Below, one piece after another: positions 1 to 44,886 of a stretch of DNA of 44,886 bases; position 1 is the first letter of the stretch; the number at the start of each line of letters is the position of its first letter. The stretch comes from Bacilli bacterium. GTDB taxonomy: Bacteria; Bacillota_I; Bacilli_A; ML615J-28; CAG-313. The DNA lies in contig JAFQRV010000037.1 of assembly GCA_017409905.1 (NCBI GenBank), forward strand, positions 1-44,886, read 5' to 3'. The notes under the pieces were generated by a model. That model ran no database searches, was not told where the DNA came from, and saw only the letters and a program-made list of their open reading frames with translations. Both the position numbers and the translations under genes were made by a program.

Positions 1-385
1 ACCAATTATCTTTTGAATAATATGCAATAAACAAACTTATTAAAACAACAATAAAACCAACGAAGAAAAAGATAAGAGTTTGTATAAATTTTGAATTGTA
101 TAATTCATTCTTAGTAACCGGAAGTGTATGTGTTAAATAAGCTTCATCTTTGTATAATGAATCTCTAAATCTAACCCAACTTCTCATTATAGTATTTATT
201 AATATATTAGCAAGCATTGCAAACATACATCCTACACTAATTTGTCCAATTATATTAATAATTATTGATTGTTCTATATTAAATAGTATTCGTGTTGTTA
301 TAGAAAAAAATATAGCTAATACATATAATATAGACATGTTCTTTATCATATATTTTAAATCATATTTTAATAACTTACTTAGCAT
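1..385 (-). CDS. ABC transporter permease, partial (3' end outside window)
   Basis: The reading frame opens at an ATG ending at 385 and runs off the left edge, so only about 128 residues are visible. It begins MLSKLLKYDLKYMIKN and has at least three hydrophobic stretches (around residues 17-32, 37-58 and 100-120), as expected for an inner-membrane permease. Its start overlaps the stop of the ATPase gene at 379 by seven bases (ATGCTAA), which indicates translational coupling. I infer that it is the membrane partner of the ATPase in a small exporter of the GntR-regulated (YtrA/BcrA-like) kind. The substrate cannot be told from sequence. Confidence 0.75.
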   Translation of the reverse strand, partial: MLSKLLKYDLKYMIKNMSILYVLAIFFSITTRILFNIEQSIIINIIGQISVGCMFAMLANILINTIMRSWVRFRDSLYKDEAYLTHTLPVTKNELYNSKFIQTLIFFFVGFIVVLISLFIAYYSKDNW

Positions 386-1083
386 TTGAACATCCTCCTA
401 AAAATTTCATCAATTGATGCGTTTTCTTTATTTCTAAGTTTATCAGCATCACTTTGCAATACAATCTGTCCTTTATCAATAAATATGACTTCATCTAATA
501 TTTTTTCAATATCAGATATTAAATGCGTTGAAATAATAACACTAGCATTTTCATTAAAATTAGAAAGTATAGTATCTAAAATATAATCTCTTGTTGCTGG
601 ATCTACACCACCTAAAGGTTCATCTAAAACATATAAATCAGCATTTCTAGACATTACAAGAACTAATTGAACTTTTTCTTGCATACCCTTACTCATTTGA
701 GTTAACTTTTGATTGATATCTAAATCTAATTCTTTTAACAATTTTACGGCTTTTTCAGAATCAAAATTGTCATAGAAATCTTCAAAATAACTTATTACTT
801 CAGATACTTTCATTTGTTTATTTAAATATGTTCTTTCTGGCAAATAAGATATTACTTTTTTTGTTTCAATTCCTATTTTTTGGCCTTTAATTAATATTTC
901 TCCACTTGTTGGTGTTAGTAAATCGTTTATAAGTTTAATAAGTGTAGTTTTTCCAACGCCATTTTTACCTAATAAGCCTATAATTTTTCCGCTTTGAATA
1001 CTTAAATTAATATCTTTAAGTATTTCTTTATTATCAAACGATTTATTTAAATCTTTAATTTCTAAAAGTTTCATATTAATCAT
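379..1083 (-). CDS. ABC transporter ATP-binding protein
   Basis: A 234-residue single-domain ABC ATPase. Visible motifs are Walker A GLLGKNGVGKTT (about residues 36-47), a Q-loop region, the signature MSKGMQEKVQLV, Walker B LYVLDEPLGGVD and the H-loop STH. The signature is the variant seen in the BcrA/YtrB-like family rather than LSGGQ. It lies between a GntR regulator (overlap of 8 bases at 1076-1083) and a permease (overlap at 379-385), so the three form one operon. Family knowledge suggests export of a cell-envelope-active compound or a regulatory ABC system; the substrate is not identifiable. Confidence 0.85.
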   Translation of the reverse strand: MINMKLLEIKDLNKSFDNKEILKDINLSIQSGKIIGLLGKNGVGKTTLIKLINDLLTPTSGEILIKGQKIGIETKKVISYLPERTYLNKQMKVSEVISYFEDFYDNFDSEKAVKLLKELDLDINQKLTQMSKGMQEKVQLVLVMSRNADLYVLDEPLGGVDPATRDYILDTILSNFNENASVIISTHLISDIEKILDEVIFIDKGQIVLQSDADKLRNKENASIDEIFRRMFKC

Positions 1084-1435
1084 CTATCCCTTCTAAATAT
1101 TTTATTGAATCGGCTTTCCCTAATCCTATTTTTTTCATTCCTTGAAAATAGCTCTTTGCAAGGGTAATAGCATATTCATCTTTTAGTTTTTCTATTAATT
1201 TTGTATCATTTGTAACATACTTACCATTTGTTCTTTCGGTATATATTAAATTCATACTTTCAAGTTCAGCTAGTGCCTTTTGCATAGTATTAGGATTGAC
1301 TTTAAATGTTGTCGCAAATTCCCTAACTGAGGGTAATTTTTCACCACATTTAAATACACCGGAAATAAGATATATTTTCATATATTCTAAAACCTGAATA
1401 TATATTGGGATATTATTATCAAAAGTAAATTCCAT
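1076..1435 (-). CDS. GntR-family (YtrA-type) transcriptional regulator
   Basis: A 119-residue protein with an N-terminal winged helix-turn-helix: IPIYIQVLEYMK, then GEKLPSVREFATTF and VNPNTMQKALAELE, the standard GntR core. The C-terminal part is only about 45 residues, the short effector region typical of the YtrA subfamily that controls ABC transporter operons. It is the first gene of the operon and overlaps the ATPase gene. A consensus promoter with three palindromes lies directly upstream, so autoregulation is likely. The ligand is unknown. Confidence 0.85.
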   Translation of the reverse strand: MEFTFDNNIPIYIQVLEYMKIYLISGVFKCGEKLPSVREFATTFKVNPNTMQKALAELESMNLIYTERTNGKYVTNDTKLIEKLKDEYAITLAKSYFQGMKKIGLGKADSIKYLEGIDD

Positions 1436-1449
1436 AATCGCACCTCTTT

Positions 1450-1502
1450 GTATTACTTTCTTAATACAATAATATTGTATACTATGTCTTCTAGTATGTC
1501 AA
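1450..1502 (-). promoter_or_regulatory. Promoter and palindromic operators of the GntR-ABC operon
   Basis: On the minus strand TTGACA (1497-1502), a 17-base spacer and TACAAT (1474-1479) form a near-consensus promoter. ACAATAATATTGT (1466-1478) is a perfect 13-base palindrome over the -10. GTATTA-CTTTCT-TAATAC (1450-1467) is a second inverted repeat just downstream of it, and ATACT/AGTAT arms flank a 9-base gap in the spacer. These are likely operators for the GntR protein; which one is used is not known. Confidence 0.75.
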
Positions 1503-1680
1503 TAGACCCATTATATTTTATTAAAATTGCTATTATCAAACAATTAATGTTCTATGTCATTTTGGCAGTGGACACAATTTCATTTTTATTAGAAGTCAAA
1601 ATCTTTGTAAGTCCTTATAAACAAAGGAAATATCATGTTTTTTAGCGATACAAAGTTTTTGTATTTTCACTTCAAAAAAG

Positions 1681-1734
1681 AGTATCTAGATACCTTTTAA
1701 ATACTCACCGGAAGGTATCCAAAAAGGTATCTAA
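1681..1734. repeat. Cluster of GGTATCTA-type repeats in a gene-less stretch
   Basis: In the gene-less stretch 1503-1760 the only structure I see is this cluster: a palindrome GTATCTAGATAC (1682-1693) followed by AAGGTATCCA (1712-1721) and AAGGTATCTAA (1724-1734). The TATCTAA core resembles the TATCTAA motifs inside both ends of the prophage (3833-3853, 40931-40961). They could be leftover recombinase arm sites, but they lie outside the leftmost secA-tail copy, so this is uncertain. Confidence 0.4.
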
Positions 1735-1760
1735 ATTATTTTTCTAATTTTAGGCATCAA

Positions 1761-1784
1761 AAAACCCCGAAATTACGGGGTTTT
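1761..1784 (-). terminator. Rho-independent terminator, probably the original secA terminator
   Basis: A 9-bp perfect stem AAAACCCCG / CGGGGTTTT with a 6-base loop, followed by a T-run in the minus direction. It lies directly downstream of the leftmost secA 3'-end copy (stop at 1787-1789), as expected if this is the chromosomal secA terminator displaced by integration. Confidence 0.8.
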
Positions 1785-1786
1785 AT

Positions 1787-1828
1787 TTACTTACCACAAC
1801 ATTGTTTATATTTGCGTCCTGAGCCAAA
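1787..1828 (-). pseudogene. Displaced secA 3' end, copy A (distal att scar)
   Basis: Minus-strand translation gives FGSGRKYKQCCGK and a stop, the last 13 residues of a SecA SEC-C zinc tail (the intact gene at 41044 ends GSGRKFKQCCGK). No start codon or upstream reading frame is attached, so it is a fragment. Bases 1791-1813 match 3685-3707 at 22 of 23 positions. Interpreted as the original secA end pushed away by integration. Confidence 0.8.
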
Positions 1829-1875
1829 TGTTAATAACAATCTAGTATATATAGTACTATGCGTTTTTCAATTCT

Positions 1876-1903
1876 TGCAAAAAAATTGCAAACATTGTTT
1901 GCA
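1876..1903. repeat. TGCAAACA repeat site 1 of the small element
   Basis: TGCAAAAA (1876-1883) and TGCAAACA (1887-1894) are direct repeats 11 bases apart, and the second extends into the perfect palindrome TGCAAACATTGTTTGCA (1887-1903). The site is immediately downstream of the 135-residue gene. The same unit recurs at 2350-2377 and in part at 3512-3519 and 3591-3609. Confidence 0.7.
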
Positions 1904-1907
1904 TGAT

Positions 1908-2315
1908 CTATTTTTTATTAAATAATAGTTTTCTTACTTTATTTTTCTTGATTTGAATTTTACCATCTTCTAGTTTAAGTCCTAGTAAATCTAATGCATT
2001 TTCTTTTTGAGATGCTATAGTAACATCATAATGTCTTCTATAAATATAATCTTCAATTGCTTTTTCCTCATCAAAATCAGGTTTTAAAATATAATATTGA
2101 TTACCAACTTCATCCCAAGATGTAAAATATATTAATTTGGTATTGTCTAATGGATATACAATATTAGCTTTACTATTCATTTCTTCTAAATTAGCATCAA
2201 CAATTCTATCAAATTCATTTACTTTTTCTGCTGATAAAAGCATGTCTCTAGTTGCCATATAATTATACAATAAAGCAATTGTTATAGTATCTTCTTTAAA
2301 AATTCTTGTACTCAT
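1908..2315 (-). CDS. Hypothetical protein of the small element
   Basis: A 135-residue soluble protein I do not recognise. It starts MSTRIFKEDTITIALL after a good ribosome binding site (GGAGG, 6 bases from the ATG). The middle is acidic and the C-terminus ends in a strongly basic stretch (KIQIKKNKVRKLLFNKK), which might contact nucleic acid, though that is speculation. Its leader contains the TGCAAACA palindrome downstream of the -10 box at 2395-2400, so it is probably repressed by a factor that binds there. The other gene of the element, a metalloprotease-like protein, lies upstream on the same strand, separated by 115 bases and its own promoter-like region. Confidence 0.6.
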   Translation of the reverse strand: MSTRIFKEDTITIALLYNYMATRDMLLSAEKVNEFDRIVDANLEEMNSKANIVYPLDNTKLIYFTSWDEVGNQYYILKPDFDEEKAIEDYIYRRHYDVTIASQKENALDLLGLKLEDGKIQIKKNKVRKLLFNKK

Positions 2316-2349
2316 TTATAAATCCTCCAAAATAATAATTTTGCTTATT

Positions 2350-2400
2350 TGCAAACAAATTGCAAACATTGTTTGCATTTCGTTCTCCATAAAAATTATA
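2350..2400 (-). promoter_or_regulatory. Promoter with TGCAAACA operator in the leader
   Basis: A TATAAT box on the minus strand at 2395-2400 precedes the 135-residue gene. Downstream of it, in the expected transcript leader, lie the palindrome TGCAAACATTGTTTGCA (2361-2377) and a further TGCAAACA (2350-2357), again with an 11-base repeat. The position downstream of the start site suits a repressor. No convincing -35 box is visible. Confidence 0.55.
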
Positions 2401-2430
2401 TCATATATTTTTATTTAATATATATATATT

Positions 2431-3408
2431 TTACATTTTCTTTTTATTATCCTTTGTGTCATTTTTTGCAATTAAAAATTTTATATATTCTTTTTGTTGT
2501 AGATCTTCTGTATTATTAAACAATTCAATCAATTCTGATTCGTTTCTTTTATGAACAATACCATTATCATCTTTATAATATTCAATTGCTATTTGTGGAT
2601 ATTGTAACCAATCAGGATTATCTTTTATTAATAAATCAAATGCTTCTTCATAACTTAAAAAGTAATCATTAAAATTTAAATTTGTTCTAAAATCTCTTTG
2701 ATGATTATCATAATATTTTTTGTTTTTATCAAAGGTGCCTTTATGTTCAGATTGAAAAAAATTAATTATGTCTGCTTGAATATTTGGATCTTTTGTTAAA
2801 GATTTTAACATAAACAAATAATCTTCTTGCGCTTTTATATTAGCATAAACCTCTCCAGAATATAACTCGTAATTAGCTCTATAATAATCATCGTTGACAT
2901 ACATATACCCTTTTTTTATTGATTTAATAGAACCAATTTCATTAAATGGATCTTGACTTGATTCTCTGATTAACTTTTCTTTGATTATTCTTACAATATC
3001 ATCATTTATTTCTGATAGAATTATATCATATTTAACTTTAAAATGGTTTAATTCATGAAATATTACTATAAATTGTTCTATATCACTAGCATACAATTCT
3101 TTTATAACACATTCATTAATTACTAAAAAATTATTGCCTTTTTTACTATCAAGAAATAATCCTTTTGTTCCTTTTGGCAATTGTTTAATATAAACTATAC
3201 ATTCATCTGCAATCTTATTGTTTTCAAGAAACGTTTTCATTACATCTAATATAAAACTACGAATAACATTCTCAAAATTTTCATATGAAATTAATTTTTC
3301 AAAGCAAAATTCTTTATCCTTTTGTATACCATAAATAACATCTCTTATTAGATTTAATAATTTTTTACCTGAATCTTTTTCAAATGTTTTTTCACAAAGT
3401 AGATTCAT
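2431..3408 (-). CDS. Gluzincin-like metalloprotease (HExxH), function unknown
   Basis: A 325-residue protein with a zinc-metalloprotease motif HELNH (residues 118-122) inside a hydrophobic helix (FIVIFHELNHF). About 64 residues later a glutamate in YSGEVYAN (E186) could be the third ligand, as in gluzincins. There is no signal peptide or membrane segment, so it is probably cytosolic. The ATG at 3408 is chosen because it follows GGAG by 8 bases; longer in-frame starts lack this. A TATAAT-like box lies near 3430. ImmA/IrrE proteases carry a similar motif and cleave repressors in mobile elements, but no helix-turn-helix domain is attached here and overall similarity is not obvious. Substrate unknown. 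Confidence 0.6.
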   Translation of the reverse strand: MNLLCEKTFEKDSGKKLLNLIRDVIYGIQKDKEFCFEKLISYENFENVIRSFILDVMKTFLENNKIADECIVYIKQLPKGTKGLFLDSKKGNNFLVINECVIKELYASDIEQFIVIFHELNHFKVKYDIILSEINDDIVRIIKEKLIRESSQDPFNEIGSIKSIKKGYMYVNDDYYRANYELYSGEVYANIKAQEDYLFMLKSLTKDPNIQADIINFFQSEHKGTFDKNKKYYDNHQRDFRTNLNFNDYFLSYEEAFDLLIKDNPDWLQYPQIAIEYYKDDNGIVHKRNESELIELFNNTEDLQQKEYIKFLIAKNDTKDNKKKM

Positions 3409-3481
3409 ATTATCAACTCCTATTAATATTATAATATGAAATCTAATATTCATATTATTAAACAATATTTTATATCAAAAA

Positions 3482-3559
3482 TAAAAGTCATTATATTAAC
3501 TGACTTTTATTTGTTTGCATGATTTCTATATACAGAAAACCCTTTATTTATAAGGGTTT
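3482..3559. terminator. Two hairpins upstream of the metalloprotease gene
   Basis: AAAAGTCA / TGACTTTT with a 10-base loop (about 3483-3509) and AAACCCTT / AAGGGTTT with a 7-base loop (3537-3559). Both are terminator-like and would isolate the small element from transcription arriving from the right. A TGTTTGCA half-site lies between them (3512-3519). Otherwise nothing genic is seen from 3409 to 3590. Confidence 0.5.
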
Positions 3560-3590
3560 CAACCGTTTTTTTATAAGTATTTTGACTTTT

Positions 3591-3609
3591 TGCAAACAAT
3601 TTGCAAACA
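3591..3609. repeat. TGCAAACA repeat site 3 of the small element
   Basis: TGCAAACA at 3591-3598 and 3602-3609, again 11 bases apart. The site lies about 75 bases inside the right border of the element, mirroring the copy near the left border (1876-1903). Confidence 0.65.
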
Positions 3610-3680
3610 TTTTACCAAAAAATTAGTAATTTTTACGTATTTTTTGATTTTTGGAAACATCACAACCCTTATAAAATAAG

Positions 3681-3746
3681 CTATTTACCACAGCATTGTT
3701 TATATTTCTTACCACTGCCACATGGGTGTGCAGTTTCTTAATTCCG
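3681..3746 (-). pseudogene. Displaced secA 3' end, copy B (prophage left attachment site)
   Basis: Minus-strand translation reads R-N-stop-E-T-A-H-PCGSGKKYKQCCGK-stop, matching SecA's end (RNDACPCGSGRKFKQCCGK) over 21 codons with an in-frame stop and a lost first cysteine. ATTTACCACA-CATTG-type bases (3683-3698) match the intact secA end at 41046-41061 at 15 of 16 positions. I take this as attL of the prophage. Confidence 0.8.
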
Positions 3747-3832
3747 ACTACACTTGAGGCTTTAAAACCCTTTAAAATCCGTTAATTTTGCTTTTGAGAT
3801 ATACTCGAGAAATTCCGGGAAATCTAGCTAAA

Positions 3833-3853
3833 ATTATCTAAAAACTTATCTAA
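3833..3853 (+). repeat. Candidate integrase arm sites, left end
   Basis: ATTATCTAA (3833-3841) followed by ACTTATCTAA (3844-3853). The same words occur in the same orientation at the right end of the prophage (ATTATCTGGA, ACTTATCTAA, ACTTATCTAA at 40931-40961). Position inside both ends and repetition fit arm-type binding sites of a tyrosine integrase. The rest of 3747-4000 shows no gene. Confidence 0.55.
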
Positions 3854-3979
3854 TGTGAAATTTTTGATTTTAAAGGTCTGCCTCTGGGCTTCAATTACAT
3901 GTATTATTATATCACATTTTTTCTTTTTTTACTACCCTTCTGTTAATTGCAACTAATTGCAGAATAATTGCAATAAGAC

Positions 3980-4011
3980 TTGACTTAATTGTATTAATAA
4001 GTGATTAATAT
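3980..4011 (+). promoter_or_regulatory. Putative promoter of the left accessory operon
   Basis: TTGACT (3980-3985) lies upstream of GTGATTAATA (4001-4010); the exact -10 hexamer is ambiguous because spacing is 17 bases to GATTAA or 19 to TTAATA. The block AGTGATTAATA[TC]AACAA recurs upstream of the gene at 8201, which supports a shared promoter or operator. Confidence 0.45.
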
Positions 4012-4036
4012 AACAACCTTAGAAAAGGAGGATATT

Positions 4037-4234
4037 ATGAATAAGAATATTACTATTAAGCCAAAAAATTGCATCGAGTATAAATGTGAAAAAGGTAAGT
4101 TCGTTGGTAAGTATGTTGTTAGGCATGTCGATTTTGTTCTGACTTCTGATGATCCTAATGCTCTTCCTATCACATATGAAAAACGAAGAGAAATTGCTAA
4201 GGCTATTGTTGAATATTTAAACAGCAAAATTTAG
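4037..4234 (+). CDS. Hypothetical small prophage protein, 65 aa
   Basis: First of a run of small plus-strand genes next to attL. The ATG at 4037 is preceded by a perfect AAAGGAGG five to six bases upstream; a longer in-frame start at 4001 lacks one. The protein is compact (MNKNITIKPKNCIEYKCEKG...) with a C-terminal helix KRREIAKAIVEYLNSK and no membrane segment or recognisable domain. It is followed at once by a 21-base repeat (4235-4255) that recurs near the phage repressor. Function unknown; by location it is accessory cargo. Confidence 0.6.
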   Translation: MNKNITIKPKNCIEYKCEKGKFVGKYVVRHVDFVLTSDDPNALPITYEKRREIAKAIVEYLNSKI

Positions 4235-4255
4235 AAAGTCTACGAAACTTTAAAA
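4235..4255 (+). repeat. Interspersed 21-base repeat, copy 1
   Basis: This 21-base sequence (core AGTCTACGAAACTTTAAAA) starts one base after the stop of the 65-residue gene. It is identical to 39634-39654 and to the reverse complement of 38408-38428. It contains imperfect inverted arms AAAGT / ACTTT. Confidence 0.9.
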
Positions 4256-4275
4256 ATATATTAGGAGGTATGAAA

Positions 4276-4428
4276 ATGCAAAAAGGTACTACTTGTTATG
4301 TGTTGGTTGGTTTTAAAAGGTCTTTTAAGACACCACTAGCTGTATTTGATAATATGGCTTCATTAAATGATTACTTAGTAAAGCATCGTATAAAATGCTA
4401 TAGGGTGCATACTGTTCAGTATTTATAG
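4276..4428 (+). CDS. Hypothetical small prophage protein, 50 aa
   Basis: A short gene with an excellent ribosome binding site (AGGAGG seven bases before the ATG at 4276). The product begins MQKGTTCYVLVGFKRSFKTP and ends CYRVHTVQYL. It looks like a small alpha/beta protein and is basic, unlike its acidic neighbours. It lies 20 bases after the 21-base repeat and 13 bases before the next gene, in the same direction, so it belongs to the accessory operon. I do not recognise a family. Confidence 0.6.
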   Translation: MQKGTTCYVLVGFKRSFKTPLAVFDNMASLNDYLVKHRIKCYRVHTVQYL

Positions 4429-4441
4429 AAAGGTTGATATT

Positions 4442-4684
4442 ATGGATAAAAAAATGAATGTTTCAAATTTACTCGAAATTAGAAAAAAATTATGGACTAA
4501 TGAAACACTAGCATTATTTACAAAAAATAAAAATAATGGTTGGGAAGGTGTTGCTTCTTTCTGGACTAATGGACAAGATAGAATTGGTGTCTATGAAGGT
4601 GCTGGAGATGGTTCTGATGATAAAGATATGTCTTTTGAAGAATTCTTAGAAAATTACGATTACGAATTAAAGGAGGAATTATAA
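4442..4684 (+). CDS. Hypothetical acidic small protein, 80 aa
   Basis: An 80-residue soluble protein (MDKKMNVSNLLEIRKKLW...) with an acidic C-terminal half, including the run GAGDGSDDKDMSFEEFLENY. A GAAAGG ribosome binding site precedes the ATG. It lies three bases upstream of the next gene and its 3' end contains that gene's AAGGAGG site. The strong acidity is reminiscent of small phage inhibitors that imitate DNA or bind host enzymes, but that is only a size-and-charge argument. No domain recognised. Confidence 0.6.
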   Translation: MDKKMNVSNLLEIRKKLWTNETLALFTKNKNNGWEGVASFWTNGQDRIGVYEGAGDGSDDKDMSFEEFLENYDYELKEEL

Positions 4685-4686
4685 AA

Positions 4687-4890
4687 ATGAAAATTACAAA
4701 AAAAGATTTAGAAAAATTAATTGAAAAATTACAAATGTGTGTTGATGAAATGGAGCACACTAACACCGAGGAGATTCCTACTAGCTGTAATACTTATGGA
4801 ATGTATAAGTTTATCAGCTTTGGTTCTTCTGGTTATTTGAGCTTAGATAATGATTGCATCGAATTTGATGTCGATGATGATGAATATTAA
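4687..4890 (+). CDS. Hypothetical acidic small protein, 67 aa
   Basis: The gene starts three bases after the previous stop, and its ribosome binding site AAGGAGG lies inside that gene, so translation is probably coupled. The N-terminal 25 residues form a likely amphipathic helix (KKDLEKLIEKLQMCVDEMEH) and the C-terminus is an acidic tail CIEFDVDDDEY. No family recognised. It belongs to the small-gene operon next to attL. Confidence 0.6.
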   Translation: MKITKKDLEKLIEKLQMCVDEMEHTNTEEIPTSCNTYGMYKFISFGSSGYLSLDNDCIEFDVDDDEY

Positions 4891-4903
4891 GGAGATGAAA
4901 CAA

Positions 4904-5104
4904 ATGGATAAAACTTATAAATTTGATTATGTTGCTGGTGAATATTCAATTGTAATTGAAGGTTCACTTGAAGAATTATATAACGAATTGGACAAACTTT
5001 TAGACTATTATAGAAATGAAATGGAAGCTTTCACTTATAATGATATGGATAGGACAATTGAAGAATTAGAAGATGCTGGATTTAAGGTGACTAAAAATGA
5101 CTAA
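4904..5104 (+). CDS. Hypothetical acidic small protein, 66 aa
   Basis: The ATG at 4904 follows AAGGAG by eight bases; a longer frame from 4850 overlaps the preceding gene and has no such site. The product (MDKTYKFDYVAGEYSIVIEG...) begins with a likely beta hairpin and continues with a helix SLEELYNELDKLLDYYRNEM, ending in FKVTKND. It is very acidic. Its last eight bases overlap the next gene. No family recognised. Confidence 0.6.
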   Translation: MDKTYKFDYVAGEYSIVIEGSLEELYNELDKLLDYYRNEMEAFTYNDMDRTIEELEDAGFKVTKND

Positions 5105-5363
5105 TAAACAAGTTGAATTATTAAAGTTCTGTGGTTTTGAAGTTGATGATAGTCATCTTCTTGTACGAGATAAAAACAAGGATTCTTTAGTTACAATTTG
5201 CTATAATTCTGTAGCTAAATTATTTACTATTAAAACTACTGGATTTCATTTTAAAGCAAAAGACTATGATTCTGTAGAAAAATTCTCCGTTGATTTAAAT
5301 AGAAAACTTAGTCTTGTATATGAATTGAATACTTATATGGGTGATGACAATGTTCGTTCTTAA
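5097..5363 (+). CDS. Hypothetical small prophage protein, 88 aa
   Basis: Starts within the end of the preceding gene (overlap 5097-5104), so it is probably translationally coupled. The protein begins MTNKQVELLKFCGFEVDDSH and has alternating hydrophobic residues (LVTICYNSVAKLFTIKTTGF) that suggest a small beta sheet. No membrane segment and no domain recognised. Its end overlaps the start of the next gene. Confidence 0.6.
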   Translation: MTNKQVELLKFCGFEVDDSHLLVRDKNKDSLVTICYNSVAKLFTIKTTGFHFKAKDYDSVEKFSVDLNRKLSLVYELNTYMGDDNVRS

Positions 5364-5739
5364 GGCTTTCTGGGATAATGAACCAGCTTATTATATGAAT
5401 ATAAATGATACTATTCCTTCTGGAATGACATTTGTTCATTTGACGACTCATATTGATTCTGCCACTAAATTTAATTCTGTTGAGGAAGCTGAAGAAGCCT
5501 GTTCTTCTCTTGATACTGATGCTTTTAAAATATACCCTGTTTGTCCTATCTGTGGCAAAGATTATGATGGACATCCTGCTATTTCTAGAAAAGATAACAA
5601 AACTAAGATATGTTCACATTGTGGAATTGGAGAAGCATTCCTGGATTTTATTAAAAATCAAAAAAATTCTAACGATCCTGATTTTGGGAAAGCTGTTCTT
5701 GATTTTATTGAAAAACAAAAAAAGGCTACTAATTTGTAG
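5350..5739 (+). CDS. Hypothetical protein with four-cysteine zinc-ribbon-like motif
   Basis: About 129 residues from the ATG at 5350 (GTG at 5341 and ATG at 5344 are in frame too; the start is uncertain because it overlaps the previous gene). The middle contains CPICGKDYDG and, 19 residues on, CSHCGIGEAFLDF: two Cys-x2-Cys pairs that would bind zinc as a short ribbon. The C-terminus repeats an FLDFIKNQK / VLDFIEKQK helix. Small proteins with this CPICG...CSxCG pattern are common in gut Firmicutes mobile elements, with no established role. It is the last gene of the operon and ends at a bidirectional terminator. Confidence 0.6.
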   Translation: MFVLKAFWDNEPAYYMNINDTIPSGMTFVHLTTHIDSATKFNSVEEAEEACSSLDTDAFKIYPVCPICGKDYDGHPAISRKDNKTKICSHCGIGEAFLDFIKNQKNSNDPDFGKAVLDFIEKQKKATNL

Positions 5740-5746
5740 TCTTTTT
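5717..5746. terminator. Bidirectional terminator between convergent genes
   Basis: Stem AAAGGCTAC / GTAGTCTTT (5721-5729 and 5736-5744, one G-T pair) with A-run before and T-run after. It overlaps both the stop of the zinc-ribbon gene and the stop of the opposing DUF262-HNH gene. Confidence 0.75.
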
Positions 5747-6926
5747 ATCTGTTCCCTTTTGCTCTATTATGTGTTGCACATAGCATTTCACAATTAGATA
5801 TATCTGTGCTTCCACCTTTACTCCATGCTGTAACATGGTCGGCATCCATTTCTCTCAATTCCCATATTTTATTTTTATTAGAATTATTACCTACTGCACA
5901 TAACGGACAATTTGAAATTCCTTTGTTTCTGGCTTCTTCCGTTTGTTTGCCATATACAGCTCTTTTTGTTGGCTCATCAAATATTCTAACATTTAACAAT
6001 TTATGGTCTTCACATCCACCTAATACATATTCAAATATTCCTTTTTTATTTTGTACAAATATATCATTGTATAGTTTCGTTACTTTTTCATGTATTTGTT
6101 GTGCATCATATGGATTTTTATGATACATCTCATACATTTTTCCCCAATTAATAGTCTGCATTTCATCTTTCACATCAATAAAAACCGTTGACACCCAATT
6201 AATTACATCATTAAAATAGTTATTTAATTCGGCAATGTTATCATCATATCTATGCTCACTCATATATTTTTCTAGATTGCCTTCTTTTTCCCAATTTCTA
6301 GAAACCCATTCTAATGCTACTTCTAATAATCCCTGTCTTTTTACATCAGCTTTAATGTAAGATAGCCATTTATGAAGATTTGAATTATGAGAATTACTAA
6401 AAACTTCTTTTGCTTTAGTTACAAATGTTCCAGAATAAATTGCATTTAACAATTCTTGTTGTTTCAATTCTTTACCAGCTATATTTATAGTTTTAAACCA
6501 TTCCTTTATTTCTGATTCTTCTCCCTTACATATATATATCGTTAATTTTGTTGTTCTTATTTTTTCCTGTAAATCTTCTGGTAACGATCTAAATTTGTAA
6601 GGTATTCCATTTGAATCTATCCAAGCAAACCAATTAGTGAGATATCTTCCGATACTTGTTATTCTTTGTTGTCCATCAAGAATTTCATATCTACCATCCT
6701 CTGTTTCTACAAAGTAAATTAAACCTATTGGATATCCCTTCAACAAAGAATCTATTACAGCAACATCATCCTTACCGTTATCATATATATAATGTCTTTG
6801 ATATTCTGGTTGTATCGTTAATTTTCCATTCCATCCAAACAAACCTTTTTCTTCAGATTCACTATATTGAAATCCCTCACATATTTCTCCAATAGTAATA
6901 TCTGTTCTTAAATCAATCTTCTCCAT
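5745..6926 (-). CDS. DUF262 (GmrSD N-terminal-like) - HNH nuclease
   Basis: A 393-residue protein. The N-terminal half has the DUF262 / ParB-Srx-like signature: [11 protein letters not shown] (residues 39-49) and [12 protein letters not shown] (81-92), which in GmrSD-type enzymes binds and hydrolyses nucleotide. The C-terminal 55 residues hold an HNH nuclease with zinc cysteines: [29 protein letters not shown]. Family knowledge makes this a restriction-type nuclease. The start at 6926 has GGAGGAG four bases upstream and overlaps the methyltransferase gene by 14 bases, so the two are co-translated. The pair looks like a small restriction-modification or GmrSD-like defence cassette. Which DNA it cuts, and whether the methyltransferase protects or marks the target, is not visible. 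Confidence 0.8.
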
Positions 6927-8037
6927 TGAACTCCTCCACTTTCTCAATTAAAATTCTATCATAAATTTGTTTCCCATTTATATATCCTCTATGTCTACGA
7001 GATGCATCAGTTCTTATTTTCTCTACTTCTGCTGATGTATCTCCAGAATGAGTATGTCCTATTATTCTAAATTGTCTTGGATTATGTTTCTTTAAAAATG
7101 TAATTGGTACACCCATTATTCCACTATAGTCTTTTGGGATTGCATCATATCTTGGAACTTCAATTGCATTATAATTTTCAAATCTTGGATACTCCCTTAC
7201 ATTATAATCTTTTTCAAGTTTTTTTATTAATGGTTTATTGTATCTTAAATTCTCTTCCATTGTCATTAAATCTAATACTGTATGTCTTCTTTTTAAATCA
7301 ACATTAGTATACCAGCATATATTTCCCATGCTTCTCCACTTTTGTCCTGATGGATCAATCCAAAATCTTGTATCTCTCGGCTCTGAATCTGCTGGGACTT
7401 TAAAAGCCATATCTCCGGCATATTTACCAAGCCATATAATACCATCTCTAACTAATGGGAATGTTTCTTTTGTTGTTGTATCGTTTTCATTACCAATAAT
7501 AATAAATTGTTTATTTGATTCAATTAGCCATGCAAGAAATTCTCTAAAAAGTGAAAATGGTGGATTTGTTACAATGATATCTGCTTCATCTCTTAACTTC
7601 TTTACTTCATTGCTTCTAAAATCTCCATCACCCTTTAGGTAATCCCATTCAATATCATTTATATCTATTTTTCCAGACTTATTAATATCTCTATCTAAGG
7701 TAAAAATTTTTCCATGAGAATTAGTCTTTCTTTTATCATATTTAGGACTATCTTGTTCAAATAAAGATAACTGAACAAATACTGCAGATTTTTTATCATT
7801 AGCATAGCTTGTACTAATTAACTTTTTCAAACCTAACAATTCAAAATTTTGTGCAAAGTATCTTGTAAAATTACTCCATTCTGGATCATCACATGGTAGT
7901 AACACTACTTTATCTTTAAATGTTTCTGGATTAAATTCTAAGTATGCATTCATTTCTCTTTCGATATCTGCATATTCAGTATAAAACTCATCATCTTTTT
8001 TATTCTTTGCATTTTTTAAACTTTCATTATTTGCCAT
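6913..8037 (-). CDS. EcoRI-family adenine-specific DNA methyltransferase
   Basis: A 374-residue protein resembling EcoRI methylase-type enzymes. [18 protein letters not shown] (residues 44-61) is the family's motif-I-like stretch, and [16 protein letters not shown] (155-170) carries the catalytic NPPF. It would transfer a methyl group from S-adenosylmethionine to adenine N6 in a specific sequence. The ATG at 8037 is preceded by GGAG ten bases away; a longer frame to 8109 would run across the -10 box at 8077-8082. The gene has its own promoter and is first in a two-gene unit with the DUF262-HNH gene, opposite in direction to the neighbours, as expected for an inserted cassette. Confidence 0.85.
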
Positions 8038-8076
8038 AACATCACTACTCCAAAAAGCTTTTAAATAACTGTAATT

Positions 8077-8085
8077 ATTATAACA
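8077..8085 (-). promoter_or_regulatory. Extended -10 promoter of the methyltransferase/nuclease cassette
   Basis: On the minus strand TGT-TATAAT (8077-8085), preceded by TTTTTTA, 40 bases upstream of the methyltransferase ATG. The 16 bases TTTTTTATGTTATAAT are identical to those upstream of the cargo gene at 30500. No good -35 box, as is usual for extended -10 promoters. A short palindrome AAAAACCGGTTTTT lies just upstream (8088-8101). Confidence 0.65.
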
Positions 8086-8142
8086 TAAAAAACCGGTTTT
8101 TCTTGCCAAAACAATAAATTTTCACTAATTTTTATTAATATC

Positions 8143-8179
8143 TTGCATTTTTATTTAATTAGAGTGATTAATACAACAA
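8143..8179 (+). promoter_or_regulatory. Putative promoter of the paralogous small-protein pair
   Basis: TTGCAT (8143-8148) and, 17 bases on, the block GTGATTAATACAACAA (8164-8179), which matches 4001-4016 with one mismatch. The repeated arrangement upstream of two separate small-gene units suggests common control. Confidence 0.45.
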
Positions 8180-8200
8180 TTTGAAAGAAAGGAGGTTATT

Positions 8201-8536
8201 ATGTTTAGGGTTACAAGATGTGATATTACTGATGAAGAAGTAGAAAAGTTTTTAAATCCCCACATGGAAGATTTTGGCAACTTCGTTTATGAATTTTTAG
8301 TACCAGAAGCTATTGCTTTCTATTTGGCTTCTGGATATAGATCCTCCTCTATCTGGGAATCAGATTTTAATATGCATATAAATTCAATTATGGATATGTT
8401 AAACCAAGTTAATGTTGAAAAAAAAGTTTATTTAAAAATTAAAAATAATTCTAAAAAAATTTTAAAAATGAAATATGGCTTAATCGTTTGTAGTGAAAAA
8501 CCACTTAATTTTATCGATACTTATTCTCGTGATTAA
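8201..8536 (+). CDS. Hypothetical protein, paralogue of the next gene
   Basis: A 111-residue soluble protein after AAAGGAGG six bases from the ATG. It shares a pattern with the next product: D-E-E-V-x-K-x-L-x-P-H near residues 10-20, SIWES versus CIWED in the middle, and ILKMKYGLIVCSEKPLNF versus ILKEKYSLRITSENPIRI at the end. The two are therefore diverged duplicates. Mostly helical; no membrane segment; no recognised domain. Located in the accessory region. Confidence 0.6.
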   Translation: MFRVTRCDITDEEVEKFLNPHMEDFGNFVYEFLVPEAIAFYLASGYRSSSIWESDFNMHINSIMDMLNQVNVEKKVYLKIKNNSKKILKMKYGLIVCSEKPLNFIDTYSRD

Positions 8537-8583
8537 TTGTAATTTTTGTTAGTTTAATTTAGAATATATTTGGGAGGTGTGTA

Positions 8584-8916
8584 ATGATTAGAAAAGCTCG
8601 TAGTGAGACTGCTCTATCGGACAACGAAATTGCCAAAATATTAAGACCACATGAACAAGCAGTATTCGACTATATTGGTACAGATTTGATTTATGACTTC
8701 TTTGCTTTTGTACTAGCCGATGCTTTCAACAAAGATTGTATCTGGGAAGATAGCACTCTTGAGTTTGAGTATATTGATGCTCTTGACTATCTTCGTGTTT
8801 CTAAAGCTCCAGGTTACAAAAAACTTGACTTAAAAAGAATTAAAAAAATTCTTAAAGAAAAATATTCTCTAAGAATCACAAGTGAAAATCCAATTAGAAT
8901 AGAAAAGATTCAGTGA
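8584..8916 (+). CDS. Hypothetical protein, paralogue of the previous gene
   Basis: A 110-residue protein (MIRKARSETALSDNEIAKIL...) starting after GGGAGGTG. It aligns end to end with the preceding product, 47 bases upstream, despite low identity, with the same DNEIAKILRPH, CIWED and ILKEKYSLRI landmarks. Likely co-transcribed with it from the promoter near 8143. Function unknown; duplication followed by divergence is common for phage proteins that must keep pace with host targets, but that is inference. Confidence 0.6.
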   Translation: MIRKARSETALSDNEIAKILRPHEQAVFDYIGTDLIYDFFAFVLADAFNKDCIWEDSTLEFEYIDALDYLRVSKAPGYKKLDLKRIKKILKEKYSLRITSENPIRIEKIQ

Positions 8917-8930
8917 CAGCTGAACCCTTC

Positions 8931-9167
8931 CTATTCTTCAAAAAATTTGTCTATCCTTACATCTAGAACTTTTGATATTTTATATAAAGTTATTAAGGAA
9001 ATGTTTTTAATGCCTGTTTCTGATTCCATTCTTCTTAAGTAATCAGGGCAGACATCAACGGCTTCTGCTAAATCCATAAGTCTGACATTTTTCTCTTTTC
9101 GATATTTCTTTATATTCTTACAAATGGTTTCTCTGATGTTAGGATCGAAGTCATATTGTCTTAGCAT
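8931..9167 (-). CDS. Small XRE-type helix-turn-helix regulator
   Basis: A 78-residue protein that is essentially one Cro/C1 helix-turn-helix: IRETICKNIKKYRKEKNV, then LMDLAEAVDVCPDYLRRMESET and a third/fourth helix ISLITLYKISKVLDVRIDKF. The ATG at 9167 follows GGAG by eight bases. It is divergent from the coiled-coil gene at 9274 with about 105 bases between, containing inverted repeats, so it probably controls that gene and itself. It is separate from the main repressor circuit at 38.5-39.6 kb. Confidence 0.8.
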   Translation of the reverse strand: MLRQYDFDPNIRETICKNIKKYRKEKNVRLMDLAEAVDVCPDYLRRMESETGIKNISLITLYKISKVLDVRIDKFFEE

Positions 9168-9225
9168 AAATACCACTCCACATATTATTATTGCAAATTA
9201 TTGCTAAAAAATAAGTGAAGTTTCC

Positions 9226-9254
9226 GTTAGTTTTTGGCTAACTTATGGTATAAT
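9226..9254 (+). promoter_or_regulatory. Promoter and operator between the HTH gene and the coiled-coil gene
   Basis: Extended -10 box TGG-TATAAT (9246-9254) for the gene at 9274. The inverted repeat GTTAG-TTTTTGG-CTAAC (9226-9242) lies between the -35 and -10 positions and is a candidate operator for the adjacent HTH protein. Confidence 0.6.
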
Positions 9255-9273
9255 ATAACCGGAGGTTGACTTT

Positions 9274-9585
9274 ATGGCAAAAAAAGGAAGTAGTAAAAAG
9301 TTAAGTTCTGACGAAGCATTTGTTGAAATTTTTAAGGCTTCTTTAGATTACATCAATAAAACAGATGAACTCGATTTAAAAATTTTAAATCATAAAATTG
9401 AGTTTTTACAACAACAAATTGCTTTTAAAGAAGACGAAGAACCAATGAAAATATTTAAAAAAGCTCATAAAAAATGGGAAGAAGAATTGGACGATTTAGA
9501 AACACAATTGATGAATGCCTATAAGGATTATGGTGACGAAGTTATGTTTCAACATGATTTCTATCAAAAATTAAAAGGCAATTAA
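9274..9585 (+). CDS. Hypothetical coiled-coil protein, 103 aa
   Basis: A basic N-terminus (MAKKGSSKKLSSDEAFVEIF) is followed by a long charged helix with heptad spacing (LDLKILNHKIEFLQQQIAFK ... KKWEEELDDLETQLMNAYKD), so it is likely a coiled-coil dimer. GGAGG lies eight bases upstream of the ATG. It is divergent from a small HTH regulator and ends at a bidirectional terminator shared with the endolysin gene. No family recognised; a regulator-plus-effector cargo pair is possible. Confidence 0.6.
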   Translation: MAKKGSSKKLSSDEAFVEIFKASLDYINKTDELDLKILNHKIEFLQQQIAFKEDEEPMKIFKKAHKKWEEELDDLETQLMNAYKDYGDEVMFQHDFYQKLKGN

Positions 9586-9614
9586 AAAAGACCTAGCACT
9601 TGGCTAGGTTTTTA
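9585..9614. terminator. Bidirectional terminator at the end of the late operon
   Basis: Perfect 7-bp stem ACCTAGC / GCTAGGT (9591-9597, 9603-9609) with A-run on one side and T-run on the other. It ends both the phage late operon (minus) and the coiled-coil gene (plus). Confidence 0.85.
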
Positions 9615-10472
9615 TTATGGTATCAATAGTTTTTGTCCTGCATGAATTAGATCTGGATTTGAGATGTTATTAGCTTTTGCTATTTCTGGATATCTACTAC
9701 CATTTCCGTAGAACTTCTGTGCAATTGCCCATAGTGTATCTCCCCTTACTACTGTATAGTAGTTCCCTGGTGTAGTATTAATTGGTGTTAAGTCTGATTC
9801 TTTAACCCAACCTAATCCGTTATTAATATTGTATGGATGGCTTCCATTTTTATTTACTAAATATATTTTAGCTCTTAAATTACTTCTGCTTTGTCCTGCA
9901 CCATTTCCATAACTATCTCTATATAAAGTTCCGGTGAATATAACTTCATCTCCAGCTTTATACTTTAAATTACCTGTTGGTGCTGGTGTTGGTGTTGTAC
10001 CACCATATTGTGGCAAATCTTTTGTACCTAGCAAGTAAGGTTTTGGATCCACCCAGCTTCCATTTACTTTTACACCATAGTGAAGATGTTCCCCTGTTGA
10101 GAATCCTGTAGTTCCTTTGGTTCCTATTACAGATCCAGCTTCTACTATATCTCCAACTTTAACTTTAACACTTCCATATTTCATATGACAATATGTAGTA
10201 TAAACATTATTGCCGTGATATAAAGTTACATAGTTTCCTGAAGCTTGGCTTTCTGTATAACCTTTAACGGTATTCCTACATGCTGTGACTTTTCCTCTGG
10301 CTGTAGCTGTTATTTCTGTTCCTGATGTCATATCTATTCCACTATGAAAGTCTTCTACATATTTTCCTGTAACATTATTCCAGAATCTTCTGTTTCCAAA
10401 GTCAGAGCTTATCCATGATGATTTCAAGCCCTTAAATGGGCTTTTTTTAATATTATTTAATGTATATCCCAT
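9615..10472 (-). CDS. Endolysin: M23 peptidase with LysM domain
   Basis: A 285-residue phage lysin that cuts peptidoglycan cross-bridges. The N-terminal M23 (lysostaphin-type) domain has zinc ligands H43 and D47 in FHSGIDM and H129/H131 in GEHLHYGV, with H96 in YCHMK as likely catalytic partner. A PTPAPT linker near residue 160 leads to an SH3-like wall-binding region (about 168-232), and a C-terminal LysM domain spans about 238-285 (YYTVVRGDTLWAIAQKFYG). No signal peptide, so release depends on the holin. The start has GAGGAGG nearby. It is the last gene of the late operon. Confidence 0.92.
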   Translation of the reverse strand: MGYTLNNIKKSPFKGLKSSWISSDFGNRRFWNNVTGKYVEDFHSGIDMTSGTEITATARGKVTACRNTVKGYTESQASGNYVTLYHGNNVYTTYCHMKYGSVKVKVGDIVEAGSVIGTKGTTGFSTGEHLHYGVKVNGSWVDPKPYLLGTKDLPQYGGTTPTPAPTGNLKYKAGDEVIFTGTLYRDSYGNGAGQSRSNLRAKIYLVNKNGSHPYNINNGLGWVKESDLTPINTTPGNYYTVVRGDTLWAIAQKFYGNGSRYPEIAKANNISNPDLIHAGQKLLIP

Positions 10473-10474
10473 AA

Positions 10475-10570
10475 TTATTCCTCCTCGTTAAATCCTTCAC
10501 AATCTTCAGCAATAGAGATTGCTTCATCTTTTTCAATTTCTTCCACTAATATTTCTTCTTTATTTTCCAT
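10475..10570 (-). CDS. 31-residue acidic peptide between holin and endolysin
   Basis: A short frame with GGAGG eight bases upstream of its ATG at 10570. It overlaps the holin stop by 11 bases and ends two bases before the endolysin ATG, with the endolysin's ribosome binding site inside it. The product (MENKEEILVEEIEKDEAISI...) is almost entirely acidic and has no membrane segment. Clean spacing on both sides argues for a real gene. A role in timing or coupling of lysis translation is possible but unproven. Confidence 0.6.
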   Translation of the reverse strand: MENKEEILVEEIEKDEAISIAEDCEGFNEEE

Positions 10571-10967
10571 TTTCTTTTCCTCCATTTTCATGTTTTAATT
10601 GTTCTAAAACTTCTAATATTTTTGCTGGTAATGGTAATCCCATTGCTCCCCAATTCTCTATGATTGATATCCCTTCATTAGCTACAAAGAAATAAACAAC
10701 CAGGTTTCTGATTGCTCCGGTATCTCCTACAATTCCATCCAACAAAAAAGATAGAGCTACGACTATTAAGTACCCTACCTTTTTGATTATTCCTTTAGCA
10801 CCTATGATGCTATTTATTTTTTTGTTTACTATTGATTTGCATATTCCTGTGGCATAATCTAATACCATCAGAATTAATAATGTTTTCATTGCTGTATCCA
10901 GACCTCCTAAATAGTACACTATTGTTGTTAATATTGTACTTACAATATAGTTAATTGTTGCTTTCAT
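10560..10967 (-). CDS. Holin (phage_holin_4 / Cp-1-like family)
   Basis: A 135-residue membrane protein with about three hydrophobic segments (near residues 7-25, 28-45 and 65-85, with a fourth weak one near 90-105). The central ALSFLLDGIVGDTGAIRNLVVYFFVANEGISIIENW is the hallmark of the toxin-secretion/lysis holin family. It makes the membrane lesion that lets the M23 endolysin reach the wall. The ATG follows AAAGGAGG closely. Position directly upstream of the lysin supports the call. Confidence 0.92.
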   Translation of the reverse strand: MKATINYIVSTILTTIVYYLGGLDTAMKTLLILMVLDYATGICKSIVNKKINSIIGAKGIIKKVGYLIVVALSFLLDGIVGDTGAIRNLVVYFFVANEGISIIENWGAMGLPLPAKILEVLEQLKHENGGKENGK

Positions 10968-10983
10968 TTCCTTTTTCCTCCTT

Positions 10984-11460
10984 TTATACTATTGAACAAT
11001 TTGTTTTATAACTTCCTTCTGGTTCTCCTCCTAATAATATTGCTGTTATATTTAACTTGCTATTAGTTGGAATTGATTCATATGCTTCTACTACCAAACT
11101 TGTATATATTCCTGGTGTTGGGATCCATAACCCAATCACATTATCTATTATCATAAATTTGCATGTTGGCAAACTTCCTGAATTATTATGTTGCTTACAA
11201 TTTATAAAGTATCCTAAGCTTTCATAATGATATGCCTGTATTATCGTATCTATTGGATTTCCACCATAGCCATTACCAATTATTTTTATCATTATCATTT
11301 TATAAAAACCTGCATTAGGGAGCTTTATCAACATACCACCGTAACTGCTTACATAGTCTACTTTTGTCTGACTTAGAATATTACTTAATAATTCTCTGTT
11401 ATGAGTTATACTGGAACTATCTAAATATGTGTTATTTTTAAACTTTATTGACTTTGACAT
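10984..11460 (-). CDS. Tail-tip / receptor-binding paralogue 4
   Basis: 158 residues. The N-terminus MSKSIKFKNNTYLDSSSITH is shared with the two upstream genes, while the remaining 130 residues are unrelated at first sight and rich in beta-strand pattern (FYKMIMIKIIGNGYGGNPID...). This fits proteins with a common attachment peptide and exchangeable binding heads. Last structural gene before the holin. Which surface structure it binds is unknown. Confidence 0.65.
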   Translation of the reverse strand: MSKSIKFKNNTYLDSSSITHNRELLSNILSQTKVDYVSSYGGMLIKLPNAGFYKMIMIKIIGNGYGGNPIDTIIQAYHYESLGYFINCKQHNNSGSLPTCKFMIIDNVIGLWIPTPGIYTSLVVEAYESIPTNSKLNITAILLGGEPEGSYKTNCSIV

Positions 11461-11469
11461 ACGATTCTC

Positions 11470-11931
11470 CTAAATTATTTTTCTAAATCTTATATTTATA
11501 TCTCCGGCTCCACTCCATGCTCTACTATCACATATTTGAAGTTTTATATAATCATTACTTCCAAATTGCCTAAGGATCCTAAATCTTATATTATGATCGT
11601 TTCTTGCATGTCCTGCTTTAGATAATGGTATTTCATCAGCATTTCCTGAATTTGTTGTTTGATTACTCCAAGCTACTACTCCTGATAAATATTCTCCGTA
11701 TTGTGCATTAACACTCCAAGATGAAATAAAAACTTGCATTATGTAAGTTCCGTAATTTAAATGGTTTCCTTTTATCCCTGTATCGAACCAAGTTTCTGCT
11801 GAAGATATATGAACTGATATATCAAAATTAACTATGCTATCTACTAGAAAGTTTGGCAGAAGTTTTCTGTTATGTACTATGGAATTGCTATCCAGATATG
11901 TGTTATTTCTAAATTTTATTGACTTGCTCAT
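11470..11931 (-). CDS. Tail-tip / receptor-binding paralogue 3
   Basis: 153 residues beginning MSKSIKFRNNTYLDSNSIVH, the same anchor as the neighbours, then a distinct beta-rich C-terminal domain (VNFDISVHISSAETWFDTGI ... IKLQICDSRAWSGAGDINIR). The aromatic and Asn/Gly content suits a carbohydrate-binding head. Co-directional with and 9-10 bases from its neighbours. Function inferred from position after Tal and from the shared anchor. Confidence 0.65.
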   Translation of the reverse strand: MSKSIKFRNNTYLDSNSIVHNRKLLPNFLVDSIVNFDISVHISSAETWFDTGIKGNHLNYGTYIMQVFISSWSVNAQYGEYLSGVVAWSNQTTNSGNADEIPLSKAGHARNDHNIRFRILRQFGSNDYIKLQICDSRAWSGAGDINIRFRKII

Positions 11932-11941
11932 TTTATCCCAC

Positions 11942-12415
11942 CTAACTCGATAATAATTTACACCCTATTATTGTTGCTATGTACAAATGGTTATCTCCAG
12001 AATAATGTGAGTTATAATACACAGACACTTTATTATTATTTGTAAAATAATATTGCATCGTTGCTATTGTATTTGAATTATACAAAGGCATCACAGCAGA
12101 ATATAAATTACCGGTAGCTACATTAGAACTTCCAAATTGATTAGCATTGAATATCAATTCTTCTTTTTTACACCATCCCCATACACGACTTCTAAATATT
12201 ATTAATAAAAAATCATAATTACTAAAATTGCCTGATATTGTATAACTACTTCCTGGTGCTGATAGTTTTCCAACTTCTCCTACACTTGGAACATTATCAA
12301 ATAGTACAGTCTTATTTAATTTGTTATTCAACATATCTTTCAAAGACTTTCTATTATGAACTATCCCACTACTATCGATATATGTATTATTTTTAAATTT
12401 AATTGACTTACTCAT
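11942..12415 (-). CDS. Tail-tip / receptor-binding paralogue 2
   Basis: 157 residues from the ATG at 12415, which overlaps the upstream stop as TAATG and has AAAAGGA seven bases away. The anchor MSKSIKFKNNTYIDSSGIVH is followed by KSLKDMLNNKLNKTVLFDN and a beta-rich domain ending in DNHLYIATIIGCKLLSS. The C-terminus resembles short phage tail-tip domains with repeated Tyr/Asn. Part of the tandem paralogue set. Confidence 0.65.
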   Translation of the reverse strand: MSKSIKFKNNTYIDSSGIVHNRKSLKDMLNNKLNKTVLFDNVPSVGEVGKLSAPGSSYTISGNFSNYDFLLIIFRSRVWGWCKKEELIFNANQFGSSNVATGNLYSAVMPLYNSNTIATMQYYFTNNNKVSVYYNSHYSGDNHLYIATIIGCKLLSS

Positions 12416-12834
12416 TATGCTGTCCTTTTCCAAATATAGACAACTAAATATGGTGGCATGTTGTTATGGGCTTTTCCTCCACCTGTATCAGATGTAGTTC
12501 TTCCAAACATATAGGATGTTTCTGTTTGGGAGTTTATTATATCTCCACCTCCAGCTGTTTCCGACCAATACCATCTTCCAGAACTATAATTATGGTTATG
12601 TGTAGGCATTTCATTTATTGTTAAAGTATGAGTAGCAGAACCTCCTGTTTTACCTGCTGTATAAGTGCTTCCAGCTCCTAACAAAAATCTATCTTTTATC
12701 TGCACCCATGTTCCACCAAATACAGATCCTGGGTTGATGTTATTAACTGATAAATATATACTACCGACAGGAAAGTATGGGCATACATAAATTGGTTCAT
12801 TATTTCTATTCCTAAATCTAATAGCTTTACTCAT
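12415..12834 (-). CDS. Tail-collar-like baseplate/fibre protein, paralogue 1
   Basis: 139 residues. It starts MSKAIRFRNRNNEPIYVCPY, a variant of the anchor of the next three genes, then has the widespread phage baseplate block PVGSIYLSVN...FGGTWVQIKDRFLLGAG and a His/Asn-rich segment NEMPTHNHNYSSG, ending NNMPPYLVVYIWKRTA. This architecture is typical of tail-collar (T4 gp12-like) and microcystin-dependent-protein-like tips of Gram-positive phages. Likely a receptor-contact or structural tip protein. Confidence 0.8.
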   Translation of the reverse strand: MSKAIRFRNRNNEPIYVCPYFPVGSIYLSVNNINPGSVFGGTWVQIKDRFLLGAGSTYTAGKTGGSATHTLTINEMPTHNHNYSSGRWYWSETAGGGDIINSQTETSYMFGRTTSDTGGGKAHNNMPPYLVVYIWKRTA

Positions 12835-12835
12835 A

Positions 12836-14251
12836 TTACCAACTATCTACCACATCGTATTCTAAAACTTGAATACCATTAATTTCTAACGATTCACTAT
12901 TAACAGGGAAGCAATTTATTCCTACAGATAATTTCTTAGTATCTACAAAAAATATAAATCTACCACGAGATAAAACTGCATTATATGTTGTTGTTCCAAA
13001 CTTATCAGTTATAGTTATTTTAAAATCCCAAGCTGAATTTTTGGTCAATGATAATGTTATCTGTGTATTATTATTAATAGTAGTTAAAGTAGAATATGTA
13101 CTTGCTGTAGTTTGTTTATATTGATATTTTATTGTTACCGAGTTCTTAGAATTAATACTTGAATATGAGGCTTGAACTTTCAAATATGTTTCATCCTCAT
13201 AATTGTTCTTTCTTTTTAATGTAATGATTCCGGTTGGCAGTGACCACGGAAGAAACTTTACGGTCTTGGATGCTGATGCAGTATTTCCCCTACTATCTGT
13301 CACTTTTACTGTTAAGGTTAAATTACTTCCTGAATTAATTACACCATAGTTAATATTTCCTGCACTTGTTAATGTTTTAGTAACACCATTTATTGTGGCT
13401 TCATACTTAGTTATTGATGCTCCTTTATTTCCTGTTGCCGAGCTAATCGTTACCAATAAACTTGATAAATTCTGTACAAGATATTGATTATCTCCGGTTA
13501 CTGCTACCGTGGTACTATTGTTATCCTTATACGATATGTTTGAAGCAGATATCGTTGGACTAGCTCCTGTTATGCTTCCGGTGGCACTTTGAGAGCTGGT
13601 TCCTACTGATGTGCTTCCATTATATGTTGTTATTGTAAAAGAAAAAGTACCACTATTAACGGTACTCATTAATGAATATATTGTATTTAGTTCTGCTGTT
13701 GTAAAACTAACACTTGAACCATTCGTAATTCCACTTATAGTTTTTACGGTAGTGCTTCCGTATTTTATAACCATATCATCTCTAAAAGAACTGGAATATT
13801 TTGTTATTGATATTGGAATTGCATTTCCTATTGTGAAGTTTGAAATCCCACCTAGCACACTTTTAGCTGGATCTACTGTCAAACTAAATGTTGCAGATGT
13901 ATCATATTTATTCCATCCGGCTTGAGCATATCCTCCGGTGTCTACTAATTCTGCATAAAATGATGTAGTTCCTGAGGTTTTATTGCTTACTGTATACCAA
14001 CCTGTAGTGCCAGAATAAGTCCAACCTTTTTCATTTGAATTATATGTTTTAACTTGCAGTGTTGCTATATTAGTTCCATCTAGATATAGTGGCATCTTCA
14101 TGGCATTATAAAACCAGCCACCAGAATTTATCCACACGGTATATTTAAATCTATACTGCATATCTGATCCAGATCGTTGATGTTCATATTCTATTGTCCA
14201 ATATCCTTTAGGGCTACTGCACCATTGTCTTGAACTAAATAATGTTTCCAT
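12836..14251 (-). CDS. Phage minor structural protein (DUF859-like)
   Basis: 471 residues, rich in Ser, Thr and Asn with successive beta-sandwich repeats. Landmarks include SLTVDPAKSVLGGISNFTIGNAIPI, TVKVTDSRGNTASASKTVKF and a C-terminal SRGRFIFFVDTKKLSVGINCFP. The last motif and overall layout match the DUF859 family found downstream of Tal in Streptococcus and other Firmicutes phages. It probably forms a fibre or baseplate extension. It lies between Tal and the tail-tip paralogues and has GGAGGTGG upstream of its ATG. Confidence 0.82.
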   Translation of the reverse strand: METLFSSRQWCSSPKGYWTIEYEHQRSGSDMQYRFKYTVWINSGGWFYNAMKMPLYLDGTNIATLQVKTYNSNEKGWTYSGTTGWYTVSNKTSGTTSFYAELVDTGGYAQAGWNKYDTSATFSLTVDPAKSVLGGISNFTIGNAIPISITKYSSSFRDDMVIKYGSTTVKTISGITNGSSVSFTTAELNTIYSLMSTVNSGTFSFTITTYNGSTSVGTSSQSATGSITGASPTISASNISYKDNNSTTVAVTGDNQYLVQNLSSLLVTISSATGNKGASITKYEATINGVTKTLTSAGNINYGVINSGSNLTLTVKVTDSRGNTASASKTVKFLPWSLPTGIITLKRKNNYEDETYLKVQASYSSINSKNSVTIKYQYKQTTASTYSTLTTINNNTQITLSLTKNSAWDFKITITDKFGTTTYNAVLSRGRFIFFVDTKKLSVGINCFPVNSESLEINGIQVLEYDVVDSW

Positions 14252-14261
14252 TCTCCACCTC

Positions 14262-15911
14262 CTATGTTAACGGAACAATTCCTATTCCTGTGTTATCTGT
14301 GGTTTCTATTCCCAACCATCTGGCTTTATTACATAATGTAATCTCTTCTTCTATTACTGACTTTTTCATATGGAACTCATCTCCATTCATCCAGAATACT
14401 TTATTGCCTTTAAAATCATATCCTGCAAATTCTTCAGGATTAATTATTACTTTACTTCCATCTTTTCCAAACACACAGATTCCATTTTCATCAAATGTTC
14501 CTATTAATGTATTTGCTATATCATAGATTTCTATTCTTCCGGCTTCATTAACATGAGAACCTACTTTAAATGTTCCTCCTTTTACAAGTGTTGCAGTCAT
14601 ATTTATTACATTAATTTGTTGCATATCTAAAGTTCCATCAATTAACCATGCTGAAGTAAAAGCTCCATTTATACCTGAATTTGAGAATCCTATTCCTGCT
14701 GAATTAATCATCATAACATTAGTTGCTTCTTCTTTTGGTAATTTATCAACTATTAATATTCTATTTCCTTCATATATTACATAGCTATCTCCTAAAGTTC
14801 CCCATATTTTAGATGTGGCTTCATTTAGTTCATCTTGTAATTGCACCGTTACTACTTCTTTTGCTGATGCTACTGTCTTATCAGTATCATTTTTTATTGT
14901 GCTTATTAGATCCTTTAGTTTATTTTTAAAATTACCAAATTCTATTTCTATATATTTATCTCTTATGCAATCATATTTTAATGAGATAACATTTGTGGAT
15001 AATTCTATTCCAAGTTTCTCATGTTTAACTACTATTACATCTCCTAAATCAACGATACCTTCGATGTGTGCTTTCACTTTGTAGTTACATTTAAATATTT
15101 GATTATCATTAAGATATCTTTCTGCTTGACTTCTTAAATCTTTTAGTATTGCTTCTTTGTATGCAACTTCATCTAGATTTCCTTTATCATCTTTGAATTG
15201 TTCTTGGTCTATTTCCTGGTCAAACTTTATTACTTTCGTATATGGTACATCATAAATATCCATATCTGATATTAAATATACTTCTGGTAATGTTATTCCA
15301 TCATATCCGACAGGTAATAATTTTGTTACTACATTATCCCATACCTCTGTTGCTTCAATATCTGTTGAGTTTTTTCCATATTTAATTGTGACTCCACGAT
15401 CCATACCAATCGTTTTCTTCACACCTATATTCCAATTATCTCTGTATAGGTGACCTCCCCATTTTTCGATTACTACTGATATGGTTTCTTCTAAAGTTTT
15501 TCTAACAATTCTAGCCGAGTTCAAATCAGCTATATCTGATATCATTTTAAATGGTGTAGCACTATCACAAGCATTATTAAAATGATCTAAGGCATCATTA
15601 CAATTTTTGTTTTCAGCATATGCATTTACTATTACATATCTAGCCGAGTCCTTCCACAGATGGTATCCTCTTACAGATATCTTATTATTTCTTTTTTTAG
15701 GATTCGTTAATCTAAATCCCTGTTCTCCCCACCTGGTATTAGCTCTTACTATCATTCCTTCTTGTAAATAATCAATATCTTCTATTGTGGATTCTATATC
15801 GATATAATAATCTCCATTATCTTCTATAAAAATATCAGCTTTAGTTGGATGTAGTATTTTTAACCCATTGTGATTGAATAGTTTTTCGTTGGCTTCATAA
15901 ATTTTTATCAT
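14262..15911 (-). CDS. Tail-associated protein Tal (prophage tail endopeptidase family)
   Basis: 549 residues from the ATG at 15911, which overlaps the Dit stop as TAATG and is preceded by AGGTGG; a GTG at 15920 is less likely. The N-terminal 350 residues follow the gp29/Tal baseplate hub pattern (IKIYEANEKLFNHNGLKIL ... ENGDYYIDIEST, WDNVVTKLLPVGYDG, IDLGDVIVVKHEKLGI). The rest is a helical linker (DLISTIKNDTDKTVASAKEV) and a beta-rich tail. It closes the tail tip and helps wall penetration. I see no obvious lytic domain appended. Confidence 0.85.
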   Translation of the reverse strand: MIKIYEANEKLFNHNGLKILHPTKADIFIEDNGDYYIDIESTIEDIDYLQEGMIVRANTRWGEQGFRLTNPKKRNNKISVRGYHLWKDSARYVIVNAYAENKNCNDALDHFNNACDSATPFKMISDIADLNSARIVRKTLEETISVVIEKWGGHLYRDNWNIGVKKTIGMDRGVTIKYGKNSTDIEATEVWDNVVTKLLPVGYDGITLPEVYLISDMDIYDVPYTKVIKFDQEIDQEQFKDDKGNLDEVAYKEAILKDLRSQAERYLNDNQIFKCNYKVKAHIEGIVDLGDVIVVKHEKLGIELSTNVISLKYDCIRDKYIEIEFGNFKNKLKDLISTIKNDTDKTVASAKEVVTVQLQDELNEATSKIWGTLGDSYVIYEGNRILIVDKLPKEEATNVMMINSAGIGFSNSGINGAFTSAWLIDGTLDMQQINVINMTATLVKGGTFKVGSHVNEAGRIEIYDIANTLIGTFDENGICVFGKDGSKVIINPEEFAGYDFKGNKVFWMNGDEFHMKKSVIEEEITLCNKARWLGIETTDNTGIGIVPLT

Positions 15912-16609
15912 TAAATCCACCTACTTTTTGGTTCAACCTTTATTCTGGTCAAGGAACCTGTCCAGGTTATAGTATTGTTTCCTACTGCTAATTTAGGAAA
16001 TTCTCCAAGCATATATCTATTTTTATATACTCCATTCAGATATGCTTCTTCTTGTAAGCTATCTATAACTACCGATGTTTCTCCTTCTGGGAATGTATAT
16101 TCAAAAATTGTAGATCCATTTATAGCTATTTCTATATTTCCACTACCATATAAAGTAATAATTGGTTTTGACATTTCTAATCCCTGGTTATTTACTACTA
16201 ACGATGTTTGAGTAGTAATGCTTAAATCCTTTACTGCCTCATCTTTCAAATATTTATATGGTTGTGTATAAAACTTAACTACTGCAGTTTTAAATCTTAG
16301 CAATTTTTCATAATCTATCTTATCCATGATTCTGCAATTATATATTTTATTTGGTTCATCAGATAATGTTAGGTTACCCTCTCCTGTAAAATATTTTGCT
16401 ATTGCATCTAAGTCATAGTTTCTGGTTAATCCTATTTTTACATTCTTAGTGTAGCTTTCATACCCTAGGTCTTCTATAATATCCCCATCTCTTCCATCAA
16501 TTTTGGTTATTGAAGTTCTCATTTTAGGTTTTGTGATAGGTGGTAATTCACATATCAATAGTCCTGGTATAGTTTCACTCTTTATTCCCTTCCATTCTAT
16601 ATATGCCAT
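15911..16609 (-). CDS. Distal tail protein Dit
   Basis: 232 residues in the Dit (siphovirus tail component) family. The N-terminal domain has the typical SITKIDGRDGDIIEDLGYES and NVKIGLTRNYDLDAIAKYFT stretches, and the C-terminal domain is a galectin-like beta sandwich (IEIAINGSTIFEYTFPEGET). Dit forms the hexameric ring that joins tail tube to baseplate. It starts directly on the tape-measure stop (TAATG) and is followed by Tal, the canonical order. Confidence 0.88.
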   Translation of the reverse strand: MAYIEWKGIKSETIPGLLICELPPITKPKMRTSITKIDGRDGDIIEDLGYESYTKNVKIGLTRNYDLDAIAKYFTGEGNLTLSDEPNKIYNCRIMDKIDYEKLLRFKTAVVKFYTQPYKYLKDEAVKDLSITTQTSLVVNNQGLEMSKPIITLYGSGNIEIAINGSTIFEYTFPEGETSVVIDSLQEEAYLNGVYKNRYMLGEFPKLAVGNNTITWTGSLTRIKVEPKSRWI

Positions 16610-19314
16610 TATGAATACACCACCTTTTCCACATTATCTACTACTAATTCTCCGAAGGTTTCATCAAATGCTTTAAATGTCATTCCAGATAATGCTTCTT
16701 TAAATGCATCTACCAATACTTCTTTACTGAAGTTTGTTTCTAAGCTTCCTGCAGAATTAATATTTGTATTTAATCCTAAGTCAAACTCTGTAGGTATTGC
16801 ATTTTCTATATCTGTAGCTACATTATCCATCTCATCTGTAAATCCTTCTCCAATACCTAATGCCAAATTTTTACCTATCTGGTCTTCGAATAATTTTGAT
16901 GGAGAATTGATTCCAAAGAATGACTTAATTCCTTTTAAAATGGAATCTCCAAATCCTTTTATTTTTCCAATTACCCAATCCTTAGCATTATTTATTCCAT
17001 TCCATAATCCCTGAACTAAATTCTTACCTACTTCTGGGATTTTTTTGATTCCTTCTACTATTCCATCTTTAATTTTTCCAAGTAATTCTTTACCTTTGGC
17101 TACCATGTTCGAATAGTAACTAGCTATTCCTGTAACTAACGATGTAATGATTTGTGGTATTGCCTTTATTAGATTTGGTATTGCTTTCACAAGACCTACT
17201 GCTAATTGAATTGTTAGTTCAATACCCATTGCTATTATTTTTGGTAGATTATCTACTATTGCCTGAATTAATTTATCAATAATTACTGGTATCTTATCTA
17301 TCAGGTCTGGAAGAGCATTCATAAGTCCTTCTGCTAAGCCAATTATTAGTTGGATTCCTGCATCTATTATTAATCCGATGTTATCTAGCAATGTTGTTGC
17401 CATTAAAATTACACATTCAATTATCTGTGGAATTAGTGTTGGTAATGATGTTGCTATTCCCTGGATCAAAGATACTATTATCTGAATTCCTGCTGATATG
17501 ATTTGTGGGAGCATTGTTATCAATGCATTAAGTATCGTATTTATTACTTGATTCAGTCCTGTCATCAGACTTCCAATATTTCCTGTTATTCCTGTAATTA
17601 ATTTTTGTATTAATTCTACTCCTATGTTTAATATTTCTGGTAATAGTGTATCTGCTAATCCTAACACCAATTCTATGATTCCATCTAAGGCTATACTTAT
17701 TCTTGGAACTATGTTTTCTGCCATTATCATTACACTATCTACGAAGTTTGTTATCAATCCCTCGAAGTTAGCATTCTCATCTGCTACTCCTGTGATTAAA
17801 TTCGACCAAGCTGACTTCATTGCACTAACGGATCCACTTATAGTTTGTGTAGCTTCTTTAGCTGTGGTTCCCATAGCTTCTGTAGCTTCTTCTAATGTCA
17901 TTTCTCCACTTGCAACTTTAGCCATTGCTTCTTCATATGATAATCCGGATATTTTCATCTCTGTTTGTATGACATGTATGGCTTCATACACATCACTTAA
18001 ATTGCTGATATCATATTTTATTCCACTTATTTTTTGTGCATCTGCTAACAGCCTTTCCATTTCTGTTTTGGTTCCACCATATCCAAGTTTTAGGTTATCA
18101 AGCATGGTATAATTTTGTTTTGCAAATCCCTGATAAGCACTTTGTATTAGTGACATGTCTGTACCCATCTTATTAGCATTGTCTGACATATCTCTTATTG
18201 CCATATCAGCTATCTTAGCCGATTGAGCTGTGTCATTATCAAGGCTCTGTAATAAACTTGCTGAGAAACTTGTTACTGTAGACATGTACTCATTTGCACT
18301 TAATCCTGCTGTTTTATATGCATTGTTAGCATATTCAGAAACTGCTCCAGCACTATCTCCAAATAAGGTTTCTACACCACCTACTAATTGTTCATATTCT
18401 GCATAACTCTGTATGGCTTGTTTTCCTAGATCTACAATTCCTTTGGCTACGGCTCCCATAGCACTTGCTAATCCTTTTACTCCAGCAATTATAGCTTCAC
18501 TTGTTAGATTAGCTTTAATTAAATCTCCAAGTTTCAAAGTTTGTGTTCCAGCTTCTTTTTCTGATCGTGTAAATTCATCAATTTCCTTTGTGGCTTTCGA
18601 CATTCTGGTTTCATTTTCTTTGATATTTTCACTTAGATTTTTAATTTCTGCTTTTAGTGTTTTAGCTTCTGCTGAATTCTTACCCTGTTCTAATACTACT
18701 GATGCATATTTATCTCTTAAAGTAGATAATTTTGTTTTTTGCTCATCTATCGTATCGTTCATCTTTTGGTAAGAGCTTCTATTATCTTCTAATTCTTTTT
18801 GGTTATTACTTAATTCTGTAGTTAAGTTATTAACTTCTGCCTGAGCTAGATTTAATTCCTTCTGATACTTATTTATTGTTATCTTATTTTTCTCATATTG
18901 AGACTCTGCTTTGGCTAATTCAGTTGATAATTCACTTACTACTTTCTCTTGAGCTTTTATCTCTTCAGAAGTTGAGGAAGTGTTATTTTTTAATTCTTCT
19001 AGCTTCTTATTTTCTTTTTCTAGATTCATCATCATATCCATCATAGCTACTGCATTTTTGTCTTGTTGTTTATTGAAGTCTTCTAATGCTGATTTGTATG
19101 TGGATATCTTTTTATTACCTTCTTCTATTTCTTTATTTAAGACATTGTTTCGAGAAGTTATGGCTTGAACTGATTTATCATTCTTATCAAATTGACTCGA
19201 TACAACTTTCATTTCACTAGCCATAACTGTCAGATTGCTTGTAATTGTTTTTAGAGCTTTAGTGTATTCACTTTCTCCTGTTAACTTAACAGAGCCTCCA
19301 AATGATCCAGCCAT
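16609..19314 (-). CDS. Tail tape measure protein
   Basis: 901 residues from the ATG at 19314 (GGAGGG six bases upstream; another ATG two codons earlier is too close to the site). The first 260 residues are coiled coil. Then comes the conserved core SYAEYEQLVGGVETLFGDSAGAVSEYANNAY typical of Firmicutes tape measures, a long hydrophobic stretch of amphipathic helix repeats (about 540-740, e.g. IPQIITSLV, LPQIISAGIQIIVSLIQGI), and FFGINSPSKLFEDQIGKNL near the end. It sets tail length and may enter the membrane during DNA injection. Longest gene in the prophage. Confidence 0.95.
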   Translation of the reverse strand: MAGSFGGSVKLTGESEYTKALKTITSNLTVMASEMKVVSSQFDKNDKSVQAITSRNNVLNKEIEEGNKKISTYKSALEDFNKQQDKNAVAMMDMMMNLEKENKKLEELKNNTSSTSEEIKAQEKVVSELSTELAKAESQYEKNKITINKYQKELNLAQAEVNNLTTELSNNQKELEDNRSSYQKMNDTIDEQKTKLSTLRDKYASVVLEQGKNSAEAKTLKAEIKNLSENIKENETRMSKATKEIDEFTRSEKEAGTQTLKLGDLIKANLTSEAIIAGVKGLASAMGAVAKGIVDLGKQAIQSYAEYEQLVGGVETLFGDSAGAVSEYANNAYKTAGLSANEYMSTVTSFSASLLQSLDNDTAQSAKIADMAIRDMSDNANKMGTDMSLIQSAYQGFAKQNYTMLDNLKLGYGGTKTEMERLLADAQKISGIKYDISNLSDVYEAIHVIQTEMKISGLSYEEAMAKVASGEMTLEEATEAMGTTAKEATQTISGSVSAMKSAWSNLITGVADENANFEGLITNFVDSVMIMAENIVPRISIALDGIIELVLGLADTLLPEILNIGVELIQKLITGITGNIGSLMTGLNQVINTILNALITMLPQIISAGIQIIVSLIQGIATSLPTLIPQIIECVILMATTLLDNIGLIIDAGIQLIIGLAEGLMNALPDLIDKIPVIIDKLIQAIVDNLPKIIAMGIELTIQLAVGLVKAIPNLIKAIPQIITSLVTGIASYYSNMVAKGKELLGKIKDGIVEGIKKIPEVGKNLVQGLWNGINNAKDWVIGKIKGFGDSILKGIKSFFGINSPSKLFEDQIGKNLALGIGEGFTDEMDNVATDIENAIPTEFDLGLNTNINSAGSLETNFSKEVLVDAFKEALSGMTFKAFDETFGELVVDNVEKVVYS

Positions 19315-19329
19315 ATACATCCCTCCTTC

Positions 19330-19895
19330 TTATAACCATTCCTCTTCTTCAATTGCCATTTCCTCTAATTTTTGGTAACTAATTTTTCTTAATTTGAAAT
19401 CATAAAATCTTTGGTAATGATAGTAGAGATTTCTAAATTTTCTGTATGTTAGTCTACCGACTTCTTTAGCTGATAGACCTAGAAGATTTATTCCTGTAAA
19501 TAAAATCCACGAGAAATCGATCGGTTCATCTTCCTCGTGGACTATATGTTTTTTGGGTGATCATCTTTAACACTCTCTGTTATTGCTTTATTTAGCTTTT
19601 TGGCTGTTTCTTGAACACCAACTCGAGTTATTAATCTACCCACTTGTTTTTGAGTTAACAAAGGCTTATTATTGCCTTTTTCATCGTTCTCTATTTCAAT
19701 GGCTTCATTTATCATTTCTGTAAAACCAAATATTAGAGCTTTTGCATTCGGTTCTTTGCCACCTTTATTATCAGTCAGTTTTCCCCACTTTTGTACGGTG
19801 CCATATTGTTTTTGTATGGCTTCCATTACATTTAAATTAAATACTAATGCATATTTTTCATTTTCTATTTCAAATTCAAATTTATAGTCTTTCAT
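19330..19895 (-). CDS. Tail assembly chaperone, -1 frameshift product (gpGT)
   Basis: The chaperone gene ends at 19542 but a second frame, shifted by -1, continues without a stop from the slippery site to a TAA at 19330-19332. The extension adds 72 residues (HIVHEEDEPIDFSWILFTG..., then NLLGLSAKEVGRLTYRKF) and gives a 188-residue fusion. The extension has no start codon or ribosome binding site of its own and looks like gpT domains that contact the tape measure. This is the conserved gpG/gpGT arrangement of siphophage tails. Confidence 0.88.
19542..19895 (-). CDS. Tail assembly chaperone (gpG)
   Basis: A 117-residue protein located between the major tail protein and the tape measure. It begins MKDYKFEFEIENEKYALVFN and has the helical core NVMEAIQKQYGTVQKWGKLT typical of gpG-like chaperones, ending DDHPKNI. 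It coats the tape measure before tail-tube polymerisation. The last codons contain the slippery heptamer, so a minority of ribosomes extend into gpGT. Confidence 0.88.
   Translation of the reverse strand: MKDYKFEFEIENEKYALVFNLNVMEAIQKQYGTVQKWGKLTDNKGGKEPNAKALIFGFTEMINEAIEIENDEKGNNKPLLTQKQVGRLITRVGVQETAKKLNKAITESVKDDHPKNI
19548..19554 (-). promoter_or_regulatory. Programmed -1 ribosomal frameshift site
   Basis: On the minus strand the heptamer is A-AAA-AAC in the zero frame (codons CCA AAA AAC), a textbook X-XXY-YYZ slippery site. It lies three codons before the gpG stop. The inverted arms CCACGAGGAAGA / TTTCTCGTGG just downstream (CCACGAG pairs with CTCGTGG, about 19504-19540) could be the stimulatory hairpin. 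Confidence 0.88.
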
Positions 19896-19933
19896 TTTTC
19901 CTCCTAAATATTAAAGGTGGACATTTATCCACC

Positions 19934-20482
19934 TTATGCTGTCTTTTCAAATAATCCTTCTAAATACTCAACTGCTTCATTAAATGTTGCAAATGTTTGA
20001 GTTTTAGACCAAGTACCATCCTCTAATTTTAGGACTGTACCTTCTAGAGTTGTTGTAGTAAATTCTACACTTTCTCCTTTTGTTTTTTCATCTGGTAATG
20101 CATCCTTAAATTTTACTTTACTTAAGAACTCTACCTTATATTTGTATACTCCATTTACTACTTTTGTAATTATTCTTCCGAATCCTACATATGGAGCTAT
20201 ATCTGTATCTTTACGGATTATTTCTCCGGCTTCTGACATCTCATGACCTGTTAAGTCTGAGTATGTTTGGTCATCATCCTCATCTACCGTAATTGATACA
20301 GTTCCCTTTTTGAAAGTGTAATCACTTTCTGCTAATCCATCATCAGCATATAATTCTGCTGAATTTAGATCTAATGAAACCTTACAATCGACAGCTTTTC
20401 CTGGTGTCTTAACCTCAGCATATGTTTCTGTTTCTTCATCTAAGATTCCATATCTAAAATTTTTCAACCCTATTCTTGCCAT
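19934..20482 (-). CDS. Major tail tube protein
   Basis: A 182-residue protein in the phi13/TP901-type major tail protein family: ARIGLKNFRYGILDEETETY at the start, SLDLNSAELYADDGLAESDY, FKKGTVSITVDEDDDQTYSD and VVNGVYKYKVEFLSKVKFKD. These are the family's typical blocks. It polymerises into the tail tube. It is between the tail terminator-like gene and the chaperone gene. Confidence 0.9.
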   Translation of the reverse strand: MARIGLKNFRYGILDEETETYAEVKTPGKAVDCKVSLDLNSAELYADDGLAESDYTFKKGTVSITVDEDDDQTYSDLTGHEMSEAGEIIRKDTDIAPYVGFGRIITKVVNGVYKYKVEFLSKVKFKDALPDEKTKGESVEFTTTTLEGTVLKLEDGTWSKTQTFATFNEAVEYLEGLFEKTA

Positions 20483-20833
20483 TTATATTTCCATCCTTTC
20501 TTTTGCAAATTCTAAAGTCTTATGATATAACCCTGTATCATTTTCATACATATCAGGGCTACTACCTGTTCTTATGAAGTTATTTTCTTTCATAACTTCT
20601 TTTATTTTTTTCTCTATTGCTAAATAATTACCATTACTGAAGATATCAATATCTATATATGCTACACTTCCAACTCCTTGGTCTTCTGCAAACAATGTAG
20701 GATCATCATCTGTAAAAGCATAAGTAATATATGTTTTGCTTTTTCCGGTATATGTTATAAACTCTGCCGGAATCTTTTTGCCTTCCACTTCAAAATTATC
20801 GAATATAGATTTTAATAATTCATAATCATTCAT
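20483..20833 (-). CDS. Tail terminator / tail completion protein
   Basis: 116 residues with the pattern of head-tail joining genes upstream of the major tail protein (DUF3168 or minor-capsid-like): a helix MNDYELLKSIFDNF, PAEFITYTGKSKTYITYAFT, then a mixed alpha/beta region SVAYIDIDIFSNGNYLAIEK. It overlaps the gp10-like gene by eight bases and abuts the tail protein gene by one base. Function is taken mainly from position and fold-like pattern. Confidence 0.75.
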   Translation of the reverse strand: MNDYELLKSIFDNFEVEGKKIPAEFITYTGKSKTYITYAFTDDDPTLFAEDQGVGSVAYIDIDIFSNGNYLAIEKKIKEVMKENNFIRTGSSPDMYENDTGLYHKTLEFAKERMEI

Positions 20834-21236
20834 TTTTTATGTATTTCTCCTGAGCTTTAATCATTGCATTGGTTATTGCTGTTTCCTGTCTGAATGCTTT
20901 TCTGAAGAATGGCTTCTTCTTTTCTCCTCGGCTGGTTCCAAATTCTCTAGCTAATGCTATTAGTGGAATTGGCACACCTTCATCGTTATATCCATAGAAT
21001 CCAACTTTTGTATTTATTCCATCATCTGTTGGTGTCTTGTATGATTTCGTAATCTTCAATCCTTTATCCAAAGATTCTGTACTTTTAAAACTAGATTTCA
21101 TATTTGATTTAACTTGTTTATATACCACTTCGGCTCCTGCTCTGGTCATTTCACTTAGCATTTCTTCAGTATTGGATTCTAGCTTCTGGAATGTTTTTAT
21201 TAGCTCAGTAGGTAATTCAGCATTAAATCCTGCCAT
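20826..21236 (-). CDS. HK97 gp10-like head-tail joining protein
   Basis: 136 residues. The C-terminal block PLIALAREFGTSRGEKKKPFFRKAFR is characteristic of the HK97 gp10 family, and the N-terminal helix TELIKTFQKLESNTEEMLSE matches it in size and character. It helps terminate the tail and join it to the head. It overlaps its neighbours by one and eight bases, in the standard connector cluster. Confidence 0.88.
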   Translation of the reverse strand: MAGFNAELPTELIKTFQKLESNTEEMLSEMTRAGAEVVYKQVKSNMKSSFKSTESLDKGLKITKSYKTPTDDGINTKVGFYGYNDEGVPIPLIALAREFGTSRGEKKKPFFRKAFRQETAITNAMIKAQEKYIKNE

Positions 21237-21562
21237 TATTTTGTGACTTCTTTTGCTTGGATTTCTAATTCGATATTTTCTTCATCAATGTTATTCAAAT
21301 ACTCTATGGTATATCTTTTCTTATTAAACAGAATTATCATATCCCTGGTTATTTCAGTTTTTGGATAACGAATTGTGAAGTTAGTGTAGGCTTTTTCAAA
21401 ATCACTATTATTTGCTATCAAAGTAAATCCTTTTGTTGTTTTGACTTTAGCCCAAGTAGTTAGGATGAGAGTGTCTTCTGGATTTTTAAATCCTGCACTA
21501 TCATCCTTTATAGCTACTTTGTATATTGATATTTTTTTACTATAATCTCCTGGGTTTAACAT
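21236..21562 (-). CDS. Head closure protein (SPP1 gp16-like)
   Basis: 108 residues starting MLNPGDYSKKISIYKVAIKD, the characteristic opening of the head-tail adaptor/closure family, followed by a beta barrel pattern (TWAKVKTTKGFTLI, YTNFTIRYPKTEIT, MIILFNKKRYTIEYLNNID). It plugs the connector after DNA packaging. Overlaps the upstream gp6-like gene by seven bases. Confidence 0.87.
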   Translation of the reverse strand: MLNPGDYSKKISIYKVAIKDDSAGFKNPEDTLILTTWAKVKTTKGFTLIANNSDFEKAYTNFTIRYPKTEITRDMIILFNKKRYTIEYLNNIDEENIELEIQAKEVTK

Positions 21563-21843
21563 ATGTTATTTCTAGAGTGCATTCCAAGTATGGTTTCTAC
21601 AACTTTATTTAGATTGTTTTTATCCACATATAAAGTCCTATTATCATACATGTCCTGGCATAAAATAAAAACGACAATTAAAAAATCATCGTATTCATCT
21701 AAATCCTTTACTCCTGTATTTTCTGTTATAAATTTTTTAGCAATAGTTATTAAAGCATTAAGTAATTTCCTATCTGCTTCATCGACTTCTTGTAATCTGA
21801 TATAGTTAGCTATATCATCACATGTTATTGTACTTACTTTCAT
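21556..21843 (-). CDS. Head-tail connector protein (gp6-like)
   Basis: 95 residues, all-helical, with the family pattern DEADRKLLNALITIAKKFIT, ENTGVKDLDEYDDFLIVVFI and LCQDMYDNRTLY. It forms the ring beneath the portal. AAGGAGG lies six bases upstream of the ATG. A 44-base gap separates it from the preceding coiled-coil gene. Confidence 0.88.
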   Translation of the reverse strand: MKVSTITCDDIANYIRLQEVDEADRKLLNALITIAKKFITENTGVKDLDEYDDFLIVVFILCQDMYDNRTLYVDKNNLNKVVETILGMHSRNNIC

Positions 21844-21887
21844 TAGTTTCCTCCTTCTTTGAGGTCTTGCCTGAACAACTAATGACC

Positions 21888-22205
21888 TTATTTATCTTTT
21901 TGATTATCTTCTGGATCTTTTCCAGCTTCCGGATCTATTGGTGCTTCTGGATCCGTTTCAGGTTCTTTTGTAGCTTCTGCTAATTGAGCTTTTAACTCTT
22001 CAATTTCTAATTTTAGTTCATCGTTTTCTTTTTTTAGAGATTCATTCTCTTTTTTTAATTCTGCTTGGCTTCTGTTTTTTTCAGAGTATTCTTCTATGTA
22101 ACCAGCTTTTAAAAGGTCACTGATTATTGCTTTATCTTTTAATTCAATAACATGACCTTTTGAGCCAGATACTTTTCCACTAAAACTCTTTAATACTTTA
22201 AACAT
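21888..22205 (-). CDS. Small coiled-coil protein next to the capsid gene
   Basis: 105 residues. An N-terminal part (MFKVLKSFSGKVSGSKGHVI ... SDLLKAGYIEEY) resembles the short domains of head-associated proteins, then a lysine/glutamate heptad coil (AELKKENESLKKENDELKLE) and a disordered Pro/Glu/Asp tail. The start overlaps the capsid stop (TAATG). In related phages this slot holds a head fibre or accessory capsid protein; the assignment here is by position and shape. Confidence 0.6.
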   Translation of the reverse strand: MFKVLKSFSGKVSGSKGHVIELKDKAIISDLLKAGYIEEYSEKNRSQAELKKENESLKKENDELKLEIEELKAQLAEATKEPETDPEAPIDPEAGKDPEDNQKDK

Positions 22206-23389
22206 TATTCAGCAGTTCCTGGACAAACTAATTTAGAAATCTTTTGAGCATCTTCAACTTTAGCATCAAATTCCATCCATGCTACTACACCAATAGCATG
22301 TTGGTCAGCATATTTTTCTCTTAGAACTTCCATTTCAAGTTCTTCAGTAAACTTAGTTGCTAATCCTGATAAATCTCCATAAAAAATAGCAGTATTTCCT
22401 GCTCCAATATCTTTCATGTTATCAGTTTCATAAACTGGTTTCCCTAATAATGTATATCCGAAGTCACTTGTTATATCATCTTGTAATAAATATCTATCAT
22501 TAGCATCTTTCAATAATGAGATTGATGTTAATGTTTCTGGTGACATTAACCATACAGCATTCTTTTGGAATTTTTGTTTTACTTTTCTTTTTGTTTTGAT
22601 GATTTCATCTGCTGTAATAACATTTGCACTTTCAGCTGTAACGATTAATTTTACTCCTTTATCTAATCCTGTTACTTTTCCATCTGTACCATTTAATAAT
22701 TCGTTTTCTACGAATAATGCAATTGATTCAGACATAATGTTGATAACTTCATTTACGATATTGAAGTCACTATTATTTACTAATGATTTAGATATTTTAG
22801 CTAATGCTCCTGCTAAATATCCTGTTAATTCAATACTAGCAAATTTACCAACATTACTTTCTAATGATTTAAATTCTGTAGCATATGCCATGTTTACTTT
22901 TGCATCTGCTGTTTCTGAATAATATGGGATTTCTAATTTTCCTTTGATATTATACTTAGTTGATTTTTCTAAAATAGGACAGATATCATAAACTTGTTTA
23001 ATAATCTTTTTAGCAATAGTTACTGGAATTACTGCTCCATTATCTCCTTTTGTTAAATTAACATCTGCTCTTTCTTCTAGAACTACACCTCTGATATAAT
23101 TCTCGAATGCTTTTTCTTCTTGTAAAGCTCTTTCTTCGTTTTCTTTCATTTCATCTTCCTCCTTCTTTTCTTCTTCTTTTTGTTCTGGTGTTGGCTCTTC
23201 AGTTAACTCTCTACCTTTTGTAATGGCTGAGATTGTTTCATTGATTAAACCAATTTCACTTTCTAATTTTTTAAATAACTCATTCTCATCTTCTGTGAAT
23301 GCTCTTTCTTCTGTCTTTACTGTATTAAGTAAAGTTTCCATTTCAGTTTGCTTTTCAGCTCTTTGTTCAGTTAATGCTTTTAGATTCAT
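22205..23389 (-). CDS. Major capsid protein (HK97 fold)
   Basis: 394 residues with the two parts of an HK97-type capsid precursor: an N-terminal coiled-coil scaffolding delta domain (about 1-105, rich in Glu/Lys) and the capsid domain, with IPVTIAKKIIKQVYDICPIL, LEIPYYSETADAKVNMAYAT, FQKNAVWLMSPETLTSISLL and TLLGKPVYETDNM as familiar landmarks. The upstream protease would remove the delta domain near residues 100-110. Highest-expression structural gene by family precedent. Confidence 0.95.
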   Translation of the reverse strand: MNLKALTEQRAEKQTEMETLLNTVKTEERAFTEDENELFKKLESEIGLINETISAITKGRELTEEPTPEQKEEEKKEEDEMKENEERALQEEKAFENYIRGVVLEERADVNLTKGDNGAVIPVTIAKKIIKQVYDICPILEKSTKYNIKGKLEIPYYSETADAKVNMAYATEFKSLESNVGKFASIELTGYLAGALAKISKSLVNNSDFNIVNEVINIMSESIALFVENELLNGTDGKVTGLDKGVKLIVTAESANVITADEIIKTKRKVKQKFQKNAVWLMSPETLTSISLLKDANDRYLLQDDITSDFGYTLLGKPVYETDNMKDIGAGNTAIFYGDLSGLATKFTEELEMEVLREKYADQHAIGVVAWMEFDAKVEDAQKISKLVCPGTAE

Positions 23390-23392
23390 ATT

Positions 23393-24019
23393 CTATTTCT
23401 CCTCTCTTATCTTTCTTAATCTTTCTTCATAATCTGAATAATCTATTTTGACAACTTCCTTATCGGCATGTTGTTCAGGCTCCTCTTTAGTTTCCTGTCT
23501 TATGTCTATCGTTTGTGATTCTTCTCCACGATATTCAATAAGTTTTACTTGGTCATCTCTCATTTCGATGCTAGTTCCGATGTATGCCGGATACTTTCTA
23601 TCATCTATAATTGAGACTTCTAGAAGATCCAAATCTCTGACGATTCTTTCTTCTATTCCATCATCATTGACTTTTCTATCTTCTTTATTACATAAAAAAC
23701 CAAATGACCAACCTCTTAATTTGTTGTCTTTGGCTTTCTGTATTACTTCTGGATCCTCGACTTCTACAATGGCTCTTAATCCAATGTTGTCTTCGTATAA
23801 CTTAGCTTTTCCACTCTTGGTATCAGCTAATTCCCTATCTCTTTCGTGATTTAATAACACCAGGACATTTTCTGCTTTTTCTAAGGCTCTTTGAAATACT
23901 CCTGATCGTATTCTTTCTACGAATTGTCCTCTGGTATCACACAAGACTTTGGATGTTCTTTCTACTGCATTGACATAGCCATCTATTACGATTTTTCCAT
24001 TTCTAACTTCCACCTTCAT
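23393..24019 (-). CDS. Prohead protease (HK97 / U35 family)
   Basis: 208 residues from the ATG at 24019 (GGAGG eight bases upstream). Catalytic histidine in LVLLNHERDRELADT and serine in LRGWSFGFLC fit the U35 prohead proteases. The C-terminal third is low complexity and acidic (QTIDIRQETKEEPEQHADKE). It matures the capsid precursor. It overlaps the portal gene by 17 bases and is followed three bases later by the capsid gene. Confidence 0.92.
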   Translation of the reverse strand: MKVEVRNGKIVIDGYVNAVERTSKVLCDTRGQFVERIRSGVFQRALEKAENVLVLLNHERDRELADTKSGKAKLYEDNIGLRAIVEVEDPEVIQKAKDNKLRGWSFGFLCNKEDRKVNDDGIEERIVRDLDLLEVSIIDDRKYPAYIGTSIEMRDDQVKLIEYRGEESQTIDIRQETKEEPEQHADKEVVKIDYSDYEERLRKIREEK

Positions 24020-25238
24020 CTGTACCACCTCCTTCTCCGGTGCTATGCATGTCTACTATTGAATTTGTATTTGGGGTATAGTATTGTCCTGTTGTAGTAT
24101 CGAATACTACATTTCCAAGATTTAAAGTTATGACATCAAGTCCTTCAATGCTGTCATAGTCTTCTAGATATCTGATTTCATTTTTTGATATCCATCCTGT
24201 TTCTGATGCTATTTTGTAGGCTTCATATCTTTCTTTAATGTTTCCTCTACTTATTTCCCTGGTATCAAATTCAAAATAAAAAGACTCCTTCTCTTTTTCG
24301 AGTAGTAAGTCTTTATTCAAAGCTATTTTAATTGCTGTTAGTATTGGCATAATAGCTTCTTTCATAAATTCATCAAAGTTCTCTTTGTTATGAAATATGT
24401 GGTCTATTTCTTCCTGTAATGTTTTCTTTCTTTCATTTAATTGAAGTTCTACTGTTGTACTAGATCCTTCTTTAAAATCCATTCCTTCATTCAAGACAAT
24501 TGCATTTTCACTTTTGTTTGAATACAAATTAGACCATGCTTGTTTCAGCATTGTTATTTCTTTTTCTCCAAGTTTTCTTTGTGAAGTTATAAATCCTTTT
24601 TTTGCTCCTCCTGTTTTTACAAGTCCGAGCTCATACATCAATGTTTGATATGCATTTTCAATAGCTGTTGATACTTCTCCAATTACACTTTTTCCTGAGC
24701 CTCCATTCTTGGTGCTTCTTAGTATTGTAATAAAGTTAAATGTTTCATATGTTTTTCCATTTACCATGTATGTTATATCTTTAAAAATAGGATCAGTATT
24801 AGTGTTAATCGATACATGTGATGCTTCTACATATCTCAGACTTTTAAATTTATTTTTTTGTTTTTCTATAAATAAATATCCACCTTTATCCAACAAATAA
24901 TCTTGTACCCAAGCTTTTCTTAATTGGAATGCATCCAATGTATCTCCTGGATCTATATTTAACAATTTTATTCTTGGATCATCTTTAACTTCTTCTACTT
25001 TAGTTTTTCCTGTCTTTTCATCCTGAACTTCTCGATATAACCTTATCGGTATCATTGCTACGGTGTTGCATATTCTATCTACTGCACTGGCTACTGCTGG
25101 TAGTGACATTGCCTTATCTTTGTCAATTGTTTCTCCTCTTAGAATTGCTTTAAGTAAAACATCACTTGCTGACTCTTCTGTCTGTGGCTTTGTTGTTTCC
25201 TCTTCAGCTCTTCTTCGGAATAAATCTCTTATTCTCAT
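24003..25238 (-). CDS. Portal protein (HK97 family)
   Basis: 411 residues. Landmarks include AMSLPAVASAVDRICNTVAM, DYLLDKGGYLFIEKQKNKFK, SGKSVIGEVSTAIENAYQTL, KEAIMPILTAIKIALNKDLL and SETGWISKNEIRYLEDYDSI, in the order seen in HK97-type portals. It forms the dodecameric DNA gate. The Gly/Glu-rich C-terminus (HSTGEGGGTDEGGS) is probably disordered. Start has GGAGGTGG upstream. Confidence 0.94.
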   Translation of the reverse strand: MRIRDLFRRRAEEETTKPQTEESASDVLLKAILRGETIDKDKAMSLPAVASAVDRICNTVAMIPIRLYREVQDEKTGKTKVEEVKDDPRIKLLNIDPGDTLDAFQLRKAWVQDYLLDKGGYLFIEKQKNKFKSLRYVEASHVSINTNTDPIFKDITYMVNGKTYETFNFITILRSTKNGGSGKSVIGEVSTAIENAYQTLMYELGLVKTGGAKKGFITSQRKLGEKEITMLKQAWSNLYSNKSENAIVLNEGMDFKEGSSTTVELQLNERKKTLQEEIDHIFHNKENFDEFMKEAIMPILTAIKIALNKDLLLEKEKESFYFEFDTREISRGNIKERYEAYKIASETGWISKNEIRYLEDYDSIEGLDVITLNLGNVVFDTTTGQYYTPNTNSIVDMHSTGEGGGTDEGGS

Positions 25239-25250
25239 CTTCCACCTCCT

Positions 25251-26945
25251 TTACTCAATTATCTGTACAAAGAAGTCATCGTTATCTAGGAATACATCTT
25301 GTTGTAGAAGGTGTACTGCATTTATTAATGCTACTACCATATCTACTTTTCCCTGGCTTCTTTTTTTAGTTATGTACCTATTCATGTTAGTGTCATAGGT
25401 GCATCGTGCATTTTCGAAGTTGATTTCTAATAATTTATTCTCTTCATATCGGAACTTACGATCCAATATTTTTTCATATAATAATTTCGTTGGACTATGT
25501 AATGTATCACTATGTTGTCTTATGACTATTGTGTTATATTTCTTATCCCATTTTTGAGCTGATGATAAAGCATTGTATCGGTCATATCCTATTGCCATAA
25601 TTGTTACTTTATATTTCTCTTCTATTTGGAATACGAAATCTTCGATTATCCCATAGTCAACTGTCTTATTTCCACAGGCTATACATTTCATTGTTTTTAT
25701 AAAATCGTAGTAGTTGATTCTTTCAAACTTATTCTTTTCTTCTATTCTTCCTTCTGGAATAAATGCAAATACATCAGCAAGTATTTCGTGGTCATCTTCT
25801 GATACCATTGCTACGGCACAGTTATCATTGGTCATGGCTAAGTCTACTCCTATGTACACTTTTCTGCCTGTCCAATCTATCTTAGCTACCTTACAACTCA
25901 TAACTTCATTTACATCTATATAGCTCTCAGTTCCCATTCCCTGGTATATGATATTGCAGTGTTTTGTTAAGAAGTTTTCTCTTACTGATTCTACTGCTAT
26001 TGCCTTAGCTCTTTTCTTAACTAAATCTTCCCAGATTTCTGGTATTTCTAAAGCTACTGGATTTGATTGTTTTAGCACTGTGTCATCAGTAGTCCATTTA
26101 TTTATTGTTTCTTCATCTGGTTCATATAAAAGTGCAAATATGGTTTCATCTGGTTCTATTCCATCTAATACTCTTTTTGCATATGATACTTCATCTTCAA
26201 ACGGATTATTGATTGTAGGATACTTAGTCGAGATTATACATCCTAATTTATTCAGAATATTCAATTGTCCTGACCTCATGGATTCTATTGCATATGGATT
26301 TGGTAATGCTCCTACCTCATCTGCTAGGAATACATTTGGAAGTTTTCCATCCATACGGCTTGATGAGTAGTTCAACGGATAATATCTACTTTCTGTTAAA
26401 TTAAATTGTATGTAATCTCTTAGTATCTTAAATCTCTTACTTTCTTTATGTAGATAAATAAGTGGACTTGATTTCAATGTTTCTTCTATTGCTGTTTTAA
26501 CTTCACGAGATAACGATCCATCTGGAGCTACTGAATAAAACTTTGAATACTTTGGTTCCAATAAAAAAAGCAAGATGAATATCGTTGCTATTGTATAGGT
26601 CTTAAAGTTCTTTCTGGCTATCTCTAGAATAGCTGTTTCATATCTTCTCTTATTTGGATTGCTTCTGTAAACAACACATAGAATTGATATGTAGAATACC
26701 CATTGGTATCCACACGAGCATTGGTATATCGTTTGTCCTGCCTTTAAACCTTTTGGCATTATTAACAGCTTCAGGATTGATTCTATCTGCTTTACTTTTT
26801 TTTCATTGATTTTATATTTTGGGTTCTTATCATTTGCTATCTCCAGAAAGCTCTCACATTGTTTTATGACATACTTTGGTGCTTCTACTTTTCCGGTTAC
26901 TACATCTGATGCATATTGGTATGCCTTATTTTTCAATTGAGCCAC
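25251..26945 (-). CDS. Terminase large subunit
   Basis: 564 residues with both terminase activities. The ATPase has a degenerate Walker A ILEIARKNFKTYT (about 107-119) and Walker B NVFLADEVGALP (D208 E209); the RNase H-like nuclease begins with VYIGVDLAMTNDNCAVAM (D366). LGCIISTKYPTINNPFEDE is also family typical. It packages and cuts phage DNA. The GTG at 26945 overlaps the small-subunit stop region by 20 bases, with CAGGTGG just upstream; the exact start is less sure. Confidence 0.94.
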   Translation of the reverse strand: MAQLKNKAYQYASDVVTGKVEAPKYVIKQCESFLEIANDKNPKYKINEKKVKQIESILKLLIMPKGLKAGQTIYQCSCGYQWVFYISILCVVYRSNPNKRRYETAILEIARKNFKTYTIATIFILLFLLEPKYSKFYSVAPDGSLSREVKTAIEETLKSSPLIYLHKESKRFKILRDYIQFNLTESRYYPLNYSSSRMDGKLPNVFLADEVGALPNPYAIESMRSGQLNILNKLGCIISTKYPTINNPFEDEVSYAKRVLDGIEPDETIFALLYEPDEETINKWTTDDTVLKQSNPVALEIPEIWEDLVKKRAKAIAVESVRENFLTKHCNIIYQGMGTESYIDVNEVMSCKVAKIDWTGRKVYIGVDLAMTNDNCAVAMVSEDDHEILADVFAFIPEGRIEEKNKFERINYYDFIKTMKCIACGNKTVDYGIIEDFVFQIEEKYKVTIMAIGYDRYNALSSAQKWDKKYNTIVIRQHSDTLHSPTKLLYEKILDRKFRYEENKLLEINFENARCTYDTNMNRYITKKRSQGKVDMVVALINAVHLLQQDVFLDNDDFFVQIIE

Positions 26946-27288
26946 CTGCTATTATTTGTAGCAGTGGATCATCCTCTTCTGTAACATCATCTTTTCGTAA
27001 CGAGATGATTATCTTCATCAATGTACTTACTGTCTTATTTGCACTATCTGTAGTTCTGTTATAGTCAGATATGGCTGGATGTGAATAAACATTTTTTCTT
27101 CCTTTGACATATTCTTTAGTTACTAATGTTCCATCTTCCTTTATTGTTTTTTCTAGGTCATTTAGTATTTGTAATTGTACCTGGTATCTTTTAAAAGTAG
27201 TTAAGAAGAAAAAGTTTTGTTCTACTCCGTGCTGTTCTGCTATCCTTAAGATTTCTTGTGCCTGTTCGTTTAAGGACATTTTATTCAT
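26926..27288 (-). CDS. Terminase small subunit (P27 family)
   Basis: 120 residues matching the P27-type small terminase: LTTFKRYQVQLQILNDLEKT, IKEDGTLVTKEYVKG, KNVYSHPAISDYNRTTDSAN and KTVSTLMKII. It recognises the packaging site on phage DNA. GGAG nine bases before the ATG. It lies between the SAM synthetase and the large terminase gene. Confidence 0.9.
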   Translation of the reverse strand: MNKMSLNEQAQEILRIAEQHGVEQNFFFLTTFKRYQVQLQILNDLEKTIKEDGTLVTKEYVKGRKNVYSHPAISDYNRTTDSANKTVSTLMKIIISLRKDDVTEEDDPLLQIIAGGSIEK

Positions 27289-27300
27289 GTGTTATTACTC

Positions 27301-28083
27301 CTAAAATAATCCCCATTCAGCAAACTTTTCAAATCCACCAATTTTATTTATGTATTCTCTGGCTTCTTCTACTATTTCACTATATGGTTTTCCATCTATG
27401 ATTTCATCTCCGATTGCACAGCTAAATTGTACAGGTTTATTTAATTCTTGAGCTTTTCTGAATGCATAGATATTTACTGATACATCAGCTTTAGATAAAT
27501 CTTTTCCATGTAACCCTCCACCGGTTACACTTTGTGCCATATCAGATCCTAGCTTTCTATTTGTTGCTCCGGTATCTACATTAATTCCTCCTGTCCAATA
27601 TCCTAACGGATTTACTATTGCATTTGGATAGTCTTCATAGATATCATTTTCTTCTGTATTACTTTGACAAATTATTAATCTATCTCCATCTAATATGTAT
27701 TTACCATCAAATGGGTTCTTAGCATATATATCTTTTGCATAGCTAGATAATTTTATTTCTGCTTCTGTTAATGGTACACCTTTAAATATTCCATTATCCC
27801 CACATCTAACTTTATCTGATTGATTCTTGGCTAGATGTTCATCTTGCTTTTCAACTACTAAGTCTAGAGCTACATCTCCTGCTATTCTTTTTACTGCTTT
27901 TTCAACTTCATCAATAGTAAAAGTTTCAGATGTTTCTATTATCACATGACATACTCCATGACCTATCAACACCTCTACTGCTACTTTTGGATTACTATTT
28001 TTTTTGTAGGCTAAGTCTACTATTGCTCCTGCTATCCTATCTGCTATTTTATCTGGATGAGCTGGATTTACTTTTTCTATCAT
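27301..28083 (-). CDS. Phage S-adenosylmethionine synthetase (short MetK)
   Basis: 260 residues against about 380-400 for cellular MetK. Conserved pieces are VNPAHPDKIADRIAGAIVD (HPDK at 9-12, ATP binding), RCGDNGIFKG (93-102), DTGATNRK (170-177), VTGGGLHGKDLSKADVSVN (187-204) and VQFSCAIGDE. It would make S-adenosylmethionine from methionine and ATP. Loops and the C-terminal segment are reduced, and the serine/arginine after GKD differ from the cellular consensus, so activity needs proof. It follows the methyltransferase with a 4-base overlap (ATGA) and GAGGAGG upstream, implying that the two work together to supply methyl donor. Confidence 0.87.
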   Translation of the reverse strand: MIEKVNPAHPDKIADRIAGAIVDLAYKKNSNPKVAVEVLIGHGVCHVIIETSETFTIDEVEKAVKRIAGDVALDLVVEKQDEHLAKNQSDKVRCGDNGIFKGVPLTEAEIKLSSYAKDIYAKNPFDGKYILDGDRLIICQSNTEENDIYEDYPNAIVNPLGYWTGGINVDTGATNRKLGSDMAQSVTGGGLHGKDLSKADVSVNIYAFRKAQELNKPVQFSCAIGDEIIDGKPYSEIVEEAREYINKIGGFEKFAEWGLF

Positions 28084-29423
28084 TCTTCTTCCTCCTCTAA
28101 TTCTTTTTCTGTTACTACACCTTCGATTAATTTTATTGCTGTTTCTCCTGTTAAAGTTTCCCATCGGTCAATTATGACATCTACATATTTAGGATCTAAT
28201 TCTATTGTGTAACAATTTCTTCCTAGATGTTCACAACTTATTAATGTTGAACCTGAGCCACCGAAGAAATCAATTACATTTTCTCCCTGTCTACTGCTAT
28301 TCTTAACTAACCTAGAAATTAATTTAATTGGTTTCATGGTTGGGTGAACATCGTTCTTTTGTGGCTTATCTTCATGGATTACTGTTGTCGGAAGTTTATC
28401 AGCTAATATTTCTCCAATTAATTCTTTTAATTCATCTTTGGTATATTTATCTAAATCAGCTTTATCTTCAAACACCGTAGTTTGTGTTCTGTCATTTATA
28501 AAATAATGACCTGCTCCTTCCTTCCAGCCATATAGACAAGGCTCATGTTTCCACTGATAGTCCTGTCTTCCAAGCACCAATGCATTTTTTACCCATATTA
28601 GATTTTGTTTTACCTGACCTCCGGCATCTCTTAATGCTTTTCTAAAATTATAGCCTTCTGTATCTGCATGGAATATGTAATATGCTCCACCTTCCTTTAG
28701 CACTCTTAACATCTGTTCATAAAATGCATTTAGGAATAGGTAGAACGATTCATCATCCATATTATCATTCAATATTTTATTTCCGTTTTCTCTTTCTTTT
28801 CCGTATCCTGTTTCATTTATTGAACCATAGTTAACATTGTATGGTGGATCCGTTACACATAAATCCATTACTGCTCCATTTACTAACTTATCAATGTCTT
28901 CCTGGCTTGTACTATCTCCACACATCAATCTGTGTCTTCCTAGCTGATAGACATCTCCTGGTTTTGCTTTTGGTATTTCTGGTAATGATGCTTCTACATC
29001 ATAGTCATCTTCCTGGAACTCTATGTCTTCCTGTGTAAAATCAAAATCATTGATATCAAATCCTGCTAATGAAACATCAAAATCTAATTTGTCGAGTGCT
29101 AGGATTTCCTGTCTTAATATTTCATCATCCCATCCTGCATCTAAAGCTAATTTATTATCAGCTAATATGTAGGCTCTTTTTTGTGTTTCTGTTAAATCCT
29201 CAATAAATAAACATGGGACTTCTTCCATCCCTAATAATTGTCCTGCTAATACTCTTCCATGCCCTGCTATTATTCCATAGTCACTATCTATCAGTACCGG
29301 ATTGATGAAACCGAACTCTTTTATTGAATTGGCTATCTTCTCTACTTGCTCCTGGCTATGTGTTCTGGCATTGTTTTCGTATGGCTTCAGGACTGATATT
29401 TTTACATTCTCATATCTTCTCAT
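28080..29423 (-). CDS. ParB-like nuclease domain - DNA methyltransferase fusion
   Basis: 447 residues. N-terminal ParB/Srx-like domain (about 1-110): NVKISVLKPYENNARTHS, FINPVLIDSDYGIIAGHGR. C-terminal N4/N6-type amino-methyltransferase of the beta order: DPPYNVNYG (192-200) precedes the S-adenosylmethionine site NVIDFFGGSGST (382-393). It probably methylates phage DNA for protection or packaging control. Position between the HNH/cos area and terminase, and coupling to a phage MetK, support a DNA-modification role. The C-terminus is a poly-Glu tail. Confidence 0.9.
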   Translation of the reverse strand: MRRYENVKISVLKPYENNARTHSQEQVEKIANSIKEFGFINPVLIDSDYGIIAGHGRVLAGQLLGMEEVPCLFIEDLTETQKRAYILADNKLALDAGWDDEILRQEILALDKLDFDVSLAGFDINDFDFTQEDIEFQEDDYDVEASLPEIPKAKPGDVYQLGRHRLMCGDSTSQEDIDKLVNGAVMDLCVTDPPYNVNYGSINETGYGKERENGNKILNDNMDDESFYLFLNAFYEQMLRVLKEGGAYYIFHADTEGYNFRKALRDAGGQVKQNLIWVKNALVLGRQDYQWKHEPCLYGWKEGAGHYFINDRTQTTVFEDKADLDKYTKDELKELIGEILADKLPTTVIHEDKPQKNDVHPTMKPIKLISRLVKNSSRQGENVIDFFGGSGSTLISCEHLGRNCYTIELDPKYVDVIIDRWETLTGETAIKLIEGVVTEKELEEEEE

Positions 29424-29459
29424 CTAATCCTTCCTTTCCAAAAAACTCATGTAAAAATT

Positions 29460-29540
29460 AAAATTGTGTGAATGTAGGTGGGCTGTGGGTGGAGAAAAAA
29501 TAAAAAGAATTGCTTTGATTATGCCTGGGGGGTTCTATAT
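29460..29540. other. Candidate cos / packaging region (G-rich patch)
   Basis: A strongly G-biased stretch in otherwise AT-rich DNA (GTAGGTGGGCTGTGGGTGGA near 29474-29493 and GGGGGG at 29525-29530, i.e. CCCCCC on the gene strand) spans the end of the HNH gene and the gap before the methyltransferase. HNH/terminase phages often have their cos ends in such a C-run beside the HNH stop. Inference from position and composition only. Confidence 0.35.
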
Positions 29541-29902
29541 TTCCTGGCTACTATCTCTTGCAATTCTTCTCTGCTAATTTTATTGTCTTCTGCCATCTTA
29601 TGATGCATATTGCACAATGTGATTAGGTTTTCACTATCTAATTTTTTAGAACTATCTTCTTCTATTGGTATGATGTGATGTACTTCTAATTGATTATAGT
29701 TATATCTGTAGAATGTATCGTACTTACCTTCTAGACATATCTGGCACAGATGTTTATCTCTGTTCCTTATCTGGTTTCTTTTTTCCTTCCACTCGTATGT
29801 ATCCCTGAACTGATTGGCTGTTTTCTTAGGTTTCTTTTTATTCCTATAACAAGTTTTATTGATGTCATGGATTCTCCCACATACTGAACATGTCTTCATC
29901 AT
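29519..29902 (-). CDS. HNH endonuclease of the packaging module
   Basis: About 127 residues from the ATG at 29902 (AAAGGG upstream; GTG at 29911 is an alternative). An N-terminal zinc pair CSVCGRIHD is followed by the HNH core CQICLEGK, NQLEVHHIIPIEED and LITLCNMHHKMAED. In HK97-type phages this protein acts with the terminase in cutting DNA at packaging. First gene of the late operon, behind a terminator and a promoter with direct repeats. Confidence 0.88.
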   Translation of the reverse strand: MMKTCSVCGRIHDINKTCYRNKKKPKKTANQFRDTYEWKEKRNQIRNRDKHLCQICLEGKYDTFYRYNYNQLEVHHIIPIEEDSSKKLDSENLITLCNMHHKMAEDNKISREELQEIVARKYRTPQA

Positions 29903-29925
29903 CTTATCCACACCCTTTGTTGCAT

Positions 29926-29954
29926 AAAAAAAGAATTACCCTTCTGGATAATCC
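29926..29954 (-). terminator. Terminator/attenuator between late promoter and HNH gene
   Basis: On the minus strand GGATTATCC-AGAA-GGGTAATTC (9 bp with two G-T pairs) followed by seven T. It lies about 15 bases downstream of the TATAAT at 29967-29972 and just before the HNH ribosome binding site. It either ends the upstream cargo transcript or acts as a leader terminator that must be overcome for late expression. Confidence 0.65.
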
Positions 29955-29966
29955 TCTTATGATATC

Positions 29967-29999
29967 ATTATAGCACTAAGTGTACTGACATATACTGAC
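29967..29999 (-). promoter_or_regulatory. Putative late promoter with direct repeats
   Basis: Extended -10 TGC-TATAAT on the minus strand (29967-29975). Upstream, GTCAGTA occurs twice exactly 10 bases apart (29983-29989, 29993-29999), on the same helix face, at the -20 to -40 position where a -35 box is missing. This looks like an activator-dependent promoter, perhaps for the ArpU-like regulator at 33048. Confidence 0.55.
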
Positions 30000-30035
30000 A
30001 AGTTTATGATCTAATTGATAAATTGTAATTTGAAA

Positions 30036-30500
30036 TTAGTTGCATTTGAAACTTCCATCTTCGCCCATTGGGATAATAGACTCTATTATTTCTTTTCTTG
30101 TTTTAGATTTTATATCTTTTATCGACATACCTGTTATTTCTTTAAATTCATTTTCTGTTAATAAATCTAAATTATATATTTCTGTTGTCATATAAGTATT
30201 GTCATCTTTCCAAAACTTACTTGTTGCACCTTTATACTTATCATTAGATTTTTGAATCAATTCTTTGTATGCATCAATATTGATATTGTCAGTCAATTTA
30301 TTTGTATTGACTATTGAATATCTATATACTTCCCCATCCTTAAAATCATAATAAATTTCCATTTTATTTTCTTTTGTTGCATCTTCCATTACACAATATA
30401 TTGATCTTTCATTTTTTGGCAACAAAAATATTATGCCTGCTAAAATAACTACTAATCCTAAAACTAAAACAACACTATTAACCCATTTTTTGTTTTTCAT
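30036..30500 (-). CDS. Membrane-anchored extracytoplasmic protein, unknown
   Basis: 154 residues from the ATG at 30500 (AGGTGG five bases upstream). A basic start MKNKKWVNS leads to one hydrophobic segment VVLVLGLVVILAGIIFLLP (about 9-28), which acts as signal anchor; no lipobox cysteine is seen. The outer domain has MEIYYDFKDGEVYRYSIVNT and a C-terminal helix ENEFKEITGMSIKDIKSKTR, a pattern like small secreted proteins of Bacilli (DUF1307-like), with no known role. It has its own extended -10 promoter and lies downstream of the ABC-F terminator. Cargo gene expressed from the lysogen by inference. Confidence 0.65.
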   Translation of the reverse strand: MKNKKWVNSVVLVLGLVVILAGIIFLLPKNERSIYCVMEDATKENKMEIYYDFKDGEVYRYSIVNTNKLTDNINIDAYKELIQKSNDKYKGATSKFWKDDNTYMTTEIYNLDLLTENEFKEITGMSIKDIKSKTRKEIIESIIPMGEDGSFKCN

Positions 30501-30525
30501 TAAAACCACCTACCTTTCTATAATC

Positions 30526-30534
30526 ATTATAACA
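30526..30534 (-). promoter_or_regulatory. Extended -10 promoter of the membrane-protein cargo gene
   Basis: TGT-TATAAT on the minus strand, 25 bases before the ATG. Directly upstream is the ABC-F terminator, so terminator and promoter form one compact boundary. Confidence 0.65.
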
Positions 30535-30564
30535 TAAAAAAGCAAATCTTATTATAGATCTGCT
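30535..30564 (-). terminator. Terminator of the ABC-F gene
   Basis: On the minus strand AGCAGATCT-ATAATA-AGATTTGCT (9 bp, one G-T) followed by six T. The 3' arm and T-run (AGATTTGCTTTTTTATG) are nearly identical to the terminator of the 143-residue gene at 32217-32246. Confidence 0.85.
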
Positions 30565-30598
30565 TAATAAATTGTAATTTGTAGTTATGATCACATAT

Positions 30599-32101
30599 TT
30601 ATTTTTCTTTTAATAAACCTTCTGTTGTTAAAATATATAAATTATCTATTGTTTCATTAATATATTTTCGATCATGAGATACACTTATAATTGTTCCATC
30701 ATATTCACTTAATACTTTTCTAATAATTGGATTAGATAAAGGACTAACATTTCTTGTAGGTTCATCAAGTATTAAAACATTACATTTATCTAACACTAAT
30801 TTAACAAGAAATAACTTTGCTTTTGATCCATTACTTAAATTCTTTATTTTTCCAATCATCTCTTCTTTAGTAAATTTCATATTACCTAAAAGTAGTCTTG
30901 CTTTAGTAATCTCCTCTTTATTGCCTTGTGAAGAAATAAAATCCAATACATATTCATAATTATTTAGAATATCATCATATGTTTGCGGCATATATCCAAC
31001 CTTAATATCATTTCTATCTTTTAATTCGTTATAAATTAATTTTATTAGAGTAGATTTACCAACACCATTTTTACCTATAATACATAAATGTATATTACCA
31101 ATTACATCTAACTTTATGTTTTTAGATAATATCTTATCAGATACTTTTAATTCATCAATGTTTAAATTGATAATATTCTTTGTCCTTGGCATTTCAACAT
31201 CTTCAAAAAAGAAACTAATACTTTCCTCAACATCTGGTACTTCAGTTAATTCAGCTTCATCTAATTTTTTCTCTTGTGACTTTAAAGAATGCATTTTCTT
31301 TTTTAAAACTTTGGCACCATGTGGATCTGCTCTTGAAATTGTATTTTGCTGATATTCAACTTTTTGCATTATTCTTTGCAGTTTTTCATGTTGTTTGGTA
31401 AATTTTCTTTTTTCAGATCTTGCAACTTGTGTTTGCTTTTCTATTTTTCTAAGTCTTTGTTCAACATAGGTATCATAACCAATTTTTAATAATGTATGTC
31501 TGCATTCAGTTTTCTTTTTTATTTGCTCTAAATGTAGAATCATATTTGCTGTATTAGCAAGTAGAGTTTCATCATGTGAAACATATATAATTGGTTTATT
31601 TGTACTATTAATAAATTTTTCTAACCACTCTAATGTTTCAATATCTAAATCATTAGTTGGCTCATCTAGAAATAAAATATCATATTCATTCAATAATAAT
31701 TTCAAAATACTAATTTTGACTTTTTCTCCGCCTGATAATGTTCTAATTTTTTGTTTTAATATATCGTCAGTTAAATTAATTAATTCTAGATATTTATATA
31801 GATTATTAACTTTATCATAATAATCAGTTTCGTCTACAAATAAAAATTCATATACACTTTGATCTAGTTTATCAGCACTAATAGATTGTTCTAGATAACC
31901 AATTCTATTACCTTTTAGATTAATATTTCCACTTATCTCAGCATATTCACAAATGCCTAGAATGGATTTTAATAGAGTGGATTTTCCATTTCCTTCTTCA
32001 CCAATAATAGCAAGTTTATCACTATTATTTAGTATTAAATTTAAATTCTTAATTAAATATCTATCATTAATAGATATAGTTAAATCTTTTATTTCTAACA
32101 T
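30599..32101 (-). CDS. ABC-F ATPase, antibiotic-resistance ribosome-protection type
   Basis: 500 residues with two ABC domains and no membrane segments. First domain: Walker A IIGEEGNGKST, signature RTLSGGEKV, Walker B ILFLDEPTNDLD, VSHDE. Second: IIGKNGVGKST, signature KNLSNGSKA, Walker B VLILDEPTRNVSPLSNP, VSHDR. A basic 80-residue coiled linker (LRKIEKQTQVARSEKRKF ...) between them would reach the ribosome's peptidyl-transferase area. The DEPTRNxSPLSNP block is typical of Clostridium/Bacilli resistance ABC-F proteins rather than housekeeping EttA/Uup. These eject lincosamide, pleuromutilin or streptogramin drugs; specificity cannot be read here. Own promoter, leader peptide and terminator; carried as phage cargo. 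Confidence 0.88.
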   Translation of the reverse strand: MLEIKDLTISINDRYLIKNLNLILNNSDKLAIIGEEGNGKSTLLKSILGICEYAEISGNINLKGNRIGYLEQSISADKLDQSVYEFLFVDETDYYDKVNNLYKYLELINLTDDILKQKIRTLSGGEKVKISILKLLLNEYDILFLDEPTNDLDIETLEWLEKFINSTNKPIIYVSHDETLLANTANMILHLEQIKKKTECRHTLLKIGYDTYVEQRLRKIEKQTQVARSEKRKFTKQHEKLQRIMQKVEYQQNTISRADPHGAKVLKKKMHSLKSQEKKLDEAELTEVPDVEESISFFFEDVEMPRTKNIINLNIDELKVSDKILSKNIKLDVIGNIHLCIIGKNGVGKSTLIKLIYNELKDRNDIKVGYMPQTYDDILNNYEYVLDFISSQGNKEEITKARLLLGNMKFTKEEMIGKIKNLSNGSKAKLFLVKLVLDKCNVLILDEPTRNVSPLSNPIIRKVLSEYDGTIISVSHDRKYINETIDNLYILTTEGLLKEK

Positions 32102-32102
32102 A

Positions 32103-32143
32103 TTATGCCTCCTTTTTTTGGCATAATCGAAGTTTATGCCAAA
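32103..32143 (-). promoter_or_regulatory. Attenuator with alternative hairpins before the ABC-F gene
   Basis: On the minus strand GGCATAA occurs at 32134-32140 (segment 1) and 32103-32109 (segment 3), and its complement TTATGCC at 32120-32126 (segment 2). Segments 1 and 2 lie in a 10-bp stem TTTGGCATAA / TTATGCCAAA. Segments 2 and 3 could pair instead, and segment 3 overlaps the end of the AGGAGG site and the bases before the ABC-F ATG. The two structures exclude each other, as in translational attenuators of resistance genes. Confidence 0.7.
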
Positions 32144-32144
32144 C

Positions 32145-32165
32145 TTATTTAGTTAATGTTCTCAT
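32145..32165 (-). CDS. Six-residue leader peptide of the ABC-F gene
   Basis: A tiny frame, M-R-T-L-T-K-stop, begins at an ATG with GTGAGG about eight bases upstream and ends four bases before the attenuator stem. It lies about 40 bases downstream of a good promoter. Leader peptides of this size and position regulate erm and several ABC-F genes by drug-induced ribosome stalling. No protein function of its own is expected. Confidence 0.65.
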   Translation of the reverse strand: MRTLTK

Positions 32166-32207
32166 TTTCTTACCTCACTTTCAAATTACTATTTGTCTTT
32201 CAGTTAT

Positions 32208-32216
32208 ATTATACCA
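32208..32216 (-). promoter_or_regulatory. Extended -10 promoter of the ABC-F transcript
   Basis: TGG-TATAAT on the minus strand, preceded by TTTTTTA from the upstream terminator. The transcript would start about 35 bases before the leader-peptide ATG and about 100 before the ABC-F ATG. Confidence 0.7.
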
Positions 32217-32246
32217 TAAAAAAAGCAAATCTTTTATGTGATTTAC
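32217..32246 (-). terminator. Terminator of the 143-residue cargo gene
   Basis: On the minus strand GTAAATC-ACATAAAA-GATTTGC (7 bp, one T-G) followed by seven T. It begins within the stop codon of the gene and abuts the ABC-F promoter. Confidence 0.7.
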
Positions 32247-32677
32247 TATTCTTTTATCAATTCTATAATTTCTGGATTCATAATTATTATTGAGTCACAA
32301 TCCCAACCATAGAGTTCAAAGTATAATCCCCTGTTTAATATAACTTCTACTGCATCATATTCTTCTGCTAATTTTTCAAAATCTAGCAAAGTCCAAGGTG
32401 AATGTCCTAGAATACTTTTTTGTTTTGGTAATTCTTTTAATTTATCCATACTATCTATTAGTAATACTTTGGCTTCTGGCTTTAATTTAAATTTAAAGCT
32501 CACATCTAATCTTGCCCAATCTATTTCATTTCCTTTGCACCAATCTATCCAACCATCTGTTGTATCTACTCTACTTGCCCACAACCCACCGATTGGTTTT
32601 ACTGCTTCTGGTCTATTCTTAATTTTATTAAATAATTTTATATCAAAGTTTTCGTGTCCGTAATGTATATATTCCAT
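32246..32677 (-). CDS. Unknown cargo protein with GGLWAS motif, 143 aa
   Basis: Starts at the ATG at 32677, eleven bases downstream of a GGAGG-containing site; a longer frame to 32740 would extend across the promoter. Landmarks: MEYIHYGHENFD at the start, KPIGGLWASRVDTTDGWIDW (about residues 28-47), FKFKLKPEAKVLLIDSMDKL and LYGWDCDSIIIMNPEII at the end. Soluble, about 60 percent mixed alpha/beta by eye. I have seen this HYG...GGLWAS...DCDSIxIMNP pattern in small uncharacterised bacterial and phage proteins; an ADP-ribosyltransferase-like fold is conceivable, but this is a guess. It has its own promoter and terminator. Confidence 0.6.
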   Translation of the reverse strand: MEYIHYGHENFDIKLFNKIKNRPEAVKPIGGLWASRVDTTDGWIDWCKGNEIDWARLDVSFKFKLKPEAKVLLIDSMDKLKELPKQKSILGHSPWTLLDFEKLAEEYDAVEVILNRGLYFELYGWDCDSIIIMNPEIIELIKE

Positions 32678-32705
32678 AATGCACCTCCGGTTTCTATGTA
32701 CATGT

Positions 32706-32714
32706 ATTATACCA
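32706..32714 (-). promoter_or_regulatory. Extended -10 promoter of the 143-residue cargo gene
   Basis: TGG-TATAAT on the minus strand, about 30 bases upstream of the ATG. It lies just downstream of the early-operon terminator. Confidence 0.65.
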
Positions 32715-32736
32715 CAGATCCTGTTAATAAGATCCA

Positions 32737-32764
32737 TCAAAAAACTACACTTATTTGTGTAGTT
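32737..32764 (-). terminator. Terminator of the phage early operon
   Basis: On the minus strand AACTACAC-AAATAA-GTGTAGTT, a perfect 8-bp stem followed by six T. It separates the early operon from the cargo genes. Confidence 0.85.
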
Positions 32765-32822
32765 GATTTAGCATTGATTGATGATTTTTAATCATAGTAT
32801 GAAGTGTTGTTTTTAATGTTTT

Positions 32823-32842
32823 AAATGCCATTTTTGGCATTT
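32823..32842. repeat. Strong hairpin downstream of the early operon's last gene
   Basis: AAATGCCA-TTTT-TGGCATTT, a perfect 8-bp stem with 4-base loop, 13 bases after the stop of the 69-residue gene. It has no good T-run and may protect the mRNA 3' end or assist the terminator 60 bases on. Confidence 0.55.
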
Positions 32843-32854
32843 CATACATAAATA

Positions 32855-33064
32855 TTAACCTTTCGTGCATTTTTTTAATTCTTTTAGTTTTATTCTTAAT
32901 CTTTTATTTTCTTCCCTTAATCTTTTTATCTCTAATGGTTCTCCGATCTTATCCAATATTTTTTTAAAACACTCATTTTTTACATCTGCAACCAGAGATT
33001 CATATTTTGTTTCTAAGGTATTATATTTTTTTCTTAATTTTATGAAATCAAATAGTTCTTTCAT
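32855..33064 (-). CDS. Small coiled-coil phage protein, 69 aa
   Basis: From the ATG at 33064 (AGAGG upstream). Helical throughout: MKELFDFIKLRKKYNTLETK, then a basic heptad region IKRLREENKRLRIKLKELKK. The gene overlaps the ArpU-like regulator by 17 bases. Short coiled-coil proteins of this sort often sit beside ArpU/RinA regulators; the role is unknown. Confidence 0.6.
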   Translation of the reverse strand: MKELFDFIKLRKKYNTLETKYESLVADVKNECFKKILDKIGEPLEIKRLREENKRLRIKLKELKKCTKG

Positions 33065-33452
33065 TATTAGCCTCTTTAAAATATGCTTTTTGTTTTCGGA
33101 ATAAAGTTCTCTCACTCATATACATTTCCATTGATATTTTCTCCCAACTTTTAAGTTCTATATATCTCTTTGTCATAATCATCCTGGTTTCTATATCTTC
33201 TATAGCAGATATACATTTTTCTATTTTTATTAGTTCTTCTAAAGACTTAGTTTTTCTTTTTTCTAACTTATTCTTTAATGTTATTAACAGCTCGGCTCTT
33301 TTTTCTACCGGATTACTCTTTTCATTACTGAATGGCATTCCTGTTAGTTTAGATACTCCAACTGATTGATTTTGTAATGTTTGGATCCTCTCTTCCAGAT
33401 CCTTTATTTCTCTGCTTAAATAATAATACTTTGAGAGTTCTTTTTTAGTCAT
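33048..33452 (-). CDS. ArpU/RinA-like phage regulator (DUF1492 type)
   Basis: 134 residues. The N-terminal half is a coiled helix (LSREIKDLEERIQTLQNQSV, GVSKLTGMPFSNEKSNPVEK), and the C-terminal half is a sigma-region-4-like helix-turn-helix: ETRMIMTKRYIELKSWEKIS, MEMYMSERTLFRKQKAYFK. This is the layout of DUF1492/ArpU proteins that turn on phage late transcription. It is at the end of the early operon, where such regulators sit, and may act on the repeats at 29983-29999. Confidence 0.82.
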   Translation of the reverse strand: MTKKELSKYYYLSREIKDLEERIQTLQNQSVGVSKLTGMPFSNEKSNPVEKRAELLITLKNKLEKRKTKSLEELIKIEKCISAIEDIETRMIMTKRYIELKSWEKISMEMYMSERTLFRKQKAYFKEANNERTI

Positions 33453-33453
33453 T

Positions 33454-33768
33454 TCATCCTTTGATTACTTTGTCTTTTTTCCATTTCAGTATGTGGCACA
33501 TTCTATGCATTTGATTTGCTCTGTGTTTAATGTTATTTATGGTTTCATCAATTTCTTCTTCTGTCTGGCAAATATAAAAGCCTCCTGTTTTTCCACTTAT
33601 ACTCCCTACCACTAAATAGTAATCTTTATTTTCTCTGATGTTCTGTATAACTTTTCTCATCGATTTATCACTGTTAATGTTAAACATTTTTCTTAATTCT
33701 ACATTTTTGATTAGGTTCTTTTTTCCTATATGGTTGGATATCAGATAACTATATACTTGTTCTTCCAT
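33454..33768 (-). CDS. Phage winged-helix-like protein, 104 aa
   Basis: MEEQVYSYLISNHIGKKNLI followed by KNVELRKMFNINSDKSMRKV reads as a winged helix-turn-helix, and YYLVVGSISGKTGGFYICQT as the wing. The C-terminus is helical and basic (HRANQMHRMCHILKWKKDK). It resembles small HTH proteins common between helicase-loader and regulator genes in Firmicutes phages. One base upstream of the ArpU-like gene. DNA binding is likely; target unknown. Confidence 0.6.
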   Translation of the reverse strand: MEEQVYSYLISNHIGKKNLIKNVELRKMFNINSDKSMRKVIQNIRENKDYYLVVGSISGKTGGFYICQTEEEIDETINNIKHRANQMHRMCHILKWKKDKVIKG

Positions 33769-33779
33769 TCCACCACCTC

Positions 33780-34247
33780 TTATTCTCCAAGTAACAGCTG
33801 TCCTGCCAATTGTTTCTTTTCTGTATATGCTAATGGTTGTTTATACCCATATTTCATCATATCTTGTAGTAGCCATTCTGGAATTATTCCTTTTTCTAAC
33901 CACATCGTTGCTTTCTCATAATTTCTTACTTGCTGTACCGAATCTAATTCTCCGTATGCTCCATATTTGAAATAGCCATCTTCTAGCATTTTTTTTAGAA
34001 TATCAAATTCTATTATTTTATCTATCTTATCTATTTCTTCTAAAATATCAGATATACTTGGCATATACTTTGATTTCCTAATTATATTATTAATTGCTTT
34101 ATTAACTCTTTCATATTCATAATCTTTTAAATTTTCATAAAATAAACTAGCCATTGCTACTATTAAATCTTCATCTAATTCTTTGAAATAATAAGCATAT
34201 GCAATTTTTAGTTTTGCTATTATCTTACTCAATTCTGATTGATCCAT
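33780..34247 (-). CDS. Replicative helicase loader/inhibitor-like protein
   Basis: 155 residues with the pattern of the G40P-loader family (SPP1 gp39-like): ELSKIIAKLKIAYAYYFKEL, LIVAMASLFYENLKDYEYER, VNKAINNIIRKSKYMPSISD. The last is the characteristic part, and WLEKGIIPEWLLQDMMKYGY is at the C-terminus. It brings the host DnaB-type helicase to the phage origin, acting with the replisome organiser whose gene it overlaps by 23 bases (GGAGG nine bases upstream of the ATG). Confidence 0.8.
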   Translation of the reverse strand: MDQSELSKIIAKLKIAYAYYFKELDEDLIVAMASLFYENLKDYEYERVNKAINNIIRKSKYMPSISDILEEIDKIDKIIEFDILKKMLEDGYFKYGAYGELDSVQQVRNYEKATMWLEKGIIPEWLLQDMMKYGYKQPLAYTEKKQLAGQLLLGE

Positions 34248-35082
34248 TATATATTGCCTCCAATGTAGATAAAACTTTATCTTTTCTTTTTGGTGTTCTT
34301 TCTGACTTTGGTACTTGATTTAAATATCCATCAAACTTATTACTAAATAAGGTTTCAGGTCTTAGAAATTGTTCAAAGTCAGTATTCAACCATTCTTCTG
34401 TTTTTATATCAATAACTCTTTTAAAATCTTCTAATGTATATCCTTCATTAAACCTGGCATCAATTACTGATCTGTTTTTGTTACTGCTAGGCTTATAATT
34501 TTTATTGGTTTTACTATTTAAATATTCAATGATTTCTTTGTAAGGAACCTTTGGTTCCTCTTCTTCTATCTCATATTCTATTATCTGATTCTCTTCTTCT
34601 ATAATATCTTTACTCTTTTCTCTATTATCTATCTCTTCGTTATTATTGGTGTTACTATTATCGTTACTATTCGTAACGGCTAATTTTAGTTGTTTCTGTC
34701 TTTCACGGAATCTTTTTTGCCTTTGTGCATTTGCATTTCCGGCTTCACTTCCAACCATTTCCTGGTAATTAGAGATTTTTAAAGTTCCATCATCTTGTTC
34801 ATATATAAGTCCTAGCTTTCTATATAAAGACATAGCAACTCTTACGGTGTCGATATCGTAATACTTACATTCTCTAACTACTTTATCAATATCAAACGGA
34901 ACAATAATTTCTCCTATTGTGCTTTTTAATTCTCCATTGCTATTTGCTGTACTTAGACATAGTATCTGGTATATTACAACATACTCTGCTCCATTTTTCT
35001 GTGATAATAGAAAATCAATATCTTTTCTGCTGAAGAAGTCAGTTTTTAATTTTATCCAATAAAACTTTTTTTCCGAATTCAT
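34225..35082 (-). CDS. Phage replisome organiser
   Basis: 285 residues. N-terminal replisome-organiser winged helix (about 1-120): KKFYWIKLKTDFFSRKDIDF, LGLIYEQDDGTLKISNYQEM, then NANAQRQKRFRERQ. A low-complexity Asn/Glu linker (120-180) leads to a C-terminal domain VPYKEIIEYLNSKTNKNY, FKRVIDIKTEEWLNTDFEQF, LRPETLFSNKFDGYLNQ, the conserved phage DnaD-like block. It opens the phage origin and recruits the helicase loader next to it. The origin is usually inside or near this gene, possibly in the linker region, but no clear iterons are seen. Confidence 0.88.
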   Translation of the reverse strand: MNSEKKFYWIKLKTDFFSRKDIDFLLSQKNGAEYVVIYQILCLSTANSNGELKSTIGEIIVPFDIDKVVRECKYYDIDTVRVAMSLYRKLGLIYEQDDGTLKISNYQEMVGSEAGNANAQRQKRFRERQKQLKLAVTNSNDNSNTNNNEEIDNREKSKDIIEEENQIIEYEIEEEEPKVPYKEIIEYLNSKTNKNYKPSSNKNRSVIDARFNEGYTLEDFKRVIDIKTEEWLNTDFEQFLRPETLFSNKFDGYLNQVPKSERTPKRKDKVLSTLEAIYNGSIRIE

Positions 35083-35162
35083 TTTTTACTCTTCTTATCT
35101 ATGAGATAAATTATTAATAAGGTTATACAAATAATTAAAGTTATTATTACTCCATCACTCAT
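35079..35162 (-). CDS. 27-residue single-span membrane peptide
   Basis: A tiny gene with GGAGG eight bases before the ATG at 35162. It overlaps the previous stop by eight bases and the replisome organiser start by four (ATGA). The product is a short start, a membrane span VIITLIICITLLIIYLI and a basic tail DKKSKK. The tight overlaps on both sides argue that it is translated. Role unknown; short membrane peptides in early operons sometimes affect lysogeny or exclude other phages. Confidence 0.65.
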   Translation of the reverse strand: MSDGVIITLIICITLLIIYLIDKKSKK

Positions 35163-35454
35163 CTATATCTCCTCCTAAATAATTTCTGCCTATTAATTTT
35201 ATAAACTCTTCTCTACTATGTTTTTTTTCGTATTCTATTTGGCACACTTTTTTTAAATATAAATCTGTTTCATGACCTTTGCTACCATGTACACCAAATG
35301 TTCCTTCGTGGTGTTGATAACAAAGCCATACCTTAAATCCGTTTTTCTCACTAATTTTTCTTCTAGCTGTGCCAAAATATATGTGGTGGTCATGTAGACA
35401 ATATCTTCGAGAACATATAAAACATTGTTTCTTATTCTGTATAATGCTCTTCAT
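35155..35454 (-). CDS. HNH-like / NinG-type phage recombination protein
   Basis: 99 residues: zinc ligands CFICSRRYCLHDHHIYFGTA near the start, then VWLCYQHHEGTFGVHGSKGH and a helical end REEFIKLIGRNYLGG. The Cys/His spacing fits a small HNH/zinc-ribbon nuclease fold of the kind annotated as Rap/NinG-like or DUF968-like in recombination cassettes of Firmicutes phages. Overlaps the NinB-like gene by 23 bases. Probably processes recombination intermediates. Confidence 0.6.
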   Translation of the reverse strand: MKSIIQNKKQCFICSRRYCLHDHHIYFGTARRKISEKNGFKVWLCYQHHEGTFGVHGSKGHETDLYLKKVCQIEYEKKHSREEFIKLIGRNYLGGDIDE

Positions 35455-35920
35455 TTGTATCTATTCCTAAATCCTCAGCCCAATATTTAATGATTTCTAA
35501 TAGTTGATTCATTTCTTTGGTATTAAGTTTGGAGCTACCCAAGAAGCACTTATAAACTATCATTTCTCTTCCTTTAAATTGTTCTGGTCTTACAACCTTT
35601 ACAGCTCTGAAGTTTTTTCTCAATTCATCTTCTGCTTCTTCAGGAGCTAGTAAATATGTGCTTCTTAGATTAGCTTCTTCTAATGCTGATATATATATTT
35701 CATCTGGTTCTTGTTGCATATCTTCGTGACTAGCTATTTTACGAATTAATGCCCACATCATTTTATTTTGCTTTAAAGTTCTTTTAGATCTAACTTCTTT
35801 TAGTTCAATTACATAATTTTTAGTTATATCAACATCTATATCTGAGAATAGGTTTTCCATTAAAAACATTTGATTTTGTATGTTTCTAAATACTTGTCTT
35901 ATTTTAATTGTGGTTTTCAT
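35432..35920 (-). CDS. NinB/Orf-like recombination protein
   Basis: 162 residues with the NinB signature VRSKRTLKQNKMMWALIRKI and, in the second half, GSSKLNTKEMNQLLEIIKYW, which match lambda Orf (NinB) family positions for SSB-dependent recombination mediators. It follows SSB with a one-base overlap (TAATG). It probably helps load the annealing protein on SSB-coated DNA. Confidence 0.72.
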   Translation of the reverse strand: MKTTIKIRQVFRNIQNQMFLMENLFSDIDVDITKNYVIELKEVRSKRTLKQNKMMWALIRKIASHEDMQQEPDEIYISALEEANLRSTYLLAPEEAEDELRKNFRAVKVVRPEQFKGREMIVYKCFLGSSKLNTKEMNQLLEIIKYWAEDLGIDTNEEHYTE

Positions 35921-36336
35921 TAGAATGGTAAGTCATCATCACTTATTTCAATGCTATCTCCAAAGTCTGCAAATGGATCTTCTGGATCTGTATATTCTGG
36001 TGCTGGTCTATCATCCTTATTTTTGCTTTCTAAAAATTCAAACTCTTCAGCTATTACATCATATGTGTATCCTCTGCTTCCATCTTCTTTATCATAGCTT
36101 CCTGTTTGTATTCTTCCGATGATTCCTAATCTATTACCTTTTTTTACATATTGACAAATAGTTTCAGCTCTTTTTTCCCATGCTACAACCGGAATAAAAT
36201 CGGCATCTCTACTTTCATCATCTTTCTTATATTTCCTATTTACTGCTATTGTAAATCTTGTATATGCTTTTTCAGATTCTGTATATCTCAATTCAGGATC
36301 TGTTGTTAGTCTTCCTATTAATTCAACTTTGTTCAT
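35920..36336 (-). CDS. ssb: Single-stranded DNA-binding protein
   Basis: 138 residues. OB fold: MNKVELIGRLTTDPELRYTE, FTIAVNRKYKKDDESRDADF, IPVVAWEKRAETICQYVKKG and RLGIIGRIQTGSYDKEDGSR. The C-terminus is disordered and ends with the partner-binding tip SDDDLPF. Phage-encoded SSB for replication and recombination. GGAGG upstream, and the start overlaps the RecB-like nuclease gene. Confidence 0.95.
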   Translation of the reverse strand: MNKVELIGRLTTDPELRYTESEKAYTRFTIAVNRKYKKDDESRDADFIPVVAWEKRAETICQYVKKGNRLGIIGRIQTGSYDKEDGSRGYTYDVIAEEFEFLESKNKDDRPAPEYTDPEDPFADFGDSIEISDDDLPF

Positions 36337-36931
36337 TATTTTCCTCCTCTAAATATTTTTTTAATAGTTCTAATGACATTTCCTCATTTATTGGTAGGTC
36401 AATGTATTTTCTGACTTTATCCCTTAAATGAAGACCTTTTAAAAATGTAATACTTACTCCATAAGTTTGTTGATAACCTATCCTGTATAAATTGGTTTGA
36501 TAGGTAACATATTCTTTATCAAATACACTCGTTCTTTTTATATCTCCGATTCCTACATTTTCTCCTTCTTTTAGTATCAAATCTATTCTTCCGGCAGATA
36601 CAGGTTTCCCATCATAAAATAGAACGATTGGTACCTCATTACCTATACATTCAAACTTAAATTGTTTTTTTAAAAATTTATAATTGTATAGTTCTTTGCA
36701 TCCTTCTGTATCTATATTTCTGACCTCATAGTCTTCTATTGCTTGATGCACCTGAGTTCCTCTTTCAGATGCTTTTTTTAATACATCTGCTGATACATCT
36801 TTGTATTTGTTTCCGAATTTTATTTTTAGTATTTGAGTAATGCTAGGAAGGATTACTCCATCGAATATGTATGTATGTGTTTCATCAATATATTCGAGTA
36901 TCCCTCCTGCTATTTCCCATGTTTCTATCAT
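36323..36931 (-). CDS. PD-(D/E)XK nuclease, RecB/Cas4-like
   Basis: 202 residues. Catalytic layout: GTQVHQAIEDYEV (H and E), VSAGRIDLILKEG (first Asp), VGIGDIKRTSVF (D-x-K) and the RecB-type motif YQTNLYRIGYQ. It is probably the 5'-3' exonuclease that makes single strands for the ERF annealing protein two genes upstream, like lambda Exo with Bet. Starts with an ATGA overlap. Confidence 0.85.
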   Translation of the reverse strand: MIETWEIAGGILEYIDETHTYIFDGVILPSITQILKIKFGNKYKDVSADVLKKASERGTQVHQAIEDYEVRNIDTEGCKELYNYKFLKKQFKFECIGNEVPIVLFYDGKPVSAGRIDLILKEGENVGIGDIKRTSVFDKEYVTYQTNLYRIGYQQTYGVSITFLKGLHLRDKVRKYIDLPINEEMSLELLKKYLEEENNEQS

Positions 36932-37254
36932 TTAATTTTTACCGTAATGTAGGCTGATTTTTTTCCATCCATTGTGACATATTGGTCATACAAATCTGGG
37001 TGTTCTTCCTGGAACTTCTCTTTATTAAATTTCTCTAGATTCGTCTGTGCTGAGATATAAGTAATGGATAACCCTGATATTTCATCTAAAAGTTTTATAA
37101 CATTTTTCTTTTCCATTGCTTCCTTTATAGCTCTTTTATATGTATCTTGGATTTCTTTCAATTCCTTCATTTGTTTTTCTACTACTATTAAACTCTGTAT
37201 CATTTCAGAATCTAATATTGCTCTATCTTCAACTATTGTTATTAATTCATTCAT
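36928..37254 (-). CDS. Conserved phage protein of the recombination cassette
   Basis: 108 residues. A long helix (MNELITIVEDRAILDSEMIQ ... KEIQDTYKRAIKEAMEKKNV) is followed by a short C-terminal block LEKFNKEKFQEEHPDLYDQY that is common in proteins between ERF and nuclease genes of Firmicutes phages. Its position suggests a helper of the annealing/exonuclease pair (Gam-like or otherwise), but no activity is established. One-base overlap with the ERF gene. Confidence 0.6.
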   Translation of the reverse strand: MNELITIVEDRAILDSEMIQSLIVVEKQMKELKEIQDTYKRAIKEAMEKKNVIKLLDEISGLSITYISAQTNLEKFNKEKFQEEHPDLYDQYVTMDGKKSAYITVKIK

Positions 37255-37967
37255 TATTTTTCTCCCTTCTTATTCTTGATAATCTCTGATGCTTCTTCTT
37301 TGCTTAATTCTTCGATTTTAACTTTTTTTAAACTTTTCATAATTTGTGATAATTCTTTTTTATCATCTTTAAACAAATCTCTAAGTGTCTTATCTTGAAC
37401 TGGAGATATTGTACCTTTAACAACTTTCTTAACTTGCTTTGGTGCTGGTTTACTATATGATGTTTGCTTCTTAGGTTTCTCATCTTCTCTTTCTGGATCA
37501 TCCTTCGTAGCTACTAAAAATGTAGAAGATAAAAATCTTTTAATTGCTCCTGTTGTAGCTTTATATCCTGCTTTATCCCCACGATCTAATCCTTCTCCGG
37601 TGTGATTACTTACTTCTGAATAACCTGTATCAATATCAATTAGTTTGCACCCTAAAGTTACTGTCCTACCAAATGGTTGTTTATCAGTACCTTCGAATGT
37701 TCCATAGTCAATTTCTGTAATATATAATTCAATTCCATGTTTACTAAATAGGTCTGTGAATAATTCCTTATATTGTGCTTCACTAAAATATTCGTAGTTA
37801 TCATATTCATTAACTGCACCTTTAGGTAATATTCCTTTTTCCTTTAGTTCTTTTCTTATTTTATTTTTCTTCTTTTGAAGTTTAGATATCAGTTCTAATT
37901 CTTCTTTTGTTTTTTCTTCTGGAATAGATTGATTATAATTATTATTTAATGGTAATAAATCATTCAT
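37254..37967 (-). CDS. ERF-family single-strand annealing protein
   Basis: 237 residues from the ATG at 37967 (GGGAGG eight bases upstream; a GTG at 37976 is in frame). ERF core at about 60-160: YDNYEYFSEAQYKELFTDLF, YSEVSNHTGEGLDRGDKAGY, KATTGAIKRFLSSTFLVATK. The C-terminal third is a Lys-rich tail. It anneals complementary single strands in phage recombination and genome circularisation. Overlaps the excisionase-like gene by eight bases. Confidence 0.9.
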   Translation of the reverse strand: MNDLLPLNNNYNQSIPEEKTKEELELISKLQKKKNKIRKELKEKGILPKGAVNEYDNYEYFSEAQYKELFTDLFSKHGIELYITEIDYGTFEGTDKQPFGRTVTLGCKLIDIDTGYSEVSNHTGEGLDRGDKAGYKATTGAIKRFLSSTFLVATKDDPEREDEKPKKQTSYSKPAPKQVKKVVKGTISPVQDKTLRDLFKDDKKELSQIMKSLKKVKIEELSKEEASEIIKNKKGEK

Positions 37968-38220
37968 TACAAACACCTCCCTTTGATGCTAAGAACTTTA
38001 CTCTTTGTTCATCAATGTTAAAGTATTCTGTAACAAGTTTCATATCTACTAAATTTCTTGGAATTGCATATCCTTCTTCTTGCATTCTGGTTTTAATTTC
38101 ATTCTTAATTTTTAATGCTTTATTATTTCCTACACATCCAAGTTTTTTTATGTCATCTGTTGATGCCCACATTTTTTCTATAATTTTTAATATTTCTTTA
38201 GCTGTTAAACTCTTAACCAC
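37960..38220 (-). CDS. Small excisionase-like HTH protein (DUF3173-like)
   Basis: 86 residues using a GTG start at 38220 (AGTAGGTG upstream). A single helix-turn-helix region: ASTDDIKKLGCVGNNKALKI, KNEIKTRMQEEGYAIPRNLV, DMKLVTEYFNID. This resembles DUF3173/Xis-type small DNA-binding proteins of integrative elements, but the match is by pattern only. As second early gene it could act in excision with the integrase or in early control. Confidence 0.55.
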   Translation of the reverse strand: MVKSLTAKEILKIIEKMWASTDDIKKLGCVGNNKALKIKNEIKTRMQEEGYAIPRNLVDMKLVTEYFNIDEQRVKFLASKGGVCNE

Positions 38221-38380
38221 AATAACACCTACTTTCTGTTATTATGATTGTTTCTGGTTGATTCTCAGCTATCTTTTTTATATTTAGACCAATTAAAAAC
38301 AGCTGACTAATAATCACTGCTATAGGCAAAATAACAAGTGTTACCTTTACCCAATTTTTCAATTTTCTTTTTGGTTTCAT
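38213..38380 (-). CDS. 55-residue single-span membrane protein
   Basis: First gene of the early operon after Cro. ATG at 38380 with AAAGGA upstream. A basic start MKPKRKLKNWVK is followed by one span VTLVILPIAVIISQLFLIGL and an external tail ending RCYCG. It overlaps the excisionase-like gene by eight bases (TGTGGTTAA). Function unknown; superinfection exclusion is one possibility for such phage membrane proteins. Confidence 0.65.
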   Translation of the reverse strand: MKPKRKLKNWVKVTLVILPIAVIISQLFLIGLNIKKIAENQPETIIITESRCYCG

Positions 38381-38407
38381 TTTCCTATCCTTTCATATGT
38401 TTTAAAG

Positions 38408-38428
38408 TTTTAAAGTTTCGTAGACTTT
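38408..38428 (-). repeat. Interspersed 21-base repeat, copy 2 (inverted)
   Basis: Reverse complement of the 21-base unit at 4235-4255 and 39634-39654, with no mismatch. It lies between the Cro-like gene and the first early gene, five bases from a repressor operator. Confidence 0.9.
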
Positions 38429-38433
38429 TTAAA

Positions 38434-38450
38434 ATACGATTTTTTCGTAT
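38434..38450. promoter_or_regulatory. Repressor operator, downstream copy
   Basis: ATACGA-TTTTT-TCGTAT, identical to the operator at 38780-38796. It is 70 bases downstream of the Cro-like stop and about 55 bases upstream of the first early ATG. No clear promoter surrounds it, so it may act through looping or as a roadblock. Confidence 0.8.
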
Positions 38451-38520
38451 TCTGCTAGTAAAAAAAATATGTAACTATTTTTTTCTTTTTTTACTTCTAT
38501 ATTTACTTCATAATTACTTC

Positions 38521-38745
38521 TCATTTTTTTACTGCTAACTTCTTTTTCTTATTCGGTGAGAATCTGATCTTATTGATATCTACATTGTAGACTTCTGCTA
38601 TTTTCTTTGATATTTCAATGCTTGGTGCTGTTCTGCCATGTTCATAATTAAACAATGTATACTTACTAATACCTATTAATGCTGAAGCTTCTTCCAATGT
38701 TAAATCAAGATTTATTCTCAATGCCTTTAGTGAATAATCTCTCAT
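38521..38745 (-). CDS. Cro-like transcriptional regulator
   Basis: 74 residues from the ATG at 38745 (AGGA six bases upstream; a longer frame to 38802 would overrun the promoter). Single Cro/C1 helix-turn-helix: SLKALRINLDLTLEEASALI, GISKYTLFNYEHGRTAPSIE, and a Lys-rich tail SPNKKKKLAVKK. It is divergent from the LexA-like repressor and is the first gene from the early promoter, the standard Cro position. Confidence 0.85.
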   Translation of the reverse strand: MRDYSLKALRINLDLTLEEASALIGISKYTLFNYEHGRTAPSIEISKKIAEVYNVDINKIRFSPNKKKKLAVKK

Positions 38746-38773
38746 TAGCTTCCTGTAACCTCCTTCTAGTTTA

Positions 38774-38802
38774 ATAATAATACGATTTTTTCGTATTGTC
38801 AA
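38774..38802 (-). promoter_or_regulatory. Early (PR-like) promoter with operator filling the spacer
   Basis: On the minus strand TTGACA (38797-38802), 17 bases, TATTAT (38774-38779). The 17-base spacer is exactly the palindromic operator ATACGA-TTTTT-TCGTAT (38780-38796). Binding of the repressor would block RNA polymerase completely. Confidence 0.9.
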
Positions 38803-38819
38803 TAACCCATTGTATAAAA

Positions 38820-38836
38820 TTATGATTTTTTCGTAT
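38820..38836. promoter_or_regulatory. Degenerate repressor operator in the middle of the cro-repressor gap
   Basis: TTATGA-TTTTT-TCGTAT, one perfect half-site and one degenerate, in the same 17-base geometry. Centre-to-centre distance to the early operator is 40 bases. Confidence 0.7.
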
Positions 38837-38852
38837 TATTTTACATTTTATC

Positions 38853-38881
38853 TTGCAAAAAAATACGATTTAATCTATAAT
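38853..38881 (+). promoter_or_regulatory. Repressor (PRM-like) promoter with operator half-site
   Basis: TTGCAA (38853-38858), 17-base spacer, TATAAT (38876-38881). The spacer contains ATACGA (38863-38868), the left arm of the operator, with a poor right arm. Binding here would autoregulate the repressor. Confidence 0.8.
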
Positions 38882-38903
38882 GATAATTGAAAGGAGAATA
38901 ATC

Positions 38904-39584
38904 ATGAGTGCAGTAGAAGGTAATGACAATAATAAAGTCTTTGCTAGAAACTTAAATCGTTTCATGAAAATATTTAATGTTGAACGACATAAGTTAGCAG
39001 ATGAATTAGAAATGAAATACACCACTCTTTGTGATTGGTGCAATGGTAAGTCTTATCCTAAAATGGATAAAATCGAAATACTAGCTGATTACTTTGGTAT
39101 TCAAAAATCTGATCTAATCGAAGATTATGTTTGGGATAGAAATACCAGACTTGCTAGTATGGAGAAGAGAGTTGTCAGAGTTCCTCTTCTTGGTAGAATA
39201 CCTGCTGGTGTTCCGATGGAAGCAATAGAAGATGAGTACACAATTGATTATGAAGAAGTTCCTGCTGATTGGATCACAGGGAATAAGGAGTACTTTGCTT
39301 TAAAGATTACGGGGGATTCTATGGAGCCACAGTATAAAGATGGTGACACGGTTGTATTTTTAAAAACACCTGTATGCAATTCTGGTCAGGATTGCTGTGT
39401 CCGTATTAATGGATGTGATGCCACATTTAAAAGAGTTACAATTAAGGATGATGGTATTATTCTATCTCCATTGAATATGGATAATAGTTCTGGCTTCTTG
39501 CCTAGACTTTATACTAAAGATGAAATAGAAACTATGCCAATTGAGATATTGGGTGTAGCAAAAAAATTAATAAAATATTTATAA
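38904..39584 (+). CDS. CI/LexA-like prophage repressor (HTH + S24 peptidase)
   Basis: 226 residues from the ATG at 38904, which has AAAGGAG nearby; an in-frame ATG at 38880 lacks one. Helix-turn-helix at about 15-75 (FARNLNRFMKIFNVERHKLA, MKYTTLCDWCNGKS). Self-cleavage domain: cut site RIPAGVP (A101-G102), catalytic S139 in ITGDSMEP and K176 in ATFKRV. RecA-stimulated autocleavage should induce the prophage. Divergent from Cro with operators between. It binds ATACGA-N5-TCGTAT by inference. Confidence 0.93.
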   Translation: MSAVEGNDNNKVFARNLNRFMKIFNVERHKLADELEMKYTTLCDWCNGKSYPKMDKIEILADYFGIQKSDLIEDYVWDRNTRLASMEKRVVRVPLLGRIPAGVPMEAIEDEYTIDYEEVPADWITGNKEYFALKITGDSMEPQYKDGDTVVFLKTPVCNSGQDCCVRINGCDATFKRVTIKDDGIILSPLNMDNSSGFLPRLYTKDEIETMPIEILGVAKKLIKYL

Positions 39585-39614
39585 AAAAAAGGACTTGCTC
39601 TGCAAAGCAAATCC
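39583..39614 (-). terminator. Terminator-like hairpin after the repressor gene
   Basis: Stem GGATTTGCT / AGCAAGTCC on the minus strand (one T-G pair) followed by eight T, so it functions best against leftward transcription. The GATTTGCTTT arm resembles the cargo terminators at 30.5 and 32.2 kb. In the plus direction the stem has one mismatch and no T-run. Confidence 0.6.
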
Positions 39615-39633
39615 GAAATGAAAACCTTTTTAA

Positions 39634-39654
39634 AAAGTCTACGAAACTTTAAAA
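39634..39654 (+). repeat. Interspersed 21-base repeat, copy 3
   Basis: Identical to 4235-4255. Located between the repressor and integrase genes, about 100 bases before the integrase start. Confidence 0.9.
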
Positions 39655-39656
39655 CA

Positions 39657-39711
39657 TTCCTAAAAGGATATTTTTTTGGTCTTCGACTATTATTATATCA
39701 CTTTTTAGGAA
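39657..39711. repeat. Inverted repeat upstream of the integrase gene
   Basis: TTCCTAAAAG (39657-39666) pairs with CTTTTTAGGAA (39701-39711), one extra base, enclosing about 35 bases. It could form a leader hairpin controlling integrase expression or bind a regulator. Confidence 0.4.
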
Positions 39712-39757
39712 TTTACACAATTATTTGAATAAATTTGAAAGGAAAGTGATATTTTTT

Positions 39758-40888
39758 ATGCCTGTTTATAAATCTAGCACACCTACCAAAGATGGTAAGT
39801 GTTGGTTCTACAAAATTCAATATACTGATAGCTTATGTAATATTGTAAAATATACAAGTAAAAAGTTTATGACTCGAGCTATTGCAAAAGATGAAGAAAG
39901 AAAACATTTAAATAGACTTGAACAAAATAATAAAGCACCTGAGAAAATGACTCTTGGTGATCTCTGGTTAAAGTTTCTAGCTTTTCAAGATGATAAAGTA
40001 AAAAGAAAAACAAAGGAAGGTTATACTTATAAAGAAAAACACCTAAAATCTTTATGGAATATTCCCTGCTCTAGCTTTAACATTACACATGTTGAAGATT
40101 GGAAGAAACGAATGAATAAAGAAACTAATCTAAATGATGTTTCTAAAAATGATGTTTTAAAAGTATTATGTACTCTAATCAATTTTGGAATTAAATATTA
40201 TAATTATAATTATAGTCAACTCTTAAAATTAATTGAAAAATTTAAAAATCCAGATGAAGTAAAAAAAGAACAAGAAATCTATTCTCCTGCTCAATTTGAG
40301 ATTTTCCTTTCAGTAGAAGAAGATCCTAGATATAGATGTTTATGGAAGATACTATTTCATTGTGGTCTTAGAATTGGTGAAGCTCGTGGACTTCAATGGA
40401 AGGATATTAATTTTGAAAAGAAGACAATGTCTATTTCAAAGCAAGTTCAAAATGTTGATCGTAATACAAATGATTATTATATCTGTAGTCTTAAAACAGC
40501 ATCTAGTAAACGAGTATTGCCTTTATTAGATGTATTCTATAATGATTTATTAGAATATTATAATTATGTTAAACAATTCAAAAATTTTAATGAAGACTTT
40601 TTTGTTTTTGGAGAAGACTTTGGATTACGAGCTTTAACATATCCTCTGGCTAGGAGAAGAAAAAAAGCCAATGCTATCAAAGCTGAGATTAAGGAGATTC
40701 GAATTCATGACTTTAGACATTCATGTGCTTCCTTCTTAATCAATAAAGGCATACCGATAACAGTTGTTTCCAAATATCTTGGTCATGCTAGTATTACGGA
40801 GACTCTTAATACTTACTCACATATGTTCCAAGATTCATTTTCAAATGTTAATGATATGCTTAATGAGTTCTACAAAATTGAAGCCTAA
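39758..40888 (+). CDS. Tyrosine recombinase, prophage integrase
   Basis: 376 residues from the ATG at 39758; a TTG at 39725 is in frame but lies before the AAAGGAAAG site. N-terminal arm-binding domain (1-55), SAM-like core-binding domain (about 65-165: LGDLWLKFLAFQDDKV ...), catalytic domain with R205 (HCGLRIGEARG), H317-x-x-R320 (HDFRHSC), H343 (LGHAS) and nucleophile Y353 (TLNTYSHM). It integrates and excises the phage at the secA 3' end. The gene is next to attR, transcribed towards it, as is usual. Confidence 0.95.
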   Translation: MPVYKSSTPTKDGKCWFYKIQYTDSLCNIVKYTSKKFMTRAIAKDEERKHLNRLEQNNKAPEKMTLGDLWLKFLAFQDDKVKRKTKEGYTYKEKHLKSLWNIPCSSFNITHVEDWKKRMNKETNLNDVSKNDVLKVLCTLINFGIKYYNYNYSQLLKLIEKFKNPDEVKKEQEIYSPAQFEIFLSVEEDPRYRCLWKILFHCGLRIGEARGLQWKDINFEKKTMSISKQVQNVDRNTNDYYICSLKTASSKRVLPLLDVFYNDLLEYYNYVKQFKNFNEDFFVFGEDFGLRALTYPLARRRKKANAIKAEIKEIRIHDFRHSCASFLINKGIPITVVSKYLGHASITETLNTYSHMFQDSFSNVNDMLNEFYKIEA

Positions 40889-40930
40889 GTTGTTATTTTA
40901 ATTGTTTACTTGTTTATTTTAAGTATTTAA

Positions 40931-40961
40931 ATTATCTGGAACTTATCTAAAACTTATCTAA
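40931..40961 (+). repeat. Candidate integrase arm sites, right end
   Basis: ATTATCTGGA (40931-40940), ACTTATCTAA (40941-40950) and ACTTATCTAA (40952-40961): the last two are 11 bases apart. They match the words at 3833-3853 in the same orientation. Confidence 0.55.
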
Positions 40962-41001
40962 AACGATTTTTGGAGCAAAAAATACCATTTTTATGTAATA
41001 G

Positions 41002-41045
41002 AAAAAACTCGGTTTTTCCCTTTATTTACTTGGGTTTCCGAGTTT
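41002..41045 (-). terminator. Terminator of secA, supplied by the prophage
   Basis: On the minus strand AAACTCGG pairs with CCGAGTTT, with inner ACCC/GGG pairing, followed by a T-run. It overlaps the secA stop. Because it lies on the prophage side of the attachment site, the phage provides secA with a new terminator, while the old one remains at 1761-1784. Confidence 0.7.
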
Positions 41046-43530
41046 ATTTACCACAACATTGCTTGAACTTGCGACCACTCCCACATGGACAAGCATCATT
41101 TCTTCCTACTTTAGATACTCTTTTTGGTGATGATTTAAGAGTTTCTTTTCCATCATTTGCTATTCCATTTAATGTTTGCTTTCTTTCAGTATTCTGTTTT
41201 ACTTCCGCTTTAAGTAAAAATTGAGCTGTTAATTCTTCTATTTTTATTAGTAAATTATCAAACATTTCAAATCCTTCCATTGTATATGCTTGAATTGGAT
41301 TTGCTTGACCGTATCCACGAAGTGAGATACCTTCTTTTAAATGTTCCATAGCACTCATATGTTCTACCCAATTTGAATCAATTATCTTAAGTGAAATAGC
41401 TTTTTCAAATTCGTTCATTACTGGTGAATCAATCATTTTCTTTTCATAGTCTTTAATAATTAAATTATAGATTACATCTTTTAATTCTTGATCATTTAAG
41501 TTTTCTATATCATTTAACTTTAAATTATTATTTTTTAAATAATTAGTATTAACATATTCAACTAATTCTTTTTTATCTTCATTAGTAATTTGTCCTTCTT
41601 TTGTATAATGACTTTCAATTAAATTTGTTATAGTATTTTTAAATACTTCTAAAATATTATTATGAATACTTTCTTGTTCCAGTATTTCATTTCTTCTATT
41701 ATAAATAATTTCTCTTTGTTCATTTAAAACATTATCATAATCAAGTAATGTTTTTCTTATATCATAATTATTACCTTCAACTTTTTTTTGTGCTGTTTCA
41801 ATACTTCTTGTTAATGCTTTAGAGCGAATTGCTTGACTTTCTTCAAATCCAACTGAAGTTAACATGTTTCTAATTTTATCAGTACCAAAACGGCGCATTA
41901 AATCATCTTCAAAAGATACAAAGAATTGACTTTTTCCTGGGTCTCCTTGACGACCAGCACGTCCACGTAACTGATTATCTATACGGCGTGATTCATGTCT
42001 TTCTGTTCCTATTACGCAAAGTCCACCTAGTTCTTTAACACCATCACCTAATTTAATGTCAGTCCCACGACCCGCCATATTTGTTGCAAGTGTTATAGCA
42101 CCAATTTCACCTGCTTTTGCAATAATTTCTGCTTCTCTTTCATGATTTTTAGCATTTAAAACTTCATGTTTTAATCCAGCTTTTTTAAGCAAACCACTTA
42201 AATACTCATTTGCCTCTACTGAAATTGTACCTATAAGTATTGGTTCTCCTGTCTTATGTATTTCAGTTACATACTTTATAATTGCTTCATATTTTCCTTT
42301 ACAAGTTGGATAAACTAAATCTGCATAGTCATCTCTTATTACTTCTTTATTTGTTGGAATTTCTATAACATACATATTATATATGTTTCTAAATTCTTCT
42401 TCTTCTGTTTTAGCAGTACCAGTCATACCTGATAATTTTTTATACATTCTAAATAAATTTTGAAATGTAATTGTTGCCATAGTTTTTGTTTCAGTATTTA
42501 TTGTAACATTTTCTTTTGCCTCAATAGCTTGATGTAATCCATCACTAAATTGTCTCCCATGCATTAAACGACCTGTAAATTGATCAACAATAATTACTTC
42601 ATCGTTTTGTACTACATAATCTACGTCTTTTTTAAATCCATAATTTGCCTTTAAAGCTTGATTTAAATGATGTACTAAAGAAGTATTATCTAAATCATAT
42701 AAATTTTTTAAATTAAATAATTTTTCAATTTTTTTGCTTCCTTCTTCAGTTAGAGAAACATTTTTTGTTTTTACATCGATATCAAAATCATCGTTTTCTT
42801 TTAATTTTTTTACAGCTTTATCTGCATCAACATATAAATTTCTAGTATTAAATTTACCACCACTTATAATAAGTGGAGTTCTAGCCTCATCAATTAATAT
42901 TGAGTCAACTTCGTCAATAATACAATGATTAAGTGGTCTTTGAACCCTATCTTCTAGTCTTACTACCATGTTATCTCTTAAATAATCAAAACCTATCTCA
43001 TTATTTGTTGAGTATAAAATATCTTTATTATATGCTTCTTTTTTTTCTTGAGAAGACATTTCTCTTAAATTAACTCCAACTGAAACACCAAGTAAATCAT
43101 AAACTGGTTTCATCCATTCCGCATTTCGACTTGATAAATATTCATTTGTTGTAACTACATGTACACCTTCACCTGTTAATGAATTTACATATGCCGGCAA
43201 TATTGTTGTTAATGTTTTACCTTCACCTGTCTTCATTTCTGCAATATTACCATAGTGTATTGCAAGTCCACCTAAAAGTTGAACATAATATGCTTTTTCG
43301 CCTATAGTTCTTGAAGCTGCTTCTCTTGCTAATGCAAAAGCTTCTACTAAAATATCATCTAAAGTTTCTCCTTGTTTTAATCTTTCTTTAAACTCTTCTG
43401 TTTTTTTTGCAAAATCTTTATCTTTTAATTTTTGCATTTCTTCATCTAAAAGTACAATTTGATCAGCAATACTTTCAAATCTTTTTAATTCTTTATATTC
43501 ACTATCAAGTAATTTTTTAAATAGTCCCAT
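41044..43530 (-). CDS. secA: Protein translocase ATPase SecA
   Basis: 828 residues from the ATG at 43530 (GAGGTGG upstream). Motor domains: Walker A EMKTGEGKTLTT (about 98-109), DEVD box IIDEVDSILIDEARTPLIIS, AGRGTDIKLG, and ESRRIDNQLRGRAGRQGDPG. The C-terminus is the zinc-binding SEC-C tail ACPCGSGRKFKQCCGK. It drives preproteins through SecYEG. The last codons lie in the prophage attachment core, and the frame and all zinc ligands are preserved. Upstream neighbour is hpf. Confidence 0.98.
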   Translation of the reverse strand: MGLFKKLLDSEYKELKRFESIADQIVLLDEEMQKLKDKDFAKKTEEFKERLKQGETLDDILVEAFALAREAASRTIGEKAYYVQLLGGLAIHYGNIAEMKTGEGKTLTTILPAYVNSLTGEGVHVVTTNEYLSSRNAEWMKPVYDLLGVSVGVNLREMSSQEKKEAYNKDILYSTNNEIGFDYLRDNMVVRLEDRVQRPLNHCIIDEVDSILIDEARTPLIISGGKFNTRNLYVDADKAVKKLKENDDFDIDVKTKNVSLTEEGSKKIEKLFNLKNLYDLDNTSLVHHLNQALKANYGFKKDVDYVVQNDEVIIVDQFTGRLMHGRQFSDGLHQAIEAKENVTINTETKTMATITFQNLFRMYKKLSGMTGTAKTEEEEFRNIYNMYVIEIPTNKEVIRDDYADLVYPTCKGKYEAIIKYVTEIHKTGEPILIGTISVEANEYLSGLLKKAGLKHEVLNAKNHEREAEIIAKAGEIGAITLATNMAGRGTDIKLGDGVKELGGLCVIGTERHESRRIDNQLRGRAGRQGDPGKSQFFVSFEDDLMRRFGTDKIRNMLTSVGFEESQAIRSKALTRSIETAQKKVEGNNYDIRKTLLDYDNVLNEQREIIYNRRNEILEQESIHNNILEVFKNTITNLIESHYTKEGQITNEDKKELVEYVNTNYLKNNNLKLNDIENLNDQELKDVIYNLIIKDYEKKMIDSPVMNEFEKAISLKIIDSNWVEHMSAMEHLKEGISLRGYGQANPIQAYTMEGFEMFDNLLIKIEELTAQFLLKAEVKQNTERKQTLNGIANDGKETLKSSPKRVSKVGRNDACPCGSGRKFKQCCGK
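41046..41070. other. attR: prophage attachment site inside secA
   Basis: ATTTACCACAACATTG (41046-41061) matches 3683-3698 at 15 of 16 bases, and TTACCACAACATTG (41048-41061) matches 1791-1804 exactly. It covers the codons for the final Q-C-C-G-K of SecA. Confidence 0.75.
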
Positions 43531-43605
43531 AATCCACCTCAATTTTAATTATAACACGTCTATTTCCATTCTCAAAGTTAAACACCATTTTTTTGCTTTA
43601 CAAAA

Positions 43606-43630
43606 TATAAAAAAAGGCTTTAACACCTTT
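43606..43630 (-). terminator. Weak terminator after hpf
   Basis: AAAGG / CCTTT with an 8-base loop followed by seven T on the minus strand, starting in the hpf stop codon. The short stem may allow read-through into secA. Confidence 0.5.
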
Positions 43631-44159
43631 ATTTTACATTTATAATTCCATACTTATTGTCTTTTCTTTTATAAATAACTGATACACATTCTTCATCTAT
43701 ATTTTTAAAAACAAAGAAATCATGATTTAAAAGTCGCATTTGTAAAACTGCTTCTTCTTCATTCATAGGTTTTGTATCTATATTCTTTCTTTTAATAATA
43801 TCTAATTCTTCTTCATCTCCATCAATTTCAAAATCTAAATTCATTTCTGGGATCTCAACTTTTTCATATCTATTTTGTAATTTTGTTTTATTTTTTCTTA
43901 TTTGACCTTCTAATTTATCTACAACTGAATCTATCGCTGCATATAAGTCTTTATCTTCTACTTCTGCTCTTAAAATAAATTTATTTAATGGAATAGTAAC
44001 TTCTATTATTTGTAAATTATTTTTAGTTTTAACTAAAACTTTACATTCTATTTCTTTAGAATTTTCATAATATTTATTTAGTTTATTTAACTTTTCTTCA
44101 ATGTAGTCTTTAATAGATTTAGTAACAGTTAATTTATCTCCTCTAATATTATATTTCAT
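43629..44159 (-). CDS. hpf: Ribosome hibernation promoting factor, long form
   Basis: 176 residues, the long HPF type of Firmicutes. N-terminal S30AE domain (1-100): MKYNIRGDKLTVTKSIKDYI, EVTIPLNKFILRAEVEDKDL, YAAIDSVVDKLEGQIRKNKT. After a linker the C-terminal dimerisation domain (about 120-176) reads TKPMNEEEAVLQMRLLNHDF and FFVFKNIDEECVSVIYKRKD. It pairs 70S ribosomes into inactive 100S dimers in stationary phase. Standing upstream of secA is the normal Firmicutes order. Confidence 0.96.
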   Translation of the reverse strand: MKYNIRGDKLTVTKSIKDYIEEKLNKLNKYYENSKEIECKVLVKTKNNLQIIEVTIPLNKFILRAEVEDKDLYAAIDSVVDKLEGQIRKNKTKLQNRYEKVEIPEMNLDFEIDGDEEELDIIKRKNIDTKPMNEEEAVLQMRLLNHDFFVFKNIDEECVSVIYKRKDNKYGIINVK

Positions 44160-44179
44160 AAAACCACTCTCCTATTTAA

Positions 44180-44188
44180 ATTATACCA
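44180..44188 (-). promoter_or_regulatory. Extended -10 promoter of hpf
   Basis: TGG-TATAAT on the minus strand, 20 bases before the hpf ATG, with AGGAGAG as ribosome binding site. TTTGCC is the only -35 candidate at 17 bases. Confidence 0.6.
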
Positions 44189-44216
44189 CAAACAATAAAA
44201 TAGGCAAACAAATAAA

Positions 44217-44236
44217 AAAGAGAATTAATTCTCTTT
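44217..44236. repeat. Palindromic hairpin between csp and hpf
   Basis: AAAGAGAATTAATTCTCTTT is a perfect 20-base palindrome preceded by A-run. It may act as a second terminator after csp; otherwise nothing is seen in 44237-44293. Confidence 0.5.
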
Positions 44237-44293
44237 AAACGAGTACTTTCTAGAAAAATAATGGGTGTACACATTAAATAAAAAATTGGACAT

Positions 44294-44319
44294 AAAAAAA
44301 CTATTTACACAATAGTTTT
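44294..44319 (-). terminator. Terminator of the cold-shock gene
   Basis: AAAACTATT / AATAGTTTT (9 bp) with a 5-base loop and a T-run in the minus direction; overlaps the csp stop. Confidence 0.8.
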
Positions 44320-44517
44320 TTGTTCTTCTACTACATCCACTGCTTGTAATCCTTTAGAAGTTTCAACAAGTTTGAAATTAACTAGAGCTCCTTCATCTAA
44401 AGTTTTATAACCTTCTTTGACAATTGCAGAATAATGAACAAAAATATCCTCCAAATTTTCATATTCTATAAAGCCGTAACCTTTTTCATTGTTAAACCAC
44501 TTTACTTTTCCATGCAT
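44305..44517 (-). CDS. Cold-shock domain protein
   Basis: 70 residues from the ATG at 44517 (AGGTGG upstream; an upstream GTG is less likely). Single cold-shock OB fold with both RNA-binding motifs: KGYGFIEY (RNP1) and DIFVHYSAI (RNP2), ending [11 protein letters not shown]. It binds single-stranded RNA and melts structure at low temperature or during growth. It has a 170-base leader region upstream with no gene, as usual for csp mRNAs. Confidence 0.95.
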
Positions 44518-44699
44518 ACATCCCACCTCTTTCCTTCATGATTTAATTATTGCATACCGAGTATTTATATTGCAATAAATATCGTGCGACAAAAATCGAC
44601 AAAGTACTTTTTTTGGGACAAATCCATAATATCAAATATGCTCTTTTAAGAAAAGAATTTTTTTAATAGTTTTTTAAAACTTTACAAAAATTAACATTA

Positions 44700-44886
44700 T
44701 TAATTTTTTAATGCTAATTTTATATATAAATTGTTATGATCTTCATAGTAAAAATAGTTATAATATTTATTTTTTATTATATTTATTAATTCTTCTATAT
44801 TTTTACCACATAAAATTATTTTATCTTTTTGAATAATTTTAAAAATATCATTTATTAATTTCTTATTTATATAATCATTTTTATAT
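44700..44886 (-). CDS. C-terminal end of an unidentified gene (partial)
   Basis: An open minus-strand frame of 62 codons enters from the right edge and ends at TAA 44700-44702. It contains no start codon. Visible residues include KKLINDIFKIIQKDKIILCG, EELINIIKNKYYNYFYYEDH and a final KLALKN. Base composition is even more AT-rich than its neighbours. Upstream of hpf many Firmicutes carry comF genes, but I see no ComF motif. Low confidence that it is coding. Confidence 0.4.
   Translation of the reverse strand, partial: YKNDYINKKLINDIFKIIQKDKIILCGKNIEELINIIKNKYYNYFYYEDHNNLYIKLALKN

Follow-up and report, generated by a model that had tools for sequence, protein, structure and literature searches.

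How is the ABC-F ATPase gene controlled that lies within a prophage on contig JAFQRV010000037.1 (44,886 nt, analysed over its whole length and hereafter called the window)? The gene (30599..32101, minus strand, 500 aa) was assigned on the basis of its ORF, a profile match, and a predicted structure. In a first-pass annotation it had been proposed that about 110 bases in front of it contain a promoter, a six-codon leader frame, and three interchangeable segments, whose alternative pairing depends on the position of a ribosome on the leader. From the comparison of sequences we consider it rather probable that this leader acts as a ribosome-sensing translational attenuator of the ABC-F gene, which would operate kinetically and would be switched on by a drug stalling the ribosome at the leader start.

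Architecture of the leader

Read on the minus strand, the postulated frame MRTLTK-stop and the segments GGCATAA, TTATGCC, and GGCATAA were indeed found before the ABC-F gene. The leader ORF (ATG AGA ACA TTA ACT AAA TAA, MRTLTK*, six codons; 32165-32145) is located just 3' of a Shine-Dalgarno (SD) motif GAGGT at about 32177-32173. Following its stop codon, the minus strand reads GTTT, GGCATAA, ACTTCGA, TTATGCC, AAAAAAAGGA, GGCATAAT, and ATG, the latter being the start codon of the ABC-F gene (32101-32099). Segment 1 (GGCATAA, 32134..32140), the presumed anti-sequestor arm, pairs with segment 2, the shared arm ((A)TTATGCC, 32120..32127, with TTATGCC at 32126-32120), and the resulting helix comprises 10 pairs if the flanking TTT/AAA are counted and encloses the loop ACTTCGA. 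Segment 3 (GGCATAAT, GGCATAA(T), 32102..32109) abuts the start codon and, as had been claimed, overlaps the ABC-F SD GGAGG (32112-32108), an overlap that is conserved in relatives.

When the 118-base region (32216-32099) was shuffled 20,000 times with its dinucleotides preserved, a GC-containing 7-mer with a further copy and the complement in between occurred once. When the window was cut into 8,954 overlapping tiles, 16 of them contained such a triplet, approximately the number expected if all 16 cover the leader site. Taken by itself, the folding energy is unremarkable (z -1.27); the evidence for the leader is comparative. No family of Rfam matched the window at the gathering threshold.

Regarding the promoter, an extended -10 element TGGTATAAT is present (32208..32216, minus strand), but it is not accompanied by a good -35 element. 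Due to the occurrence of TGNTATAAT 15 times in the window versus 7.5 expected, this element is regarded as a candidate only, read from the sequence and from a TATAAT motif in some relatives (23 out of 50 at a comparable distance, versus 14.6 expected).

The leader is compact, with a length of about 80 nt, and apparently terminator-free: no terminator-like hairpin was found on the coding strand between leader and ABC-F gene in the window. The 1:2 hairpin was scored terminator-like on the plus strand, as would be expected for a bidirectional terminator or another inverted repeat without leader-dependent regulation. We regard this explanation as very improbable, because the hairpin lacks a trailing U-run on the coding strand, where in relatives an A-rich spacer comes after segment 2 instead, and because the third segment, the leader ORF, and the orientation to the ABC-F gene are conserved in dozens of leaders.

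Two further features of this region were noted. The conserved loop of the 1:2 hairpin (32133-32127; ACUUC(G) or ACUUU) can pair with the leader SD UGAGGU (32178-32173), whereby the leader itself might be closed once 2:3 has formed; this pairing is strong in the window (6 bp) and inconsistent across relatives, with a probability >0.3 in only 5 of 51 leaders. A second mini-frame (MPxKEA), whose start lies within segment 2, shifts its frame with the spacer length and was dismissed as a by-product of the conserved segments.

Distribution of leader and gene

A search of contigs for relatives of the ABC-F gene yielded 56 loci. Nearly all loci with at least 54% identity and with upstream sequence carry the same leader, and relatives at about 52% and lower among these loci are devoid of it, as is the orthologue L034 with 72% identity. 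A covariance model built from 25 leaders matched 44 of the 291 genomes in a single family of uncultured gut Bacilli. Of the 46 matches in this family, 43 are located directly 5' of an ABC-F orthologue (52-100% identical); one precedes an ABC-F remnant, and the remaining two precede unrelated genes with weak E-values (L108, E 0.0039; L109, E 0.0062) and were treated as chance hits. The remnant (L102, G617:C70:95-175) represents a decayed leader, followed by only the C-terminal part of an ABC-F gene. Outside this family the model matched the window's own genome as the only one among 43 genomes of its order, 4 of 395 genomes in a sample of the class, and again solely the window's own genome in a phylum sample of 392 genomes. 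In a scan of viral contigs, no relatives were found.

The orthologue of L042/L103 keeps a leader ORF (MRIMKQEKL) and lacks segments 1 and 3. The leader end CTTTG can pair with CAAAG of the SD, possibly representing a two-segment, cat-like version. The existence of some orthologues without a leader (L034) or with the ORF alone (L042/L103) counts against the interpretation as an attenuator.

Pairing in relatives

Instead of relying on a raw MAFFT alignment, we positioned every distinct leader by the segments it contains. Both helices, 1:2 and 2:3, are strictly satisfied in 51 of 56 distinct leaders, and the proposed mutually exclusive pairing is thus conserved. The five others show one mismatch (L080), a bulge (L099 and L100), a shifted gene start (L024), and the loss of segments 1 and 3 with retention of the ORF (L103, identical to L042). 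Paired cells amount to 356/357 for 1:2 and 387/408 for 2:3, whereby several leaders are close relatives and the cells do not represent independent events. Substitutions are mainly A-to-G or C-to-U and compatible with G-U pairs, so that they mostly preserve pairing. L101/L104 show a simultaneous change of the third pair in segments 1, 2, and 3 (GGTATAA/TTATACC/GGTATA), and in six leaders the outermost 2:3 pair is flipped from A-U to U-A. The near-invariance of the segments limits such two-sided covariation; for the same reason, and due to the misalignment of three divergent leaders, the covariation signal in the raw MAFFT alignment was modest to weak.

With a short leader ORF provided with its own SD 5' of the gene, and with exclusive helices of which one hides the SD, the leader has the composition of a ribosome-mediated translational attenuator; for the helices this assignment is comparative, the equilibrium prediction being one-sided (see below).

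Leader peptide and ribosome geometry

The leader ORF comprises 3-9 codons, exactly six in 35 of 51 leaders. The peptide starts with M-R in 42 of 51 cases and is variable beyond, codons 3-6 not being conserved; in L046/L105 it is reduced to MRI-stop. As expected for stalling at the start codon with little dependence on sequence context, the peptide appears free to vary and MRI-stop appears to suffice.

Despite this variation in ORF length, segment 1 starts +18 to +30 from the A of the leader AUG and never earlier, and its start lies 0-5 nt past the leader stop in 48 of 51 leaders and overlaps the stop in the other 3. The toeprint edge of a 30S subunit at a start codon is +16 (PMC9226507). Hence, a ribosome held at the start should leave segment 1 free, and due to the distance of 0-5 nt a ribosome at the stop codon should cover most or all of it. 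That the spacing meets both limits across so many leaders is, at the level of sequence, the informative point. The ribosome-position logic put forward in the first-pass annotation is therefore compatible with the footprint geometry in nearly every leader, but at equilibrium 2:3 is favoured in most leaders even with segment 1 free.

A fixed position of the leader stop relative to segment 1 would also be in agreement with classical attenuation of the cat/erm type, in which the SD of the ABC-F gene is freed by a ribosome that stalls late, at codon 5, codon 6, or the stop. MsrDL shows that a drug can indeed cause stalling on the stop codon of a leader (PMC10314930), and L042/L103 could work in this way by means of its CTTTG/CAAAG pairing. 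A ribosome covering segment 1, however, leaves only 2:3 and thereby a closed SD, no fourth segment was seen, and the peptide is not conserved in codons 3-6. Altogether we judge classical attenuation to be improbable here.

Folding and proposed mechanism

In transcripts ending just before segment 3, the median probability of the 1:2 helix is 0.98 with a ribosome at codons 1-3, exceeding 0.8 in at least 50 of 51 leaders, and it is 0 with a ribosome at the stop, which partly follows from the mask itself. For full-length transcripts at equilibrium, the median probability of 2:3 is 0.82 for naked, 0.94 for start-stalled, and 0.99 for stop-codon states. In most leaders 2:3 thus dominates irrespective of whether segment 1 is free. 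Equilibrium folding with ribosome masks was discarded as a test of switching, since neither the SD accessibility nor, in most leaders, the helix probability separated the start-stalled from the stop state. These predictions are evidence against a purely thermodynamic switch. Because equilibrium favours the closed helix in most states, a switch would have to be kinetic and co-transcriptional, and the one proposed here, as we infer, rests on the order of synthesis and on ribosome traffic. The two local hairpins hardly differ in energy (medians -8.1 and -8.8 kcal/mol), and the barrier from 1:2 to 2:3 is estimated at only 8-14 kcal/mol (13.3 in the window), so that in some members the open state may not last long.

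According to the proposed attenuator mechanism, hairpin 1:2 would form first during transcription and leave the ABC-F SD open. A ribosome finishing the leader would come to sit at the stop codon, cover segment 1, and thereby melt 1:2; segment 2 would then be free as segment 3 emerges, and the 2:3 helix would form, trap segment 2, and close the SD (off). A drug acting on the peptidyl-transferase centre, most likely a pleuromutilin, lincosamide, or streptogramin A, would stall the ribosome at codons 1-3, so that segment 1 remains uncovered, 1:2 persists, and ABC-F is translated (on). The switch would represent a kinetic race rather than an equilibrium, and the ABC-F protein would then most likely rescue drug-stalled ribosomes.

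The ABC-F protein

The best NCBIfam model for the protein is ribo_prot_ABC_F (E 6.7e-89; 299 bits versus a cut-off of 380), followed by Vga (235/725), Msr (221/680), CplR (216/780), and Sal, all far under their cut-offs; a score above any curated model of a named resistance ABC-F protein was thus not reached by the window protein in NCBIfam. The best named plasmid matches are to Vga(A), with about 30% identity. The AlphaFold model is confident (pLDDT 90.7) and its best Foldseek matches are PoxtA and VmlR2 on the ribosome, with the housekeeping proteins Uup, EttA, and YbiT scoring nearly as high. It predicts the two-ATPase ABC-F fold with a long interdomain linker, formed by helices 209-254 and 260-281 between the ATPase domains. 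In the second ATPase domain, the usual signature and D-loop are replaced by an unusual LSNGS and by DEPTRNVSPLSNP (DEPTRNVSPLS), the latter varying at hardly any position in 18 relatives and lacking in Vga(A) and OptrA. This unusual motif counts against the proposed mechanism. From its sequence the protein is a divergent ABC-F protein, for which a resistance function is inferred.

Prophage and mobility of the cassette

The location on a prophage, likewise stated in the first-pass annotation, is borne out by genes for integrase, replication, terminase, tape-measure, and lysis functions in the window and by an integration junction beside secA. Genome G447, which belongs to another family of another order, contains this prophage as well, with 99-100% identity extending to about 41.1 kb; the secA gene that it adjoins there has an identity of no more than about 71-83% to that of the window. 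In both orders, integration took place beside the 3' end of secA (window 38700-44886; L110-L112, G447:C13). The secA and hpf genes of the two hosts differ by about 17-29%. As the two host flanks differ, a single phage is present in two hosts and simple mis-binning does not account for the finding; this temperate phage has recently been transferred between orders. With its closest homologue elsewhere, L009 (93%), the ABC-F locus of the window has only a 1.6 kb stretch of leader plus gene in common, which indicates that the cassette also moves on its own. Among other copies, judged by the neighbouring ORFs, L029 has integrase/relaxase genes close by, and L037 is situated in chromosomal surroundings. 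In case of the orthologue at L010:6535-8058, the ORFs located 3' resemble a small kinase and an aminoglycoside phosphotransferase-like protein, by sequence perhaps a resistance cluster.

The low scores against all curated resistance cut-offs, the ordinary chromosomal surroundings of some copies, e.g., beside a RelA/SpoT-like gene in L037, and the lack of a defined peptide that would encode drug specificity would suit a sensor that responds to the state of translation in general, such as slow initiation, slow elongation, or starvation, and that tunes a housekeeping-like ABC-F protein instead of acting as a resistance switch. The patchy distribution (44 of 291 genomes of the family), the copies associated with prophage and integrase/relaxase genes, and the likeness of the uORF to the MR[I/M] of cplR rather suggest resistance cargo, and a general sensor seems unlikely to us.

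Comparison with known systems

No description of such a leader was found in the open-access papers searched. We consider the chances evenly balanced that it represents an undescribed regulatory RNA family, in which finishing a leader of 3-9 codons, rather than stalling on it, represses a ribosome-protection gene, with one SD-closing helix per finished round, a drug-induced start stall being read as no ribosome at the leader stop, and a prophage moving the cassette between orders. If true, a simpler way to sense drugs that stall at the start codon would be given by a reversed ribosome geometry, and a drug-sensing cassette would be documented on a prophage in hosts of two orders. The leader model would moreover provide a means of searching uncultured gut bacteria for hidden inducible ABC-F genes.

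In amino-acid operon attenuators of the trp type, the ribosome on the leader picks between overlapping hairpins, depending on whether it stalls early or sits at the stop codon. The proposed selection of a hairpin by an early stall versus the stop codon is alike; in the trp type, however, starvation controls transcription termination and not access to an SD. In cat, translation is likewise attenuated by exclusive hairpins and a leader peptide. The same likeness applies to erm (PMC10219788), whereas the logic proposed for the window leader departs from both, in line with the initial claim that it differs from erm: in erm/cat, stalling masks an arm and the SD opens, and here completion would mask an arm and the SD would close.

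Described ABC-F resistance genes tend toward transcriptional regulation (PMC10314930), and an intrinsic terminator typical of the vmlR, vgaA, lmo0919, and msrD type was not found on the coding strand between leader ORF and ABC-F gene in the window. In vmlR of B. subtilis, with the uORF MIN, and in Listeria lmo0919/vgaL, a tiny uORF before the ABC-F gene likewise senses drugs of the peptidyl-transferase centre (PMC9226507), but these systems employ an antiterminator and anti-antiterminator with NusG pausing, and their geometry of ribosome and first hairpin is opposite. The cplR leader of C. difficile is similar in its very short uORF (MR[I/M]), its ABC-F gene, and a hairpin over the SD; it is induced by retapamulin and lincomycin, with start-proximal stalling by pleuromutilin/lincosamide and with attenuation of both transcription and translation (PMC10201436). 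In cplR, as in vmlR, the uORF is located within the first, 5' hairpin, which is disrupted by the stalled ribosome (PMC10201436, PMC9226507), and an intrinsic terminator is used in cplR. In the window leader, where a terminator was not found, segment 1 lies past the stop codon and outside a ribosome stalled at the start. On the sequence evidence we therefore assign the window leader to ribosome-mediated attenuation, with a geometry that appears unlike that of the described ABC-F attenuators.
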